DNA of 64,000 nucleotides from Pseudooceanicola onchidii (GTDB lineage: Bacteria > Pseudomonadota > Alphaproteobacteria > Rhodobacterales > Rhodobacteraceae). The stretch is from contig NZ_SPUW01000001.1 in the NCBI RefSeq assembly GCF_004959925.1, forward strand, positions 1,426,001 to 1,490,000, written 5' to 3'. Made by a program: the position numbers and the translations under genes. Below, in pieces: positions 1 through 64,000 of the stretch; positions within the stretch are counted from its first letter, which is position 1, and each line of letters begins with the position of its first letter. The notes beneath the pieces were generated by a model. That model saw only the letters and a program-made list of their open reading frames with translations. It was not told the origin of the DNA and did no database searches.

Positions 1-523
<523 letters not shown>

Positions 524-1396
524 TCAGGCGGTGCGGCGGGCCAGGCGGCGTTCCCGAACGAAGGTGTAAAGCCCTGATCCGATGATGATTGTCGCCCCCA
601 CATAGGTGGCAAGGTCCGGGCGTTCGCCCAGTACCAGCATCCCGAGGATCAGCGAAAACACCAGCCGGGTATAGCGGAAGGGCATGATCGCCGACACGTC
701 ACCGACCCGCGTGGCCAGCACGATGGCATAATAACCGGCCGTGCCGAAGGCCACGGCCCCGATCAGCCGCAGGATCTGCGGCGTGGCCATGCCGACCAGG
801 TGGTCCCCCCGGATCCACATCAGCACGGGCGCGATCACCACCAGTGCGGCGAACCCGTAGAAGGCCACCGTGACCGAATGCAGCCCGTCCGGCAGGCGGC
901 GCGACGCCAGATCCCGCGCCGCGATCGCCACCACGGCGCCCAGCACGAAGAGCGCCTCGGGGCGAAAGCCCTCAAGCCCCGGGCGGATGATGATCAGCAC
1001 GCCCAGGAACCCGATGCCGATCGCGCTCCACCGCCGCCAGCCGACGGTTTCGCCCAGGAACACCGCCGCCCCGAAAGTGATCGCCAGGGGCGTTGCCTGG
1101 AACACCGCCGCCACGGTCGAGAGCGTCACCAGCGACAGCGACGTGATGAAGAAGAGCGCCGCGAAGGATTCCGCGCCGGTGCGGATGACGAAGGCGGCCG
1201 AGCGCATCTGCGGCACCCAGAGCCGATGCCCCTGCGCCACGGCGATCGCGCCAAAGACCCCCATCCCGCCAAGTCCCAGCATCAACAGCGTCTGGCCCGT
1301 GGGGATATCGACCGTCATCAGCTTGATAAGCAGGTCCTCGATGGCAAAGGCGGCCATCGAAAAGATCACAAGGGCGATGCCGTGAAGGGATGTCAT
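524..1396 (-). CDS. EamA/DMT-family transporter
   Basis: A 290-residue inner-membrane protein with about ten hydrophobic segments in two similar halves, the layout of drug/metabolite transporters of the EamA type. The first segment follows MTSLHGIALVIFSM and the C-terminal half has the common GE-x-P turn (LGERPD) followed by the last two helices and a basic tail RERRLARR. The ATG chosen has AGGA six bases upstream; the frame stays open further upstream, but that stretch is Arg/Pro-rich without membrane character and is probably non-coding. Substrate cannot be inferred. It is transcribed toward eno but separated from it by 108 bases. Confidence 0.85.
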   Translation of the reverse strand: MTSLHGIALVIFSMAAFAIEDLLIKLMTVDIPTGQTLLMLGLGGMGVFGAIAVAQGHRLWVPQMRSAAFVIRTGAESFAALFFITSLSLVTLSTVAAVFQATPLAITFGAAVFLGETVGWRRWSAIGIGFLGVLIIIRPGLEGFRPEALFVLGAVVAIAARDLASRRLPDGLHSVTVAFYGFAALVVIAPVLMWIRGDHLVGMATPQILRLIGAVAFGTAGYYAIVLATRVGDVSAIMPFRYTRLVFSLILGMLVLGERPDLATYVGATIIIGSGLYTFVRERRLARRTA

Positions 1397-1592
1397 GGGG
1401 ATCCTGCAAGGTTTGCCCCGCCTTACGCGCGGCGATCGGAAAGGGGAAGGGGGAGGGGACCGCTTTTTGTCCGCCGGTTCGAATGGACGGAGTTGCGGGG
1501 ATTGGGGGTCGCGGACGCTCGATTGCGCCGCTGTTGCCTCACGAGGTCGGATGCGCCGGTCGCGAGGAGCTAAGTCTTCCTCGCAGTCGAGG

Positions 1593-2309
1593 TCACAACC
1601 CCTTGCGCGCCCAGCTTTCCCAGACAAAGTGATAATTCCAGGCGCAATCGTGTGTTTCGGACAGGGCGGCACGGATCCGGTCCCGCTGCGCATGTGCATC
1701 CGTCACGAAGTCATGAAACTGGATCTGAAGATGGTCGATCTTCGCGATCAGACCGGTCTCGATCAGATGCGGCAGGACGTCGAACTCACCGCCTTCGATG
1801 TTGATCTTGAGAAGGTGGATATGATCCACCCCAAGCTCGGCAAAGACATCGGCAAAGCGGCGGATCTGCACGGTTTCCCCGGTCAGATTACGGGTCTTCT
1901 CGGTCACCACAGACGACGCATCCGCATCATCCGTCAGTGTCAGCGTCCCATCTGCAGAGCCAAGGCCATAAGCGTGGCAGTGCACCTCTGGCGTTGTCCG
2001 GAACCGATCAACACAGGCCGCATGGAAGGTCAGCGAGGGTTCGAACAGATGGACCGTTGCACCGAACTTACCATGTACGTCCGACGCAAAATCCCCAAGG
2101 TAGCCGCCCAGGTCGAAGACCACCGCATCACGCGGCAGGTCATAATCCAACCGCAGGTCCCGACCCCGGTTATCCCGCTTCCACGCCCGATAGGCCAGGA
2201 CGCGCGGATCTTTGGCCACGTGGGTAAGCCACAGTTTCCGGACTGCGATGACCGGTTCGGACAGCAGACGTCGCAGACGATGCGACAGGGATTTACCGGC
2301 AGGCGCCAA
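1593..2309 (-). CDS. FkbM-family SAM methyltransferase
   Basis: A 238-residue protein with a class I SAM-binding motif (VVFDLGGYLGDF, about residue 65) and the FkbM signature LKINIEGGEFDVL near residue 170, where the acidic residue of the DVEG-like motif is replaced by NIEG. FkbM proteins O-methylate sugars or secondary metabolites, so a role in modifying a surface glycan is an inference. It starts six bases after the guaA stop, apparently at a TTG whose ribosome site (GGGAG) lies in the last guaA codons, so the two are probably co-transcribed. A GTG about 30 codons further in is an alternative start. Confidence 0.8.
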   Translation of the reverse strand: MAPAGKSLSHRLRRLLSEPVIAVRKLWLTHVAKDPRVLAYRAWKRDNRGRDLRLDYDLPRDAVVFDLGGYLGDFASDVHGKFGATVHLFEPSLTFHAACVDRFRTTPEVHCHAYGLGSADGTLTLTDDADASSVVTEKTRNLTGETVQIRRFADVFAELGVDHIHLLKINIEGGEFDVLPHLIETGLIAKIDHLQIQFHDFVTDAHAQRDRIRAALSETHDCAWNYHFVWESWARKGL

Positions 2310-2315
2310 AAGGGA

Positions 2316-3893
2316 TCACTCCCACTCGATCGTGCCCGGAGGCTTCGAGGTCACGTCATAGGTCACGCGGTTGATGCCTTCGACTTCATTGATGATCCGC
2401 GTCGCGGTTTCGCCCAGGAAGTCATGGCTGAAGGGGTAATAATCGGCGGTCATCCCGTCGACCGAGGTCACCGCGCGCAGCGCACAGGCGTAATCATAGG
2501 TGCGGCCATCGCCCATGACGCCCACGGTGCGGACCGGCAGGATCGCAACAAAGGCCTGCCAGATCTCGTCGTAGAGCCCATGCTTGCGAATCTGATCGAT
2601 ATAGACCGCGTCCGCCTTGCGCAGGATCTCCAGCTTGTCGCGGGTGATCTCTCCGGGACAGCGGATCGCCAGGCCCGGCCCGGGGAAGGGATGGCGGCCG
2701 ATGAAGCTGTCGGGCAGGCCAAGCTCGCGACCCAAAGCGCGGACCTCGTCCTTGAATAGCTCGCGCAGCGGTTCGACCAGCTTGAGGCCCATCTTCTCGG
2801 GCAGGCCACCAACGTTGTGGTGGCTTTTGATCGTGACCGAAGGGCCGCCGGAAAAGCTGACCGATTCAATGACATCGGGGTAAAGCGTGCCCTGTGCCAG
2901 ATAGGCCGCGCCTTCGATCTGGTCGGCGTATTTCTGGAACACGTCGATGAAGAGCCGGCCAATGATCTTGCGCTTGGTCTCGGGGTCCGAGACGCCGTCC
3001 AGCTCGCCGAGGAACAGGTCCTGTTCCTGCGCGTGGATCACGCTGAGGTTCATGTGATCGCGGAACATGCCCACGACCTCTTCGGCCTCGTTCAGGCGCA
3101 GCAGGCCATGATCGACGAAGACGCAGGTCAGGTTCTCGCCGATGGCCTCGTGGATCAGCGCGGCCGCGACGGAACTGTCGACGCCGCCCGAGAGCGCGCA
3201 GATCACCTTGGCATCGCCCACCTGGTCGCGGATGGCCTGCACCATCTCTTCGCGGTAGGCGGCCATGGTCCAGTCGCCATCGAACCCGGCAAGTCGCACG
3301 AAGTTCTCGTACAGCGTCTTGCCGTTCGGGGTGTGGTGCACCTCGGGGTGGAACTGAACGGCAAAGAAGTTGCGCTCCAGATCCGCCGTGATGGCAAATG
3401 GCGCATTGGGCGAGGTGCCGTAGACCGCAAAGCCCGGGGCCAAGGCCGCGACGTGATCGCCATGGCTCATCCAGACCTGTTCGCGCGCATCCAGGAACCA
3501 GCCCGACAAAAGGTCGATGCGGTCCTCGGTCGGGGTCACCCAGGCGCGGCCGAATTCGGCGGTGCCGCCACCGCCCGAGATCTTGCCGCCTTCGACCCGG
3601 CCGCCCAGATCCTGCATCATGACCTGCTGGCCATAGCAGATGCCCAGGATCGGCACGCCCAGGTCATAGACCGACTGCGGCGGACGCGGCGATCCTTCGC
3701 GCGTCACCGTGTCAGGCCCGCCGGAAAAGATCACGGCCTTGGGCGCAAACTCGGCCAGGAAGGCGTCGGTGACCTTCTGGTAGGGATGGATTTCACAATA
3801 GACGTTCAGCTCTCTCAGGCGGCGCGCGATCAGCTGCGTCACCTGGCTGCCAAAGTCGATGATCAGAAGGCGGTCATGGGCGGTCTGGGTCAT
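2316..3893 (-). CDS. guaA: GMP synthase (glutamine-hydrolysing)
   Basis: A 525-residue amidotransferase that converts XMP to GMP with ATP and glutamine. The glutaminase domain carries the nucleophile in GICYGQQVM, the synthetase domain has the pyrophosphate loop [14 protein letters not shown], and the protein ends in the invariant KPPGTIEWE. The chosen ATG begins [17 protein letters not shown], which places the first beta strand where the family has it; longer readings only add non-conserved sequence that overlaps the intergenic repeats. The FkbM gene follows directly. Confidence 0.97.
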
Positions 3894-3956
3894 GTGCGTC
3901 CTGTAGCCGCCGCGCCCTGATCCCGCAAGCGGCTTTGATGCGAATGGCGCGCGAAA

Positions 3957-4025
3957 GGGGGCTGTCCGCCCCCTCTGCCGCTTGGGGCGGCATTCACCCC
4001 CGAAGGTATTTTCCACCAGAAGAAG
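3957..4025 (+). repeat. intergenic repeat, copy 1
   Basis: A short unit that starts with the hairpin GGGGGC-TGTCC-GCCCCC and ends with the core CCCCCGAAGGTATTTTCC followed by CAGAAGAAG. A second copy lies inverted immediately to the right and related units occur near 34.9 kb and 55.5 kb. It lies in the 344-base gap between divergent guaA and the MttB-family gene. Such units are familiar from Rhodobacterales intergenic regions; their function is not known to me. Confidence 0.7.
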
Positions 4026-4035
4026 GAACGGCCTG

Positions 4036-4110
4036 CTTCTTCTGGTCCCAAGTACCTTCGGGGGAGGCGGCGAACCGGCAGGTTTGCCGACCGGGGGCAG
4101 ACAGCCCCCG
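4036..4110 (-). repeat. intergenic repeat, copy 2 (inverted)
   Basis: Read on the minus strand this has the same order as copy 1: the hairpin GGGGGC-TGTCT-GCCCCC, a spacer, then CCCCCGAAGGTACTTGG and CCAGAAGAAG. The two copies face each other with ten bases between the AGAAGAAG ends, so together they form a 150-base imperfect palindrome that could fold as one long cruciform. Confidence 0.7.
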
Positions 4111-4129
4111 TCCTCCGGTCGGGCGGCGA

Positions 4130-4149
4130 TGTCGCTTTTTCCCCCGACA
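4130..4149. promoter_or_regulatory. TGTCG / CGACA inverted half-sites upstream of mttB-like gene
   Basis: TGTCG and CGACA are separated by ten bases and lie about 90 bases upstream of the methyltransferase start. Similar GTCGC/GCGAC pairs occur upstream of the corrinoid-protein gene and near the GlxA-type regulator gene. The half-sites are short and the spacing differs between the three places, so this is only a candidate operator. Confidence 0.3.
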
Positions 4150-4237
4150 CGACGCAATCTGTGCGTGGTCGCGGCGCGCGTGGCGGTATGAACGGCACAA
4201 ACCGGCATCGGGCCGGGGCCAAGGTACGAGGGCGAAC

Positions 4238-5785
4238 ATGAGCGATGCAGCGGTGAGCGGACGGCGGGGCAGATCGGGCGGAGGCGCGGCGCGCCGGGCC
4301 GAACGAACTTCGGTCCAGATCGGAACGGTGCCGGCGATCGACCGGAACATTCCCAACCTCGAACTGCTGTCCGAGGATTCGCTGGCGATCATCGAACGCA
4401 ATGCCGAAACCGTGCTGGAAGAAATCGGCGTGAATTTCGTCAACAACCCCGGCGCGCTGGCCCGCTGGCGCGAGGCCGGGGCCGAGGTCAAGGGCGAACG
4501 GGTCCACATTCCGCGCGGCCTGGCCCGCAAGCTGTGCGAAACCGCGCCGTCCAAATTCACCCAGCACGCGCGCAATCCGGCGAACAACGTCGAGATCGGC
4601 GGCAAGGGCCTGGTCCTGGCGCCCGTCTATGGCCCGCCCTTCGTGCGCGATGCCGACGGCGGCCGCCGCTATGCCACGATGGAGGATTTCCGCAAGTTCG
4701 TGAAACTGGGCCACATGTCCAAGTGGCTGCACCATTCCGGCGGCACCGTCTGCGAGCCGACCGACGTGCCGGTGAACAAGCGCCACCTCGACATGCTTTA
4801 TGCCCACATGACGCTGACCGACAAACCCTTCATGGGATCGGTCACCGAACCCAGCCGGGCGCAGGACAGCGTCGACATGTGCAAGATCCTGTTCGGCGAC
4901 GAGTTCGTGCAGAACAACACGGTGATGACCTCTCTGATCAACATCAACTCGCCGCTGACCTTCGACGACGTGATGATGGGTGCGATGGAGGTCTATTCGG
5001 CCAACATGCAGGCCTGCATCATCAGCCCCTTCATCGTCGGCGGTGCCATGGCGCCCGTGTCGGTGATGGGCACGCTGACGCAGGTCCTGGCCGAGGTCCT
5101 GGCGGGCATCGCCTATTCGCAGCTGGTCCGCCCCGGCGCGCCGGTGATCTTCGGGGCCTTCGTGACCTCGATCGACATGAACTCGGGCGCGCCGACCTTC
5201 GGCACGCCAGAGGCCAGCCAGATCCTGACCGGCGCTGGTCAGCTGGCACGGCGCATGAACCTGCCGTTCCGGTCGGGTGGCGCGCTCTGCGGGTCCAAGC
5301 TGCCCGACGCGCAGGCCGCCTATGAAACCGCCAACACGCTGAACGCCGCGCTGCTGGGCGGGGTGAACTTCATGCTGCACGCCTGCGGCTGGCTGGAAGG
5401 CGGCCTGGTGTCGTCGTTCGAGAAATTTGTGATGGACGCCGACCAGCTGGGTGCGCTGCACAAGATGGCCGCCGGGGTTCCGACGGACGAAAATGCCCAG
5501 GCCATGGACGCCATCCGCGAGGTCGGGCCGGGCGGTCACTATCTTGGGTGCGCGCATACACAGGCCAACTTCAAGACGGCGTTCTGGCGGTCCGAGCTGT
5601 CGGACTACAAGCCGTTCGAGACCTGGGACGAGGAAGGCGCGCGCGACACGCAGACGCTGGCTACGGCGCGTGTCGAAAAGCTTCTGTCGCAGTACCAGCA
5701 GCCCGCCATCGATCCCGCCGTGGCCGAGGCGCTGGCCGCCTTCGTCGCGGGCAAGAAGGCCTCGATGCCCGACGCGTTCATGTAA
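4238..5785 (+). CDS. MttB-family corrinoid-dependent methyltransferase (non-pyrrolysine)
   Basis: A 515-residue member of the trimethylamine methyltransferase (MttB, COG5598) superfamily. Family-like segments include [24 protein letters not shown], the [13 protein letters not shown] region and [10 protein letters not shown] near the barrel C-terminus. It is a full-length uninterrupted reading frame, so it has no amber codon and belongs to the non-pyrrolysine branch whose characterised members demethylate quaternary amines such as glycine betaine, passing the methyl group to a corrinoid protein. A plausible partner corrinoid protein is encoded at 53447-54151 in this window. The first 30 residues are basic and disordered-looking. 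Substrate is unknown; betaine-type compounds are the inference. Confidence 0.9.
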
Positions 5786-5790
5786 GACTG

Positions 5791-6105
5791 TCACGGCACG
5801 ACTTTCAGGTCGTGCCCGAGGTCATGCCGGTCATGGGCGGAGCGCAGGGCACTGTGTTCCGCCACCAGCGCCGTCAGGATGGCCACGTGACGGCGGACGC
5901 GGTACCCGCGTCGGCCGCGTCTTGCGGTCTCCTGCGCGGCTTCCATGTCGAACAGCTGCATCACGGCGGCCCCATGCCCCGGCACCCGGCCCAGCAGCAT
6001 GGACAGATCCCTGTTCCGGTCATAAAGCGCCTGCCCCTCGCGGGCGGCATCGACCAGCAGGCGGGGTCGGTGCAGGCGGGACAGGCGGGTGGTCAGATCT
6101 TCCAT
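5791..6105 (-). CDS. DUF6477-type small protein
   Basis: A 104-residue basic protein beginning MEDLTTRLSRLHRPRLLVDAAR, a pattern I associate with DUF6477, a family found in Rhodobacterales. It is rich in Arg and His, has no signal peptide or membrane segment and no recognisable catalytic motif. It is convergent with the MttB-family gene, whose stop lies five bases away, and divergent from the DUF6456 gene. An earlier in-frame start exists but lacks conserved character. Function unknown. Confidence 0.7.
   Translation of the reverse strand: MEDLTTRLSRLHRPRLLVDAAREGQALYDRNRDLSMLLGRVPGHGAAVMQLFDMEAAQETARRGRRGYRVRRHVAILTALVAEHSALRSAHDRHDLGHDLKVVP
5795..5816. terminator. hairpin at convergent gene ends
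   Basis: GGCACGAC and GTCGTGCC form an 8-bp perfect stem around TTTCAG. It lies within the last codons of the DUF6477 gene and ten bases after the methyltransferase stop, so it could end transcription of the latter. There is no U-run, so the call is tentative. Confidence 0.4.
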
Positions 6106-6232
6106 TTCGCTCTCCGATTCTGTGAACGATGGACAGCATGACACGCCCAAAGGTTGTGTTGCGCAAAAGGCAATTTCACCGAACGGTCTGAAAATAGACC
6201 ATTAATCCTTTGGCAAGAGAATTCCGAAATTA

Positions 6233-6249
6233 AGGTTAATTGTTAACCT
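6233..6249. promoter_or_regulatory. perfect TTAA-containing palindrome
   Basis: AGGTTAA, the spacer TTG, and TTAACCT make a perfect dyad in the AT-rich gap between the divergent DUF6477 and DUF6456 genes, about 100 bases before the latter. It looks like an operator for one or both genes. The TTAA spacing does not fit the CtrA consensus. Confidence 0.45.
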
Positions 6250-6350
6250 AATGGAAACTTAACATTGGCAACCCTGATGCAAAAGAGCGGGTCAAGCCAA
6301 AGGATATCCACGTCCGGGGCAGCGTGGATCCCAAACCGGGGAACGGGGAA

Positions 6351-7439
6351 ATGACGAAACACACGCACGAATGGGGCGGGGTCTGGCCAGACTGGGTGCC
6401 GGGCCATGTCCGCAACTACATATGTCACGTAAACGGGGATCAAAGCCTGCGATCCCTGGCGCGAAACGAAGGCGGTCATGCCTCGACCGTGCTGCGCCAA
6501 TTCCGGCAGATCGAGACGGCGCGCGAAGACCTTCTGGTCGACGAGGCGTTGAATTGGCTGATTGGTCACTTTCGGATTACTGTTTCCGATGACGAAACGT
6601 TTAACGGGCGGCAGATGGAGCGCCCCGACGAGGCCGCCCGCCACACGTTTAAGCAGATCGAGCGTGATCTGCCGATGATCCTGCAGCGGCTGGCCAAGCC
6701 CGATGCGGTCCTGGCCTATGCGCCCAACATGGACCGCGCGGTCATCGTCCGCGACCGCGACGATGGCGACACGGTGCGCCTTGGCGTGGTCGATCGCCCC
6801 TCGGCGTTGGTGCTGGCCTTGAACGGCTGGATCGACCGGGGCGGCGGGGCACCGGCCAAGGGCAAGGTGGCGCGCTATCGGATCACGCCCCAGGGCCGGG
6901 TGGCCTTGAACGCCATGATCGCCAAGGCCGAGAACACCGCCAGCGGGTTTGCCGAAGCGCGCGGTTCGTTCCACGGCGCGCCCACCCGCCGCGCCCGGGC
7001 CATGGGCGTGGCCGATACGCCGGTGCTGGGCCTGGCCCGCAGGCGCGGTCCCGGCGGCACGCCGTTCCTTGGCCCCGACCTGGTGCGCGCGGCGGAACGG
7101 ATCCAGGACGATTTCGAACTGGCCCAGATGGAGCCCCGGGTGACGGCGAACTGGGACAGCTTCCTTACCGCCGGGACGTCAGGGGCCCCGGGCGGATCCG
7201 AGCCCGCGTTGCGCGGCGCCGCCGCCGCCCGTGACCGCGTCCTATCGGCGCTGAGCGCGCTTGGCCCCGGGCTGGGTGACGTGGTGCTGGAATGTTGCTG
7301 CCGGCTGCACGGGCTTGAAGCGGCCGAGAAGAAGCTGGGCTGGTCGGCGCGGTCGGGCAAGATCGTCCTGCGCATCGCCCTGCAAAGGCTTCGGGCGCAT
7401 TATGACGGGCTGAAAGACGGCGGCGGGCTCATTGGGTGA
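6351..7439 (+). CDS. DUF6456 domain-containing, HTH-like protein
   Basis: A 362-residue cytoplasmic protein. The N-terminal region (SLRSLARNEGGHASTVLRQFRQIE) resembles a helix-turn-helix that reads DNA, and the C-terminal 130 residues (AAERIQDDFELAQMEPRVTANW through VVLECCCRLHGLEAAEKKLGW) match what I recall of DUF6456, an alphaproteobacterial family of putative regulators. The ATG directly follows ACGGGGAA; a GTG 27 bases upstream is possible but has no ribosome site. It ends exactly where the convergent VIT-type gene ends. Target genes are unknown. Confidence 0.72.
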   Translation: MTKHTHEWGGVWPDWVPGHVRNYICHVNGDQSLRSLARNEGGHASTVLRQFRQIETAREDLLVDEALNWLIGHFRITVSDDETFNGRQMERPDEAARHTFKQIERDLPMILQRLAKPDAVLAYAPNMDRAVIVRDRDDGDTVRLGVVDRPSALVLALNGWIDRGGGAPAKGKVARYRITPQGRVALNAMIAKAENTASGFAEARGSFHGAPTRRARAMGVADTPVLGLARRRGPGGTPFLGPDLVRAAERIQDDFELAQMEPRVTANWDSFLTAGTSGAPGGSEPALRGAAAARDRVLSALSALGPGLGDVVLECCCRLHGLEAAEKKLGWSARSGKIVLRIALQRLRAHYDGLKDGGGLIG

Positions 7440-8159
7440 TCAGCCGCCCACGATCCAGCCGACCGCATAGGCCACCACGGCGCAGATCGCCCCGACCAGA
7501 ACCGTTTCCCCGACCGCGCGGCGCAGACCCTGTTCGGTCACGCTGTAGCGCAGCAGGCCAAGCGCGGTCAGGGCGCCGAAGGTCGCCACCACCGAGGCGG
7601 TCAGCGTGCCGCCCGACGGCCCGGCGACGATATAGGGGAACAGGGGCACGGCGCCGAAGATCACGAAACTGCCGAAGGTGAAAAGCCCGTTCAGGATCGG
7701 CCGGTCGCCGGCGGGGTCCTGCATGCCGTGATCCAGCGACATGCGCAGTTCGGCCAGGATCTCGGGGTGGCGGGACAGGATGGCGCTGACCTGTTCGGCA
7801 TCCGGCTCCGGCAGGCCGCGCCGGGCCAGATGGCGGGTCAGGGGCGCGGCCTCGGCCGCCGGGGTGGCCCGGATCGCGGCCAGAAGTGCACCGAGGCGGC
7901 TGCGATAGAGATCATGCTGTGCCCGTCCCGACAGGATTTCCCCCATCCCCATGGACACGGCGTCGGCAAACAGGTTCGCAAGCCCGAAGACCAGCACCGC
8001 CAGCCCGCCGATCTGCGCCACGCCGTCGGCCTGCGCCCCGGCGAACCCCGCCACGATGGCAAAAGTGGTCACGATCCCGTCGTTGCCGCCAAAGACGATC
8101 TGTTTGAGGAAATCCTGCGTCCTTGCGCGGCGTGAGGTCGGCTCTGGCTGGTCGGTCAT
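7440..8159 (-). CDS. VIT1/CCC1-family iron/manganese transporter
   Basis: A 239-residue membrane protein with the family start FLKQIVFGGNDGIVTTFAIVAGFAGA, the FADAVSMGMGEILSGRAQ segment with metal-coordinating Met and Glu residues in helix 2, a Glu-rich cytoplasmic stretch (residues 90-150), and three C-terminal helices. These proteins export or sequester Fe(II)/Mn(II). It is transcribed divergently from oxyR across 115 bases, which suggests peroxide-linked control of metal handling. A start 13 codons upstream is possible, but MTDQPEP with GGGACC upstream is preferred. Confidence 0.88.
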   Translation of the reverse strand: MTDQPEPTSRRARTQDFLKQIVFGGNDGIVTTFAIVAGFAGAQADGVAQIGGLAVLVFGLANLFADAVSMGMGEILSGRAQHDLYRSRLGALLAAIRATPAAEAAPLTRHLARRGLPEPDAEQVSAILSRHPEILAELRMSLDHGMQDPAGDRPILNGLFTFGSFVIFGAVPLFPYIVAGPSGGTLTASVVATFGALTALGLLRYSVTEQGLRRAVGETVLVGAICAVVAYAVGWIVGG

Positions 8160-8274
8160 CTTCGGTCCCTTGGCTGCGGGCAGGGTGGCCCGTGCCACGC
8201 GTCACGGCAAGGGACAGGAGGTCGCGCAGATAAGCCTTGCCTTGGCGTTCGGGTTGGCGCGATAGGATTGGCTT

Positions 8275-9210
8275 ATGAACCTGACGCTTCGCCAACTCAC
8301 GTATTTCAAGGCACTTGCCCAGGCCGGCAGCTTCGGGCGCGCGGCGGACGCCTGCCGCGTGTCGCAGCCGGCCCTGTCCATGCAGATCAAGGAGATGGAG
8401 GGGATACTGGGCGCGCCGGTGGTCGAACGGCAGGCCCGGCGCGTGGTGCTGACCCCCTTTGGACGGCGAATCCTGGGGCATGCCGAGAGGGTGCTGGACG
8501 AAATGCACCAGCTTGAGGAGGCGGCGCGCTGGCGTGAAGGTCTGGCGGGGCAGCTGTCGATCGGCGTGATCCCGACCATCGCGCCCTACCTTTTGCCCGA
8601 TCTGCTGGCGCGGTTGCGCGCCTCGGACATCGCGCTGGATGTACAGGTGCAGGAAGCCAAGACGACGCGGCTCATGGCCGACCTGATGGAGGGGAGCCTG
8701 GACGCCGCGATCCTGGCCCTGCCGTCGGGGGCGCAGGACGTGGTCGAACGGCCGCTGTTCGAAGACCGGTTCCTGCTGGCCGGGTCGCGGACGCGGATCG
8801 ACGCGCTTGGCCCCCGCGCCGAAACCCTGCGCCCGACCGAGATCGGGGCGAGCCAGCTTTTGCTGCTGGAAGACGGACATTGCCTGACCGATCAGGCGCT
8901 TGAGGTCTGCGGACGGGGCAGGGGTCATGCGCAGATCAACATGGGGGCATCATCGCTGGCGACCCTGTCGCGGCTTGTGTCGGCGGGGTTTGGCCTGACG
9001 CTGATGCCCGAACTGTCGCTGCCCGATGATGGCCATGACCTCGCGCTGTTGCGCTTTGCCGCGCCCGAACCGTCGCGCACCATCGGCCTGGTCCGCCGCG
9101 CGTCATCGCCGGCGGGGCGGTGGTTCGATGCGCTGGCCGTCGCGATTGCCGAAGCCGGGCAGGAGGTCATCACCCGGGCCCGGACCATCGCGCCCGGCCC
9201 GACCGATTGA
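8275..9210 (+). CDS. oxyR: hydrogen-peroxide sensor OxyR (LysR family)
   Basis: A 311-residue LysR-type regulator with the N-terminal winged helix (LRQLTYFKALAQAGSFGRAAD) and a C-terminal effector domain. The redox pair is present: LLLEDGHCLTDQALEVC gives Cys203 and Cys212, the same GHC and nine-residue spacing as Cys199/Cys208 of E. coli OxyR. PSRTIGLVRR near the end also matches OxyR. It would activate antioxidant genes on disulfide formation; the divergent metal transporter and the nearby peroxiredoxin are plausible targets. Confidence 0.93.
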   Translation: MNLTLRQLTYFKALAQAGSFGRAADACRVSQPALSMQIKEMEGILGAPVVERQARRVVLTPFGRRILGHAERVLDEMHQLEEAARWREGLAGQLSIGVIPTIAPYLLPDLLARLRASDIALDVQVQEAKTTRLMADLMEGSLDAAILALPSGAQDVVERPLFEDRFLLAGSRTRIDALGPRAETLRPTEIGASQLLLLEDGHCLTDQALEVCGRGRGHAQINMGASSLATLSRLVSAGFGLTLMPELSLPDDGHDLALLRFAAPEPSRTIGLVRRASSPAGRWFDALAVAIAEAGQEVITRARTIAPGPTD

Positions 9211-9248
9211 CCCTTGATCCGCCGCCGTTTCGCGTCACCTTTAGCGTC

Positions 9249-9899
9249 ATGTACCGCTGGATCGCCCTTGCCCTGTCCCTGACCCTTCTTGCCGCCTGCG
9301 GGCGTGGTGTGCCCGATCAGGCGCGGGTCGTTGTTGCCGGCGATTCGATCATGGCCTGGAATCGGGTCGAAGGGGCGTCGGTGGCCGACCGGCTGGAGGC
9401 GCGCCTGGGTCAACCCGTGGGCGACGTGTCGTTGTCCTTCGCACGCGTGGCCGGGGGCTCGGGTCCGCTGAACATCCCAACCCAGCTGAACGGCGTCCGG
9501 GCCGACTGGATCGTGCTGAACGGGGGCGCCAATGATCTGAGCGCGGGCTGCGACTGTTCGGCCTGCGGTCCGGTGCTCAACCGGTTGATTTCCGACGACG
9601 GGCAACGCGGCGCGATCCCGGCGCTGGTGCGTGACCTGCGCGGTCGCGGCGCGCGCGTGGTCTGGGCCGATTACTACACCGCGCCCAGGTATGCCGGAAC
9701 GGGCTGCGAAGCCCCCTACGAGGTGCTTGAGGCGCGGCTGACCCGCATGGCCGCCGCCGATCCGGGCGTGACGCTGGTGGATATGGACGACGCCTTCACC
9801 CCGACGGACCTGAGCCTTTTTGCCGGGGACCGGACGCATCCGTCGGCCAAGGGATCGGCGCTGATCGCGGACCAGATCCTGCCGGTCCTGCAGCGGTAA
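9249..9899 (+). CDS. SGNH/GDSL-type hydrolase lipoprotein
   Basis: A 216-residue exported protein with a lipobox (TLLAAC at residues 12-17), so it is probably anchored to a membrane. The SGNH blocks are visible: VVAGDSIMAWN (nucleophile Ser), VLNGGANDLSAGC (block III) and DRTHPSAKG (catalytic Asp and His) near the end. The family contains esterases, lipases and acetylhydrolases; substrate is not predictable. Several Cys residues (CDCSAC) may form disulfides. The short leader behind oxyR suggests possible read-through, and a strong hairpin follows. Confidence 0.85.
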   Translation: MYRWIALALSLTLLAACGRGVPDQARVVVAGDSIMAWNRVEGASVADRLEARLGQPVGDVSLSFARVAGGSGPLNIPTQLNGVRADWIVLNGGANDLSAGCDCSACGPVLNRLISDDGQRGAIPALVRDLRGRGARVVWADYYTAPRYAGTGCEAPYEVLEARLTRMAAADPGVTLVDMDDAFTPTDLSLFAGDRTHPSAKGSALIADQILPVLQR

Positions 9900-9902
9900 C
9901 GC

Positions 9903-9930
9903 AAAAGGCCGCCCCGAGGGACGGCCTTTG
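9903..9930. terminator. bidirectional Rho-independent terminator
   Basis: AAAAGGCCG and CGGCCTTTG arms enclose a GC loop between convergent genes, with A- and T-runs on the outer sides so it can act in both directions. Confidence 0.85.
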
Positions 9931-9948
9931 TTGGTCTGGTCCGACGGA

Positions 9949-10497
9949 TCAGGCCGCGACTTCGGCGGTTGCCTCGGCCAGGTACTTGAGCAGGTTCTCG
10001 GGCGAGCTTTCGCCATAGGGGTCTTCGCCGTGGTTGTCGCAGATGCCGGGCTCTTCGAACCAGGCCTCGACCACGCCGTTGTCGATGACGGCGGCATAGC
10101 GCCAGGACCGCAGACCGAAGCCCAGGTTATCCTTGCGCACCAGCATGCCGACGCGGCGGGTGAATTCACCAGAACCGTCGGGGATGACCGACACGTTCTC
10201 GATGCCCTGCGCCTTGGCCCACTGGTTCATGACAAAGCTGTCGTTGACCGACATGCAGTAGATCGCGTCGATGCCCAGGTCCTGGAACTTGGCAAAGTTG
10301 TTCTCGAAACCCGGCAGCTGGTAGGTCGAACAGGTCGGCGTGAAGGCGCCGGGCAGCGAAAACAGGATCACGCGCTTGCCCGCGAAGTAATCGGCGGTGG
10401 TCTTGTCTTCCCAACGGAACGGGTTGGACCCGCCGATTGAGGCATCCCGGACCCGGGTGTGGAAGGTGACCTGGGGAAGTTTCTGACCGCTTTGCAT
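9949..10497 (-). CDS. peroxiredoxin, Prx5 type
   Basis: A 182-residue thiol peroxidase with the peroxidatic cysteine in PGAFTPTCSTYQLPGFE and a second cysteine in EPGICDN, where Prx5 enzymes fused or coupled to glutaredoxin often carry one. It reduces H2O2 and organic peroxides in the cytoplasm. The start has GAGGGA upstream; longer readings add only non-conserved sequence. It lies 1 kb from oxyR but on the opposite strand, so it may be part of the same stress response. No glutaredoxin domain is attached. Confidence 0.93.
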   Translation of the reverse strand: MQSGQKLPQVTFHTRVRDASIGGSNPFRWEDKTTADYFAGKRVILFSLPGAFTPTCSTYQLPGFENNFAKFQDLGIDAIYCMSVNDSFVMNQWAKAQGIENVSVIPDGSGEFTRRVGMLVRKDNLGFGLRSWRYAAVIDNGVVEAWFEEPGICDNHGEDPYGESSPENLLKYLAEATAEVAA

Positions 10498-10765
10498 GTG
10501 TCCCTCGTATGCGATGTCTTGTCTGGCGCCGGGGTAGAATGATTCCAGAACCAAGGACAACGCCAATTCCGCACTGCGGCATGGGAATATGTGGCGAATC
10601 CAGATACCTGCGACCGCATTATGCATGTGCGGCAAGGGGTTCAGGGACATCGCATGTGCCTTGCATGTCCCGCATGGCCGCCTTGCGCCCGGGGGCGACT
10701 GGCCAATTCCCGTGCAGCGGCGTATGATCGGCCAGCACTCAACCGGCGAAGCCCGAAGGCCCGAT

Positions 10766-11719
10766 ATGCGCGATCTCAAGATCCCCGAACAGCGTCACCC
10801 GGAAAAGGCCCGCAAGCCCGACAATCCGCAGCCCAAGAAACCCGACTGGATCCGCGTCAAGGCGCCGACCTCGAAGGGGTATTTCGACACGCGCAACACC
10901 ATGCGCGAACACAAGCTGACCACGGTCTGCGAAGAGGCCGGCTGCCCGAACGTCGGCGAATGCTGGAGCCAGGGCCACGCCACCATGATGATCATGGGCG
11001 AGGTCTGCACCCGCGCCTGCACCTTCTGCAACATCGCCACCGGCAAGCCGCCCGAGGATCTGGACGTCTTCGAACCGGGCCGCGTCGCCGATGCGGTGGC
11101 CAAGCTGGGTCTGAACCACGTCGTCATCACCAGCGTGGACCGCGACGATATCGAAGACGGCGGGGCCGAGCATTTCGCGATGACCATCCGCGCCATCCGC
11201 AAGCGCGCGCCGGGCACCACGATCGAAATCCTGACGCCCGACTTCATCCGCTGTGGTCCCGAAGCGCTTGAGGTTGTCGTCGAGGCCAAGCCGGACGTCT
11301 TCAACCACAACCTTGAAACCGTGCCGGGGCTTTACCCCGAGGTGCGGCCGGGCGCGCGGTACTTCCATTCGCTGCGTCTGTTGCAGCGTGTGAAGGAGTT
11401 GGACCCGACGATGTTCACCAAGTCCGGCATCATGGTGGGGCTGGGCGAAAACCGCCAGCAGGTCACGCAGGTCATGGAGGACATGCGCGCCGCCGACATC
11501 GATTTCCTGACCATCGGCCAGTACCTGCAGCCGACACCCAAGCATCACGCGGTCGACCGTTTCGTCACGCCCGAGGAATTCGCGGCCTATGAAAAGACGG
11601 CCTACAACAAGGGATTCCTGATGGTCTCGGCCACGCCGCTGACCCGGTCGTCCTATCACGCGGGCGACGATTTCGCCCGGCTGCGCGAGAACCGACTGAA
11701 GAAGCTCGGCCGCGCCTGA
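10766..11719 (+). CDS. lipA: lipoyl synthase
   Basis: A 317-residue radical SAM enzyme that inserts two sulfurs into octanoyl groups on E2 and H proteins. It has both clusters: the auxiliary [4Fe-4S] motif [12 protein letters not shown] and the radical SAM motif CTRACTFC, plus TPDFIRC and the C-terminal RSSYHAGDD with the third auxiliary ligand region (RSSY). The chosen ATG gives the usual alphaproteobacterial length with [18 protein letters not shown]. It is monocistronic, ending at a strong terminator. Confidence 0.97.
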
Positions 11720-11736
11720 ACGGTGCGAGACAAAGA

Positions 11737-11769
11737 AAAACGGCCGGTCCCGCGAAGGACCGGCCGTTT
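11737..11769. terminator. bidirectional terminator between lipA and VPLPA-CTERM gene
   Basis: AAACGGCCGGTCC pairs with GGACCGGCCGTTT around the loop CGCGAA, with A residues on the left and T residues on the right, serving both convergent genes. Confidence 0.92.
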
Positions 11770-11790
11770 CTGTTTGCGACGTGTGTGGAG

Positions 11791-12555
11791 TCAGCCCTTG
11801 CGGCGACGCAGCGCGGCAAGTCCACCCAAACCGGCGATCAGAAGCGGCAGCCCGGCGGGCAGCGGCACGGCGGGGGTGGTGAAGCCGTTGTCGTAGATCG
11901 ATTTCACTTCGCTCTCGCCAAGTGTGCGGTCGAACAGGAAGACGTCGTCGGCGAGGCCGGTGAAGTATTCGTTGTGAACCGCGTTCGCGCCGATGGTGAA
12001 GTAGCTCAGCATCGATGTGCCGGCGGTCCAGGATTCAGTGACTTCGGACGCCAGAACGCCGTTGGCAAAAAGCTGAACCTTGCTGCCATCATAGGTGGCG
12101 ACGAGGTGCACCCATGTGTCGAGGGTCATCGATGTGATGTCCTGCACGCCAGATCCGTTGAAGGCTGCCCAAGCTGGATCACGTCCCGGATTGCCGCGCG
12201 TGTCGATCCCCATGAGACGGTCGAACCCGCCATTGTCGGCGCTGAGAACGCCGTGATAGCGGGTGCCGGCGGATGCGTTGAACCAGCCGCCCCAGGACAT
12301 GGTCGCCATCGCGCCTTCCGAGACGTTTTCGTTGACGGTCACATAGCTGCTGCCGTCGAACGACGCGACAGAACCGCGCGTGGCGTCAGTCACGATGGTC
12401 GTGCCGGTGTTGGTTGCGGTGCCGGATCCGGTGCCGCTGTAGGCGGTCGCGCTGGTGTCGAAACCGAAAAGGTAAAGGTAGTCTGAGGTCGTCGCCGATG
12501 CGGTGGTCGCCGCCAGGGCGACGGGCAAGGCAAGAGCCAGGGTTCTGAAAATCAT
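11791..12555 (-). CDS. LamG-like domain protein with VPLPA-CTERM sorting signal
   Basis: A 254-residue secreted protein. It has a Sec signal peptide (FRTLALALPVALAATTASA), a central concanavalin/LamG-like fold suggested by MSWGGWFNAS, WVHLVATYDGSKVQLFANG and DDVFLFDRTL, and a C-terminal VPLPAGLPLLIAGLGG helix followed by LRRRKG, which is the VPLPA-CTERM signal handled by exosortase. The start at MIFRTL has GAAGGA eight bases upstream; an ATG three codons earlier is too close to that site. Likely role: surface or matrix glycan-associated protein. The exosortase itself is not in this window. Confidence 0.85.
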   Translation of the reverse strand: MIFRTLALALPVALAATTASATTSDYLYLFGFDTSATAYSGTGSGTATNTGTTIVTDATRGSVASFDGSSYVTVNENVSEGAMATMSWGGWFNASAGTRYHGVLSADNGGFDRLMGIDTRGNPGRDPAWAAFNGSGVQDITSMTLDTWVHLVATYDGSKVQLFANGVLASEVTESWTAGTSMLSYFTIGANAVHNEYFTGLADDVFLFDRTLGESEVKSIYDNGFTTPAVPLPAGLPLLIAGLGGLAALRRRKG

Positions 12556-12620
12556 TGAGCACATCCTTCAATAGAATGCGCGCAGGATACCAACGGTTTG
12601 CATCATAGGAAAGCACGGAT

Positions 12621-12635
12621 TTTTCCTAAGGAAAA
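12621..12635. promoter_or_regulatory. dyad upstream of VPLPA-CTERM gene
   Basis: TTTTCC and GGAAAA arms around TAA lie 66 bases upstream of the VPLPA-CTERM start in an otherwise AT-richer promoter region. It may be an operator; no known regulator motif is matched. Confidence 0.35.
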
Positions 12636-12661
12636 GTCTTTCCGCCGTGGGCAGGCCCCGT

Positions 12662-13717
12662 CTAACCGGCCAGCAGCTGATGCACGATCGCCCGCTTGGC
12701 CGAGGACGAATGATCGATCGCCCCGATGGCCGCCATGAGGATCGCCTTGGGTGCCCCCCGACTTTGCAGCATCCGCCGCGCGCGTTCGGTAACCTGAATG
12801 GCGTGATGCCCTTCGGGATGGCGCGCGGCCTCGTATCCGTCCTGCGTGCCCTCGGCCAGCCGTTCGGCCAGGTCGCAGGCATCCGCGATGCCAAGGTTCA
12901 TGCCACGCCCGCCCACGGGCGAATGCGCATGGGCCGCATCCCCGGCGAGGAAGACGTTGCCCTTGCGATAGGCCTCGGCCTGCTTGACCTCGATATGAAA
13001 GCTGGAGTCGCGGATCAGTTTGTCGACGGTCAAAGGCACCGGCAGCGCCTTGAGCGCATCATCCCGGCTGGCGATCACGCGGTAGCGGTCGGGCGCCATC
13101 GGCACGACGACAGCCACGTCGCCATGCGGCAGCAGGTAGCCCGCGAACCGGTCGCGATGCGGCCAGTCGGCCGAGATCACGTCGGCAATCGACCAGTGGC
13201 CGGGCAGGGTGCGCCCTTCGAAATGGATGCCGGCGGTGGCGCGGACACGGCTGTGCACGCCGTCGGCCCCGATCAGGTACCGGCCCTGCACGCGGATGTG
13301 CTGGCCGAATTCGACCTCGATATGATCGGCGCGCAGGTGATAGTTGGTCATGCAGCGCATGTATTCAACCGTGACACCCTGCGCCTTCAGCGCGTCGATC
13401 AGATGCGCTTCGGTCCGGTCCTGCGGCAGGCCGTAGATCTCGCTTTGCCCGTCGAAATTGAGCGGCAGGGTCAGCACCGGATCCTTGCCATGATGCATCA
13501 CCATGCCTTCGAACCGCACGGCCTCGGCCCGGATCGCGGGGCCGGCACCACAGGACGCCAGCAGCTCGATCGACCGGGCGGTGACCCCCACGGCGCGCGA
13601 CAACCCCGAGGGCCCGTCCTTCTTGTCGAAGATCCGCACGCTCATCCCCCGCCGCGCCAGTTCGGTGGCGACGGTCAGGCCGGTCGGACCGGCCCCGATC
13701 ACGATGACGTCGATCAT
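12662..13717 (-). CDS. FAD-dependent monooxygenase (PHBH/UbiH type)
   Basis: A 351-residue flavoprotein with the Rossmann motif VIVIGAGPTGLTVATELARRG at the N-terminus, the DG motif YLIGADGVHSRVR in the middle and FLAGDAAHAHSPVGGRGMNLG near the C-terminus, the standard three signatures of class A hydroxylases. It lacks a long C-terminal thioredoxin-like domain. It overlaps the stop of the upstream diheme cytochrome gene by four bases (ATGA), so it is translated with it, an unusual partner for this enzyme class. Substrate unknown, probably an aromatic compound. Confidence 0.85.
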   Translation of the reverse strand: MIDVIVIGAGPTGLTVATELARRGMSVRIFDKKDGPSGLSRAVGVTARSIELLASCGAGPAIRAEAVRFEGMVMHHGKDPVLTLPLNFDGQSEIYGLPQDRTEAHLIDALKAQGVTVEYMRCMTNYHLRADHIEVEFGQHIRVQGRYLIGADGVHSRVRATAGIHFEGRTLPGHWSIADVISADWPHRDRFAGYLLPHGDVAVVVPMAPDRYRVIASRDDALKALPVPLTVDKLIRDSSFHIEVKQAEAYRKGNVFLAGDAAHAHSPVGGRGMNLGIADACDLAERLAEGTQDGYEAARHPEGHHAIQVTERARRMLQSRGAPKAILMAAIGAIDHSSSAKRAIVHQLLAG

Positions 13718-14610
13718 TCGATGGCTGGTACGGATTTCAGGTAGGCGACGATCGCATCGATATCCTCGTCCGGCAGATGCGACATGTTCTGGACAACCTC
13801 GGCCATTTCCCCTCCCGCGCTGTCGAAATCGGGCGTGAAGCCCGTCTTCAGGTAAGCCGCAATATCCACATCCGTCCAGTCGAGTTTTCCCGGCGTGATG
13901 TTGGGGATCGATCCGCGCCCGTCCGGTGACGGCGCGCCGCCCAGCCAGCGCGCGGTGTCCAGCCCGCCAAGCGCGTTGCGTGGCGTATGGCATTCGGCGC
14001 AATGGCCAAGCGCCTCGACCAGGTAGCGGCCTCTTTCAAGCTGGGGCGTGGCGGCGTCGGTCATCACCCAGTCGTCCGAGAAGAACAGCATCTTCCACCC
14101 GCCAAGCGACCGGCGGATGTTGAAGGGAAACCCGACCTCGTGCGGCAGGCTGGGCGTGTCGGACGCGGGCAGGGTGGTGACAAAGGCATGCAGGTCCGCG
14201 ATGTCCTGCGGATCGGCCTTGGCGTAGGAGGTATAGGGGAAGGCGGGGTAATAATGTGCCCCCGAAGGCGACACGCCCCGCATCATGGCGTTGCCAAGAT
14301 CTGCCACGCTCCACCCCGCGATCCCGGCGTCCGAGGGCGAGATGTTGGGCGCGCGGAACGTGCCGAAATCGCTTGCGAATCCCTTGCCGCCTGCCAGCAC
14401 GAGACGATCGTCGCCCTCTGCGCCCGGCGCAGCATGGCACGAGGCGCAGCCGGCCGCCCAGAAGACCTGTTCGCCCCGGGTGGCGTCGCCCGACAGCCCG
14501 GCGAAGGTGTCATCGGGCATCGTGCGTGGTGCGGTGACGAACCAGAAGATGCCGAGGCCGCCCAGCACAAGGATGAGCGCAAGGGCCAGAAGTCGTGTGA
14601 TCGTGTACAT
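13714..14610 (-). CDS. diheme cytochrome c
   Basis: A 298-residue protein with an N-terminal membrane anchor or signal (LLALALILVLGGLGIFWFV) and two heme c sites, CASCH near residue 58 and CAECH near residue 205, each followed later by a Met ligand candidate. The layout resembles the cytochrome subunits of periplasmic alcohol/sugar dehydrogenases. It sits 23 bases downstream of a cytochrome c' gene and overlaps the FAD monooxygenase gene, so the three form one operon. Likely a periplasmic electron carrier. Confidence 0.88.
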   Translation of the reverse strand: MYTITRLLALALILVLGGLGIFWFVTAPRTMPDDTFAGLSGDATRGEQVFWAAGCASCHAAPGAEGDDRLVLAGGKGFASDFGTFRAPNISPSDAGIAGWSVADLGNAMMRGVSPSGAHYYPAFPYTSYAKADPQDIADLHAFVTTLPASDTPSLPHEVGFPFNIRRSLGGWKMLFFSDDWVMTDAATPQLERGRYLVEALGHCAECHTPRNALGGLDTARWLGGAPSPDGRGSIPNITPGKLDWTDVDIAAYLKTGFTPDFDSAGGEMAEVVQNMSHLPDEDIDAIVAYLKSVPAIE

Positions 14611-14633
14611 TGGCCCTTGCCTCTATGCGTGTC

Positions 14634-15086
14634 TTAGTCGGACTGGCGGTAGGATTTGTGGCAGGCGCCGCAGGCACCGCCCATGGCGCCCATGGCCGCC
14701 TGAAGCCCGGCCAGATCCGTCGCGGCTTCGGCCTGCATGGCGGCTTCGGTCAGGGCGGCGGCCTTGGCGCCGACGTCTTCCATGTTCTCCCACACGGCGG
14801 GAAGCGCCTTGGAGCCTTCGACTTCGCCGACGGCCGATCCCTGCGGCCAATAGGCCATCTGATTCTGCGACGACACCTTCACGATGTTGCCGGCCGCGGC
14901 CTGCGCCACTGCGGCGTCATAGTCCATCTGACCCTTGGCCATCGCGCCAAGCGTCCCGAGGTTGAAGGCATATAGCTGCATCACCGCCTGGCGGGCCTTC
15001 ACGGCCTTGTCCAGATCCTGCGCGGTGGCGTGGCTGCCAACCAGTCCCAGACCTGCCACGAGCAGGCCCATGCTAAAGCGTTTCAT
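14634..15086 (-). CDS. cytochrome c' family protein
   Basis: A 150-residue periplasmic protein with a signal peptide ending ATAQ and a C-terminal CGACHKSYR heme site in a four-helix bundle sequence, the class II cytochrome c' layout. The segment AMAKGQMDYDAAVAQAAAGNI is typical of this family. Such proteins bind NO or carry electrons. It is the first gene of the cytochrome/monooxygenase operon, with GGGAG before the ATG. Confidence 0.92.
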   Translation of the reverse strand: MKRFSMGLLVAGLGLVGSHATAQDLDKAVKARQAVMQLYAFNLGTLGAMAKGQMDYDAAVAQAAAGNIVKVSSQNQMAYWPQGSAVGEVEGSKALPAVWENMEDVGAKAAALTEAAMQAEAATDLAGLQAAMGAMGGACGACHKSYRQSD

Positions 15087-15196
15087 TGGTAACTCCCTGT
15101 CTGAACACTTCTGTTCCGACCGTAGAGCAGAAGTATGTGACAGGCAGTGACTAAATCGTGAGGTTTCGGCACCGGGCGAGAGCCTGCGCGTAGGCC

Positions 15197-15739
15197 CTAG
15201 TCGGTGAACCGCACCTTGCCGATGTAGGGCAGGTTGCGATTGCACTGCGCGTAGTCGATGCCATAGCCGACGACGAATTCGTCCGGGATCGCGAAGCCCG
15301 TGTAATCCGCCTTGAAATCGACCTCGCGGCGCGACGGCTTGTCCAGCAACGCGATGGTGCGGATCCGCTTGGGGTGGCGCGATTCGAGGAAGTGCATCAC
15401 GTGATTGAGCGTATGTCCCGTGTCGACGATATCCTCGACGACCAGGACGTTGCGCCCCTCGATCTCGCCGCGCAGGTCCTTGAGGATCCGCACCTCGCGC
15501 GAGCTTTCCATCGCATTGCCGTAGGACGAGGCTTCGAGGAAATCGACCTCGACATCGCGGTCCTTGAGCTCACGCACCAGGTCGGCGATGAAGACGAAGG
15601 ACCCGCGCAGAAGCCCCACGACGACCAGCCGTTCCTCGGCCGGGAATTCCTTCTTGATCTCTTCGGTCAGCTCTTCGATGCGGGCGGCAATCGCCTTGGC
15701 CGAGATCATCTGGTCGATGACATAAGGACGCGCGGTCAT
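15197..15739 (-). CDS. hpt: hypoxanthine phosphoribosyltransferase
   Basis: A 180-residue purine salvage enzyme that makes IMP (and GMP) from the free base and PRPP. The PRPP loop is [14 protein letters not shown], the flexible catalytic loop is [12 protein letters not shown], and the base-binding end is [22 protein letters not shown]. Length matches the family. It stands alone and divergent from the Coq10-like gene, 72 bases away. Confidence 0.96.
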
Positions 15740-15811
15740 GGTTCTTCCTTGATATTACGCGCGCACCATACGACATGAGGTGCCTGTGTAAACGCGTCAA
15801 AAAGGGGCCAG

Positions 15812-16255
15812 ATGCCACGTCATTCCGAGACACGCCGCCTGCCGTATACCGCGCAGCAGATGTATGACCTTGTCGCCGATGTGGGGTCCTATCCGCAGTT
15901 CCTGCCCTGGTGCGCCGCCGCCCGTATCCGGTCGCGCGAGGATCGGGGCGATCACGAGGTGATGGCGGCGGACCTGGTGATCTCCTTCAAGGTGTTTCGC
16001 GAAAAGTTCGGGTCCCGCGTCGTGCTGTGGCCCGAGGTGATGAAGATCGACACCGAATACCTGGACGGTCCCTTCCGTTACATGAAATCCGACTGGCATT
16101 TCGCCGATGCCGAAGACGGCTGCGATGTTTCCTTCCACGTCGATTTCGAATTCAAGAACGCCGTATTGCAAGGGATCATCGGTGTCGTCTTCAATGAAGC
16201 GATGCACCGGATTGTCCGGGCATTCGAAGATCGGGCCCGGGCGCTTTACGGTTAA
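15812..16255 (+). CDS. Coq10/RatA-type START-domain protein
   Basis: A 147-residue protein that matches the bacterial Coq10 (polyketide cyclase/START) family: MPRHSETRRLPYTAQQMYDLVADVGSYPQFLPWC at the start and FKNAVLQGIIGVVFNEAMHRIVRAFEDRA at the end. The family binds ubiquinone-like lipids and supports respiration; the RatA annotation as a ribosome toxin is based on the E. coli member. AAAGGGG precedes the ATG. Confidence 0.92.
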   Translation: MPRHSETRRLPYTAQQMYDLVADVGSYPQFLPWCAAARIRSREDRGDHEVMAADLVISFKVFREKFGSRVVLWPEVMKIDTEYLDGPFRYMKSDWHFADAEDGCDVSFHVDFEFKNAVLQGIIGVVFNEAMHRIVRAFEDRARALYG

Positions 16256-16390
16256 ATGGTATAACCGTTTTCTGCAAAGGTGCCGCTGCACGTAAGAGTT
16301 GAATTAAGGCGGCAACCCGGCACAACCAACAAAATTACATCGCAATCAGGGGACAACTTCTAGGTGTGCAAGCTAGAAGGAGTCATAACA

Positions 16391-17014
16391 TTGTTTGCTA
16401 ACGGAGCGCTGTTCGAGCAGTTCAGCAAAACCGACTGGAAGGCCGCTTTCAAAGCGGCGCGGGACGCCGCCCGGGCTGCGCGGTCGTCGCAGGATGACGG
16501 TCAGACGACGCAGCAGGCCTCGGCACCGACCGCAACGCCCGAACCGGCCCCCGCCGCATCTGCGCCGGCCCAGGCTGTCCAGGCCGTGACCGAAGTTGCC
16601 ACCAACGTTGCCGCACAGGCGGTTGCCCCGGCCGAGGCAAAGGCCGCGCCGGTTGCCCAGGTCGCCAACGCTGCCGCAGCGGTTGAAAAGGTCGCCGATG
16701 TCGCCAAAGAGGTGGTCAGCGGTGTCCTTGCCAAGTCGGTCAAACCGGCGGAAGAGCCCGTGGCCGAGGCCACAGCGCCTGCAGCTGAGGATGCGGAACC
16801 GGTTGAGGAAAAGGTCAACGCCGACGAATACGCGCGTCGCGCGGCCATCAACGCCCAGGCGGCGATGAAGACCCAGACGCTGATCGACGGCATGGGCGGC
16901 GGATCCTACACCCGCGTCGAAGGCGGGTCGGGCAGCGTGGCCGATCTCTATGCGCCGGCGTCCTCTGCCTCTGGCGGCTCGGCATCGCGTGACGCTGTCG
17001 AATACTCGGCCTGA
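16391..17014 (+). CDS. Ala/Pro-rich orphan protein, TTG start
   Basis: A 207-residue acidic protein with no recognised domain. After MFANGALFEQFSKTDWKAAF it has a long Ala/Pro/Val/Glu low-complexity stretch (about residues 45-145) that is probably disordered, then a more ordered segment DEYARRAAINAQAAMKTQTLIDGM and a Gly/Ser tail. There is no signal peptide or membrane helix. The start is a TTG with AAGGAG eight bases upstream; a GTG nine codons earlier has no ribosome site. It shares an RRxAIxxQ-type segment with the next gene's product. Function unknown. Confidence 0.7.
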   Translation: MFANGALFEQFSKTDWKAAFKAARDAARAARSSQDDGQTTQQASAPTATPEPAPAASAPAQAVQAVTEVATNVAAQAVAPAEAKAAPVAQVANAAAAVEKVADVAKEVVSGVLAKSVKPAEEPVAEATAPAAEDAEPVEEKVNADEYARRAAINAQAAMKTQTLIDGMGGGSYTRVEGGSGSVADLYAPASSASGGSASRDAVEYSA

Positions 17015-17026
17015 CCCTGTCGCTGC

Positions 17027-17058
17027 GCCCCGGTCCGGCACCGGGGCACATCGTTTTT
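17027..17058 (+). terminator. Rho-independent terminator after orphan gene
   Basis: GCCCCGG and CCGGGGC form a stem around TCCGGCA, followed within five bases by TTTTT. Confidence 0.7.
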
Positions 17059-17178
17059 CGCAATGACAACGATGCGCGCATGTTCATGAATTGGGCAGGC
17101 GGAACGCGGCGTTAACACAATCCGAACTCAATTGAGGTGCATCCCTTGCTTCCGGTGGAGAAAGCAAAGGAGAGTACC

Positions 17179-17691
17179 ATGTCCCTTATTGGCGGCATAT
17201 CCAATGGCCTGGGCGCTGTTTTCGGCGGCGGTAATGGCAATGGTAATGGAAATACCTCTGGTGTCGGCGGCAATACTGCCGATCAGCCGGTTTCCGAAAG
17301 CAATTCTGATAATACTGCGACCTCTCCTGAGGGGGAAACGCAGGCGGTTGAGAATTCGTCCGAGACAAATTCAGGCGCGGCCCCTGTGACCGGCAACAGC
17401 TCGGTCGGTGTGGATTATTATCGTTACAAGCAAGAGCTGGAGAAAGCCGAAATCTCCGGCCCCCGAGATTACGACATCGAGTCGCGTGACCAGGCCGTCA
17501 TCGCCGTGGATTTCGTGCGCCGCGAAGCGATCGCCACGCAATCCGCGCTAAGCCTCGACGGCATCTTTGCCGATCTCGAACGCGTCGACACCTATTCGCT
17601 TCTGACGCCGGTCAACCAGGACGCGGGCGGTGCCTATGGTCGTGCCGACATGGCCGAACGGTCGGGCGAGCGCACAGAACGCAGCGCATGA
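17179..17691 (+). CDS. Gly/Asn-rich orphan protein
   Basis: A 170-residue acidic protein with no recognised domain. The first 75 residues are Gly/Asn/Ser/Thr-rich (GGGNGNGNGNTSGVGGN) and likely disordered; the second half holds an ordered-looking segment VDYYRYKQELEKAEISG and VDFVRREAIATQSALSLDGIF. The 5' third uses more A/T-ending codons than the neighbouring genes. AAAGGAGA lies before the ATG. The C-terminal half weakly resembles the previous gene's product, so the two could be diverged relatives. Function unknown. Confidence 0.7.
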   Translation: MSLIGGISNGLGAVFGGGNGNGNGNTSGVGGNTADQPVSESNSDNTATSPEGETQAVENSSETNSGAAPVTGNSSVGVDYYRYKQELEKAEISGPRDYDIESRDQAVIAVDFVRREAIATQSALSLDGIFADLERVDTYSLLTPVNQDAGGAYGRADMAERSGERTERSA

Positions 17692-17724
17692 CGGGGCGCC
17701 CGGTTCGGGCAGACCTCAAAAAGA

Positions 17725-17767
17725 TCAGGGTCTTTCCTTGGACTAAGGAAAGACCCTGAATTTATTT
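17725..17767. terminator. strong bidirectional terminator
   Basis: A perfect 15-bp stem, TCAGGGTCTTTCCTT against AAGGAAAGACCCTGA, with a five-base loop, A-rich to the left and ATTTATTT to the right. It separates the orphan gene from the convergent amt. Confidence 0.95.
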
Positions 17768-17781
17768 CAGGCAGACCCGGG

Positions 17782-18960
17782 TCAGGACACGTGGTCGTAG
17801 GCTCGTTCGCCATGCTGGGCAAGGTCGAGGCCCGTGTGCTCGGTCTCCTGATCGACGCGCATCGGCACGACGATCGCCACAAGCTTGGCCAGCGCATAGG
17901 TCACGACCACGGTGAAGACGCCGACGATGGCCAGCGACCCAAGCTGCGCGGTCCAGGACGCTTCGCCAAAGACCGCGATCATCAGCGTCCCGAAGATGCC
18001 GCCGACGCCGTGCACCGCGAAGACATCCAGCGTGTCGTCGATCACCAGGCGGTTGCGGATGACGTTCACCATCTCCTGGCACAGCACGCCGGCGATCGCC
18101 CCGATGATCAGCGCTTCGACCGGGCCGACAAAGCCCGAGGCAGGCGTGATCGACGCAAGACCCGCGATGGTGCCGGTGACGATGCCCACAAGCGAGGACT
18201 TGCCGTACTTGATGCGTTCCCAGATTGCCCAGGTGACCGAGGCGGTCGCGGCCGAGATATGCGTGACCGTCAGCGCCATGGCCGCGCCTCCGTCGGCGGC
18301 CAGTTGCGAGCCGCCGTTGAAGCCGAACCAGCCGACCCAGAGCATCGAGGCACCGATCATCACGAAACCGGGGTTGTGCGGCGGCTTGGACTTGTCGCGG
18401 CGCGACCCAAGCATGACCGCGATCACCAGCGCCGCAAGGCCCGCGGTTTCATGCACGACGATCCCGCCGGCAAAGTCGCGCGCGCCGGTTTCCCCGAAGA
18501 TGCCGCCGTCTGACAGCATGCCGCCGCCCCAGATCCAGTGCACAACCGGCGCGTAGCAGACCAGCATCCACAGCGTCGAGAACAGGATCACCCACGAGAA
18601 GTTCGCGCGTTCCACGAAGGCGCCGACGATCAGGGCCGGGGTGATGATCGCGAAGGTCATCTGGAAGGCAAAGAACAGCACCTCGGGCAGGGTGCCCGCT
18701 AGCGTGTCGGCGTCGATGCCCAGCAACATCGCCTTGCCCAGGCCGCCCCAGACGGCGTTGCCGTCACCGAAGGCGATGGAATAGCCTGCGACGAACCAGG
18801 CCACGCTCATGACGCAGGCGATGGCATAGCAATGCATGAAGACGCTCAGCACGTTCCGTGCCCGCACGAGGCCGCCGTAAAACAGCGCCAGCCCCGGTAA
18901 TGTCATGAACAGCACAAGTGCTGTGGCGACGATGATCCAGGCGGTATCCGCTCCGTTCAT
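17782..18960 (-). CDS. amt: ammonium transporter
   Basis: A 392-residue Amt/Rh membrane channel with about eleven helices. Key residues are visible: the DFAGGIVVHETAG motif (the Asp and the first twin His) and DTLDVFAVHGVGGIFG (second twin His). The C-terminal tail VDQETEHTGLDLAQHGERAY matches the regulatory tail that contacts GlnK in AmtB. No glnK gene is adjacent, unlike the usual glnK-amtB pair, so PII must be supplied from elsewhere. Nitrogen control by the NtrBC system 4 kb away is likely but no site was identified. Confidence 0.96.
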   Translation of the reverse strand: MNGADTAWIIVATALVLFMTLPGLALFYGGLVRARNVLSVFMHCYAIACVMSVAWFVAGYSIAFGDGNAVWGGLGKAMLLGIDADTLAGTLPEVLFFAFQMTFAIITPALIVGAFVERANFSWVILFSTLWMLVCYAPVVHWIWGGGMLSDGGIFGETGARDFAGGIVVHETAGLAALVIAVMLGSRRDKSKPPHNPGFVMIGASMLWVGWFGFNGGSQLAADGGAAMALTVTHISAATASVTWAIWERIKYGKSSLVGIVTGTIAGLASITPASGFVGPVEALIIGAIAGVLCQEMVNVIRNRLVIDDTLDVFAVHGVGGIFGTLMIAVFGEASWTAQLGSLAIVGVFTVVVTYALAKLVAIVVPMRVDQETEHTGLDLAQHGERAYDHVS

Positions 18961-19112
18961 GTTCTGGTTTCCCTCTTCCCATGTGATGCCGGGGCGACTT
19001 ATCGGAGCGCCGACGGATCAAGAAAGAGGCAACCATGCAAATGGGTGCCAAAAATCAGTGCAATTCGCAAACCGCACAACAATTGGGCGGGTAATTGCGG
19101 TGTATGGTCAGT

Positions 19113-19595
19113 TTATGGGCGGTCTGTTGACGCCTGCGTCAGCAGCATCCCAAGCGCGTGATCGCGGGACGCTGCACGCACCTCGGCCCGGCCAAGGGCA
19201 CCGAACTGCACCGTTTCAGCCACCGGCGCCGCCCCGCGCCGTGCCACGGCAAAGCAGACCATGCCCTCGGGTTTCGGCCCGCTGGCGCCGGGCCCCGCGA
19301 CCCCGGTGATGCCCACGGCAAGGTCCGCGTTCAGCCGGATCAGGGCGCCGGTCGCCATCTCGATCGCGGTCTGCTCGCTCACCGCGCCATGGGTGGTCAG
19401 CGTGGCGGCGCGGACGCCCAGCAGGTCGCGCTTGGCGGCGTTGGAATAGGACACGACGCCCCCCAGCACCACGGCCGAGGACCCGGCGATGTCGATCAGC
19501 GAGGATGCGACCATGCCCCCGGTGCAGCTTTCGGCGGTGGCCAGGGTCAGCCCGGCGGCCTTGCAGGTCTCAAGAAGATCATGGGGCAGGGACAT
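19113..19595 (-). CDS. CinA C-terminal domain protein (NMN amidohydrolase)
   Basis: A 160-residue stand-alone version of the CinA C-terminal domain (PncC type), which deamidates nicotinamide mononucleotide. The signature LATAESCTGGMVASSL holds the catalytic Ser, and SYSNAAKRDLLGV and GITGVAGPGASGPKPEGMV follow. It lacks the N-terminal MoCF-like domain, as is usual in proteobacteria. It is the last gene of the ispDF-pgpA-cinA operon, nine bases after pgpA. Confidence 0.93.
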   Translation of the reverse strand: MSLPHDLLETCKAAGLTLATAESCTGGMVASSLIDIAGSSAVVLGGVVSYSNAAKRDLLGVRAATLTTHGAVSEQTAIEMATGALIRLNADLAVGITGVAGPGASGPKPEGMVCFAVARRGAAPVAETVQFGALGRAEVRAASRDHALGMLLTQASTDRP

Positions 19596-19604
19596 CGCGT
19601 CCTC

Positions 19605-20099
19605 CTACATCAGAAACACATGCGCCACGGCAGCGCTGAGCGCGACGACGATCGCGGCCATGATGCCTGCGAAGACATCATCCAGCATCACCCCGATCGG
19701 ATCGTTGCGGCGGTCGGCCCAGCCGACTGGACCGGGCTTCCAGATGTCGAACAGCCGGAAGGCCAGGAAACCCACGACCCAGCCGGGCCAGAGCGCCAGC
19801 ACGGGTGCGCCGACATGCGCGGCCCCGATGAACACGGGCAAAAGCGCGATCCACTGGCCGACGACTTCGTCCATCACGACCTCGGACGGGTCGTGGTTGT
19901 CGGACCCGCGCGTCATTTCCGCCGTGGCCCAGGTGCCCGCGACGAACAGCACCACGGCCAGCGCGATCACCAGCCAGGGCCCGCCCAGCACATAGACCAC
20001 CCAGGCCAGCGGCAGCGCGGCGGCGCTGCCCCAGGTGCCAGAGGCCGGGCGAAGATAGCCGACGCCGCCGACGGTTCCGATCATCTGCGCCGGGGTCAT
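19605..20099 (-). CDS. pgpA: phosphatidylglycerophosphatase A
   Basis: A 164-residue membrane enzyme that dephosphorylates phosphatidylglycerol phosphate. The conserved acidic cluster [16 protein letters not shown] and the C-terminal [13 protein letters not shown] are present, between hydrophobic segments. It overlaps the ispDF stop by four bases, so the two are coupled. Confidence 0.92.
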
Positions 20100-21241
20100 G
20101 CCGACACCAGCGTCGCGGTGGCCATCGCCGCGATCCCTTCGCCGCGGCCCGTGAAGCCCAGCTTTTCCGATGTTGTTGCCTTGACTGATATGCGCCCGGC
20201 CTCGATCCCCGTTATGGCGGCCAGGGCGGCCTGCATCGCGGCGGCATGGGGCCCGACCTTGGGGCGTTCGCAGATCAGCGTGCAGTCGATATTGCCGACG
20301 CGAAAGCCCTTTTCCGTCGCCAGATCAACGGCATGGCGCAGGAAGATATGGCTTTCTGCGCCCTTCCACTGCGGATCCGACGGCGGGAAGTGGCGGCCGA
20401 TGTCGCCTTCGGCCAGCGCGCCATAGATCGCGTCGGTGATGGCATGCATGCCGACATCCGCATCCGAATGGCCCAGCAGGCCCTTGTCGTGCGGCACGGC
20501 AACTCCACACAGCATCACGTGATCGCCGTCGCAAAAGGCGTGCACGTCAAAACCGTTTCCAAGGCGAACGTCCATCGCGCCCCTCCGTTTCTGCAAGATC
20601 GCCTCGGCCCGGGCGAAATCGCCGGGATGGGTGATCTTGATGTTGTCTTCGTCGCCCTGCGTGATGACGACCTCAAGCCCGCTTGACAGGGCGACCTCGA
20701 CATCATCACGCGCCTCGCCGGGAAATCCGTCGTGGGCGGCGGCAATTTCTCCGATGGCGAAGCCCTGCGGGGTCTGGGCGCGCATCAGGCCAGTGCGGTC
20801 GCGCGCGCCGGTGACAAGCCCGCCCGACTGGGTCCAGAGCGCATCGGTGACCTCGATCCCCGGTGCCGCGGCATGGGCCCCCCGCATCAGCGCATCCGTC
20901 ACGGCGGTGATCACATGCGGGGCCACGCAGGGGCGCGCGATGTCGTGGATCAGCACATGGCTGGCCCCAAGCGCCCAGGCCCGCGTCAGGCCGGCCTTCA
21001 CCGACAGTCCCCGGGTCGACCCGCCGGTGACGCGGTGCACGCCTTCGGGCAGGGTCACGTCCATGTCGTCGGGGTGCAGCACCACCACGATATCCCCGAC
21101 CCTGGCGAAGGCCTCAAGGGTCCAGTCCGCAACGCGCCGCCCGGCGAGGGGACGCCATTGTTTCGGCTGGCCGCCCCCGGCCCGCAGACCGCGCCCGGCG
21201 GCAACGAGTATTGTGGCAAAACGGATGCTGTCGTTCGTCAT
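20096..21241 (-). CDS. ispDF: bifunctional IspD/IspF of the MEP isoprenoid pathway
   Basis: A 381-residue fusion. The N-terminal half is 2-C-methylerythritol 4-phosphate cytidylyltransferase ([21 protein letters not shown], then HDIARPCV and RAQTPQGF). The C-terminal half from about residue 225 is the cyclodiphosphate synthase ([28 protein letters not shown] and the [17 protein letters not shown] end). The fusion skips IspE and is characteristic of alpha- and epsilonproteobacteria. It heads an operon with pgpA and cinA. Confidence 0.97.
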
Positions 21242-21295
21242 GCGGACTGGATATGAGGAAACGCAGGCGGCGGCAATGCACCCTGATCCGCACCT

Positions 21296-21318
21296 GTATG
21301 CCTAAAAAATAGGCATAC
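21296..21318. promoter_or_regulatory. perfect palindrome between ispDF and dusB
   Basis: GTATGCCTA, a spacer of five A, and TAGGCATAC form a perfect 9-bp dyad centred about 100 bases before dusB and 66 bases before ispDF. With no U-run it is more likely an operator than a terminator. It could control the nitrogen-regulation operon starting at dusB. The regulator is not identifiable. Confidence 0.5.
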
Positions 21319-21406
21319 GCGCAGAAGTGAGGCGGAATTCCCGTCGGGAAGCGTTGAGCCACCGGTTTCAACGCGATAACTAGACTTTATTGCACAAGGA
21401 TTAGGC

Positions 21407-22408
21407 ATGTCCTTCCCGTTCGACACCACAGATACACGCCCCGTCGTCGCCCTGGCCCCAATGGCCGGGATCACCGACCTGCCGATGCGCACGCTGGTCG
21501 CGGGCTTTGGCGCGGACCTGGTGGTCAGTGAAATGGTGGCCAGCGGAGAGCTTGTCGCCGCCCGGGCCGGCACCCGCGAACGCGCCGAATTGGGGCTGGG
21601 GGATGCGACGACCTCGGTCCAGCTGGCGGGGCGTCAGGCCGATGTGATGGCCGAAGCCGCGAAACAGGTGGCAGATCTGGGCGCCCGGATCATCGACATC
21701 AACATGGGCTGCCCGGCCAAGAAGGTGACGGGCGGGCTGTCTGGCTCGGCTCTGATGCGCGACCCGGATCTCGCGCTGTCGCTGGTCGAGGCCGTGGCCG
21801 AAGCCGTCGACGTTCCGGTGACCGTCAAGATGCGCCTGGGCTGGGACGACGACAGCCTGAACGCGCCCGACATCGCCCGCATGGCCGAAGGGGCGGGGGC
21901 GCGGATGATCGTGGTGCATGGCCGCACGCGCTGCCAGTTCTACAAGGGGCAGGCCGACTGGGCCGCGATCCGCCGTGTGACGGATGCGGTCACGGTGCCG
22001 GTGCTGGCCAACGGCGACATCACCGACGGCGCAACGGCGCAACAGGCGCTCGCAGCGTCAGGCGCGCAGGGCGTCATGGTCGGACGCGGCATCCAGGGCC
22101 GCCCCTGGGCCGTGGCCGAGGTCATGGCAGCCCTGTCCGATACGCCGTTCGAGGCGCCCGATAACCGTGCCGAGATCGCGCTGAACCACTATGTCGCGAT
22201 CCTGTCGTTCTACGGCACCGATCTTGGCCTACGTGTCGCGCGCAAGCACCTGGGCTGGTACATGGACGCCGCCAACACGCCCGCGGACCTGCGCGGTCAG
22301 ATCCTGCGGTCCCGCTGCGTGGCCGAGGTGCAGCGGCTGCTGCCGGACGCGCTGGCGCAGGATCCGACAGCCGACCAGACACCCGAGACGACAAGGGCGG
22401 TCGCATGA
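21407..22408 (+). CDS. dusB: tRNA-dihydrouridine synthase DusB (NifR3)
   Basis: A 333-residue FMN enzyme that reduces uridines in tRNA. Signatures are LAPMAGITDLPMR, the catalytic Cys in DINMGCPAKKVTGG, VHGRTRCQFYKG and VMVGRGIQGRPW. In alphaproteobacteria it is the first gene of the nifR3-ntrB-ntrC operon, as here; its stop overlaps the ntrB start. Confidence 0.96.
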   Translation: MSFPFDTTDTRPVVALAPMAGITDLPMRTLVAGFGADLVVSEMVASGELVAARAGTRERAELGLGDATTSVQLAGRQADVMAEAAKQVADLGARIIDINMGCPAKKVTGGLSGSALMRDPDLALSLVEAVAEAVDVPVTVKMRLGWDDDSLNAPDIARMAEGAGARMIVVHGRTRCQFYKGQADWAAIRRVTDAVTVPVLANGDITDGATAQQALAASGAQGVMVGRGIQGRPWAVAEVMAALSDTPFEAPDNRAEIALNHYVAILSFYGTDLGLRVARKHLGWYMDAANTPADLRGQILRSRCVAEVQRLLPDALAQDPTADQTPETTRAVA

Positions 22409-23493
22409 TGATCGACGACAATCCGCTGTGGAATTCGCTTCCCATTCCGGCGCTGGTGCTGGATCCCGACGACAATATCGTTGCGATCAACGGCCCGGCC
22501 GAAGGCTTCCTGAACACCTCGGCCAAGTCGATCCTGGGCACCAAGGTCTGGGAAAAGGTCATGATCGACAGCCCGCTTGAGAATGCTTTCGCGCGGGCCC
22601 GGGCCACGGCGTCGCCGCTCTTCGTGAACGACGTCGACGTCGGCACCGGGGATCGGCCGCCTTTGCACTGCAACCTGCAGATCGCGCCCATGGCGGACCG
22701 GCCCGACCACATGCTGTTCCTGATCTCTCCGCGCGAACTGGCGGGGCAGCTGACGCTGGACCACACGGTCAAGTCCGCCGCCCGGTCGGCCATCGGCATG
22801 GCGGAAATGCTGGCGCACGAGATCAAGAACCCTCTGGCAGGCATCACCGGGGCGGCGCAGCTTCTGTCGATGAACCTGTCGAAAGAGGATCAGGAACTGA
22901 CCGACCTGATCGTCGGCGAAACCCGTCGCATCGTAAAGCTGCTGGAACAGGTCGAACAGTTCGGCAATCTGACCCTGCCGGACCTGCGACCGGTGAACAT
23001 CCACGACGTGCTGGACCGCGCGCGGCGGTCGGCCCTGCTGGGCTTTGGCGCCCACATGAAGATCATCGAGGATTACGATCCGTCCCTGCCGCTGGCCATC
23101 GCGGATCCGGATCAGCTGTTGCAGGTCATCCTGAACCTTCTGAAAAACGCGTCCGAAGCGGCCGGGAAGGAACCGGGCACGATCCGGCTTCACACCTACT
23201 TTGAACATTCCTTCCGTCTGCGCCGATCAGACGGATTGGGCGAACCGCTGCCCCTGCAGATCGAGATCATCGATGACGGCCCGGGCCTGCCGCCCGAGAT
23301 CGCCGACGACATCTTCGATCCCTTCGTCTCGGGCAAGGAAAACGGCACGGGGCTAGGCCTTGCTCTCGTCAGCAAGATCATCTCGGACCACAACGGATGG
23401 ATTTCCGTCACCTCCGTGCCCGGCAAGACCACGTTCCGCCTGTCCCTGCCGATGGACAAGGCCCGCAAGAAATCCAAAGCCAAGGAGAGCTGA
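22405..23493 (+). CDS. ntrB: nitrogen sensor histidine kinase NtrB
   Basis: A 362-residue cytoplasmic kinase. An N-terminal PAS domain ([22 protein letters not shown]) is followed by the phosphoacceptor motif [20 protein letters not shown], then the ATPase motifs [18 protein letters not shown] and GTGLGLALV. It has no membrane segment. It controls NtrC phosphorylation in response to PII. It overlaps dusB by four bases and lies two bases before ntrC, so the three are one operon. Confidence 0.95.
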
Positions 23494-23495
23494 GT

Positions 23496-24872
23496 ATGGA
23501 TGGCACCATCCTTGTCGCGGACGATGACCGCACGATCCGCACCGTTCTGACACAGGCCCTGACGCGGGCCGGGTGCAAGGTGCACGCGACCTCCTCGCTC
23601 ACCACGCTGATGAGGTGGGTCAGTGAAGGGAAGGGCGACGTGGTCATTTCGGACGTGATGATGCCGGACGGGAACGGGCTCGAAATGCTGCCGAAGATCC
23701 AGCAGGACCGCCCCGGTCTGCCGGTCATCGTGATCTCGGCGCAGAACACGATCATGACGGCGATCCAGGCGGCCGAGGCCGAGGCCTATGATTACCTGCC
23801 CAAGCCCTTCGACCTGCCCGACCTGATGAAGCGCACCGCCCGCGCGCTGGAGGCCCGACGCAAGAACGCGGCCGCACCGGTGTCGTCGAACAGCGACAGC
23901 GAACGCCCGGACGAACTGCCCCTGATCGGGCGCACCCCGTCGATGCAGGCGCTTTACCGTCTGATCGCGCGCGTGCTGAACACCGATCTTCCGGTGCTGA
24001 TCACCGGCGAATCCGGCACTGGCAAATCGCTGATCGCGCGGGCAATCCACGATTTCTCGGATCGGCGGAACCTGCCGTTCGTCACGGCCTCGGCTGCCGA
24101 TCTGCAGGACATCGAAGGGCCGGCGCAGATCATGGCGCGGGCCAAGGGCGGCACGATCATCATCGACGAAATCACGGATATCCCGGCCGAGGTGCAGGCG
24201 CGGATCGTGCGGATGATGGACGGCACGGCGGACAACCTGCCGCGCTTCATGGCGACATCCCAGGCCGATCTGAACCGCGCGATGGAGGACGGCAAGATCC
24301 GGCAGGATCTGTACTACCGGCTGTCCGGGGCCTCGATCCACGTGCCGGCGCTGCGGGATCGGGTCGACGATATCCCGCTGCTGGTCGAGCATTTCTTCGC
24401 CCGGTGCGAACGCGAGGGATCGCCGCTGAAGAAACTGACCCCCGACGCGATGGAGCTGACCCGAAGCCATCCCTGGCCCGGCAACGTGCGCCAGCTGGAG
24501 AACGCGATTCGACGGCTGGTGCTGACCGCGCGCACCGACGAGATCACCAAGGCCGAGGTTGCGGGCGTGCTGGGCAACCAGCCCGAAAGCGAACAGCCCG
24601 CCGCGACCGTTGAGGATGCAGAGAAGCTCTCGGCCTCGATCGGGCGGCATCTGCGGCGCTATTTTGACCTGCATGGCAACATGCTGCCGCCCCCCGGCCT
24701 TTATGCCCGCATTCTCAAAGAGATGGAGACACCCCTGATCGAGATCGCGCTGGAGGCATCGGGCGGCAACCAGGCCAAATGCGCCGATCTTCTGGGGATC
24801 AACCGGAATACCCTGCGAAAGAAGATCACCGATCTGGATATTCGCGTGACTCGCCGGCGCCGATTGATGTAA
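23496..24872 (+). CDS. ntrC: nitrogen response regulator NtrC lacking GAFTGA loop
   Basis: A 458-residue three-domain activator: receiver (ADDDRT and the phosphorylated Asp in [11 protein letters not shown]), AAA+ domain with Walker A GESGTGKS and Walker [12 protein letters not shown], and a Fis-type DNA-binding end ([25 protein letters not shown]). Between [11 protein letters not shown] and the Walker B strand the GAFTGA loop that touches sigma54 is deleted. The known parallel is R. capsulatus NtrC, which lacks the motif and works with the housekeeping sigma factor; the same is inferred here. AAGGAG at the end of ntrB drives translation. Confidence 0.95.
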
Positions 24873-24970
24873 AACCGCAACAGCAGAGTGGCCGTGGCAC
24901 CTCAGGGTGTCGTTCGGCCGCAAGATATAGCGGTAGCCGCAGAATGCGGCACATTGTATGAGGCGGTCCC

Positions 24971-27247
24971 GTGGCAACTCGGGCACATCGATCGACCTGG
25001 TCGGCACTTCTGCGGCTGGGACGACAACGCAGGTTGCAGAATGCAGCGACACTCGGGCTGGTGATCCTTGGCCCGGTCCTTGTTCTTGCGACCTTCTTCA
25101 TTCTCGGTCCCCTCAATCAGGGCGCGGCGTCACAATCGCTGCGGCTGATCCTGCTGGCCGATCTGGTCTATGTGCTGGTCGTCGCCGCATTGGTGCTGCA
25201 ACGCGTGGCCCGCATGGTGGCGGCGCGACGGGCGAAATCCGCAGGGAGCCGACTGCACCTGCGGTTGACGACGCTGTTTGCCACGATGGCGCTGATCCCC
25301 ACGGTTTCGGTGGCGATCTTTGCCGTCCTGACGATCAACATCGGGCTTGAGGGCTGGTTTTCCGAACGCGTCCGGCAGGTGGTCGGCACCTCGCTCGCCG
25401 CCGCGCGCGCCTACGAGGAAGAACACCGCGTGGATCTTGAGGAAGACGGCCGCGCGCTGGCCAATTTCCTCAATACCGCGAAACAGCGCGACTTCCTGAT
25501 CACCGACGCGGTGATCCGTCAGCTTCTCGCCTCGGGTCAGAACCAGATCCAGCGGGGGCTGCGCGAAGCCTACGTCATCGACGGCACGGGCGAGATCCGC
25601 GCGCGCGGCGAACGATCGTACCTGTTCGACTATGAAGAACCGACCGACGAACAGATTGCCCAGGCGCTGCAGGATGGCTTCCTGCTGATCGACGATTGGG
25701 ACAACAACGAATTCCGCGCGCTGATCCCGCTCAGCGCCTATCTTGACCGGTTCCTCTATGTCAGCCGGGACGTGGACGGCGATATCCTCAACCTGCTGGA
25801 CGACACGCAGGAAACCGTGCGGCTGTATCAGCAGCTTGAGAACGAACGCGGCCGGGTGCTGTTCGAATTCGGCCTGCTTTATATCGGCTTTGCCGTCATC
25901 CTGATCCTTGCCGCCGTCTGGCTGGGCCTGTGGTTTGCCGAACGGCTGTCGGGTCCCGTGGGTCGCCTGACGGGCGCGGCACAGCGGGTCGGGTCGGGTG
26001 ATCTGGACGTGCGGGTGGCGGAAGACGATGGCGACGATGAAATCGCCATGTTGTCGCGCTACTTCAACCAGATGACGATGGAGCTGAAGGGCCAGCGCGC
26101 CGCCCTGCTTGAGAACACCAACCAGATCGAACAACGCCGCAGGCTGTTCGATTCCGTGCTCTCGTCGGTGACCTCGGGCGTCGTGGGGCTGGACCGCGAG
26201 GGGCGCGTGACTTTCGTGAACCGGTCCGCCGAACGGCTGCTTGACTGGTCGGACGATCACGAATCCCTGGCGATTTCCTATGCGGTGCCGGAATTCGGTG
26301 CGCTCTTCGACCAGCTGAAGGACAGCGGCGGCCAGACCATCCAGGCCGAAATCAAGGTCGTGCGCGGCGGACGGCAGGAAACCCTGCTGGTCCGCATGGC
26401 CACCCGGCGCAACACCGAAGGGCGACGCGAAGGCTACGTTGTGGCCTTTGACGATGTCACCGACCTGGTCACGGCGCAGCGCATGGCGGCCTGGGGCGAC
26501 GTTGCCCGCCGCATCGCACATGAGATCAAGAACCCGCTCACCCCGATCCAGCTGTCGGCCGAACGCATCAAGCGCAAATTCTCGCGCCACCTGGACGAAC
26601 CTCTGGTCGACGATCTCGAGGCGCTGACCGAAGTGATCGTGCGCCAGACCGGCGACCTGCGCCGCATCGTCGATGAATTTTCCAAGTTCGCCCGCATGCC
26701 CGAACCCGAAAAACGGCAGGAGGATCTTCGCGATCTGCTGCAGGGCGCGGTGCTGTTGCAACAGTCCGGCCAGCCGGATGTCCAGATCACTTCGGATCTG
26801 GGCCAGCACCGCATGCCCGCCGATCTGGATGCCACCATGATCGGACAGGCGCTGACCAACCTGATCAAGAATGCGGGCGAGGCCACGGAAACCTACCGCG
26901 AGAAACACAGCCCCGACGCCTATGCCCCCGCCATCCACATCAGCGCCGCGATCGAGTTCGAAGAGACCGAATTCGGCGACGCGCCCTGGGCCGAAATCCG
27001 CATCTGCGACAACGGCATAGGGCTTCCCGAAGACCGCGCGCAGCTGTTCGAACCCTATGTCACCACGCGGGAAAAGGGCACCGGGCTGGGCCTGCCGATC
27101 GTCAAGAAGATCATCGAAGAACATGGCGGCACGCTGCGCCTGGACGACGCGCCGCCGTTTGACGGGCTGTCCCACGCGGGCGCCTGCGCAATTATCCGCC
27201 TGCCTCTCATCGCCGGTAAGGTCGATGCGGCAGGCCAAGAGAAATGA
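24971..27247 (+). CDS. ntrY: membrane sensor histidine kinase NtrY
   Basis: A 758-residue kinase starting at GTG. Two N-terminal hydrophobic hairpins, a periplasmic region (about residues 125-295), another membrane segment (LLYIGFAVILILAAVWLGLWF), a HAMP linker, a PAS domain (SVTSGVVGLDREGRVTFVN) and the kinase core with [35 protein letters not shown] and GTGLGLPIV. It pairs with NtrX 12 bases downstream. The system is linked to nitrogen, redox or envelope control in different alphaproteobacteria. Confidence 0.95.
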   Translation: MATRAHRSTWSALLRLGRQRRLQNAATLGLVILGPVLVLATFFILGPLNQGAASQSLRLILLADLVYVLVVAALVLQRVARMVAARRAKSAGSRLHLRLTTLFATMALIPTVSVAIFAVLTINIGLEGWFSERVRQVVGTSLAAARAYEEEHRVDLEEDGRALANFLNTAKQRDFLITDAVIRQLLASGQNQIQRGLREAYVIDGTGEIRARGERSYLFDYEEPTDEQIAQALQDGFLLIDDWDNNEFRALIPLSAYLDRFLYVSRDVDGDILNLLDDTQETVRLYQQLENERGRVLFEFGLLYIGFAVILILAAVWLGLWFAERLSGPVGRLTGAAQRVGSGDLDVRVAEDDGDDEIAMLSRYFNQMTMELKGQRAALLENTNQIEQRRRLFDSVLSSVTSGVVGLDREGRVTFVNRSAERLLDWSDDHESLAISYAVPEFGALFDQLKDSGGQTIQAEIKVVRGGRQETLLVRMATRRNTEGRREGYVVAFDDVTDLVTAQRMAAWGDVARRIAHEIKNPLTPIQLSAERIKRKFSRHLDEPLVDDLEALTEVIVRQTGDLRRIVDEFSKFARMPEPEKRQEDLRDLLQGAVLLQQSGQPDVQITSDLGQHRMPADLDATMIGQALTNLIKNAGEATETYREKHSPDAYAPAIHISAAIEFEETEFGDAPWAEIRICDNGIGLPEDRAQLFEPYVTTREKGTGLGLPIVKKIIEEHGGTLRLDDAPPFDGLSHAGACAIIRLPLIAGKVDAAGQEK

Positions 27248-27259
27248 TAGTGAGGGACC

Positions 27260-28660
27260 ATGAGTGATATTTTGATCGTGGACGATGAGCGGGACATTCG
27301 CGAGCTCATCTCGGACATTCTGGAAGACGAAGGGTTCGCCACCCGGCTGGCCGGCAATTCGGACGAATGCATGGCACATCTGAACACCGAGGCGCCCGCG
27401 CTGATGATCCTCGACATCTGGCTCAAGGACAGCCGGATGGACGGGATCGATATCCTAAAGCACGTCAAGCGCGACAACCCCGACGTTCCCGTGGTCATCA
27501 TTTCGGGCCACGGCAACATCGAGATCGCGGTCGCGGCGATCAAGCAGGGCGCCTACGACTTCATCGAAAAGCCGTTCAACATCGACCAGCTGCTGGTGGT
27601 GATCCGCCGCGCCATGGAAACCTCGCGGCTGCGCCGGGAAAACACGCAGCTGCGCCGCAAGGACACCGCCTCGGCCGAGATGGTGGGCAATTCGGCCACC
27701 TTCCGCACGCTCATGGGGCAGCTGGACAAGGTCACGAAGTCGAACGGTCGCGTCATGCTCAAGGGTCCGTCCGGATCGGGCAAGGAAATCGCGGCGCGCT
27801 ATGTCCATGCGAATTCGAACCGGGCCGAGGCGCCCTTCGTGGTCGTTTCCTGCGCGACGATCGAAGCCGACCGGATGGAAGAGGTCCTGTTCGGGCGCGA
27901 AGGCACGGACCGGGGCATCGAACAGGGGCTGCTGGAACAGGCCCATGGCGGCGTGATCTATTTCGACGAGATCGCGGACATGCCCATGGGCAGCCAGTCC
28001 AAGATCCTGCGCGTGCTGGTCGATCAGCAATTTACCCGCGTGGGCGGGACCGACAAGGTGCGGGTCGACCTGCGCGTCGTCTCCTCGACCTCGCGCGATC
28101 TTGAGGCCGAGATCGCCGCCGGCACCTTCCGGCAGGAACTGTTCCATCGCCTGAACGTCGTGCCGATCGACGTGCCATCGCTGGCTGACCGGCGCGAGGA
28201 TATTCCCGTTCTGGCCCAGTACTTCATCGAAGGTCTGCACAAGGCGCAGGGCCTGCCGATGCGCAGCCTCTCCGACGATGCGGCCGCGCTGATGCAGACG
28301 ATGGTCTGGCCGGGCAACGTGCGCCAGCTGCGCAACGTCATCGAACGCATCCTGATCCTTGGTGACGGCACAGGAGAGATCGAACCGCGCGAAGTCCCGA
28401 CCGAGGCCGACAAGCCTTCGGAAGAGGGGCGCGTGGTGCTGTCGGGCACGCTGGCCACCATGCCGCTGCGCGAAGCCCGCGAGGCGTTTGAACGGGAATA
28501 CCTGCTGACCCAGATCAATCGGTTCGGCGGCAATATCTCGAAGACTGCGCAGTTCGTCGGGATGGAACGCTCTGCTCTGCACCGCAAGCTCAAGTCGCTT
28601 GGCGTCGTCACCACCACCAAGGCCGGCGGTCGCGTCGCGCAGGTCGAGGAAGAAGACTAA
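27260..28660 (+). CDS. ntrX: response regulator NtrX lacking GAFTGA loop
   Basis: A 466-residue regulator with a receiver (VDDERDI, LILDIWLKDS), an AAA+ domain (Walker A GPSGSGKE, Walker [22 protein letters not shown]) and a C-terminal helix-turn-helix (ISKTAQFVGMERSALHRKL). Where sigma54 activators have GAFTGA it reads LFGREGTDRGIEQG, so the sigma54 contact is absent. It is translated just after ntrY. The gene ends six bases before a convergent lipoprotein gene. Confidence 0.95.
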   Translation: MSDILIVDDERDIRELISDILEDEGFATRLAGNSDECMAHLNTEAPALMILDIWLKDSRMDGIDILKHVKRDNPDVPVVIISGHGNIEIAVAAIKQGAYDFIEKPFNIDQLLVVIRRAMETSRLRRENTQLRRKDTASAEMVGNSATFRTLMGQLDKVTKSNGRVMLKGPSGSGKEIAARYVHANSNRAEAPFVVVSCATIEADRMEEVLFGREGTDRGIEQGLLEQAHGGVIYFDEIADMPMGSQSKILRVLVDQQFTRVGGTDKVRVDLRVVSSTSRDLEAEIAAGTFRQELFHRLNVVPIDVPSLADRREDIPVLAQYFIEGLHKAQGLPMRSLSDDAAALMQTMVWPGNVRQLRNVIERILILGDGTGEIEPREVPTEADKPSEEGRVVLSGTLATMPLREAREAFEREYLLTQINRFGGNISKTAQFVGMERSALHRKLKSLGVVTTTKAGGRVAQVEEED

Positions 28661-28666
28661 GTCGGC

Positions 28667-29134
28667 TTAGGGCACGATCTGGTAGGCGCCTGATCCGCGC
28701 GGGATCAGGCAGCTTTGTTCCCGCAGTTTCGGCAGCACCCGGGTCACGCCCGGCACCGTGGCATTCTTCACCGATGCGTCGCACAGCGGCAGGGACACCC
28801 GGTCAATGCCGCGCTCGGCCAGACAGGTGCGGGTCAGCAGACGGCGCTCATCGGCGTTGACGTCCACGGTTTCGAACTCGGGAAAGCTGCGATAGCCCGG
28901 GCGCACCGTGCAATTGCCCGCGCCGTCGCAGACTTTTTGCGGCGGGATCCACTCACCCGGCAGAATGACCGTTTGGTTGGCGACGGGCGCAGCCCGCACG
29001 GCCCGAAGCGCGCAGGCGTCGACCTCTCTCTGGATCTCGGCGGTGGTCGCGCCTTCGCGGTAACTGATCTGCTGCGAACAGCCCGTCAGCACGGCGAGGA
29101 GGCCCAGGGTGATGAGGAGTCGGTCTTTGCGCAT
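28667..29134 (-). CDS. orphan lipoprotein
   Basis: A 155-residue protein with a lipoprotein signal (LLAVLTGC, Cys19). The mature part has several Cys (CALRAVRA, VCDGAGNCTV, TRTCLAERG, LPLCDAS, QSCLIP), consistent with disulfides in the periplasm. No known domain is recognised. It is convergent with ntrX and divergent from trkA. Confidence 0.8.
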   Translation of the reverse strand: MRKDRLLITLGLLAVLTGCSQQISYREGATTAEIQREVDACALRAVRAAPVANQTVILPGEWIPPQKVCDGAGNCTVRPGYRSFPEFETVDVNADERRLLTRTCLAERGIDRVSLPLCDASVKNATVPGVTRVLPKLREQSCLIPRGSGAYQIVP

Positions 29135-29239
29135 GGCCTGATCCTAACGGTTTAATCATCCGGGACAATTCGTTTGACCACCCCACACGCATCTGTCATG
29201 CGATAGGTTCAGAACGACAGAAACCCCGGGGGACAAGGG

Positions 29240-30616
29240 ATGAAAGTCATCATCTGCGGGGCAGGGCAGGTCGGCTGGCAGATCGCGCGCCACCTGTCTG
29301 GCGAAAACAACGACGTCACCGTCGTGGACAACAATCCCGAACTGGTGCGCCGTGCCACCGACACGCTGGACGTGCAGGGGATTGCCGGCTTCGCCTCCTA
29401 CCCCGACATCCTAGAACGTGCCGGCGCCAATGACGCCGACATGATCATCGCCGCGACCCATTCGGACGAGGTGAACATGGTCACCTGCCAGGTCGCGCAT
29501 TCGGTCTTCTCGATCCCGCGCAAGATCGCGCGCCTGCGGTCGCAAAGCTATCTGACGGCGATCTATTCCGATCTCTACCGTCGTGATCACCTGCCGATCG
29601 ACGTGGTGATTTCCCCCGAACGCGAGGTCGCCGAGGCCGCGTTGCAGCGTCTGTCCGCCCCCGCCGCCTTCGACACCGAGATGTTCCTGAACGGCAAGGC
29701 GCAGCTTCTGGGGATCATGATCGACGAAGATTGCCCGGTGGTGAACACGCCGCTGCGGCAGCTGACCGACCTGTTCTCGACCCTGCGGACGATCGTGGTC
29801 GGCATCCGGCGCGAGGGGCGGCTGTTCGCGCCCGAACCCGGCGATCAGATCTTCCCGGGTGACGCCTGTTACCTTTGCGTCGTGACCGAGGACGTGCCCC
29901 GCACGCTTGAGGTCTTTGGCAAGTCGACCCAGACCCAGGAACGCGTGATCATCGTCGGCGGCGGCAACGTCGGCCTGTCGGTCGCGCAGCGGCTTGAAGA
30001 ACGCGGGCGCGGCATCCGGTCGAAGGTTATCGAGAAAAGCCGAACCATAGCAGAACGGGCTGCCGATGCGCTGGAAAGAACCATCGTTCTGAACGGCGAC
30101 GGGCTGGACAAGGCGCTTCTGGCCGAAGCCGGGGTCAGCCGCGCGGATGCGATCCTGTGCGTGACCGACGACGACAAGACCAACATGCTGACGGCCGTGC
30201 GTGCCAAGGCGCTTGGCTGTCACATGTCGATCGCGCTGATCAACGATACCTCGCTGACGACGATGATGAAGCCGCTTGGCATCGACGCGCATATCAACCC
30301 GCGTCAGACCACCGTCAGTTCGATCCTGCGCCACATCCGGCACGGGCGCGTGCGCGGCGTCTATTCCGTGGGCGATGCCGAGGCCGAGGTGATCGAGGCC
30401 GAGGTCCTGTCGACCAGCCCGATCGCCGGTCGCACGCTGCGTGACATCGATTTTCCCGAAGGCGTTCTGGTTGGCGCGATCCAGCAGAACGGCAAGGTCT
30501 ACAAACCCGATGGCAAGATCAAGATCGAGGCCGGCGACGTCATCCTGATCTTCGCCCTTGCCGATGATGTGCCCGAGGTGGAGCGACTGCTTCAGGTCTC
30601 CATCGACTACTTCTAG
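29240..30616 (+). CDS. trkA: Trk potassium uptake regulator TrkA
   Basis: A 458-residue cytoplasmic NAD-binding protein with two RCK units. The first begins VIICGAGQVGWQIARHLS and the second IIVGGGNVGLSVAQRL, each followed by its TrkA-C domain. It gates the TrkH channel. GGGGGACAAGGG precedes the ATG. trkH follows four bases after the stop. Confidence 0.96.
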   Translation: MKVIICGAGQVGWQIARHLSGENNDVTVVDNNPELVRRATDTLDVQGIAGFASYPDILERAGANDADMIIAATHSDEVNMVTCQVAHSVFSIPRKIARLRSQSYLTAIYSDLYRRDHLPIDVVISPEREVAEAALQRLSAPAAFDTEMFLNGKAQLLGIMIDEDCPVVNTPLRQLTDLFSTLRTIVVGIRREGRLFAPEPGDQIFPGDACYLCVVTEDVPRTLEVFGKSTQTQERVIIVGGGNVGLSVAQRLEERGRGIRSKVIEKSRTIAERAADALERTIVLNGDGLDKALLAEAGVSRADAILCVTDDDKTNMLTAVRAKALGCHMSIALINDTSLTTMMKPLGIDAHINPRQTTVSSILRHIRHGRVRGVYSVGDAEAEVIEAEVLSTSPIAGRTLRDIDFPEGVLVGAIQQNGKVYKPDGKIKIEAGDVILIFALADDVPEVERLLQVSIDYF

Positions 30617-30620
30617 TGCC

Positions 30621-32138
30621 ATGCGCCTGCGTCTGGATGACCAGCCCCTGTTCCTGATCATCGTCGCCTGTGCGGCGCTGTCGATGATGCTGCCCGCCAT
30701 CGTCGCGCTCGGGACCGAGGAATTCCTGATCGCCCGCAGCTTCTTCTACGCGGGCGTTCTGGGCATGATCCTGACCTGGCTGATCGCGATCGCCCGCGGG
30801 CGTCAGTCGTGGACGGGGCGGAACACCGACCTGATCGGGCTGCTGTCCCTGCTGGGCACCTATGTCCTGGTGCCGGTCTACCTGGCGATCCCGTTTCAGG
30901 AGTCGATCGGCCAGACGTCCTTTCTGAATGCCTACCTCGAAATGGTGTCGGCCCTGACGACGACGGGCGCGCCGCTGTTCGAACCGGGCCGCCTGTCACC
31001 GGTGCTTGAGCTGTGGCGGGCGCAGGTTGGCTGGATGGGCGGGCTGCTGATCTGGGTGGCGGCGGCGGCCGTGCTGGCGCCGCTGAACCTTGGCGGGTTC
31101 GAGGTCACCTGGGCCGCGGCATCCGGCGGGCCCGACAGCTATGCCGACCGGTTCCAGCGGGCCGACATCCTGCGCCGCGTCGGCCGGAACTTTGTCCAGC
31201 TGGCGCCCATCTACACGGTGCTGACGGCGGTGCTTTGCGTGCTGTTGCTGATCAACGGCGACACGGCGCTGGTGGCGCTGTGCCATGCCATGTCGACCAT
31301 GGCGACCAGCGGCATCACCCCGATCGGCGGGCTGCCCAATGCCGACAGCGGCATCGCGGGCGAGATGGTGATCCTGCTGTTCCTGGTCTTTGCCCTGTCG
31401 CGGGTCAGTTTCACCACCGACACCTCGGTCTCGCGCTTCGGGTTGCACCTGGACCCGGAACTGCGCCTTGGCGCACTGATCGTTCTGGGCGTGCCCGTCC
31501 TGCTGTTCCTGCGCCACTGGATCGCCGCCTTCGAAGTCGACGCCGGCGAAGACGTGGCGCTTGGGCTGCGCGCGCTCTGGGGGGCCTTGTTCACGGTCAT
31601 GAGCTTCCTGACCACCGCCGGTTTCGAAAGCGGCGAATGGGACAGTGCGCAGGTCTGGTCGGGGCTGGGAACGCCGGGGATCATCCTGATGGGACTGGCC
31701 ATCATGGGGGGCGGCGTGGCCACAACGGCGGGCGGGGTGAAGCTGATGCGCGTCTTCGCCCTCTACCTCAACGGGCTGCAGGAAATGCAAAAGCTCGTCC
31801 ACCCCAATGCGGTGGCCGGAATCGGTGCCGTGGCGCGGCGGATCGGACGTCAGGGCGCCTATCACGCCTGGATCTTCTTCATGCTGTTCGCGATGACGCT
31901 GGCGGCACTGATGATGCTTCTGGCCCTTTTTGGACAGGACTTCGAGGCCGCGACGGTACTGGCCGTCGCCGCGCTGACAACCACCGGTCCGTTGCTGGAA
32001 CATGGCAGCGATGCGGTGATCCGTCTCGGAGAGCTGGGGGCCGCCGCCAAGGTGGTTTTCGCCGCCGGAATGGTGCTTGGCCGGCTTGAACTGCTGGCGT
32101 TTATTGCGCTGCTCAATCCGGATTTGTGGCGCGGGTGA
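30621..32138 (+). CDS. trkH: Trk potassium transporter TrkH
   Basis: A 505-residue membrane protein with repeated pore loops, recognised by SALTTTGAPLF, MSTMATSGITPIGG, SFLTTAGFESGEW and ALTTTGPLLEHG, the four filter regions of the Trk/Ktr channels. It transports K+ with TrkA. It starts at MRLRLDDQPLF just after trkA; a longer frame overlapping trkA is not supported by a ribosome site. Confidence 0.95.
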   Translation: MRLRLDDQPLFLIIVACAALSMMLPAIVALGTEEFLIARSFFYAGVLGMILTWLIAIARGRQSWTGRNTDLIGLLSLLGTYVLVPVYLAIPFQESIGQTSFLNAYLEMVSALTTTGAPLFEPGRLSPVLELWRAQVGWMGGLLIWVAAAAVLAPLNLGGFEVTWAAASGGPDSYADRFQRADILRRVGRNFVQLAPIYTVLTAVLCVLLLINGDTALVALCHAMSTMATSGITPIGGLPNADSGIAGEMVILLFLVFALSRVSFTTDTSVSRFGLHLDPELRLGALIVLGVPVLLFLRHWIAAFEVDAGEDVALGLRALWGALFTVMSFLTTAGFESGEWDSAQVWSGLGTPGIILMGLAIMGGGVATTAGGVKLMRVFALYLNGLQEMQKLVHPNAVAGIGAVARRIGRQGAYHAWIFFMLFAMTLAALMMLLALFGQDFEAATVLAVAALTTTGPLLEHGSDAVIRLGELGAAAKVVFAAGMVLGRLELLAFIALLNPDLWRG

Positions 32139-32226
32139 CGCAGAAGCGCATCGCGATGGTACAATTGGAAAATATGGGGTAGCAAACGCCGAAACGAGAC
32201 CCCATACTTGAAATCGCTAGAGGGTT

Positions 32227-32270
32227 GGCCGCTTTGCGGCCCGGTGAAGACGACAAAAAAAGAAAAAAAG
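32227..32270 (+). promoter_or_regulatory. hfq leader: hairpin and A-rich tract
   Basis: The hfq 5' region has a small hairpin (GGCCGC, TTT, GCGGCC) and then a tract of A with single G breaks (32254-32270) that runs into the ribosome site AAAAAAAGG. The tract fits the A-R-N repeats that Hfq binds with its distal face, so it may allow Hfq to repress its own translation. Confidence 0.4.
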
Positions 32271-32280
32271 GTCCACAATT

Positions 32281-32520
32281 ATGGCTTCCGACAGACAGAA
32301 CCTGCAGGACGCGTTCCTGAATCATGTCCGCAAGACGAAGGTTCCGGTTACCATTTTCCTGATCAATGGTGTGAAACTCCAGGGTGTTATCACCTGGTTC
32401 GACAATTTCTGTGTGCTGCTGCGCCGCGACGGTCAATCGCAGCTGGTGTACAAGCACGCGATCTCTACGATCATGCCGGCCCAACCGATCAGCCTGTATG
32501 AAGGCGAAGACAGCAATTGA
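32281..32520 (+). CDS. hfq: RNA chaperone Hfq
   Basis: A 79-residue Sm-like protein that pairs small RNAs with mRNAs. Sm1 is [27 protein letters not shown] and Sm2 includes [13 protein letters not shown], with the RNA-binding YKHA residues. It has the short C-terminal tail of alphaproteobacterial Hfq. Its TGA overlaps the TTG start of hflX. Confidence 0.97.
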
Positions 32521-33791
32521 TACCCCATGACAGGCCCGTCACCCGGGCCTGGGTACTGCATCCCGAACTGAAATCCGAAGACCGCCGCCATGCGCCCGAA
32601 TACGCGCTAGAGGAGGCGGTCTCGTTGGCGCGTGCGCTCCCTGATCTAGAGGTTCAGGGGGCCGACATCGTGCGCATTGCCAAGGCCGTACCGGCAACTT
32701 TGTTCGGATCGGGCAAGATCGAAGAGATCAAGGCAAAATTATCCGACCATGATGTTGAACTTGTGCTGGTCGACGGTCCGGTCACCCCGGTTCAGCAGCG
32801 CAACCTGGAAAAGAAGTGGGGCGTCAAGGTTCTGGACCGAACCGGCCTGATCCTTGAGATCTTCTCGGACCGGGCGCGCACCCGTGAAGGTGTTCTTCAG
32901 GTCGAAATGGCCGCGCTGAACTATCAGCGCACCCGGCTGGTCCGCGCCTGGACCCACCTGGAACGTCAACGGGGCGGGCTTGGGTTTGTGGGTGGTCCTG
33001 GCGAGACGCAGATCGAAGCCGACCGCCGCGCCATCGACGAACAGCTGGTGCGCCTGCGGCGACAGCTGGACAAGGTCGTGAAGACCCGCGAACTGCACCG
33101 CGCCGCCCGCGCCAAGGTGCCGTTCCCGATCGTGGCCCTTGCGGGCTATACGAACGCCGGGAAATCCACGCTGTTCAATCGCCTGACCGGGGCCGAGGTC
33201 TTCGTGAAGGACATGCTTTTCGCCACGCTCGATCCGACGATGCGGCGCGTGCGGCTGCCCGACAATGGCCCCGAGGTGATCCTGTCCGACACCGTGGGGT
33301 TCATCTCGGACCTGCCGACACAGCTTGTCGCGGCCTTCCGCGCGACGCTGGAAGAGGTTCTTGAGGCGAACCTGGTGCTGCATGTCCGTGACATCAGCCA
33401 CCCCGAGTCGGACGAGCAGAAGCAGGACGTGACCGAGATCCTTCAGGATCTGGGCCTGCCCGAGGATGTGACGGTTCTGGAAGTCTGGAACAAGATCGAC
33501 CAGTTCGACGAGGAAGAGCGCGAGGCCGTGCTGCGCCGGGCAGAGCGCGAGGGGTGCTATGCGATCTCGGCCGTGACGGGCGACGGGCTCGACGCGCTTC
33601 TCAAGGCCATTGAGGCGGGGCTGGAACAGGAACATCTGACCGAGGTCCTGACCGTCGGCTTCGACCAGGGCCGCGCGCGGGCCTGGCTGTTCGATCAGGG
33701 CGTCGTCGTCGACGACACCCAGACCGACGATGGCCATCGCATGACAGTGCGTTGGACGGCCAAGCAGGCCGCCCGGTTTCGCGCGCTGTAG
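32517..33791 (+). CDS. hflX: ribosome-associated GTPase HflX, TTG start
   Basis: A 424-residue GTPase that splits stalled or heat-stressed ribosomes. The N-terminal nucleotide-binding domain holds [12 protein letters not shown] and [19 protein letters not shown], followed by the G domain with GYTNAGKST (G1), [11 protein letters not shown] (G3) and NKID (G4). The only suitable start is a TTG that overlaps the hfq stop as TTGA; the nearby ATG is out of frame. The hfq-hflX order is conserved across proteobacteria. Confidence 0.94.
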
Positions 33792-33797
33792 GCTATC

Positions 33798-33817
33798 GGG
33801 GCCGGTGATCCGGCCCC
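33798..33817. terminator. hairpin between convergent hflX and aldo/keto reductase
   Basis: GGGGCCGG, TGAT, CCGGCCCC: a perfect 8-bp stem in the 36-base gap between two convergent genes. No U-run follows. Confidence 0.55.
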
Positions 33818-33827
33818 TGTCACCCCG

Positions 33828-34772
33828 TCACGCCCCGGCCGCATCCAGCCGGGCCATCTGATCCGCGCTCAGCTCCAGAACTGCCGCCCGCGCCAGGCTG
33901 TCGACCTGCGCCGCCGAGGTGGCCGAGGCGATCGGCGCGGTGATGCTGGGTTTGCCACGCAGCCAGGCCAGCGCGATTTCCGCCAGGGACGCGCCGGTTT
34001 CTTCGGCCACGACATCCATCGCGCCAAGGATCGCCATGCCGCGCGCGTTCATGTACTTGCCGACGCTGCGTTCGCCACGCGGTCCCTTCAGGTCGTCCTG
34101 GCCGCGGTACTTGCCGCTCAGGAACCCGGACGCGAGGCCGTAGTAGGGGAAGACCCCGATGTCATGGGCCACGCAGAACTGTTCCAGCGCGCCCTCGAAG
34201 GTGTCGCGGGTGTAAAGGTTGTATTCGGGCTGCAACGCGCCATAGCGCGGCAGATCGGGGCCCGCGTCCTCGGCCGCCTGCATCTGGTCTGCTGAAAAGT
34301 TCGAGGCGCCTATCGCGCGCACCTTGCCCGCCTTGATCAGCCGGTCGTAGGCCTCGAGCGTTTCGTCATGCGGGACGCTGTCGTCGGCCTTGTGCGACAG
34401 GTAGAGATCGATGTGATCGGTCTTCAGGCGCTTCAGCGACTGTTCGACCTCGGCTTCGATCCACCACGATGACAGACCTTCGCCCTGGCCCGGCATCTCC
34501 ATCCCGACCTTGGTGATCAGCTGGACCTTGTCGCGCGCGCCGGGTCGATCGGCGAACCAGGTGCCGATGATGTTTTCGCTTTCCCCCCCGACGTTGCCTT
34601 CGACCCACTTGGAATAGACGTCCGCGGTATCAAGCGTGGTCAGCCCGTGGTCCATCAACTGGTCGAGCAGCCGGTGCGAGGCGGCTTCATCCACGGTCCA
34701 GCCGAAGACGTTGCAGCCGAAGACGACGGGAGAGATCTTCAGGCCGGTGCGGCCGAGGGTGACGGGGGTCAT
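33828..34772 (-). CDS. aldo/keto reductase
   Basis: A 314-residue NADPH-dependent oxidoreductase. The catalytic set is visible: Asp and Tyr in LDTADVYSKW, Lys in LITKVGMEM, His in DLYLSHKADD, then AIGASNFSADQM and the cofactor-binding C-terminus (PIASATSAAQVDSL). It resembles the general stress/YajO-type subgroup. Substrate unknown. It starts at MTPVTLGRTGLKIS; the longer frame runs into the intergenic repeat. Confidence 0.93.
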   Translation of the reverse strand: MTPVTLGRTGLKISPVVFGCNVFGWTVDEAASHRLLDQLMDHGLTTLDTADVYSKWVEGNVGGESENIIGTWFADRPGARDKVQLITKVGMEMPGQGEGLSSWWIEAEVEQSLKRLKTDHIDLYLSHKADDSVPHDETLEAYDRLIKAGKVRAIGASNFSADQMQAAEDAGPDLPRYGALQPEYNLYTRDTFEGALEQFCVAHDIGVFPYYGLASGFLSGKYRGQDDLKGPRGERSVGKYMNARGMAILGAMDVVAEETGASLAEIALAWLRGKPSITAPIASATSAAQVDSLARAAVLELSADQMARLDAAGA

Positions 34773-34861
34773 TGGAAGCTCCTTGCGTTGGAGGCTTAGG
34801 GTAAGGCGGCAGGCGGCGCCGCCAAGGGTCATTTTCGCGCACCCGGTGTTGAGGCGGCAAA

Positions 34862-34919
34862 GGGGGGCGCTGCCCCCCGTCCTGCGGACTCCCCCCGGGA
34901 TATTTTTGACAAAGAGAAA
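34862..34919 (+). repeat. intergenic repeat, copy 3
   Basis: GGGGGGC-GCT-GCCCCCC hairpin, a second small hairpin GTCC-TGC-GGAC, then CCCCCCGGGATATTTTTGAC and AAAGAGAAA. The order hairpin, C-run, TATTT, A/G-rich end is that of copies 1 and 2. It lies between the acylase gene and the aldo/keto reductase gene, both read leftwards. Confidence 0.7.
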
Positions 34920-34920
34920 T

Positions 34921-37389
34921 TCAGGGCGCGGGTTGCAGCAGCGTGATGCCTTCGTTGGCGGCGCGAGCCAGATCCTGATCCAGCGACATGGGCACGTATT
35001 CGCCGCGTCGCCAAAGCTGGGCGAGATCATCGTAATGCTGCGACAGGAAATGCCCGGACTGCCCGGTCGAGATGATGAAGACCGAGGAATTCGGGTCGGC
35101 GAAGTCATAGACCCCCCGGAATCCCGCCCCGTGCACGTTGAGGAAGGGCAGCGGGCCGGTGCCCTTCGTCATGCCGCGCATCAGTGTGTTGTCGCCGCCG
35201 CTGGTCGACTGGCGGATGTTCACGAAATAGCGCAGCAGCGGCACCTCGCCCAGGATTTGGTGATCGTGGGTGGCCTGGTGGGCATCCCCCCACCTGAGGC
35301 TTTCCAGCGCGTCGCCATAGCGTTCGTCGATCCAGACCAGCGCGTCGTCCAGCGCCAGCCGGGCGATGTCGGAACAGCTTTCGACGCGGCTGGACTGGCG
35401 GATGTCACACCAGGTCGAGGCGCCGTCGATGTCGCGGTAGACTCGTTCGATGAAGACCGGGTTCACATGGGTGAATTCCGGCGCCAGCGGGCCAAGGTCG
35501 TCCTGGATCAGCCGGGTCTGAAGCGCCCGCAGCCAGGCCGAATAGATCAGCGGTTCGGGCAGATGTTCATTCATCTCACCGTTCCAGTCGGCCAGAAGTT
35601 CCAGCGCGCGCTGGCGCAGGCGTTGCGGCGTGCCTTCGGGTGCGGCTTCGCCGGTGAACCACAGATCCTTGCCGATCAGCGGCAGAAGCGACCGGGCTGT
35701 GAAGGATACGGTGTCAAGCTGCGCCTCGATGAAGCTGTCGCGGGTGTGCACGCCGCGCGACTGCATCAGGCGTTGCCAGCGATGCACCCGCTGCGTGTCA
35801 CCCCAGAGGAAGCTGACGTGGTTCGGGAAGGGCCGGTCGATCACCTTGTTGTTGGTGTTGCCAAGGATCCCGCCTTCGGGGTCGCGGAATTCGGGATTGT
35901 CGGCGTAGGGCAGGAACCCCTTCCAGCGGTTTTCGGCCAGCCAGCCCTGCGTCGGCATCCGCCCCTGAGAGGCATGGTCTGCATCCCGCGCGGGCATCCG
36001 GCCGACCAGCTTCATGGCGATCGAGGACCGGTCGACCAGCGTGATGTTCTGGCTGGGGGCCGAGAAGTCCTCGAGCAGGGTGATAGCTTCTTCGACCGAC
36101 CCGGCCGACATCAGCCGGATACCAGCCGCGATCGTGCGGTCTTCGACCTGGAAGGCCGACCAGGCGAGGCTGGCCACATGTCCCGGCGGCGTCACGGTGG
36201 CGAGGTTGTAGTCGCTGCCCGCCAGCACGGGGCCGTTGTCTGTCCAGCGCAGGGTGATGGTGACCGGGTCCATGCCCTTGACGCGGATGATCGACCCGCG
36301 CGTCTCGAATTCCTTGAACCCGTCGGGGGTGCGGTATTCGTTCGGGTTCTGCGGGTTCAACTGTTCGATATAGACGTCCTGGTCGTCCAGGTAAGAAGAT
36401 GTAAGACCCCAGCCGAGCTGTTCCGAGCGGCCCGTCAGAACCGAGGGAATGCCCGGGATGGTGCCGCCGATGACCCCGCCCGAGGCCAGTTCAAGCCGGG
36501 CCAGGTACCAGATCGCAGGCGCGGAAAAGCCCAGGTGCGGGTCATTGGCCAGAAGCGTGCCCCCGGCGGCAGACCGCGACGGCGCGGCGGCAAAGGCGTT
36601 CGAGGCGCCGGCCAGCGGCGTGGGATTGATCGGCGACAGCGGATCGTCGGGCAGGCCCGCGCCTTGCGCATAACGCGGCAGGTCGTCGAACAGCGCGGCG
36701 TATTTCGGCAGGGCGGCGATCGGCGCGCCCGGCGCATCCGGCATGATGTCGCGCAGCCGGTCCGGGTCGTCCAGCGCCAGAGAGGTGCGGGCGCGCATGA
36801 TCTCGTCCGAGACATGGCCGGACAGCTGCAGCGCCATCAGCTTGCCCATGGCCAGGCTGTCGGCGGGCGTCCAGGGGGCGACGGGGGCGTTGAACAGGAA
36901 CAGCTCGGGCGCGCCGCGGCCCAGGGCGTCGCTGTTGATCTCGTCCAGCCGCGCGTTGACCCCGGCCGCATAGGCCCGCAGTTTGGCCGTGGTTTCGGCA
37001 TCCTGCATGTCGACCGCATCGCGGGCGATGCCGTAAAGGTCCAGCCGCCGCAGCAACTTGTCGATGCGCAGGGTGCGCGCGCCGAAGACCTCGGACAGGC
37101 GGCCCTGCACCGTCCAGCGCATGGTCAGCATCTGCCACAGCCGGTCCTGCGCATGGGCATAGCCCAGGCCATAGAGCACATCTTCGTCGGTTGCGCCGAA
37201 GATATGGGGCACGTTGGCGCTGTCGCGCACGATTTCCACCGGCGCCGAGATGCCCGCGACCTCGAGCGTCTTTTCGTAATCGGGCAGGGACCGCGAGGCG
37301 AACCAGTAGGCCAGCGTGGCCACCACCACGCCCAGCACGATCAGGCCGGTGGCAATGCGAAACAGCCACAGAAACACTTTGCCCAACAT
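34921..37389 (-). CDS. penicillin acylase family amidohydrolase
   Basis: An 822-residue Ntn-hydrolase precursor with an N-terminal membrane anchor or signal (residues 5-30), so it acts in the periplasm. The alpha part contains GLGYAHAQDRLWQM and LRAYAAGVNA; self-cleavage is expected before the Ser in GASNAFA (about residue 265), which becomes the catalytic N-terminus of the beta chain, followed by GGTLLANDPHLGF. Family members hydrolyse amides, including beta-lactam side chains and acyl-homoserine lactones. A quorum-signal substrate is possible but unproven. It is divergent from the dehydrogenase gene. Confidence 0.92.
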   Translation of the reverse strand: MLGKVFLWLFRIATGLIVLGVVVATLAYWFASRSLPDYEKTLEVAGISAPVEIVRDSANVPHIFGATDEDVLYGLGYAHAQDRLWQMLTMRWTVQGRLSEVFGARTLRIDKLLRRLDLYGIARDAVDMQDAETTAKLRAYAAGVNARLDEINSDALGRGAPELFLFNAPVAPWTPADSLAMGKLMALQLSGHVSDEIMRARTSLALDDPDRLRDIMPDAPGAPIAALPKYAALFDDLPRYAQGAGLPDDPLSPINPTPLAGASNAFAAAPSRSAAGGTLLANDPHLGFSAPAIWYLARLELASGGVIGGTIPGIPSVLTGRSEQLGWGLTSSYLDDQDVYIEQLNPQNPNEYRTPDGFKEFETRGSIIRVKGMDPVTITLRWTDNGPVLAGSDYNLATVTPPGHVASLAWSAFQVEDRTIAAGIRLMSAGSVEEAITLLEDFSAPSQNITLVDRSSIAMKLVGRMPARDADHASQGRMPTQGWLAENRWKGFLPYADNPEFRDPEGGILGNTNNKVIDRPFPNHVSFLWGDTQRVHRWQRLMQSRGVHTRDSFIEAQLDTVSFTARSLLPLIGKDLWFTGEAAPEGTPQRLRQRALELLADWNGEMNEHLPEPLIYSAWLRALQTRLIQDDLGPLAPEFTHVNPVFIERVYRDIDGASTWCDIRQSSRVESCSDIARLALDDALVWIDERYGDALESLRWGDAHQATHDHQILGEVPLLRYFVNIRQSTSGGDNTLMRGMTKGTGPLPFLNVHGAGFRGVYDFADPNSSVFIISTGQSGHFLSQHYDDLAQLWRRGEYVPMSLDQDLARAANEGITLLQPAP

Positions 37390-37476
37390 CTGCCAGTCCT
37401 TTTCCCTCAGGCCCCTTGCCTTCGGGTCCTTGCCTCGACACAAGCTATAGGACAAGCCGCAAGAGGGGGAAAGACC

Positions 37477-38349
37477 ATGGCAAAAGTTGCGTTTCTGGGG
37501 CTCGGGGTGATGGGCTATCCGATGGCCGGGCACCTGCAGGCCAAGGGGCACGAGGTCACCGTCTACAACCGCACCGCCGCCAAGGCGGAGGCCTGGGTGA
37601 AGGACCACGGCGGCGCCATGGCAGCCACCCCGCGCGAGGCGGCCGAGGGGGCCGAGTTCGTCATGTCCTGCGTCGGCAACGACGATGACCTGCGGTCGGT
37701 CTGCACCGGCACCGACGGGGCCTTTGCCGGCATGGCCGAAGGCGCGATCTTTGTCGATCACACCACGGTGTCGGCACGGGTCACGCGCGACCTGGCCGCG
37801 ATCGCGGCGGGCGGGGGCCTGGGCTATGTCGACGCGCCGATTTCCGGCGGGCAGGCGGGGGCCGAGAATGGCCAGCTGTCGGTCATGTGCGGCGGGGATG
37901 AAGCGACCTTTGCCAAGGCCGCGCCGGTGATCGACGCATATGCCAAGATCTGCCGCAGGCTGGGCGATGTGGGCGCGGGTCAGATCACGAAGATGTGCAA
38001 CCAGATCGCCATCGCGGGCCTCGTCCAGGGCCTGTCCGAGGCGCTGCATTTCGCCCAGAAGGCCGGCATGGACGGCGCGCAGGTGGTCGAGGTGATCTCT
38101 CAGGGTGCGGCCGGGTCATGGCAGATGCAGAACCGGTACCAGACCATGCTGGACGATCATTTCGACCATGGGTTTGCCGTCGACTGGATGCGCAAGGATC
38201 TGGGCATCTGCCTGGATACCGCGAACGAGATCGAGGCTTCGCTGCCCGTCACCGCGCTGGTCGACCAGTTCTACAAGGACGTGCAGCGCATGGGCGGCGG
38301 GCGTTGGGATACCTCGTCGCTGATCAAGCGGTTGAACGGCGTGGAGTGA
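37477..38349 (+). CDS. NAD(P)-dependent HIBADH-type dehydrogenase
   Basis: A 290-residue beta-hydroxyacid dehydrogenase. It has the Rossmann motif AFLGLGVMGYPMAGHL, the substrate loop DAPISGGQAGAENGQL, and the catalytic Lys in GAGQITKMCNQ. It fits the 3-hydroxyisobutyrate/tartronate-semialdehyde dehydrogenase family, used in valine or glyoxylate metabolism. AGAGGGGG precedes the ATG. Confidence 0.92.
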   Translation: MAKVAFLGLGVMGYPMAGHLQAKGHEVTVYNRTAAKAEAWVKDHGGAMAATPREAAEGAEFVMSCVGNDDDLRSVCTGTDGAFAGMAEGAIFVDHTTVSARVTRDLAAIAAGGGLGYVDAPISGGQAGAENGQLSVMCGGDEATFAKAAPVIDAYAKICRRLGDVGAGQITKMCNQIAIAGLVQGLSEALHFAQKAGMDGAQVVEVISQGAAGSWQMQNRYQTMLDDHFDHGFAVDWMRKDLGICLDTANEIEASLPVTALVDQFYKDVQRMGGGRWDTSSLIKRLNGVE

Positions 38350-38354
38350 CCGGA

Positions 38355-38381
38355 TGCGCCCCGGCGTCAGCCCGGGGCGCA
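38355..38381. terminator. hairpin between convergent dehydrogenase and carboxylase
   Basis: TGCGCCCCGG and CCGGGGCGCA make a perfect 10-bp stem with a seven-base loop between two convergent gene ends. There is no U-run. Confidence 0.65.
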
Positions 38382-38382
38382 C

Positions 38383-41300
38383 CTACCATGTGTCGATGAA
38401 ACGGGGCGTGCCCCGGCCGATCGGCGGTGCCGCGCGGCGGGCGTTGACCAGCCATTGACGCGTCTCCATCGGGTCGATCACCGCGTCGATTTCCGTGGCC
38501 ATCGCATAGTTCACGGCCTTCCCGGCATCGTAGAACCCCGCCAGAAGCTTTTCGAACAGCGCCTGTTTCGCCGCCGGGTCGGTTTCGGCCTCAAGCTCTT
38601 TCCGGTAGCCCAGGCGCACGGCCCCTTCCAGCCCCATGCCCCCGAACTCGCCGGTCGGCCATGAGACCGTCAGCGCGGATTCCTTGAACCCGCCCGCCAC
38701 CATCGCCATCGCGCCCAGCCCATAGCCCTTGCGCAATACGACCGAATAGACCGGCACCGTCAGCGCCGCGCCGGTCACGAACATGCGGCAGACGTGGCGC
38801 ACCAGCGCGGTCTTTTCGGCCTCGGGGCCCACCATGAAGCCGGGCGTGTCGCATAGGGACACCACCGGCAGCCCGTGCGCATCGCACAGCTGCAGGAACC
38901 GCGCGGCCTTGTCGGCGGCATCGGCATCGACCGCACCGCCCAGGTGCTTGGGATTGTTGGCGATCAGCCCATAGGCGCGCCCTTCGATCCGGATCAGCGC
39001 GGTGACCATCCCTGGCGCCCAGCCGCCCCGCAGTTCAAGCACCGATCCCGCGTCCGCCATGGTGCGGATCACATCGCGGATCTCGTAGACCCGCAGGCGG
39101 TTTTCCGGGATCGCCCGGCGCAATGCGCGCTGGTCCGGGGCCGTCCAGTCGGACAGGTCGCCCTGGAAATACGACAGGTACTGTTTCGCCACGGCACAGG
39201 CCTCGGCCTCGTTCGCGACGCGGATATCGACGACGCCATTGGCCCACTGCACGTCGATCGGTCCCACGTCATCGGGCGCATAGACACCCAACCCGCCGCC
39301 TTCGATCATCGCCGGGCCGGCCATGCCGATATTGCTGTCCTCAGTCGCGATCACGACATCGCAACATCCCAACAGCGCGGCGTTGCCGGCAAAGCACCGT
39401 CCCGCCACGACGCCGACGACCGGCACGTGACCCGAGAGCGCCGCAAAGGCGGCAAAGCTGGGCCCGTCCAACCCCGCAACCGAGGCACGTTCGGTATCGC
39501 CGGGCCGACCGCCTCCGCCCTCGGCAAAGAACACCATGGGCAGGGCGTGGTCGCCCGCCAGCTTGAAGATCCGGTCAAGCTTGCGGTGATGGCGCTGCCC
39601 CTGTGTGCCCGCCAGCACCGTGTAATCCCCGATGGCAAAGGCGCAGCGGCCGGCATCGCCAAAGCTGGCGCCGTTGACCATTCCCGTGCCGGTCAGGATG
39701 CCATCGCCCGGAGTGTTCCGCACCAGATCCTCGACCGAGCGGCGCTGCAGCTGTGCCGCCACGGCCAGATCGCCATACCCGTTGAACGTGCCCGGATCAC
39801 ACAGATCGGCCAGGTTTTCCTGCGCGGTCCGCTGGCCCTTGGCATGGCGTTTCGCCACCTTGTCGGGGCGGGCGTCATCGCGCCCCAGGGCGATGCGGTC
39901 GAAAAGCTCCTGCAGGTCGGGGCGGATGGCGTCGGGATCGAGCTCCTCAGCCTCGGCCGTGTCCTGATCGGGTCCATCCCCGGGGGTGAGCGACAGAAGA
40001 AGCGCGCCGGGCATCAGCGTTGCACCGGGCTGAACATGCAGCTGGGTGACGACGCCGGCCTCGGGCGCCTCGATCGTATGCTCCATTTTCATCGCCTCCA
40101 GCACGGCCACGACCTGGCCCTTGGCGACCGCCGCGCCGGGCTGGACCGACAGGTCTATCACCGTGGCCTGCATCGGCGCCGTGACTGCCAGATCGCCGGC
40201 CGCGACTTGCGCGATTGGGTGTTCGCCGGTTGTCCCTGTCTCACCGAAGGACGCCGTCGGCACCTGGATGGCGGCCTGCGCCAGGTCAGGGGCGTGGTCT
40301 TCGATGAACCGCGTGTGCAGGTCGTAGGTCTCGACCTCTGGCCGGGTCAGGATCGCCTGCAGCCAGGGCAGGGTGGTCGCCACGCCGTCGATCCGGAATT
40401 CCGACAGCGCCCGGCGGCATCGTGCCAGTGCCGATCCCAGATCCGGCCCCCGCACGATCACCTTGGCCAGAAGAGAGTCGTAAAAGCCCGAGGTCGCATA
40501 GCCCGCATAGCCGAACCCGTCGACCCGCACACCCGGGCCGGCAGGCGGATCATAGGCCGCAATCACCCCGCCCGAGGGCCGCACAGCGCCGTCCGGTCCA
40601 ATCTCCTCCATGTTCACGCGGGCCTGCACGGCGACACCGCGCGGGCCGTCGGGCAGGTCAAGATCCGCGATCCGCGCGCCATTGGCGATGCGCAGTTGGA
40701 GCGACACCAGGTCGACGTCGAAAACCTCCTCGGTGATGGTGTGTTCGACCTGGATGCGGGGATTGGCCTCGATGAAGAAGACCTCGCCAGTCGCCCGATC
40801 CAGAAGGAATTCGAAGGTTCCGAGGCTGCGATAGCGGCCCGCCTCGGCCATACGCCGGGCGTGATCGTGCAGCGCCTTGCGGGTGGTGGGATCCAGCATC
40901 GGCGCCGGAGCGATCTCGATCACCTTCTGATGGCGGCGCTGAAGCGTGCAGTCCCGTTCGCCAAGGATGGCCACGCCGCCCTGGCCATCGCCCAGCACCT
41001 GCACCTCGATATGTCGCGCGCGCGGGATGAAGCGTTCGGCATAGACCGCGCCGTTGCCGAAGGCCGCCTGCGCCTCACGCGCGGCCTCCGCGACTGCGGC
41101 CCCGACCTGACCCGCGTCATCCACGACACGCATGCCGCGACCACCACCGCCGGCCACCGCCTTGACGACCATCGCGGCCCCCTCTGGCAGCGTCTCGAAG
41201 AACGACAGCGCACCGGCGGCATCCACGACCCCGGACGTACCCGGAACCACCGGCACCGCGCAGTCCACCGCCAGCCCGCGCGCCCGGACCTTGTCGCCGT

Positions 41301-41640
41301 AAAGCTCAAGCTGTTCGGGTGTGGGACCGATCCAGATCAGCCCCGCGTCCTCGACCAAGGCTGCGAAATCGGCGCTTTCACTCAGGAACCCGTAGCCGGG
41401 ATGCACCGCACCGGCCCCCGACCGCCGCGCCGCCGAAACGATCTCGGCCGCGTCCAGATAGGCCTGAGCGCCCCTGCCGGGCAGACGCTCGGCCTGATCG
41501 GCGCGCAACACGTGCAACGACAGCGCATCATCACTTGGATGGATCGCCACGGTGCGCAGGCCTTTGTCCCGGGCGGTCCGGCCAAGACGCAGGGCGATCT
41601 CACCCCTATTGGCGATGAGCAACGTGTTGAAAAGGGTCAT
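38383..41640 (-). CDS. single-chain acyl-CoA carboxylase (BC-BCCP-CT fusion)
   Basis: A 1085-residue biotin-dependent carboxylase in one chain. Residues 1-450 are biotin carboxylase (LLIANRGEIALRL, the ATP loop KAVAGGGGRGMRVV, EANPRIQVEHTITEEVF). A biotinyl domain with EAMKMEH (Lys near residue 518) follows, then a two-part carboxyltransferase (GDYTVLAGTQGQRHHRK, FFAEGGGGRPGD, CDTPGFMVGPEAE, GYGLGAMAM). The layout resembles the single-chain long-chain acyl-CoA carboxylases described in mycobacteria and Rhodopseudomonas. Normal fatty-acid synthesis uses separate AccABCD, so this is probably catabolic or propionyl/branched-chain directed. Acyl-CoA specificity is unknown. Confidence 0.93.
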   Translation of the reverse strand: MTLFNTLLIANRGEIALRLGRTARDKGLRTVAIHPSDDALSLHVLRADQAERLPGRGAQAYLDAAEIVSAARRSGAGAVHPGYGFLSESADFAALVEDAGLIWIGPTPEQLELYGDKVRARGLAVDCAVPVVPGTSGVVDAAGALSFFETLPEGAAMVVKAVAGGGGRGMRVVDDAGQVGAAVAEAAREAQAAFGNGAVYAERFIPRARHIEVQVLGDGQGGVAILGERDCTLQRRHQKVIEIAPAPMLDPTTRKALHDHARRMAEAGRYRSLGTFEFLLDRATGEVFFIEANPRIQVEHTITEEVFDVDLVSLQLRIANGARIADLDLPDGPRGVAVQARVNMEEIGPDGAVRPSGGVIAAYDPPAGPGVRVDGFGYAGYATSGFYDSLLAKVIVRGPDLGSALARCRRALSEFRIDGVATTLPWLQAILTRPEVETYDLHTRFIEDHAPDLAQAAIQVPTASFGETGTTGEHPIAQVAAGDLAVTAPMQATVIDLSVQPGAAVAKGQVVAVLEAMKMEHTIEAPEAGVVTQLHVQPGATLMPGALLLSLTPGDGPDQDTAEAEELDPDAIRPDLQELFDRIALGRDDARPDKVAKRHAKGQRTAQENLADLCDPGTFNGYGDLAVAAQLQRRSVEDLVRNTPGDGILTGTGMVNGASFGDAGRCAFAIGDYTVLAGTQGQRHHRKLDRIFKLAGDHALPMVFFAEGGGGRPGDTERASVAGLDGPSFAAFAALSGHVPVVGVVAGRCFAGNAALLGCCDVVIATEDSNIGMAGPAMIEGGGLGVYAPDDVGPIDVQWANGVVDIRVANEAEACAVAKQYLSYFQGDLSDWTAPDQRALRRAIPENRLRVYEIRDVIRTMADAGSVLELRGGWAPGMVTALIRIEGRAYGLIANNPKHLGGAVDADAADKAARFLQLCDAHGLPVVSLCDTPGFMVGPEAEKTALVRHVCRMFVTGAALTVPVYSVVLRKGYGLGAMAMVAGGFKESALTVSWPTGEFGGMGLEGAVRLGYRKELEAETDPAAKQALFEKLLAGFYDAGKAVNYAMATEIDAVIDPMETRQWLVNARRAAPPIGRGTPRFIDTW

Positions 41641-41797
41641 GTCCTGCGGTCCTCACTCCCCGATCCAGCGCAACGCCGAACCTCCTCCCGGGGTCGCCGG
41701 AGGGTTTCACCGGATCGCGTCGGGATCAACGGGAAAACGGGACAGACCTGTCGACTGCATGCGATTCATGCAGTCACGGTGGTAGCTTAGGGGATTT

Positions 41798-41872
41798 TGG
41801 CTCCGGCGGTAGGGATCGAACCTACGACCAATTGATTAACAGTCAACTGCTCTACCGCTGAGCTACGCCGGA
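41798..41872 (-). tRNA. tRNA-Asn (GTT)
   Basis: The minus strand folds as a 75-base tRNA: acceptor TCCGGCG with CGCCGGA, anticodon loop CTGTTAA giving GTT, T-arm GTAGG-TTCGATC-CCTAC, and an encoded CCA. The rest of the 314-base gap around it holds nothing else that I can support. Confidence 0.97.
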
Positions 41873-41954
41873 ACACGAGGGGGCGTATAGCAACACCGAT
41901 TCAGCGCGTCCAGAGGCATTTCGTCATTAATTTGCGAAAATCTCATTTCGGCCC

Positions 41955-42881
41955 CTACGTCAGCCTGAAGATGCTGGTGGCGGTCAGCTCTCCGTCCGGG
42001 GCGACGGTGTTTTTCCCATAGAGGTCAATAAGATGCGCAAGGACGTTGCGTGCGGCGGCGGGCATGAGGTGGGCGGGCGTGTCGGTATAGACCCGGCCCG
42101 CAAGGGTGGCGGCGTCGGCGGGGCCATCGGACAGGGCAGTGAGGATCGAGGCCTCGCGCTGACGGCGATGCGCGACAAGCCAGTTCAGGCGGCCATGCGG
42201 ATCGGTGATCTCGGGGCCGTGGCCGGGCAGGTACAGATGCGCGGGGCGTGACAGAAGAACCTCGCAGCTCTGCATGAACTGGGTGAGGTCTCCGTCCGGG
42301 GGCGAGACTATCGAGGTTGACCAGGCCATGACGTGATCGCCGGTAAAGACGGTGCCGTATCCCGCGCCGGTGTCACAGTCGAACGACAGGTGGTTGCAGT
42401 GATGCCCCGGTGTCCAGAGCGCGGTCAGCGACCAGCCGTCGCCCGCGATGACCTCACCATGCTCAAGCGCATGGTCGGGCGCAAAGTCGAAATCCATGCC
42501 TTCTCCGCCACCGAGCCCGCCCTGAGCTGCGAGGTGCTGCATCACGTCTGACTGGCCGCGCGTCGCGGGCCCGTAGGCATAGACCGGCGCACCGGTGGCC
42601 CGGGCAAGCGGCCCGGCCAAGGGCGTGTGATCCAGATGCGCGTGCGTGGTCAGGATGTGGGTGATGCGTTCGCCCGGGCGCAGGGCGTCCAGAATGGCCT
42701 CCAGATGGCCCTGGTTGACCGGGCCGGGATCGATGACCGCCACACCGCCCCCGGATCCGACCAAATAGGTGTTGGTCCCGGTATAGGTGAAAGGCGAGGG
42801 GTTGTCGCACAGGATGCGGCGGATGCCGGGCCCGACCTCTTGCGGGGTTTCTGGAAGGGCGGCGGTGTCGGGCTGGTGCAT
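41955..42881 (-). CDS. MBL-fold hydrolase, LACTB2-like
   Basis: A 308-residue metallo-beta-lactamase-fold protein with the zinc motif THAHLDH, later ligands in TPGHHCNHLSF, FTGDHVMAW and LPGHGPEI, and a C-terminal winged-helix extension (HRRQREASILTAL to NVLAHLIDLYG) as in the LACTB2-type hydrolases. It might cleave RNA or a thioester. It begins at MHQPDTAALPETPQ and is divergent from the kinase gene. Confidence 0.88.
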   Translation of the reverse strand: MHQPDTAALPETPQEVGPGIRRILCDNPSPFTYTGTNTYLVGSGGGVAVIDPGPVNQGHLEAILDALRPGERITHILTTHAHLDHTPLAGPLARATGAPVYAYGPATRGQSDVMQHLAAQGGLGGGEGMDFDFAPDHALEHGEVIAGDGWSLTALWTPGHHCNHLSFDCDTGAGYGTVFTGDHVMAWSTSIVSPPDGDLTQFMQSCEVLLSRPAHLYLPGHGPEITDPHGRLNWLVAHRRQREASILTALSDGPADAATLAGRVYTDTPAHLMPAAARNVLAHLIDLYGKNTVAPDGELTATSIFRLT

Positions 42882-42932
42882 GGGATCGTCCTGTGGTCTT
42901 GTCCCCGGGTGAGGATCGGGGGCACCGTAACG

Positions 42933-44216
42933 ATGGACTTCAGCTGGCTCAAACGATATGTGCCGCGCGGCCTGTACGGACGGGCGGCGCTGATCCTCGT
43001 GCTGCCGGTCGTCGTGGTGCAGCTGGTCGCGTCGGTCGTCTTCATCCAGCGCCATTTCGAAGGCGTGACGACCCAGATGACCCGCACCCTGACGGATGAG
43101 CTTGTGCTGGTGGCACAGGCCGGGCCCGAGGATCGCGACCGGTTGGCGGATGCGCTGAATTTCACCGTGGTCGAGGGGCGCGAGCCGCCCGTGCGCGATG
43201 TCCGGCGGTGGTACGATCTGTCGGGCGTCTCGGTGATCCGGACCTTGCGCAACCGCGTGCCGGATCTGCGGGCGGTCGAACTGCCGGATGACTATGTCGT
43301 GCGCGTGCATCTTGTCGGTGAGCCGCCCCTGACCATGAGCTTTGCCCGCAGCCGCGTGTCGGCCTCGAACCCGCACCAACTGTTCGTGAACATGGCGTTT
43401 TTCGGCGGGCTGATGACCCTGGTGTCCTACCTTTACCTGCGCAACCAACTGCGCCCGATCACCCGGCTGGCGGCGGCGGCCGAGGCCTTCGGCAAGGGCC
43501 AGACCGTGCCCTATCGCCCCGGCGGCGCGACCGAGGTGCGGGCGGCCGGACAGGCCTTTCTGGCCATGCGCAGCCGGATCGAGAGACAGATCGAACAGCG
43601 CACCCTGATGCTGTCGGGGGTCAGCCATGACCTGCGGACTCCGCTGACACGATTGAAGCTGGGCCTGTCGATGCTTGAGGACGACGAGAAGGAGCCGCTT
43701 GAGCGTGACGTGACCGAGATGCAGCGCATGATCGACGAATTCCTGGCCTTTGCGCGGGGGGCGTCGTCGGAACAGGTGGCCGAGGTCGACCCGATCGAGC
43801 TTGTCACCGCCATCGTCGAAGACGCGGCGCGGGGCGGGGCGAAGGTCACGCTGGACGAGGTCGACGGAGAGGGCACGGTCAACATCCGTCCGGGGGCGAT
43901 GCGCCGCGCGGTCGAGAACCTGATTTCCAACGCCGTGCGCTATGGATCGCGGGCCGAGGTGTCGGTGCAGATGACCGACAAATCCCTGCGCATCAGGGTC
44001 AGCGACGATGGCCCCGGCATCCCGGCAGACCGGCGAGAGGAGGCGATGCGCCCCTTCGCCCGGCTGGAACCGGCGCGCAACCAGAACCGCGGATCGGGCG
44101 TCGGGCTGGGGCTGGCCATCGCGACGGACATCGCGCGAACGCATGGTGGCGTGCTGCGGCTGGGGGAATCGCGCAAGCTGGGCGGGTTACAGGCGGATAT
44201 CGTGCTGGCGCGCTAA
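42933..44216 (+). CDS. EnvZ-like sensor histidine kinase
   Basis: A 427-residue two-transmembrane kinase: helix one at residues 18-37, a periplasmic region of about 110 residues, helix two near FFGGLMTLVSYLYL, a HAMP domain, the phosphoacceptor motif SGVSHDLRTPLTRLKLGLSM, and ATPase motifs NLISNAVRYG, SDDGPGIP and GSGVGLGLAI. It looks like EnvZ. No response-regulator gene is adjacent; a cognate OmpR must lie elsewhere. A GTG 24 bases upstream is an alternative start. Its end overlaps the convergent ligase gene by four bases. Confidence 0.9.
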   Translation: MDFSWLKRYVPRGLYGRAALILVLPVVVVQLVASVVFIQRHFEGVTTQMTRTLTDELVLVAQAGPEDRDRLADALNFTVVEGREPPVRDVRRWYDLSGVSVIRTLRNRVPDLRAVELPDDYVVRVHLVGEPPLTMSFARSRVSASNPHQLFVNMAFFGGLMTLVSYLYLRNQLRPITRLAAAAEAFGKGQTVPYRPGGATEVRAAGQAFLAMRSRIERQIEQRTLMLSGVSHDLRTPLTRLKLGLSMLEDDEKEPLERDVTEMQRMIDEFLAFARGASSEQVAEVDPIELVTAIVEDAARGGAKVTLDEVDGEGTVNIRPGAMRRAVENLISNAVRYGSRAEVSVQMTDKSLRIRVSDDGPGIPADRREEAMRPFARLEPARNQNRGSGVGLGLAIATDIARTHGGVLRLGESRKLGGLQADIVLAR

Positions 44217-45784
44217 TCCGTCGCCTCGGGCAGCATGGCGCGCAGGGTCTCAATGCGGTCGGCCTCTTCCACCGGCTTGTCGCGGCGGATCCGGGCAATG
44301 CGCGGGAACCGCATCGCCAGCCCGGACTTGTGCCGATTGGAGCGATTGAGCCCTTCGAACGCGATCTCAAGCACCAGCCCGGGCGCCACGGCACGCACGG
44401 GGCCGAAACGGTCGGTGGTGTTCTGCCGCACGAACCGGTCCAGCTCCTTCAGCTCTTCGTCGCTAAAGCCGAAATAGGCCTTGCCGACGGGGACAAGCTG
44501 ATCTCCGTCCCAGACGCCGAAACTGAAATCCGAGAAATAGCCGGATCGTTTGCCGTGGCCACGCTGTGCATTCATCAAAACGGCGTCGATGCGCATGGGG
44601 TCGCGCTTCCACTTGTACCAATGGCCCCGGATCCGACCGGCCAGATAGGGGCTGTCCTTGCGTTTGATCATCACGCCTTCGATCACCGCTTCCGGCGGAT
44701 CGGCACGCAGGCGGGCAAGATCCTCCCACGTCTCAAACGGCAGAACCGGCGACAGGTCGATGCGGTCCGGCGGCAGATTGGCGACCAACCGTTGCAACCG
44801 GATATGCCGATCCGGGAAAGTTTGATCCCGCAGATCGCGCGAATTTTCGATCAGAATGTCGTATATTCGCAAGGCGGCCGGATGTGTCTTCAACAGTGTC
44901 TTCGGCGCGGTCTTGCGGTTCAGACGCTTTTGCAGATCCCCAAAGGGCGCGACTTGATCGCCGCGCCGAACCAGCAGCTCTCCGTCCAGGGTGGCGTCAA
45001 AGTCCATCGCGTCGATCACATCGGGGAAGGCGGCCGAGATATCTTCGCCGGTCCTGGAATACAGGCGCTTCACCCCCTGGTCAGACACCGCCTGAACACG
45101 GATGCCGTCCCATTTCCATTCTGCCACGAAATCCTCGGGTGGCAGGTCGCGCAGCCCCTCAAGGTCGATGGCGGTCGACAGCATGACCGGGCGAAACGGC
45201 GCGCGGGCGGCGTTGACGGGTTTCTCACCGCCCTCGGCCCATTCGAACAGCGCGGTGTAGGGGGGTGTCAGCCCGTGCCACAGTTCCTCGATCTCGGTCA
45301 GGGGCAGGTCGCCGTACTGCGCAAAGGCCGTCCGGGCCAGCCGGGCCGACACGCCGACCCGCATCCCGCCGGTCGCAAGCTTGAGATAGGCATAACGATC
45401 GTTGGCCACCATCTGATCCAGCCGCCCCGCGATCACACCGGGCAGGGCATTGCGCCCCGTGGTCTGCAACTCGGCCACCAGATCGGGCAGATCGGGCGAC
45501 ACAGGATCGACCGGATCGGGCCAGATCAGCGCGATGGTTTCGGCCAGATCGCCCACGAAATCATAGGACTGCGCAAAGAGAACCTCGTCGATCTTGTCCA
45601 CCGCCAGCCCCCGCAGCAGCGAAGGCGTGACCTTCTTGAGATCCAGATCCCCGGTCAGCGCGGCCAGCGCCAGCCCGCGTTCCGGGTCGGGCCGCGCACG
45701 AAAATAGCCGGTCAGCAGCCGCAGCTTGTCGTTCCGTCCGGGCGTCACGGCAAGGCTTTGCAGAAGATCGGCAAAGGCCTTCAT
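44213..45784 (-). CDS. ATP-dependent DNA ligase (damage-response type)
   Basis: A 523-residue single-chain ligase. The N-terminal domain (about residues 1-200) precedes the nucleotidyl-transferase core with the AMP-accepting Lys in EWKWDGIRVQ, DGELLVRR, VIEGVMIKRKDSPY and WYKWKRDP, ending in an OB fold. It corresponds to the bacterial ligase B-type enzymes encoded beside an MBL exonuclease and linked to cisplatin-type damage. It overlaps the exonuclease stop by four bases, so the pair is coupled. The LigD-style primase and Ku are absent. Confidence 0.93.
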   Translation of the reverse strand: MKAFADLLQSLAVTPGRNDKLRLLTGYFRARPDPERGLALAALTGDLDLKKVTPSLLRGLAVDKIDEVLFAQSYDFVGDLAETIALIWPDPVDPVSPDLPDLVAELQTTGRNALPGVIAGRLDQMVANDRYAYLKLATGGMRVGVSARLARTAFAQYGDLPLTEIEELWHGLTPPYTALFEWAEGGEKPVNAARAPFRPVMLSTAIDLEGLRDLPPEDFVAEWKWDGIRVQAVSDQGVKRLYSRTGEDISAAFPDVIDAMDFDATLDGELLVRRGDQVAPFGDLQKRLNRKTAPKTLLKTHPAALRIYDILIENSRDLRDQTFPDRHIRLQRLVANLPPDRIDLSPVLPFETWEDLARLRADPPEAVIEGVMIKRKDSPYLAGRIRGHWYKWKRDPMRIDAVLMNAQRGHGKRSGYFSDFSFGVWDGDQLVPVGKAYFGFSDEELKELDRFVRQNTTDRFGPVRAVAPGLVLEIAFEGLNRSNRHKSGLAMRFPRIARIRRDKPVEEADRIETLRAMLPEATD

Positions 45785-46791
45785 TCCTCGACCTCGTCCT
45801 CGTAGCCCACCAGCCGAAGCGGCCGACCGACCCGCTGTGTCAGCTCGCACCACCGCATCAGCGCATCTTCGCGCCCATGGGTGATCCAGGTTTCCTGCGG
45901 CGCGAGCTCTTGGATCGTGCGGGTCAGGTCGGGCCAGTCGACATGGTCCGAGATGATCAGCGGAAGCTCGACCCCGCGCGCCTTGGCCCGGTTGCGGATC
46001 TGCATCCAGCCCGAGGCGAAGCCCAGGATCGGATCGGGAAACCGCCGCACCCAGGGCCCGTTCAGCGCGCCGGGCGGAGCGATCACGATCTCTCCGGCAT
46101 AGTCGGCCTTCTTGCTGCGCTCGGCCGTGGCGGGACGAAGCTCTCCCAGGTCGATCCCCTGGTCGACGTGGTAGTCGCACAGCGCCTGCAACGCGCCGTG
46201 AATATAGATGGGCCGGTCCCACCCGGCGGCGCGGATCAAGGCGATCACCCGCTGCGCCTTGCCAAGGGCATAGGCGCCGATCAGATGCGCCCGGTCGGGG
46301 AAGGTCGCGAGCGAGGCCATCAACTTGGCCATCTCCTCTTCCGGCGCGGGGTGGCGGAAGACAGGCAGGGCAAAGGTCGCTTCGGTCACGAAGACATCGG
46401 CCGGAATCGGTTCCCACGGGGCGCAGGCGGGGTTCGGGTGGCGGCAATAGTCACCCGACACGGTGATCCGCATCCCTTTGTACTCCAAGCCGATCTGCGC
46501 CGATCCCAGGACATGCCCGGCCGGCCGGAAGACAACGCCGACGCCGTTGACCTCAACCCGGTCACCCCCCGCGGGCTGGCGATCCCGCGTGAACCCCGCG
46601 CCATAGCGCAGGGCCATGATGTCCAGCGTCTGCGGGGTTGCCATGACAGCGCCATGCCCCGAGCGCGCGTGATCGGCGTGTCCATGCGTCACCAGCGCCC
46701 GGGGCACGGGCGCGACCGGGTCGATGTAGAAATCGCCGGGCGGGCAATAAAGCCCCTGCGGTGTGGGATGCAGCATGTCGTCGTAACGCAT
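45781..46791 (-). CDS. ligase-associated MBL-fold DNA exonuclease
   Basis: A 336-residue metallo-beta-lactamase/beta-CASP-like nuclease with VTHGHADHARSGH (zinc ligands), RPAGHVLGSAQIGLEY, VSGDYCRHPNPACAP and later ligands in ISDHVDWPDL and ITHGRED. It is the known partner of the damage-response ligase encoded four bases in overlap downstream. In many genomes a DEXH helicase (Lhr-type) and the PdeM phosphoesterase complete the cluster; neither is next to it here. Confidence 0.92.
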   Translation of the reverse strand: MRYDDMLHPTPQGLYCPPGDFYIDPVAPVPRALVTHGHADHARSGHGAVMATPQTLDIMALRYGAGFTRDRQPAGGDRVEVNGVGVVFRPAGHVLGSAQIGLEYKGMRITVSGDYCRHPNPACAPWEPIPADVFVTEATFALPVFRHPAPEEEMAKLMASLATFPDRAHLIGAYALGKAQRVIALIRAAGWDRPIYIHGALQALCDYHVDQGIDLGELRPATAERSKKADYAGEIVIAPPGALNGPWVRRFPDPILGFASGWMQIRNRAKARGVELPLIISDHVDWPDLTRTIQELAPQETWITHGREDALMRWCELTQRVGRPLRLVGYEDEVEE

Positions 46792-46812
46792 GCATCTGAC
46801 ATAGGCGGAAGG

Positions 46813-46845
46813 GGAAGGTTTGGTAGGCCCGGCAGGACTTGAACC
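46813..46845 (-). repeat. 33-bp direct repeat, displaced tRNA 3' end (att-like)
   Basis: An exact copy of the 33 bases at 47194-47226, covering the T-loop to CCA end of the tRNA gene plus eight bases beyond. There is no tRNA 5' half here, so it is a fragment left by site-specific integration or duplication at the tRNA 3' end. Confidence 0.85.
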
Positions 46846-46942
46846 ACAATGTTCGAATTCCACAAATTGTATGACGGTATCGCACATATTGTGTGGTAGA
46901 CTTGTTGATATACCATGAAACCTGAAAGGAGGTGAATACAAA

Positions 46943-47122
46943 ATGACAAAGAGACCTGGATCCAATACCGGCAGAAATGGTGGCATCTTCCAAGAAGTCG
47001 GCCCGCGAGGGGGGAAGAAGCCCAATTTCTCAACCGTTCCGGACAATACCCGTCTTCCACCAACGACCAAGCCTGGGAACGAGTGGAAACCGGTTAGGCG
47101 GACGCCTGACAGCAAACGTTGA
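46943..47122 (+). CDS. 59-residue YjzC-like small protein
   Basis: A small basic, Gly/Pro/Lys-rich protein starting MTKRPGSNTGRNGGIF, then QEVGPRGGKKPNF, VPDNTRLPPTTKPG and ending in RRTPDSKR. This order resembles the short YjzC-type proteins found scattered in many bacteria, some mislabelled as multidrug transporters; it has no membrane segment. AAAGGAGG lies eight bases before the ATG, stronger than at most genes here, and a terminator follows. It is the only gene of the micro-island. Function unknown. Confidence 0.75.
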   Translation: MTKRPGSNTGRNGGIFQEVGPRGGKKPNFSTVPDNTRLPPTTKPGNEWKPVRRTPDSKR

Positions 47123-47143
47123 GAAACTGCCATAGACGAGAAC

Positions 47144-47177
47144 AGCTTGTCCAAGATCTGCTCTTGGGCAAGCTTTT
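47144..47177 (+). terminator. terminator of the micro-island gene
   Basis: AGCTTGTCCAAGA pairs with TCTTGGGCAAGCT (one G-U pair) around TCTGC, followed by TTTT. It ends the small gene before the tRNA. Confidence 0.7.
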
Positions 47178-47193
47178 CATGTAATCGTAAGAC

Positions 47194-47226
47194 GGAAGGT
47201 TTGGTAGGCCCGGCAGGACTTGAACC
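47194..47226 (-). repeat. 33-bp direct repeat at the intact tRNA 3' end (att-like)
   Basis: The T-loop/acceptor 3' half of the tRNA gene and eight downstream bases, identical to 46813-46845. Confidence 0.85.
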
Positions 47227-47278
47227 CGCAACCAAAGCGTTATGAGCGCTCTGCTCTAACCAATTGAGCTACAGGCCC
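47202..47278 (-). tRNA. tRNA with CAT anticodon, probably tRNA-Ile2
   Basis: A 77-base cloverleaf with acceptor GGGCCTG, anticodon loop CTCATAA (anticodon CAT), T-arm GCGGG-TTCAAGT-CCTGC and an encoded CCA. CAT can be elongator Met or the lysidine-modified Ile2; the C4-G69 and C5-G68 acceptor pairs and the CTCATAA loop favour Ile2, as recognised by TilS. It is the integration site of the micro-island. Confidence 0.92.
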
Positions 47279-47404
47279 GCCATCCCCGTGGATTAGGCGA
47301 GGGGCGGGGCGTGGTCAAGCATCCTTGGGCCGGGTGGTTGGCGTCCGGTGGTTGGCCTTTGCCCGGCACGCCGCTAGGCTCGCCCCGCGCAAGGGAGGCG
47401 ACAC

Positions 47405-48256
47405 ATGCAGGACATCATCACGACCCGGGTCGGCCGGTTCGACATTCTGACGCTGACGGACGGATTTGGCCGCGCGCCGAACGCGCTGTTCCCGGATTAT
47501 GACGCCGACCGCGCCCATGCCGCCGCCGCCCAGTCCGGGGAGGCCTATGACGGCGAAACCGTATCCGTGCCTATCCAGGGGTTCGTGATCCGCGATGGCG
47601 ATGACATCACGCTGGTCGATGCCGGTGCGCCCGATGGCTATTCGCCGACCACCGGCGCCTTCATGGATAATCTTGCCAAGGCCGGGATCGCGCCGGCCCA
47701 GGTGACGCGGCTGGCCATGACGCATCTGCACGTTGACCATGTCGGCCAGATGGTGCGCCCCGACGGGGCCAAGACCTTTCCCAATGCGCAGCTGATCCAT
47801 GGGGCAGGCGACTGGGATCACTTCTTTTCCGATGCCGTCTATGACCGGACCCGCCCGGGCGGGCGTGAACGCGCCTCGCTTGACGTGTCGCGCCGGGCCT
47901 GCGCGCCCTATGCCGACACGCGGCGCGAGATCGGGGTCGAGACCGAATTCGCCCCCGGGCTGACCATGGTGCCGCTGCCCGGGCACACCCCCGGGCATTC
48001 CGGCATCCGCATCGACGACGGCGGCGACAGCCTGCTGATCTGGGGTGACACCATCCATTCCGCTGCCTTCCAGGTGGCCGAGCCCGACTGGGGCGTGCTG
48101 TTCGACGTCGATCCGGTGCAGGCCCGCGCCACCCGCAGGGCGCTGTTTGCCGACCTCGCCGCCAGTGGCTTGCCCATCCTCGGCCCGCATGTCCCGCAAC
48201 CCGGGCCATGGCGGGTGGAAAAGGCGCGGATCGGATATCGCCTGACGCCCGCCTGA
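47405..48256 (+). CDS. MBL-fold hydrolase
   Basis: A 283-residue metallo-beta-lactamase-fold enzyme with MTHLHVDHVGQM (zinc ligands), LPGHTPGHSGI, IWGDTIHSAAF and a late LGPHVPQPG. The layout is like the AHL-lactonase/methyl-parathion-hydrolase group, but substrate cannot be read from sequence. There is no signal peptide. It lies just upstream of purM but with its own start and 57 bases between them. Confidence 0.87.
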   Translation: MQDIITTRVGRFDILTLTDGFGRAPNALFPDYDADRAHAAAAQSGEAYDGETVSVPIQGFVIRDGDDITLVDAGAPDGYSPTTGAFMDNLAKAGIAPAQVTRLAMTHLHVDHVGQMVRPDGAKTFPNAQLIHGAGDWDHFFSDAVYDRTRPGGRERASLDVSRRACAPYADTRREIGVETEFAPGLTMVPLPGHTPGHSGIRIDDGGDSLLIWGDTIHSAAFQVAEPDWGVLFDVDPVQARATRRALFADLAASGLPILGPHVPQPGPWRVEKARIGYRLTPA

Positions 48257-48313
48257 CCCGTGGACAGTCGCGCCGCCGTGGTCTATCGGGGGCGCAACCA
48301 TCCGGAGGGCCAG

Positions 48314-49360
48314 ATGAGCGACATCAAGAACGGGATCACCTATGCCGACGCGGGCGTCGATATCGACGCCGGCAATGAACTGGTCGAGCGGATCAAGCCC
48401 GCCGCCAAGCGCACCGCGCGGCCCGGCACAATGGCGGGGCTTGGCGGCTTCGGCGCGCTGTTCGATCTGAAGGGGGCAGGGTACAACGATCCGATCCTCG
48501 TCGCGGCCACCGACGGCGTCGGCACCAAGCTGCGCATCGCCATCGACACCGGCAACGTCGACACCATCGGCATCGATCTGGTCGCCATGTGCGTCAACGA
48601 TCTGGTCTGCCAGGGGGCAGAGCCTCTGTTCTTCTTGGACTATTTCGCCACCGGCAAGCTGAAGCTGGACGAGGCGACGGCAATCATCGAAGGCATCGCC
48701 AAGGGTTGCGAGGACAGCGGCTGTGCCCTGATCGGTGGCGAAACGGCTGAGATGCCCGGCATGTATCACGAGGGCGATTTCGACCTCGCGGGCTTTGCCG
48801 TGGGCGCGATGGAACGCGGGCAGGACCTGCCACGCGGCGTGGCCAAGGGCGACGTGCTGCTCGGCCTGACCTCGAACGGGGTGCACTCCAACGGCTACAG
48901 CCTTGTGCGCAAGATCGTCGAACGATCTGGCCTCAAGTGGTCCGACCTTTGCCCGTTTTCGGACGGCACCCTGGGCGAGGCGCTGCTGGCCCCGACGGCG
49001 CTTTATGTCAAAGGCGCGGTCGCGGCCGTGAAAGACGACTGCGTTCGCGCACTGGCCCATATCACTGGCGGCGGTCTGACCGAGAACCTGCCGCGTGTCC
49101 TGCCCGAAGGGCTGGGCGCCGAGATCGACCTGGACACCTGGACCCTGCCGCCCGTCTTCCACTGGCTGGCCGAACACGGCGGGATCGACCAGAAGGAAAT
49201 GCTCAAGACCTTCAACTGCGGCATCGGCATGATCGCCGTCGTTCCCTCCGACAAGGTCGAGGTCGCGCGCCATCACTTCGCCGCCGCCGGGCATGACGTG
49301 GTGCAGCTGGGCCAGATCGCGGACGGGCAGGGGGTCAGCTATCGGGGCAGCCTCTTTTGA
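48314..49360 (+). CDS. purM: phosphoribosylformylglycinamidine cyclo-ligase
   Basis: A 348-residue AIR synthetase of the purine pathway. Signatures: [57 protein letters not shown] and [26 protein letters not shown] precedes the ATG. The stop overlaps the purN start. Confidence 0.97.
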
Positions 49361-49953
49361 AGCGGGTCGCAATCCTGATTTCCGGTGGCGGATCAAACAT
49401 GGTCAGCCTTGTCGACAGCATGACCGGTGACCACCCTGCGCGGCCCGTGCTGGTTCTGTCGAACAACGCGGACGCCGGAGGGCTGGCCAAGGCCGCCGAG
49501 CGTGGCATCCCGACCGCCGTTGTCGATCATCGCCCCCACAGGGGCGACCGCGCGGCCTTCGAGGCCGAGTTGATCAAGGTGATCGACGACGCCCGGCCCG
49601 ATATCCTGTGCCTGGCCGGCTTCATGCGCATCCTGACCGAAGGCTTCACCGGCCATTACGCGGGCCGAATGATCAATATCCACCCCTCGCTTCTGCCCAA
49701 GTACCGCGGCCTGCACACCCACGCCCGCGCGATCGAGGCCGGTGAGACCGAGGCCGGCTGCACTGTGCACGAGGTCACCGCCGAACTGGACGACGGCCCC
49801 ATCCTTGGACAGGCCCGCGTGCCGATCCGGCCCGACGACACGCCCGAAGCGCTGGCCTCGCGGGTGCTGGTGCAGGAACATCGGTTGTATCCCATGGCCC
49901 TGCGCCGCTTTGCCGAAGGCAACCGGACGACCTTTGACCTGCCAGCGGACTGA
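49357..49953 (+). CDS. purN: glycinamide formyltransferase, TTG start
   Basis: A 198-residue GAR transformylase using 10-formyl-THF. Signatures: [12 protein letters not shown], the catalytic Asn/His in [21 protein letters not shown] and the Asp in [10 protein letters not shown]. The start KRVAILI is only reachable from a TTG that overlaps the purM stop as TTGA, the same arrangement as hfq-hflX. Confidence 0.95.
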
Positions 49954-50045
49954 CCGCGACACGACCGCTTTCATCCCGTCCGGGGATGGAATATAGAAGC
50001 TGAACCGCGTCACCGACGCTTCATATTCAGGACGAACCTGACCGC

Positions 50046-51203
50046 ATGAAAACACTTACGACGACCGAAGACCTTGCTGCATTCTGCACCGAAGCGGCGA
50101 AATACGACTATGTCACAGTCGATACCGAGTTCCTGAGGGAACGAACCTATTATTCCCAACTTTGCCTGATCCAGCTTGCCATGCCCGGCGAGGACGACGA
50201 GACCGCCGTTCTGGTCGACCCGCTGGCCGAGGGGCTGGACCTTGCGCCGCTATACGACCTTTTCCGCGACACCAGCGTGGTCAAGGTGTTCCACGCCGCG
50301 CGTCAGGATCTTGAGATCTTCTTTGTCGATCAGGGCGTCATTCCCGAACCACTGTTCGACACGCAGATCGCGGCCATGGTCTGCGGTTTCGGGGAACAGG
50401 TCGGCTATGAAACGCTGGTCAAGCGGATCGCCAAGGAACAGCTCGACAAATCCTCGCGGTTCACCGACTGGTCGCGCCGTCCGTTGACCGATGCGCAGAA
50501 GAAATACGCGCTGGCCGATGTCACGCACCTGCGCAAGATCTATGAATTCCTGGCCGACAAGCTGAAGAAGCAGAAGCGCGAAGGCTGGGTGGCAGAAGAG
50601 CTCAAGGTTCTGACCTCGCCCGAAACCTACACGGTGGTCCCGTCCGAAGCCTGGCAGCGCGTGCGCACCCGCACCAATTCGCCGCGTTTCCTGGGCATCG
50701 TCCAGCAGTTGGCCGCCTTCCGCGAAGATTATGCGCAGCGCAACAACGTGCCGCGCAGCCGGGTCTACAAGGACGACGCGCTGGTCGAACTCGCCTCGAC
50801 CAAGCCCGCCAACATGAAGGATCTGGGCCGGTCCCGCCTGCTGTTGCGCGAAGCCCGCAAGGGCGAGATCGCGGACGGCATCCTGGCCGCGGTCAAGACC
50901 GGGCTCGAGATGCCGCAGGAAGACCTGCCAAAGCCTGACACCACCAACCAGAAGCTTCAGGTGGATCCGGCGCTGGCCGATCTGCTGCGCGTCCTGCTCA
51001 AGGCCAAGGCCGATGGTGCAGGCGTGGCGCCGCGCCTGATTGCCGCGACGTCGGAACTGGATGCCCTGTCGGCCGGCGTGCGGGACGTGGCGGCGCTCAA
51101 GGGCTGGCGCATGGATGTCTTTGGCAAGGACGCCCTGCGGCTTTGCGACGGCGAGGTCGGGCTCGCCGCCCGCAAGGGCCGGGTCGAAATCGTCGAGCTC
51201 TAA
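50046..51203 (+). CDS. rnd: ribonuclease D
   Basis: A 385-residue 3'-5' exoribonuclease that trims tRNA and other stable RNAs. The DEDDy site is visible: VDTEFLRERTYYSQ, VKVFHAARQDLEIF and DVTHLRKIYEFL, followed by an HRDC domain (about residues 210-290). It lies alone, three bases from a convergent lipoprotein gene. Confidence 0.95.
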   Translation: MKTLTTTEDLAAFCTEAAKYDYVTVDTEFLRERTYYSQLCLIQLAMPGEDDETAVLVDPLAEGLDLAPLYDLFRDTSVVKVFHAARQDLEIFFVDQGVIPEPLFDTQIAAMVCGFGEQVGYETLVKRIAKEQLDKSSRFTDWSRRPLTDAQKKYALADVTHLRKIYEFLADKLKKQKREGWVAEELKVLTSPETYTVVPSEAWQRVRTRTNSPRFLGIVQQLAAFREDYAQRNNVPRSRVYKDDALVELASTKPANMKDLGRSRLLLREARKGEIADGILAAVKTGLEMPQEDLPKPDTTNQKLQVDPALADLLRVLLKAKADGAGVAPRLIAATSELDALSAGVRDVAALKGWRMDVFGKDALRLCDGEVGLAARKGRVEIVEL

Positions 51204-51206
51204 GGC

Positions 51207-51704
51207 TTAGCGGCGCGCGGTCATCACGTTGGCCGCGCCCACCACTTCGATTCGCCGCACAGAGGCCAGTTCGGCATCCGTCAGCTCGATCGCGGTGACC
51301 ACGCGGCGCGAGGCCTCGGTGCCCACGGCGCGACGCGGCTGGTAGGCGACGAAGGCATAGCGCAGCGTACCCTCGGGCACCTCGACATCCTCGACCAGGC
51401 GCAGGCCCAGATCATAGGCCGCCTGATAGGCCGTGACCCCTTCGGCCCGCAGGATCGCGCCCGACGGGTTCCGTTCGATCGCCAGAAGCGTGACCTGCTG
51501 GATCGGTGTCCGATTGTCGTCCTTTTCGCGCGCAGCCAGAAGACTGCGACGCGGCAGCAGCGGATTGCGCCCTTCCACGTTCTCGATCTGACGCGATTCC
51601 CCACGTCCGAACCAGTTGAACGGGTTGTACCGGCTATCCCGCACGGCACCGCAGCTGGTCAGCACCAGGGCGGATGCCAAAAGAAGGGGAATTGTCTTGC
51701 GCAT
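51207..51704 (-). CDS. orphan lipoprotein
   Basis: A 165-residue protein with a lipobox (LVLTSC, Cys18). The mature part RYNPFNWFGRG and EGRNPLLPRRSL resembles envelope lipoproteins seen in Rhodobacterales; no catalytic motif. It is convergent with rnd and divergent from sufE. Function unknown. Confidence 0.8.
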   Translation of the reverse strand: MRKTIPLLLASALVLTSCGAVRDSRYNPFNWFGRGESRQIENVEGRNPLLPRRSLLAAREKDDNRTPIQQVTLLAIERNPSGAILRAEGVTAYQAAYDLGLRLVEDVEVPEGTLRYAFVAYQPRRAVGTEASRRVVTAIELTDAELASVRRIEVVGAANVMTARR

Positions 51705-51837
51705 GAAGGGGCCTCTCCTGTCTTAAGCTTGGGTAGCGCATTGAACCCGGGTTGAAAAGCCGTTCCATCCGCTGGACATGGGCGATCCGGGCGCTTACCT
51801 CAACCCCAGACCAAAGCTCCACACCAAGGAGGCGCAG

Positions 51838-52239
51838 ATGGCCCAACCCGCATTCGAAGCGATCGTCGAGGATTTTGAGTTCCTGGAAGACTGGGAAGAC
51901 CGCTATCGGCATGTCATCGAACTGGGCAAGGCGATGGATCCGCTGGAGGACGCGCTGAAGGTGCCTGCCAACAAGGTCGATGGCTGCGCCAGCCAGGTCT
52001 GGCTGTTTCCCAAGATCGACGGCGGCACGTTCCGGTTCGACGGCGAAAGCGACGCGATGATCGTGCGCGGGCTGATCGCGGTGCTGCGCGCGCTCTACAA
52101 CGATCTGCCGGTGGCACAGGTTGGTGGCGTCGATGCCCAGGCGGAACTGGCCCGGCTTGGTCTGCAGGATCACCTGTCGGCGCAGCGGTCGAACGGTGTG
52201 CGCGCCATGATCGAACGCATCCGCACCGTCGCCGCCTGA
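51838..52239 (+). CDS. sufE: SufE-family sulfur acceptor
   Basis: A 133-residue protein that takes sulfur from cysteine desulfurase SufS for Fe-S cluster assembly. The acceptor Cys lies in VDGCASQVWLF. AAGGAGG precedes the ATG. The rest of the suf operon is not in this window. Confidence 0.93.
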   Translation: MAQPAFEAIVEDFEFLEDWEDRYRHVIELGKAMDPLEDALKVPANKVDGCASQVWLFPKIDGGTFRFDGESDAMIVRGLIAVLRALYNDLPVAQVGGVDAQAELARLGLQDHLSAQRSNGVRAMIERIRTVAA

Positions 52240-52251
52240 CCCATCACGGGC

Positions 52252-52770
52252 TCAGCCCAGGGTGCGCCCGGTGACGTAGCGCCGAAGCCCCGGCAGGAAC
52301 AGGTCGATCTCGGCCGCTTCGACCGATTCCGGAAAGAACCGCACCAGGTCGAAATCCAGCGCATCGGGCATCAGCCAGCCGATCATCTCGCGCACCCGCG
52401 CGGCGTCGCTGGCATCAAGATCAAGGTTGTCCTGCGCCGCGACAAGGATCGCCAGCCGGTCCTGGATCGCCCGCATGCCGCGAAAGGCCTCCATCATGGG
52501 CACCTTGAGGGCCATGTCGTCCCGCCAGCTTTGCCCCGCGAACAACTCCTGCGTGACACGCTGGCCGGCGCCGCCGCAGGAATAGATCGTGCATCCGGAA
52601 AACCCCTCGACTCGCAGCCAGCGATGGATGCGGCAGCCGTGGCCGTCAAGGTTGGGGCAGGGAACCCCGGCAGGCTTGTCGATGGCAAAGTGTTCGCCCT
52701 TGTCGATCGTCAGGGCGAGACAGCACAGCGCGGCGCATTTGCTGCAATCTTCTTTGAGTGAAGGGATCAT
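52252..52770 (-). CDS. Cys-cluster protein, YkgJ-like
   Basis: A 172-residue cytoplasmic protein with eight cysteines in the first 65 residues: CSKCAALCC (9, 12, 16, 17), PCPN (38), HGCRIH (46), SGCTIYSC (60, 65). This resembles the YkgJ-type zinc/iron-binding cysteine cluster family. The rest is helical and without a motif. It is the third gene behind the corrinoid protein and DUF1638 genes, 21 bases after the latter, so it may share their job, for example binding metal or handling electrons. That role is inference. Confidence 0.7.
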   Translation of the reverse strand: MIPSLKEDCSKCAALCCLALTIDKGEHFAIDKPAGVPCPNLDGHGCRIHRWLRVEGFSGCTIYSCGGAGQRVTQELFAGQSWRDDMALKVPMMEAFRGMRAIQDRLAILVAAQDNLDLDASDAARVREMIGWLMPDALDFDLVRFFPESVEAAEIDLFLPGLRRYVTGRTLG

Positions 52771-52791
52771 GCGGGTCCGGTCGGGTTGCGG

Positions 52792-53424
52792 TCAGACGGC
52801 GGCGGCCAGGGCGGTCGCCAGCTCTCCGTAGCCCGTGTAACGCCGCTCGAAGGCGAGGCCAAGCTTGTCGGCGGCCTGTTGCGCAAGCGCGGTCAGCGCG
52901 GGGTCATCCGTCTGCGCCAGATAGACCAGCGTCTGGTAGTGGCCGAAGTACATCGGCAGCAGTTCGGGGTGCTTGTCGATCTTGAGCCCGCGCCAGACAA
53001 AGGTATCGAACTGCCGTGCCAGGAAATCAGTGAGGTAGAAAGAAAAGACCTCGCCCCGCGCGTCAAAGGCGTCGACCCCTTCGAAGAAGGCATAACAATG
53101 CGGACCGCGGATCATCTGGACGCCCAGCCGGTCGCACACGCGCCCAAGATCCCCGCCCGTGCCGCAGTCGGCGTAGGCCACGAAGACCTGCTCATACCCG
53201 TCACGCCGTGCCAGGACGGCCTCTTCGACGGCCCCGGCGATCTTCTGCGGATGGTTGTGCAGGATCGCGGGCAGGCAGTGCAGATCGACGTGATCCCAGC
53301 CATTCACCCGGATCAGCGCCAGGATTTCGCGCGCCAATGCCCCGCAGGCCAATACAAGAAGGCGACCCCCGCCGGAGGCCGCCATTCCTTTCGTCGTAAG
53401 GTCCTGATCGCTCGGAACCTGCAT
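52792..53424 (-). CDS. DUF1638 protein
   Basis: A 210-residue protein with the family features LLVLACGALAREILALIR at the start, VFVAYADCGTGGDL, RGPHCYAFFEG and VWRGLKIDKHPELLPMYFGHY. DUF1638 genes often sit next to corrinoid methyltransferase genes, as here, 22 bases behind the corrinoid protein gene, and their biochemical role is unknown. Conserved Cys and His suggest metal or corrinoid contact. GGAGG lies five bases before the ATG. Confidence 0.88.
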   Translation of the reverse strand: MQVPSDQDLTTKGMAASGGGRLLVLACGALAREILALIRVNGWDHVDLHCLPAILHNHPQKIAGAVEEAVLARRDGYEQVFVAYADCGTGGDLGRVCDRLGVQMIRGPHCYAFFEGVDAFDARGEVFSFYLTDFLARQFDTFVWRGLKIDKHPELLPMYFGHYQTLVYLAQTDDPALTALAQQAADKLGLAFERRYTGYGELATALAAAV

Positions 53425-53446
53425 CACGTCCTCCGCGTCGGGCGGA

Positions 53447-54151
53447 TCAGCGCACCACGCCCTGGTTGTGCTTGCGTGCCATCATCGACTTGGCGGTTTC
53501 AACCGCCACGGCCGCGTCGCGGCAATAGGCGTCCGCCCCGATGGCCCGGCCGAATTCCTCGTTCAGGGGCGCACCGCCCACGAGGACGATGTAATCGTCG
53601 CGCTTGCCCTGTTCGACCAGCGAATCGATCACGACCTTCATGTAGGGCATCGTGGTGGTCAGCAGCGCCGACATGCCAAGGATATCGGGCGCTTCGGATT
53701 CCAGCGCTTCCATGTAGGATTCGACCGCGTTGTTGATGCCCAGATCGACGACTTCAAACCCGGCGCCTTCCATCATCATCGCGACAAGGTTCTTGCCGAT
53801 GTCGTGGATGTCGCCCTTCACGGTGCCGATCACCATCTTGCCGACACGCGGCGCGCCGGTTTCAGCCAGCAGCGGCTTCAGGATGGCCATGCCGCCCTTC
53901 ATCGCGTTCGCGGCCAGCAGAACCTCGGGGACAAAGAGGATCCCGTCGCGGAAGTCGTGACCCACGATGGTCATCCCGCCGACCAGCGCTTTGGTCAGGA
54001 TATCATAGGGTTGCCATCCGCGTTCCAGCAGGATGTTGACCGCTTCCTCGATCTCTTCCTTGAGACCGTCGTAAAGGTCGTCAAACATCTGGTCGACGAG
54101 TTCGTCGTCGTTCAGCTCTGACAGGATGATGTCGGATTCGTCGTCGGACAT
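53447..54151 (-). CDS. corrinoid (B12-binding) methyl-carrier protein
   Basis: A 234-residue methyl carrier of the MtaC/MtbC/MttC type. The N-terminal helical cap (residues 15-95, VPEVLLAANAMKGGMAIL) is followed by the cobalt-ligand motif D-x-H-x-x-G in GTVKGDIHDIGKN (His116), then GFEVVDLGINN and the GGAPLNEEFGRAIGADAY end. It would shuttle methyl groups between an MttB-like enzyme and a methyl-THF transferase. The only such methyltransferase in the window is at 4238-5785; no activating ATPase (RamA type) is seen. Confidence 0.94.
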   Translation of the reverse strand: MSDDESDIILSELNDDELVDQMFDDLYDGLKEEIEEAVNILLERGWQPYDILTKALVGGMTIVGHDFRDGILFVPEVLLAANAMKGGMAILKPLLAETGAPRVGKMVIGTVKGDIHDIGKNLVAMMMEGAGFEVVDLGINNAVESYMEALESEAPDILGMSALLTTTMPYMKVVIDSLVEQGKRDDYIVLVGGAPLNEEFGRAIGADAYCRDAAVAVETAKSMMARKHNQGVVR

Positions 54152-54205
54152 GGGCTTTCCTCGATGCGCGTCATGGCGTGATCATGGGTCACCCTTGACG
54201 AATTC

Positions 54206-54233
54206 GTCGCAACCCCACTCCGCCTTTTGCGAC
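54206..54233. promoter_or_regulatory. GTCGCAA / TTGCGAC inverted repeat
   Basis: A perfect 7-bp inverted repeat with 14 bases between arms, 55 bases upstream of the corrinoid-protein start in the divergent gap to the radical SAM gene. It is a candidate operator for the corrinoid operon. Confidence 0.45.
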
Positions 54234-54330
54234 ATGGCAGCATCATCTACCGACCTCGCCACCCGTCGCGTCCTGATTTATCCCGTGCTCTCATCACCTT
54301 CGCGGCATCTTGCACCTGCCTCTTGTCAAT

Positions 54331-54345
54331 GTTCCACCTTTGTTC
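54331..54345 (+). promoter_or_regulatory. LexA (SOS) box
   Basis: GTTC-N7-GTTC, exactly the alphaproteobacterial LexA direct repeat, 13 bases before the radical SAM start. It predicts DNA-damage induction of that gene. Confidence 0.7.
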
Positions 54346-54358
54346 CAGATTGCCGGGC

Positions 54359-55459
54359 ATGACGCAGGACGCCCCGCCAGATGCCCTTCCCATAGACCCT
54401 GCCACGCGGCGCGGGCGGGCGGCCGCGACCAACCATACCGGCCGGTTCGAGTCGCAGTCCCGGATCGCCACCGACGATGGCTGGGACATCCCCGAAGACA
54501 CCCCGCAGATCCGCACCGAACTGCGCGAGGAGATCGCGCGCAGCCTGATCACCTACAACAAGTCCCCCGATCTTCCCTTCGATCGGTCAATAAATCCTTA
54601 CCGGGGGTGCGAACACGGCTGCATCTATTGCTTCGCGCGGCCGACGCACGCCTATCTGGGCCTGTCCCCGGGGCTTGATTTCGAAACCCGTCTCACCGCG
54701 CGGACCAACGCCGCCCAGGTGCTTGAGCGTGAACTGCGAAACCCGCGCTACACCCCCGCGACGATTGCCATCGGCACCAACACCGACCCCTATCAGCCGG
54801 TCGAGCGTGACCGCGCCATCACCCGCGCCTGCCTGCAGGTGCTGCGCGACTACAATCACCCCGTCGCGATCGTGACCAAGGGCACCGGCATCCTGCGCGA
54901 CATCGACATCCTGTCGGACATGGCGGCCAACGGCCTCGCCTCGGTCGGGATCTCGGTCACGACGCTCGACCGCAAGATCGCCCGCACGATGGAGCCTCGG
55001 GTCCCCACGCCGGAAAACCGGCTCAACACAATCCGCCGCCTGTCCGAGGCCGGGATCCCCGTGCGCGTCATGGTCTCTCCGGTCGTGCCCGGCCTGACGG
55101 ATACAGAGGTCGAACAGATCCTCGAAGCAGGGCGCGACGCGGGTGCGCGCACGGCCAGCTGGATCATGCTGCGCCTTCCTCTCGAGGTCGCGCCGCTGGT
55201 GCAGGGCTGGCTGGCCGAACACTTCCCCGACCGGGCGGCCAAGGTGCTCAACCGCCTGCGCGAGATGCACGGCGGGGAACTTTATGACGCGCAATGGGGC
55301 AAGCGGATGCGGGGCGAGGGGGTCTATGCCCAGATGATCGCCGCCCGCTTCGACGCGGCCTGCCGCAGGCTGGGGCTTGAAACCAGGGGCGTTCCGCTGC
55401 GCACCGATCTGTTCCGGCATCCGCCGCGCCCGGGCGACCAGCTCAGCCTGTTCGGCTGA
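54359..55459 (+). CDS. PA0069-family radical SAM protein
   Basis: A 366-residue radical SAM enzyme with the cluster motif RGCEHGCIYCFARP and the IGTNTDPYQPVER segment shared with the spore-photoproduct-lyase-related (SplB-like) group. Its exact reaction is unknown. The ATG at MTQDAPP follows a LexA box at 13 bases; the frame is open 44 codons further, but that would place the box inside the gene. The C-terminus (GDQLSLFG) is typical of the family. A role in DNA repair is inferred from the LexA box. Confidence 0.88.
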   Translation: MTQDAPPDALPIDPATRRGRAAATNHTGRFESQSRIATDDGWDIPEDTPQIRTELREEIARSLITYNKSPDLPFDRSINPYRGCEHGCIYCFARPTHAYLGLSPGLDFETRLTARTNAAQVLERELRNPRYTPATIAIGTNTDPYQPVERDRAITRACLQVLRDYNHPVAIVTKGTGILRDIDILSDMAANGLASVGISVTTLDRKIARTMEPRVPTPENRLNTIRRLSEAGIPVRVMVSPVVPGLTDTEVEQILEAGRDAGARTASWIMLRLPLEVAPLVQGWLAEHFPDRAAKVLNRLREMHGGELYDAQWGKRMRGEGVYAQMIAARFDAACRRLGLETRGVPLRTDLFRHPPRPGDQLSLFG

Positions 55460-55460
55460 T

Positions 55461-55493
55461 CTTCACCTTCCCGAAATACTCCCGCCGGAGGCG
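55461..55493 (-). repeat. intergenic repeat, diverged copy 4
   Basis: On the minus strand: CCTCCGGCGGGAGTATTTC, then GGGAAGGTGAAG. It shares the GGAGTATTT core and A/G-rich end with the other copies but lacks the long hairpin. It lies in the 40-base gap between two convergent genes and could help end transcription. Confidence 0.5.
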
Positions 55494-55499
55494 ACCGGC

Positions 55500-56468
55500 T
55501 CAGACCGGCAGGCGGGTGCCATGCGTCCCCCGTTCGCGATAGGGCGTCGTGCCATATTGCGCGCGGTAGCATTTCGAAAAATGCGAGGGCGAGGAAAAGC
55601 CGCATGCCAGCGCGACGTTGATCACCGACATATCCGTCTGCATCAACAGGTTGCGCGCCTTCTGCAGCCGCAGCTCCATGTAGTACCGCTTGGGCGACCG
55701 GTTCAGATACCGACGGAACAGCCGTTCCAGCTGCCGCGTCGACATGCCCACGTCCCGCGCCAGGATCGCCGGAGAGATCGGCTCCTCGATGTTCTTTTCC
55801 ATCATGTGGATGACCTGGCTCAGCTTCGGGTGCCGCACGCCGATGCGCGTGGGCACCGATAGCCTCTGGGTGTCCTGATCGGTGCGGATCGACGAATAGA
55901 TCAGCTGGTCCGCGACCGAATTCGCCAGATCCTCTCCGTGCGTGTCTGCAATCAATTTCAGCATCAGGTCGATGGACGAGGTGCCGCCGGCGGTCGTCAT
56001 CCGCCCGCCATCGACGACAAAGACCGATTTGGTCAGCGTTACGTCCTCGAACTCTTCGGCAAAGCTGTCGTGATTCTCCCAGTGGATCGTGGCGCGCTTG
56101 CCGTCCAGAAGCCCGGCCGAGGCCAGCACATAGGCGCCGGTACAAAGCCCGCCGATTTTCAGTCCCTTGCGGGCCTCGCGCCGCACCCAGTTCAGCAGTG
56201 GCTTGGTCGCCGCCGCCTGCACGTTCAGCCCGGCGCAGATCAGCACGATGTCATCGCGCGACAGCTCGCCCAGCTTGGCGTCGGGGGCAAAGGCCGATCC
56301 CGCCGAACAGGACACCATTTCCCCTGATTCCGTCTGCACTTCCCACGAATACAGCTTCTGTCCCGACATGCGGTTTGCGATACGCAGACACTCCAACGCC
56401 GAGGCGAAGGACAACAACGAAAAGTTGTCCAGCAGGGCAAAAACGAAGTGGACTGGCTTGTCGGTCAT
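55500..56468 (-). CDS. GlxA-family (AraC-type) transcription regulator, GbdR-like
   Basis: A 322-residue regulator with an N-terminal DJ-1/PfpI-like domain (FALLDNFSLLSFASALECLRIAN, GLCTGAYVLASAGLLDGKRATIHWEN, TTAGGTSSIDLML) and a C-terminal AraC double helix-turn-helix (ILARDVGMSTRQLERLFRRYL, VALACGFSSPSHFSKCYR). It resembles GbdR-type activators of glycine betaine and related methylamine catabolism. The ATG has GAAGAGG upstream. Its proximity to the corrinoid operon suggests control of it. Confidence 0.9.
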   Translation of the reverse strand: MTDKPVHFVFALLDNFSLLSFASALECLRIANRMSGQKLYSWEVQTESGEMVSCSAGSAFAPDAKLGELSRDDIVLICAGLNVQAAATKPLLNWVRREARKGLKIGGLCTGAYVLASAGLLDGKRATIHWENHDSFAEEFEDVTLTKSVFVVDGGRMTTAGGTSSIDLMLKLIADTHGEDLANSVADQLIYSSIRTDQDTQRLSVPTRIGVRHPKLSQVIHMMEKNIEEPISPAILARDVGMSTRQLERLFRRYLNRSPKRYYMELRLQKARNLLMQTDMSVINVALACGFSSPSHFSKCYRAQYGTTPYRERGTHGTRLPV

Positions 56469-56508
56469 GGCGGCCTCTTCAGGTTCCAAATGGGGAACGG
56501 GAAAAACC

Positions 56509-56522
56509 CTGTCACGCGACAG
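56509..56522. promoter_or_regulatory. CTGTC / GACAG palindrome upstream of GlxA-type gene
   Basis: CTGTC, ACGC, GACAG, 41 bases before the regulator start, suitable as an autoregulatory operator. Confidence 0.35.
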
Positions 56523-56638
56523 TTACATCCACAAGTGCCTCTATCACCTTCCTTTGCATGGGCTGTTTAACCGGTGGCGCATCAGGGGATGAGCTTTTAT
56601 AACCCCGAAACCCTTATATTCCGGTGGAGGACAGGATC

Positions 56639-58006
56639 ATGACCGGCTGGACCAAAAGCGACTGGCGCAAGAAGCCGCGGGTACAGATGCCCGACTATCC
56701 CGATCAGGCGGCCCTCGAGGCTGTCGAGGCCAAGCTGTCCAAGTATCCGCCGCTGGTTTTTGCCGGGGAAGCCCGCCGCCTGAAGGACGCGCTTGGCAAG
56801 GCGGGGCGGGGCGAAGCCTTTGTCCTGCAGGGCGGCGACTGTGCCGAGGCCTTCGATCAGTTCAGCGCCGACGCGATCCGCGACACCTTCAAGGTGATGC
56901 TGCAGATGGCCATGGTTCTGACCTTCGGGGCCAAGGTGCCGGTGGTGAAGATCGGCCGCATGGCTGGCCAGTTCGCCAAGCCGCGGTCTGCCCCGACCGA
57001 GTCGGTCGATGGCGTGGAACTGCCCAGCTACCGCGGGGATATCATCAACGATCTGGACTTCACGTCCGAGTCGCGAATCCCCAATCCCGACAAGATGTTG
57101 CAGGCCTACATGCAGTCTGCCGCGACGCTGAACCTGCTGCGCGCCTTTTCCACCGGCGGCTATGCCGACGTGAACGAGGTGCACCGCTGGATTCTTGGCT
57201 ACACAGAAGCCGAAGAGGCCGAACGCTTCCGCGACATGGCCAACCGGATCACCGACACGCTTGATTTCATCCGCGCCGCCGGCGTGTCGTCCGACCGCCA
57301 GCATGCGCTGCGGCAGGTCGATTTCTACACCTCGCACGAGGCGCTGCTGCTGGAATACGAAGAGGCCTTCTGCCGCGTCGATTCCACCACCGGCCAGCAT
57401 CTTGCGGGTTCCGGCCACATGATCTGGATCGGCGACCGCACCCGCCAGCCCGATGGCGCGCATGTCGAATTCTGCAGCGGCGTCCAGAACCCGATCGGTC
57501 TGAAGTGCGGCCCAACGATGACCGCCGAAGATCTCAAGGTTCTGCTGAAAAAGCTGAACCCCAAGAACGAGATGGGCCGGCTGACCCTCATCGCCCGCTT
57601 CGGTGCCGGAAAGGTGGCCGAACATCTGCCGCGCCTGATCGACACCGTCCGCCGCGAAGGCGCCAACGTCGTCTGGGTCTGCGATCCGATGCATGGCAAC
57701 ACGATCAAGTCGGACTCGGGCTACAAGACCCGTCCCTTCGACGCCGTGCTTCAGGAAGTGCAGGAGTTCTTCCGTGTCCACAAGGCCGAGGGCACTGTCC
57801 CCGGCGGCGTGCATTTCGAGATGACGGGCCTGGATGTGACGGAATGCGTCGGCGGCCTGCAGGAAGTGACCGACGAAGGGCTCAAGGACCGGTATCACAC
57901 CGCCTGCGATCCGCGCCTGAATGCGTCGCAGTCGCTGGAACTGGCCTTCCTGATCGCCGAGGAACTGACCTCGATGCGGCAAGAGGCCCTGGCTGAAGCT
58001 GGCTGA
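56639..58006 (+). CDS. 3-deoxy-7-phosphoheptulonate synthase, class II
   Basis: A 455-residue plant-type DAHP synthase, first enzyme of the shikimate pathway. Signatures: [52 protein letters not shown], and VCDPMHGNT in the C-terminal half. GGAGG lies eight bases before the ATG; a GTG five codons earlier overlaps that site and is rejected. Monocistronic, with a strong terminator. Confidence 0.96.
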
Positions 58007-58028
58007 CTTAGCGACCATAAAATCGAAC

Positions 58029-58055
58029 AGGCCCCGCATCTTGCGGGGCCTTTTT
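58029..58055 (+). terminator. Rho-independent terminator of DAHP synthase gene
   Basis: GGCCCCGC and GCGGGGCC with a five-base loop, followed by TTTTT. Confidence 0.95.
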
Positions 58056-58081
58056 CATTTCAGAACGACCTGTTTGCGATC

Positions 58082-58735
58082 TTATTCAGAATGGTCGGTT
58101 TTCACCAGCCGCAGGTACGGCGCGGGCCCCGGTTCGAACCGTGTCTGGCTTTCCGCCATGCCAACCGGCCGGGACGGCGCGGGGCTGGGAACGACGTCCG
58201 GGACTTCCTGATCAAACACCCGCGCATCACCCAGCAACGGCGTGATCTCGGTATCGACGATATCGAACCGGCGGGGCGCGCGGCCGGTTTGTCCGCTGGC
58301 GACAAGGCAGCCCAGAACGCGGGTGATATCGCCCAGGTCGCTTTTCAGCGGCAGCAGGACCATCCGCGCCTCAAGCGCCGGCTTGCCGATCGCCTTGTCC
58401 GACCGCAGCACCAGTTCGACCTTGGAGGGACCCGCGAAGACCTCTTCCAGCGCGTCCGACATGGCGTTGCGGGAGTCGGCCGAGATCAGCGCCGACAGCG
58501 GCATGCCACGCACCTCCATGCCCATCAGTTCGGTCAGATGCGATCCCGCGATGCGCAACCGGCCAAGACCCGGCGCGATTCGTTCCAGCACGAAGGCGAA
58601 TTCCAGCGCGCGTTCGATCCCGCGCGGATCGATATCCGAACGCCGGGGCACCAGCCGACCGGCGCGCAGGGCGTCCCAGTAGGCTTCGACTTCGCGCACC
58701 GGCTGAAACCGGGTCGCCGTGGCGAATTGTGTCAT
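58082..58735 (-). CDS. PAS-domain protein
   Basis: A 217-residue protein resembling the single-PAS family (PAS_5, DUF1388-like) common in alphaproteobacteria: VEAYWDALRAGRLVPRRSDIDPRGIERALE, then LRIAGSHLTELMGMEVRGMPLSAL. It has no output domain. The start used has AAAGG eight bases upstream; an ATG 13 codons earlier has no such site. A role in sensing is inferred, partner unknown. Confidence 0.78.
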   Translation of the reverse strand: MTQFATATRFQPVREVEAYWDALRAGRLVPRRSDIDPRGIERALEFAFVLERIAPGLGRLRIAGSHLTELMGMEVRGMPLSALISADSRNAMSDALEEVFAGPSKVELVLRSDKAIGKPALEARMVLLPLKSDLGDITRVLGCLVASGQTGRAPRRFDIVDTEITPLLGDARVFDQEVPDVVPSPAPSRPVGMAESQTRFEPGPAPYLRLVKTDHSE

Positions 58736-59020
58736 GTTCACGACCTTTGGGTCAGACTTCTTGTCCATTGGCATTGGAGGCGTCCCGTTCTTTCTCAATC
58801 ATGCCCGACTGCGCCCCGTGCCTTGCCCCCGCAGACATTAAGGAATAACGCATCAAGCTTACTCATCTGTGAAGATGCCATATTCCCGCCTCAATCGGGC
58901 AAATTTGTGAACGATTAGTTAACGCCAGGTGCGGTGCCTTCACATGACGCTGCGTTAAACGCTGGACCTTGGCTGGGTGGTGACGCTACGCCTGTCGGGC
59001 GTTGAAAGAAAGGGTTTCGG

Positions 59021-59911
59021 ATGCATCACTCAATGACGGGCTTTGCCTCGGGGCAGGGTGCAACGGGCAGCTACAGCTGGACCTGGGATCTGAGATCGGT
59101 GAACGCCAAGGGGCTGGATCTGCGCCTGCGCGTGCCCGATTGGGTGCCGGGGCTTGAACCCGATCTGAAAGCGCGCCTGGCCAAGGCTGTGGCGCGGGGC
59201 AACGTGACGCTGAACCTGCGCGTCAGCCGGGAAGAGACCGCGACCGGGCTGACCGTCAACCTCGCGATGCTGGACAATGTCCTGACCGCGCTGACACAGG
59301 TCGAAGATCGCGCGATGTCCATGGGGGTGACACTCGCGCCCTCAAAGGCGGCCGATCTGCTGGCCCTGCGCGGCGTGCTGGACACCGCAAGCCCCGACGA
59401 CGAAACCGAAGCGCTGGCCAAGGCGCTGAAGGCGGATTTCGAGGGCCTGGTGACAGCTTTCACCGCCATGCGGGCCCACGAAGGCCAGGCGCTGACCGCA
59501 CTGCTGCACGGCCACTTCGACCGCATCGAGGCGCTCGTGACCGAGGCCGCCGGCGTGCTCGACAGCCGACGCGACGCGATGAAAGAGACGCTTGTCGCCC
59601 AGCTGCGCCGCGTGATGGAGGCCGACCAGCAGATGGACGACCAGCGCCTCACGCAGGAACTGGCGTTGATCGCGGTCAAGGCCGACGTGACCGAGGAACT
59701 GGATCGCCTGACCGCCCATGTCGCCGCCGCGCGCGACCTGCTGGCAGGGGACGGACCCGCCGGGCGCAAGCTTGATTTCCTGGCGCAGGAATTCAACCGC
59801 GAAGCCAACACCCTGTGTTCCAAATCCCAGAACGCCGACCTGACCGCCGTGGGGCTGGAATTGAAGGCGGTGATCGAACAGATGCGCGAGCAGGTGCAGA
59901 ACCTCGAATAG
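59021..59911 (+). CDS. YicC/YloC-family endoribonuclease
   Basis: A 296-residue protein with the family start [27 protein letters not shown] and the conserved end [28 protein letters not shown]. Family members are Mn-dependent endoribonucleases linked to RNA turnover. The yicC-gmk order is conserved in many proteobacteria. Confidence 0.93.
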
Positions 59912-59990
59912 CCGCGCGACTTGCGGCAAGGGCGGAAATTTGCCAAGTCCGACACAACCGACATCAAGGACCGCGCAGGCGGTGGACCCC

Positions 59991-60644
59991 ATGCCCAAGA
60001 CATCCCCGGACCGCCGCGGCCTTCTGATCATCCTGTCCTCGCCCTCGGGCGCAGGGAAATCCACGCTGGCGAAACGCCTGCGCGCCTGGGACGACACGAT
60101 CCGCTTCTCGGTTTCGGCCACCACGCGCGCCCCGCGCCCGGGCGAGATTGACGGGGCCGATTACCACTTCCTGGCCGAGGCGGATTTCAAGACGCAGGTG
60201 GCCGACGGTGGCATGCTGGAACACGCCCATGTCTTCGGCAACTTCTACGGATCGCCCAAGGCCGCCGTCCAAGAGGCGATCGATGCGGGGCAGGACGTGC
60301 TGTTCGACATCGACTGGCAGGGCGCGCAGCAGATCCGCAATTCGTCGCTGGCCGACCATACCCTGTCGATCTTCCTGCTGCCGCCGTCGATCACCGAACT
60401 TCACCGCCGCCTGCAGACCCGCGCGCAGGACAGCGATGAGGTCATCGCAAAGCGCATGCAGAAAAGCTGGGACGAGATCAGCCATTGGGACGCCTATGAC
60501 TACGTGCTGGTGAACGACGACCTGGACGCGACCGAGGCCAAGCTGAAAGCGATCCTGACCGCCGCCCGCCTGCGCCGGACCCAGCAACCGCAGCTGACGG
60601 ATCACGTCCGCAAGCTTCAGAAAGAGTTCGAGGAGACCCTATGA
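59991..60644 (+). CDS. gmk: guanylate kinase
   Basis: A 217-residue enzyme that phosphorylates GMP to GDP. P-loop [31 protein letters not shown], the GMP-binding [14 protein letters not shown] and [12 protein letters not shown]. The ATG at [10 protein letters not shown] fits the family; a frame open further upstream is non-conserved. It overlaps the next gene by four bases. Confidence 0.96.
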
Positions 60645-61171
60645 CCCTGTACACGCTTGACGGAATATCCCCCGAACTGCCCGAAGACGGCGACTATTGG
60701 GTCGCGCCGGATGCCAATGTCATCGGCCGCATCATCCTGATGTCCGGGTCGTCGGTCTGGTTCGGCGCCACGCTGCGCGGCGACAACGAACCGATCACCA
60801 TCGGCAAGGGGTCGAACGTGCAGGAAAACACCGTCATGCACACCGATATCGGCTGCCCGCTGACCGTGGGTGAAAACTGCACCATCGGCCACAAGGCGAT
60901 GCTGCACGGCTGCACCATCGGCGACAACACCCTTGTCGGCATGGGCGCGACGATCCTGAACAACGCAGTGATCGGCAAGAACTGCCTGATCGGGGCCGGT
61001 GCGCTGGTGACCGAAGGCAAGGTGATCCCCGACAATTCGATGGTGCTGGGCAGCCCCGGCAAGGTCGTCAAGGAACTGGGGCCCGAATGGGTGCAGCGCA
61101 ACACGGCCTCGGCCCTTGGGTATCAGCGCAACATGCGCCGGTTCCGGGACGGGCTGACGGCCGTCGGTTAA
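60641..61171 (+). CDS. gamma-class carbonic anhydrase family protein
   Basis: A 176-residue left-handed beta-helix protein of hexapeptide repeats. The metal His ligands lie in VMHTDIGC and [14 protein letters not shown]. Many members (YrdA, PaaY) bind Zn but have varied activity. It is coupled to gmk through ATGA and convergent with the DUF1330 gene, overlapping it by four bases. Confidence 0.92.
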
Positions 61172-61470
61172 CGCAGCGGCGGGTCCAGCGCGTGCACGGC
61201 ATGGGCGATCGTGACGGACCCCGCCAGCCGATCGCGCGAGATCTCCTGGTATTCGTCGGACAGAAGAAACGCGCTGGCCTGTTCGGCGCCGTCGAACTGC
61301 ATCAGCACGATCCGATCGGGGCTGTCCGACCCTTCCAGCCGCAGCGGCTGGTCGTCCGCCGACAACAGGGTGCCCCCGCAGCCCGCGAACACCTGTTCGA
61401 AGCGCGATTGATAGCACCGATACCGCGCTTCGTCGGTGAATTTCACAGAAGCGACAACATAGACGGCCAA
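61168..61470 (-). CDS. DUF1330 protein
   Basis: A 100-residue small alpha/beta-barrel-like protein with [21 protein letters not shown] at the start and [23 protein letters not shown] in the middle, typical of the DUF1330 dimeric ferredoxin-like fold. Role unknown. Confidence 0.82.
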
Positions 61471-61564
61471 ACTGATCCCTCCTGACGACGGCCATCGGGC
61501 GGGCGGATACCCTTTACAGCCCGATCGGCCTTTGGCTATGGCTCGCTACAATACCGGATTGATC

Positions 61565-62602
61565 ATGAACGAAGCCTTTCTGACCCAACTTCTCCAGGCG
61601 GTGCCGCTGCCGTCCGTTCTGATCGGGCGGGGCGAACGGATCCTTGCGGCCAATGCGGCGGGGCTTGAGCTGTTGGGGCCCGGCATCGTCGGACGGCATT
61701 TCCTGACCGCCATCCGCCATCCGGCGGTCCTGGACGCGATCGAGGCCTGCCTGCGCGACGGACAGCTGCGCAAGACACGGCATCTGACCTCGCAAAGCGG
61801 GCGCGACCTGACCTTCGACGTCACGGCCTCGCGCATCGATCTGGGTGACGGGCACGGGGTGCTGGTCTGTTTCGACGATATCTCTCCGGTCGAACAGGCG
61901 GGCCAGATGCGCCGCGATTTCGTCGCCAACGTCAGCCACGAACTGCGCACGCCGCTGACCGCGCTCATGGGTTTCATCGAGACCATGCAGGGCCCGGCCA
62001 GGAACGACATCCCCGCGCAGCAGCGGTTCCTTGAAATCATGCAGCAGGAAGCGCAGCGGATGGAGCGTTTGGTGCGCGATCTTCTGTCGCTGAGCCGGGT
62101 CGAGGCCGACGAACGGGTTCGGCCGACATCCTTTGTCGACATCGCCGCCATCGCGACCTCGGTCCTGCAATCGCTTGCCCCGCTGGCGAAAGAGAACGAG
62201 GTGACCTTTGTTCAGGACGGTCCGACCGAGGGCATGGGCGTGCCGGGGGACGAAGACCAGCTGCGGCAGGTGCTGACCAACCTGGTCGAGAACGCGATCA
62301 AGTACGGCGGACGCGGCAAGGCCGTGACCGTGTCTTTGACCCCGATCGAAAAGCTCAAGGGGACGGATGGACCGGGGATCGAGATCTCGGTTGCCGATCA
62401 GGGCCCGGGGATCGACCAGATCCACCTGCCACGACTCACCGAGCGGTTCTATCGAATCGATTCCCACAGATCGCGCGAGATGGGCGGGACAGGCCTTGGT
62501 CTGGCGATCGTGAAGCATATTGTGACACGACATCGCGGACGGCTGCGCATCGACAGCGCACCGGGGCAGGGCAGTCGTTTCATCATCTCCCTGCCGCGCT
62601 GA
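61565..62602 (+). CDS. phoR: phosphate-regulon histidine kinase PhoR (soluble type)
   Basis: A 345-residue kinase with an N-terminal PAS domain (LPSVLIGRGERILAANAAGLELL), the phosphoacceptor motif FVANVSHELRTPLTALMGF, and ATPase motifs NLVENAIKYGG, ADQGPGID and GTGLGLAIV. It has no membrane helix, unlike E. coli PhoR, so it must join the membrane complex through Pst/PhoU. It lies upstream of pstS, which supports PhoR identity. Earlier in-frame ATG/TTG codons at 61538 and 61532 are possible starts. Confidence 0.9.
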   Translation: MNEAFLTQLLQAVPLPSVLIGRGERILAANAAGLELLGPGIVGRHFLTAIRHPAVLDAIEACLRDGQLRKTRHLTSQSGRDLTFDVTASRIDLGDGHGVLVCFDDISPVEQAGQMRRDFVANVSHELRTPLTALMGFIETMQGPARNDIPAQQRFLEIMQQEAQRMERLVRDLLSLSRVEADERVRPTSFVDIAAIATSVLQSLAPLAKENEVTFVQDGPTEGMGVPGDEDQLRQVLTNLVENAIKYGGRGKAVTVSLTPIEKLKGTDGPGIEISVADQGPGIDQIHLPRLTERFYRIDSHRSREMGGTGLGLAIVKHIVTRHRGRLRIDSAPGQGSRFIISLPR

Positions 62603-62731
62603 CGGCGGCGGGTGCACCAGAAAAATACGGCAAAACAAGGGCAAATGGCCTGTGGCGATCTGGCTAGACAAGTCTGGCGCACGGTCTCGACAACGCTTGG
62701 CAGTTGTCGATCTATCCTGACGTCACGACGG

Positions 62732-62764
62732 CTGTCATGAAACCGTTACACAAGCGTCACAAAA
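62732..62764 (+). promoter_or_regulatory. PhoB box upstream of pstS
   Basis: Three 11-base repeats, CTGTCATGAAA, CCGTTACACAA and GCGTCACAAAA, match the CTGTCAT-type Pho box with the right spacing. They lie 77 bases before pstS and predict PhoB activation under phosphate limitation. Confidence 0.9.
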
Positions 62765-62840
62765 GCATTAACGCCGACCACTAGGAGGCACCTCAAGGCT
62801 GCCGGGGATGGTGGCCCGGAGACACAAACAGGAGCAATCC

Positions 62841-63881
62841 ATGTCCATGATCAAACTGACCGCCTCTGCCCTGGCGATCGCTGCCGTTTCGGCAACTGCT
62901 GCCACCGCCCGTGACCAGGTGCAGGTTGCCGGTTCGTCCACCGTTCTGCCCTACGCCTCGATCGTTGCAGAAGCTTTCGGTGAAAACTTCGACTTCCCGA
63001 CCCCGGTTGTTGAATCCGGCGGCTCCTCGGCTGGTCTGAAGCGCTTCTGTGAAGGTGTTGGCGAAAACACCATCGACGTGGCCAACGCATCGCGCGCCAT
63101 CCGCGAAAAAGAGATCAAGGCCTGTGCCGAAGCCGGCGTGACCGACATCATCGAAGTCCGCATCGGCTATGACGGGATCGTCTTTGCATCCCAGCTGAAC
63201 GGCCCGGCCTACAACGCCTTCGAACCCGCCGACATCTACAACGCCCTGGCGCCGAAGGTGCTCAAGGACGGTGAGCTGGTCGACAACCCCTACACCACCT
63301 GGAACGAATTCAACGCCGACCTGCCGGCCGAAGAAATCCTCGCCTTCATTCCGGGCACCAAGCACGGCACCCGTGAAGTGTTCGAAGAGAAGGTCCTGGC
63401 GGCTGGCTGTGAAGCAACCGGTGCCCACAAGGCCATGATCGAAGCCGGCATGTCCGAAGACGACGCAGAAGACGCCTGCATCGCGGTTCGCACCGACGGT
63501 CGTTCGGTCGACATCGACGGTGACTACACCGAAACCCTGGCCTCCATCGACTCCAATGCCAACGGCATCGGCATCTTCGGCCTGGCGTTCTACGAGAACA
63601 ACACCGACAAGCTGAAAGTTGCGACCATGTCCGGCGTCACCCCGACGACCGAATCCATCGCAAAAGGCGAATACCCGGTGTCCCGTCCGCTGTTCTTCTA
63701 CGTGAAGAAAGCCCACATCGGCGTGATCCCCGGCCTGAAAGAATACGCCGAGTTCTTCGTGTCTGACGACATGGCAGGCCCCGACGGCCCGCTGGCCGAG
63801 TACGGCCTCGTGTCCGACCCGGAACTGTCCGACACCCAGTCGGCTGTCTCCGACGAACAGACCATGGGCTCGAACATGTAA
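62841..63881 (+). CDS. pstS: phosphate ABC transporter substrate-binding protein PstS
   Basis: A 346-residue periplasmic phosphate receptor with a signal peptide (KLTASALAIAAVSATAATA), VAGSSTVLPYASIVAEAF, the phosphate-binding VESGGSSAGLKRFC and DVANASRAIREKEIKAC. The 'alpha' subfamily length is normal. AGGAG precedes the ATG. pstC follows after a stable hairpin. Confidence 0.96.
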   Translation: MSMIKLTASALAIAAVSATAATARDQVQVAGSSTVLPYASIVAEAFGENFDFPTPVVESGGSSAGLKRFCEGVGENTIDVANASRAIREKEIKACAEAGVTDIIEVRIGYDGIVFASQLNGPAYNAFEPADIYNALAPKVLKDGELVDNPYTTWNEFNADLPAEEILAFIPGTKHGTREVFEEKVLAAGCEATGAHKAMIEAGMSEDDAEDACIAVRTDGRSVDIDGDYTETLASIDSNANGIGIFGLAFYENNTDKLKVATMSGVTPTTESIAKGEYPVSRPLFFYVKKAHIGVIPGLKEYAEFFVSDDMAGPDGPLAEYGLVSDPELSDTQSAVSDEQTMGSNM

Positions 63882-63890
63882 TTCGGCCCC

Positions 63891-63916
63891 GGGGCGGCGC
63901 AGCAACGCGCCGCCCC
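63891..63916 (+). promoter_or_regulatory. intercistronic hairpin pstS-pstC
   Basis: GGGGCGGCGC, AGCAAC, GCGCCGCCCC: a perfect 10-bp stem ten bases after pstS, with no U-run, so more likely a 3' stabilising or partial termination element that lets pstS exceed pstC. Confidence 0.6.
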
Positions 63917-63968
63917 GACCCTTCGGTCCCTGACCGCCTTCAAGACTTCAAAGACGGGAACATACCCC

Positions 63969-64000
63969 ATGTCGGCATTCTGGATCCTCGTTGTCGTTCT
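63969..64000 (+). CDS. pstC: PstC permease, 5' end only
   Basis: Only the first ten residues, MSAFWILVVV, are visible before the window ends. A hydrophobic N-terminus and the position after pstS suggest the phosphate permease PstC. GGGAAC lies before the ATG. Confidence 0.7.
   Translation, partial: MSAFWILVVV

Follow-up and report, generated by a model that had tools for sequence, protein, structure and literature searches.

A 348-bp segment inserted beside a tRNA-Met gene of Pseudooceanicola onchidii carries a single 59-codon gene, and on balance we read it as an acquired remnant without an integrase, similar to a cis-mobilizable element (CIME); the parent element, possibly a temperate phage, would have integrated at the T-loop of this tRNA. 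An exact tRNA-derived repeat, empty sites in congeners, a foreign base composition, the family membership and constraint of the gene and a prophage-bearing island at the same tRNA in a relative were all observed. The window referred to below is the whole stretch of DNA that was analyzed, 64,000 nucleotides in length. Its relevant features are as follows.

45781 to 46800, minus strand: native left flank, gene for a metallo-beta-lactamase-like protein beside an ATP-dependent DNA ligase gene (Pfam matches below cut-off; the coordinates are those of the stretch translated for searches, the exact start codon being approximate)
46813 to 46845, minus strand: displaced 3' end of tRNA-Met (25 nt) with 8 nt of native flank, the outer junction of the insert (exact repeat; continuous with the flank of the empty-site congeners)
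46846 to 47193, no strand: inserted segment between the repeats, 348 bp, GC 0.483 (missing from the empty sites in G002, G008, G014 and G019)
46927 to 46935, plus strand: ribosome-binding site AGGAGGTGA (sequence; local similarity to the relatives L032 and L033 extends 21-22 nt upstream of the start codon)
46943 to 47122, plus strand: 59-codon gene of the P22 orf59a / PHROG 3202 family, distantly YjzC-like (ORF, profile and sequence matches; dN/dS 0.11 versus L034)
47144 to 47174, plus strand: intrinsic terminator-like hairpin, then a T-rich tail (13 pairs; folding)
47194 to 47226, minus strand: second copy of the 33-bp repeat, 25 nt of which are the 3' end of the intact tRNA-Met (exact repeat)
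47202 to 47278, minus strand: intact tRNA-Met (anticodon cat) with encoded CCA (Rfam, 67.3 bits)

The two copies of the repeat are identical at 33 of 33 positions and start 381 bp apart; approximately 3e-10 exact repeats of 33 bp are expected in 64 kb of the window's composition. Each copy consists of the last 25 nt of tRNA-Met, from GGTTC of the T-loop to the encoded CCA, followed by 8 nt of downstream flank. An earlier note on this DNA had described an exact 33-bp repeat of a tRNA 3' half flanking the segment. The flanking repeat and its origin from the 3' end were confirmed, but the repeated part amounts to about a third of the tRNA and not to half. The arrangement is that of a tRNA-integrated genomic island, with the intact tRNA at one junction and its 3' end directly repeated at the far one. 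We take the repeat to be unlike the attC sites of integron gene cassettes. All 38 tRNA genes of the 3.67-Mb genome were scanned over approximately 9 kb downstream with exact 13-nt seeds, and a displaced 3' copy was found at only one of them, the tRNA-Met described here; the scan otherwise picked up a tandem pair of tRNA-Asp genes and a single 13-nt match at a tRNA-Leu. A family of micro-islands within this genome was rejected, the present one being the sole instance among the tRNAs scanned. A transposon, insertion sequence or MITE was also rejected, since terminal inverted repeats are lacking at the insert ends; no inverted repeats of at least 11 bp were found across the 600-bp flanks of the gene.

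To look for empty sites, the locus was compared in 21 congeners, one genome per species. Four of them (G002, G008, G014 and G019) have an empty site, where the flank gene lies 20-30 bp from the 3' end of tRNA-Met and the sequence continues through the core without the insert. Because these four syntenic congeners show a joined, empty site, the segment is an insertion. They are all those among the 21 with the same flank gene beside tRNA-Met; in the remaining 17 the flank gene was not found in the DNA examined, which mostly reached about 10 kb to either side of the tRNA but in G017 extended only approximately 450 bp on the side that matters, and in G003 was shorter than usual. The 59-aa gene had no convincing counterpart in any of the 21, the weak matches being in G001 (42%, three internal stops) and G005 (38%, E 0.008). 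The prospect, raised in the earlier note, of a segment present in all relatives with no empty site was therefore not borne out. The same data bear on an old duplication, or ancestral content of the locus kept by vertical descent, which could draw on the perfect repeat and nothing else. It was rejected as contradicted by the clean empty sites, with the gene convincing in none of the 21 congeners and the insert lacking a second copy in the genome, and we regard it as extremely improbable. Base composition sets the insert apart as well: its GC content is 0.483 compared with 0.649 for the window, and none of 1274 stretches of the insert's size was equally AT-rich. The markedly AT-richer segment and the island geometry described earlier are supported, as is a foreign origin.

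The native flank varies among the congeners. We presume that the product of the stretch from 45781 to 46800 is the ligase-associated exonuclease. The ligase-associated module (window positions 44213-46800) adjoins tRNA-Met in only four of the 21 congeners, so it is variable in place or presence. By eye and from ORF starts, an EnvZ-like gene adjoins the tRNA in 7 of 15 congeners compared. Four congeners (G010, G012, G011 and G004; loci L156, L157, L160 and L164) have, also by eye, a tyrosine-integrase-like ORF starting approximately 2.6-2.7 kb from tRNA-Met, beyond the EnvZ-like and the next gene; in the window a tRNA-Asn (41798-41872) is found there. The genome search returned no recombinase in the tRNA-Asn region of P. 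onchidii.

Within the insert, the ribosome-binding site AGGAGGTGA stops 7 nt upstream of the ATG of the 59-codon gene. The hairpin downstream of the gene has 13 pairs, compared with 0.7 expected from shuffles, and the 71 nt behind the gene gave a folding z of -4.7. Both the ribosome site and the terminator reported in the earlier note were accordingly recovered. A promoter common to the relatives is not claimed, since similarity in the 100 bases upstream was at about shuffle level (best z 3.7, for the distant relative L069). The terminator-like hairpin now lies between tRNA-Met and the gene that closely follows it in relatives, and transcription of that gene may be altered. The gene and the insert are each present in single copy in the P. 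onchidii genome. Neither an integrase nor a visible remnant of one was found in the 348-bp insert, which in this respect departs from a tRNA island with its own integrase. Searching the genome yielded three tyrosine recombinases, two Xer-like by domain make-up and one further integrase-like gene, none of them near the insert, in line with the earlier remark that no integrase is present. The insert thus keeps att-like ends and is devoid of genes for integration or transfer, which it may once have had.

The window protein matched PHROG 3202 with an E value of 4.4e-25 (residues 1-58 to positions 3-61 of the 61 in the profile). It is 74.6% identical over its full length to orf59a of phage P22, which likewise has 59 aa and is a small gene with an annotated terminator directly behind it. 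Unlike the window gene, P22 orf59a lies inside a phage genome, between mnt and sieA; it is annotated as hypothetical or unknown. No match to Pfam or NCBIfam was obtained for the window protein at E 10, the PF14168 YjzC model included. Among 41 aligned relatives, however, 20 have a PF14168 match at E 1, the best of them at 8.5e-11, and two Bacillota relatives (L066 and L067) are 46-47% identical to the window protein. The earlier designation of the gene as YjzC-like therefore holds for the relatives but not for the window protein itself. The portions of the literature searched gave no function for YjzC. Relatives at 39 genome loci belong mainly to alpha-, beta- and gammaproteobacteria, with a few Bacillota and other groups; 60 phage records, P22 among them, and 82 plasmid records also matched at E 1, with 52 and 14 of them, respectively, at 60-80% identity.

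The nearest relatives, 85% (G416/L032) and 80% (G420/L033) identical, come from the same bacterial family, and a further one at 81% (L034) from a Rhodobacter MAG. This bears on an assembly artefact, in which a contaminant fragment would have been joined at the repeat. The analysis is based on the assembly, which leaves some room for such an error. However, the relatives are those just named, the locus lies inside a 1.64-Mb contig and the genome is 99.83% complete with 0% contamination, and an artefact is very improbable. From codon comparisons, the gene is judged to be under purifying selection, with a dN/dS of 0.11 versus L034; versus seven of eight relatives, synonymous sites were saturated and pN was 0.10-0.20. 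From an AF2 model (pLDDT 84.8, pTM 0.64), the product is predicted to be small and to have an all-beta fold. No fold in the PDB matched at E 0.001, and no PDB sequence at E 1.

To see how the tRNA-Met site is occupied elsewhere, matches to the core region were collected from 394 genomes of the family, 166 of which contained it. Nearly all matches listed stop at the core (mostly without individual inspection), and among them only that of G270 extended beyond it, by 8 bases. Eight genomes besides P. onchidii had two core matches among those listed, and six of these were examined (not G087 and G404). G027, G167 and G314 have two full tRNAs; G270, G365 and G451 have a displaced fragment, that of G365 being 48 nt long and on a contig different from that of its tRNA. 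The 25-mer of the tRNA 3' end occurred in 32 of 90 genomes, P. onchidii included, with a displaced copy in P. onchidii only; the two copies of the 25-mer in G027 belong to two full tRNAs.

In G270 (L293-L295), tRNA-Met and the displaced fragment enclose 53 kb. Pfam matches identified TerL (terminase), portal and capsid genes, and PHROGs identified integrase, Erf-like and tail-fiber genes. Bacterial-type genes such as an alkyl sulfatase (Pfam) are present as well, so the segment is not a plain phage genome, and from its gene content we interpret it as an island containing a prophage. The end of the integrase ORF lies 82 bp inward of the displaced copy; the match of this ORF to PHROG 1 was modest (8e-11), and no Pfam integrase matched at 0.001. 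On its T-loop side the repeat of G270 stops four bases short of that in the window; on the other it extends beyond CCA by about 10 bases with a single mismatch. At the same offset of 21 inside the core, both the window and G270 have the motif CAATGTT, which is absent from G451; as one 7-mer with one presence and one absence in the two T-loop-type fragments examined, it is only suggestive. Beyond this motif the arms (80-90 bp) of the window and G270 showed no likeness, 571 of 1000 shuffles scoring as high. An orf59a-like gene was not found in the G270 island (tblastn, nothing better than E 0.7). Larger islands at this tRNA, which the earlier note had proposed looking for, are thus represented by the 53-kb island of G270, but no larger version of the window's own islet was found in the genomes searched.

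In G451 (L300 and L301), tRNA-Met and another displaced fragment of T-loop type lie close to two contig ends. Its tRNA-Met locus is probably a further island, with a P-loop-ATPase-like ORF (by eye) beside the tRNA. Among viral sequences in IMG/VR, the tRNA 25-mer was found in 25 contigs; in 15 it belongs to a full tRNA-Met, and the other 10, several of them near-duplicates, have the fragment only. Seven of the 10 fragment-only contigs are exactly identical for 9-16 nt past the window's boundary towards the anticodon, and three (L194, L198 and L204) begin at GGTTC like the window. No orf59a-like gene was found in the examined DNA of the 25 contigs, and two exact patterns from the insert arms matched no IMG/VR contig. 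Taken from these comparisons, the tRNA-Met site can be regarded as an attachment site used by integrating elements.

One class of tyrosine integrases typically has T-loop boundaries, and the ends of the repeat point to an integrase. An integrase-free origin would be the capture of a foreign fragment during double-strand break repair, with fill-in of staggered ends duplicating 33 bp that happen to overlap the tRNA. Consistent with this, 8 of the repeated bases belong to the flank and not to the tRNA, the native flank runs on from the displaced copy without a break, and neither an integrase nor a certain att arm is identifiable in the insert. However, the repeat starts at GGTTC of the T-loop, and that of G270, whose boundary lies within four bases, also runs past CCA. 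Partial flank identity is furthermore not rare, as G265 and G026 have 30 bp exact among the matches listed, and a chance hit on a tRNA is rare a priori (38 tRNAs in 3.67 Mb). Break repair is therefore an unlikely origin of the segment.

The remnant reading, which we favor, would start with site-specific integration of an element, possibly a temperate phage, at the T-loop of tRNA-Met. After crossover by a tyrosine integrase, one end of the element would have borne an intact tRNA and the other the displaced native 3' end. Nearly the whole of a formerly larger element, integrase included, would then have been lost, perhaps by one deletion reaching from just inside the displaced copy, the place of the integrase gene in G270, to just upstream of a tRNA-side cargo gene. 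What remains would be one self-contained "moron" unit of ribosome site, P22-orf59a-family gene and terminator. The lack of a recombinase, the single copy and the absence of the same form elsewhere argue for a remnant. The identity of the repeats at 33 of 33 positions suggests recency and counts against this reading, which needs two events, the integration and the deletion, to be of recent date. Also against it, no larger version was found in the genomes searched, two exact arm patterns had no match in IMG/VR, no integrase remnant is visible in the insert, and the gene was not found in the examined DNA of the 25 viral contigs and is missing from the G270 island, whose arms are unlike those of the insert beyond CAATGTT.

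Alternatively, the segment might never have been larger, a minimal non-autonomous cassette that entered as a small circle of att site and one gene, with an integrase supplied in trans by another element. Apart from a transcription unit and the att-like end on either side of it, the insert indeed contains almost nothing, an integrase-bearing island occupies the same tRNA site in G270, and the P. onchidii genome has one integrase-like gene besides the two Xer-like ones. However, no tRNA-linked flanking repeat was found within 1.5 kb of the gene at any of the 39 other genome loci, 11 of which end within that distance on one side (contig or locus end). L033, L065 and L067 have a 15-bp flanking repeat, none longer and none in a tRNA. 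The same cassette at other tRNA genes, which the earlier note had proposed searching for, was thus not found among these loci, and an established helper-moved cassette would not be expected to lack a tRNA-flanked form at all 39 of them. The single copy of the gene and insert in the genome and the two exact arm patterns without an IMG/VR match speak against a cassette as well, and we consider it possible but doubtful. Of the two options offered earlier, a helper-moved cassette and the relic of a larger island, we prefer the relic because a 53-kb island occupies the same tRNA in G270 and the tRNA-flanked form of the gene was found at no other locus.

Among known classes of element, the CIME fits the islet best by analogy. 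CIMEs are described in passages of PMC5704250 as decayed ICEs or IMEs that have kept attL and attR and often stand in tandem with other elements. The islet is alike in its attL- and attR-like ends and in the lack of integration or transfer genes; it differs in having a single gene, a 381-bp period and no neighboring element, and in suggesting a phage rather than a conjugative origin. With the G270 island it shares the tRNA-Met, a displaced 3' fragment, a T-loop boundary four bases off, identity past CCA and CAATGTT at the same inner offset. Unlike the islet, the G270 island measures 53 kb, has integrase, terminase, portal, capsid and some bacterial-type genes and lacks an orf59a-like gene.

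To approach the role of the gene, the neighborhoods of its relatives were compared. At five loci (L033, L034, L041, L057 and L071) the orf59a-like gene lies between an aminotransferase-like gene and gpt, a common chromosomal place; none was found near gpt of P. onchidii. In L217, L220, L222 and L227, where the orf59a-like gene is absent, the aminotransferase-like and gpt neighbors are 20-45 bp apart (between aligned parts). Six loci (L038, L039, L045, L046, L055 and L060) have the gene behind an AAA-ATPase/subtilase pair on the same strand. The distance from this IetA/IetS-type pair to the gene was 220-242 bp at the five loci measured, L039 being approximately a duplicate of L038, and the IetA/IetS identity was tested by PADLOC profile in L046 only. 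Possibly the orf59a-like gene is a third gene of the IetAS defense system. At L048, L049, L053 and plasmid L080 the orf59a-like gene has a DUF3892 gene as its neighbor, and HTH and M78-peptidase (ImmA/IrrE) genes lie on the opposite strand; L056 has only the HTH and DUF3892 genes near it, and L036 the DUF3892 gene beside it. These neighbors were assigned by similarity clusters, those of L080 by annotation, and capH/capP were tested in L048. According to passages of PMC13373217, CapP is a protease activated by single-stranded DNA that cleaves the repressor CapH, and the pair controls adjacent immune operons. Near the orf59a-like gene of L035 (an alphaproteobacterium), L054 and L058 (a Phenylobacterium and Parasphingorhabdus marina), the start of an nrdB-like gene was seen by eye.

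PADLOC profiles were applied to the ORFs around the gene at 31 of the 39 loci, omitting L039 as a near-duplicate and L064-L070 as distant. The near set took the three closest ORFs upstream and the two closest downstream, up to 2.5 kb from the gene; the control ORFs, from 27 of the 31 loci, lay beyond 3.2 kb. At 1e-15 the 120 near ORFs matched 67 families, compared with 10 families for 104 distant ORFs; as families overlap and the matching ORF is unspecified, this contrast is an indication and not a statistic. The ORFs were picked by a home-made rule, some being spurious, and the counts are of profile families or ORFs, not of loci. Among the best 25 of the 67 near families were IetS (five ORFs), capP (five) and capH (four), and, with a single ORF each, ThsB, a CBASS cyclase, restriction enzymes and DndB. 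When ten of the 120 near ORFs were retested singly at 1e-15, only that of L059, a type I restriction enzyme, matched; of ten neighbor proteins picked as promising, eight matched PADLOC at 0.01. The window protein itself matched no PADLOC profile at 0.01, and its association with defense comes from the neighborhood.

In P22 the neighbor is the superinfection-exclusion gene sieA. Passages of PMC10883804 name orf59a just as part of a plasmid that also carries sieA and mnt and confers strong P22 resistance, and they report SieA as necessary and sufficient for the SieA exclusion system. By that account P22 orf59a is not needed for SieA exclusion. Since relatives stand beside superinfection-exclusion and anti-phage genes, the gene is likely, judged by its neighborhoods, to be an accessory of phage exclusion or defense. 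A further, tentative reading, to which we give rather little weight, is that the orf59a/YjzC-like protein would be an unrecognized anti-phage accessory, its gene conserved behind IetAS and adjoining CapH/CapP-type control pairs, and that this gene would travel singly and could be planted at a tRNA gene by a phage integrase acting in trans.

If the anti-phage accessory reading is true, the window would hold a defense gene in mobile form, carried as a "moron islet" of one gene and no integrase. With one gene and 381 bp, the islet stands at the extreme among att-flanked elements that lack a recombinase, and it allows a clean test of whether an integrase using the same tRNA can still excise it. 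As the orf59a family stands beside anti-phage genes at a number of loci, its role can be tested.
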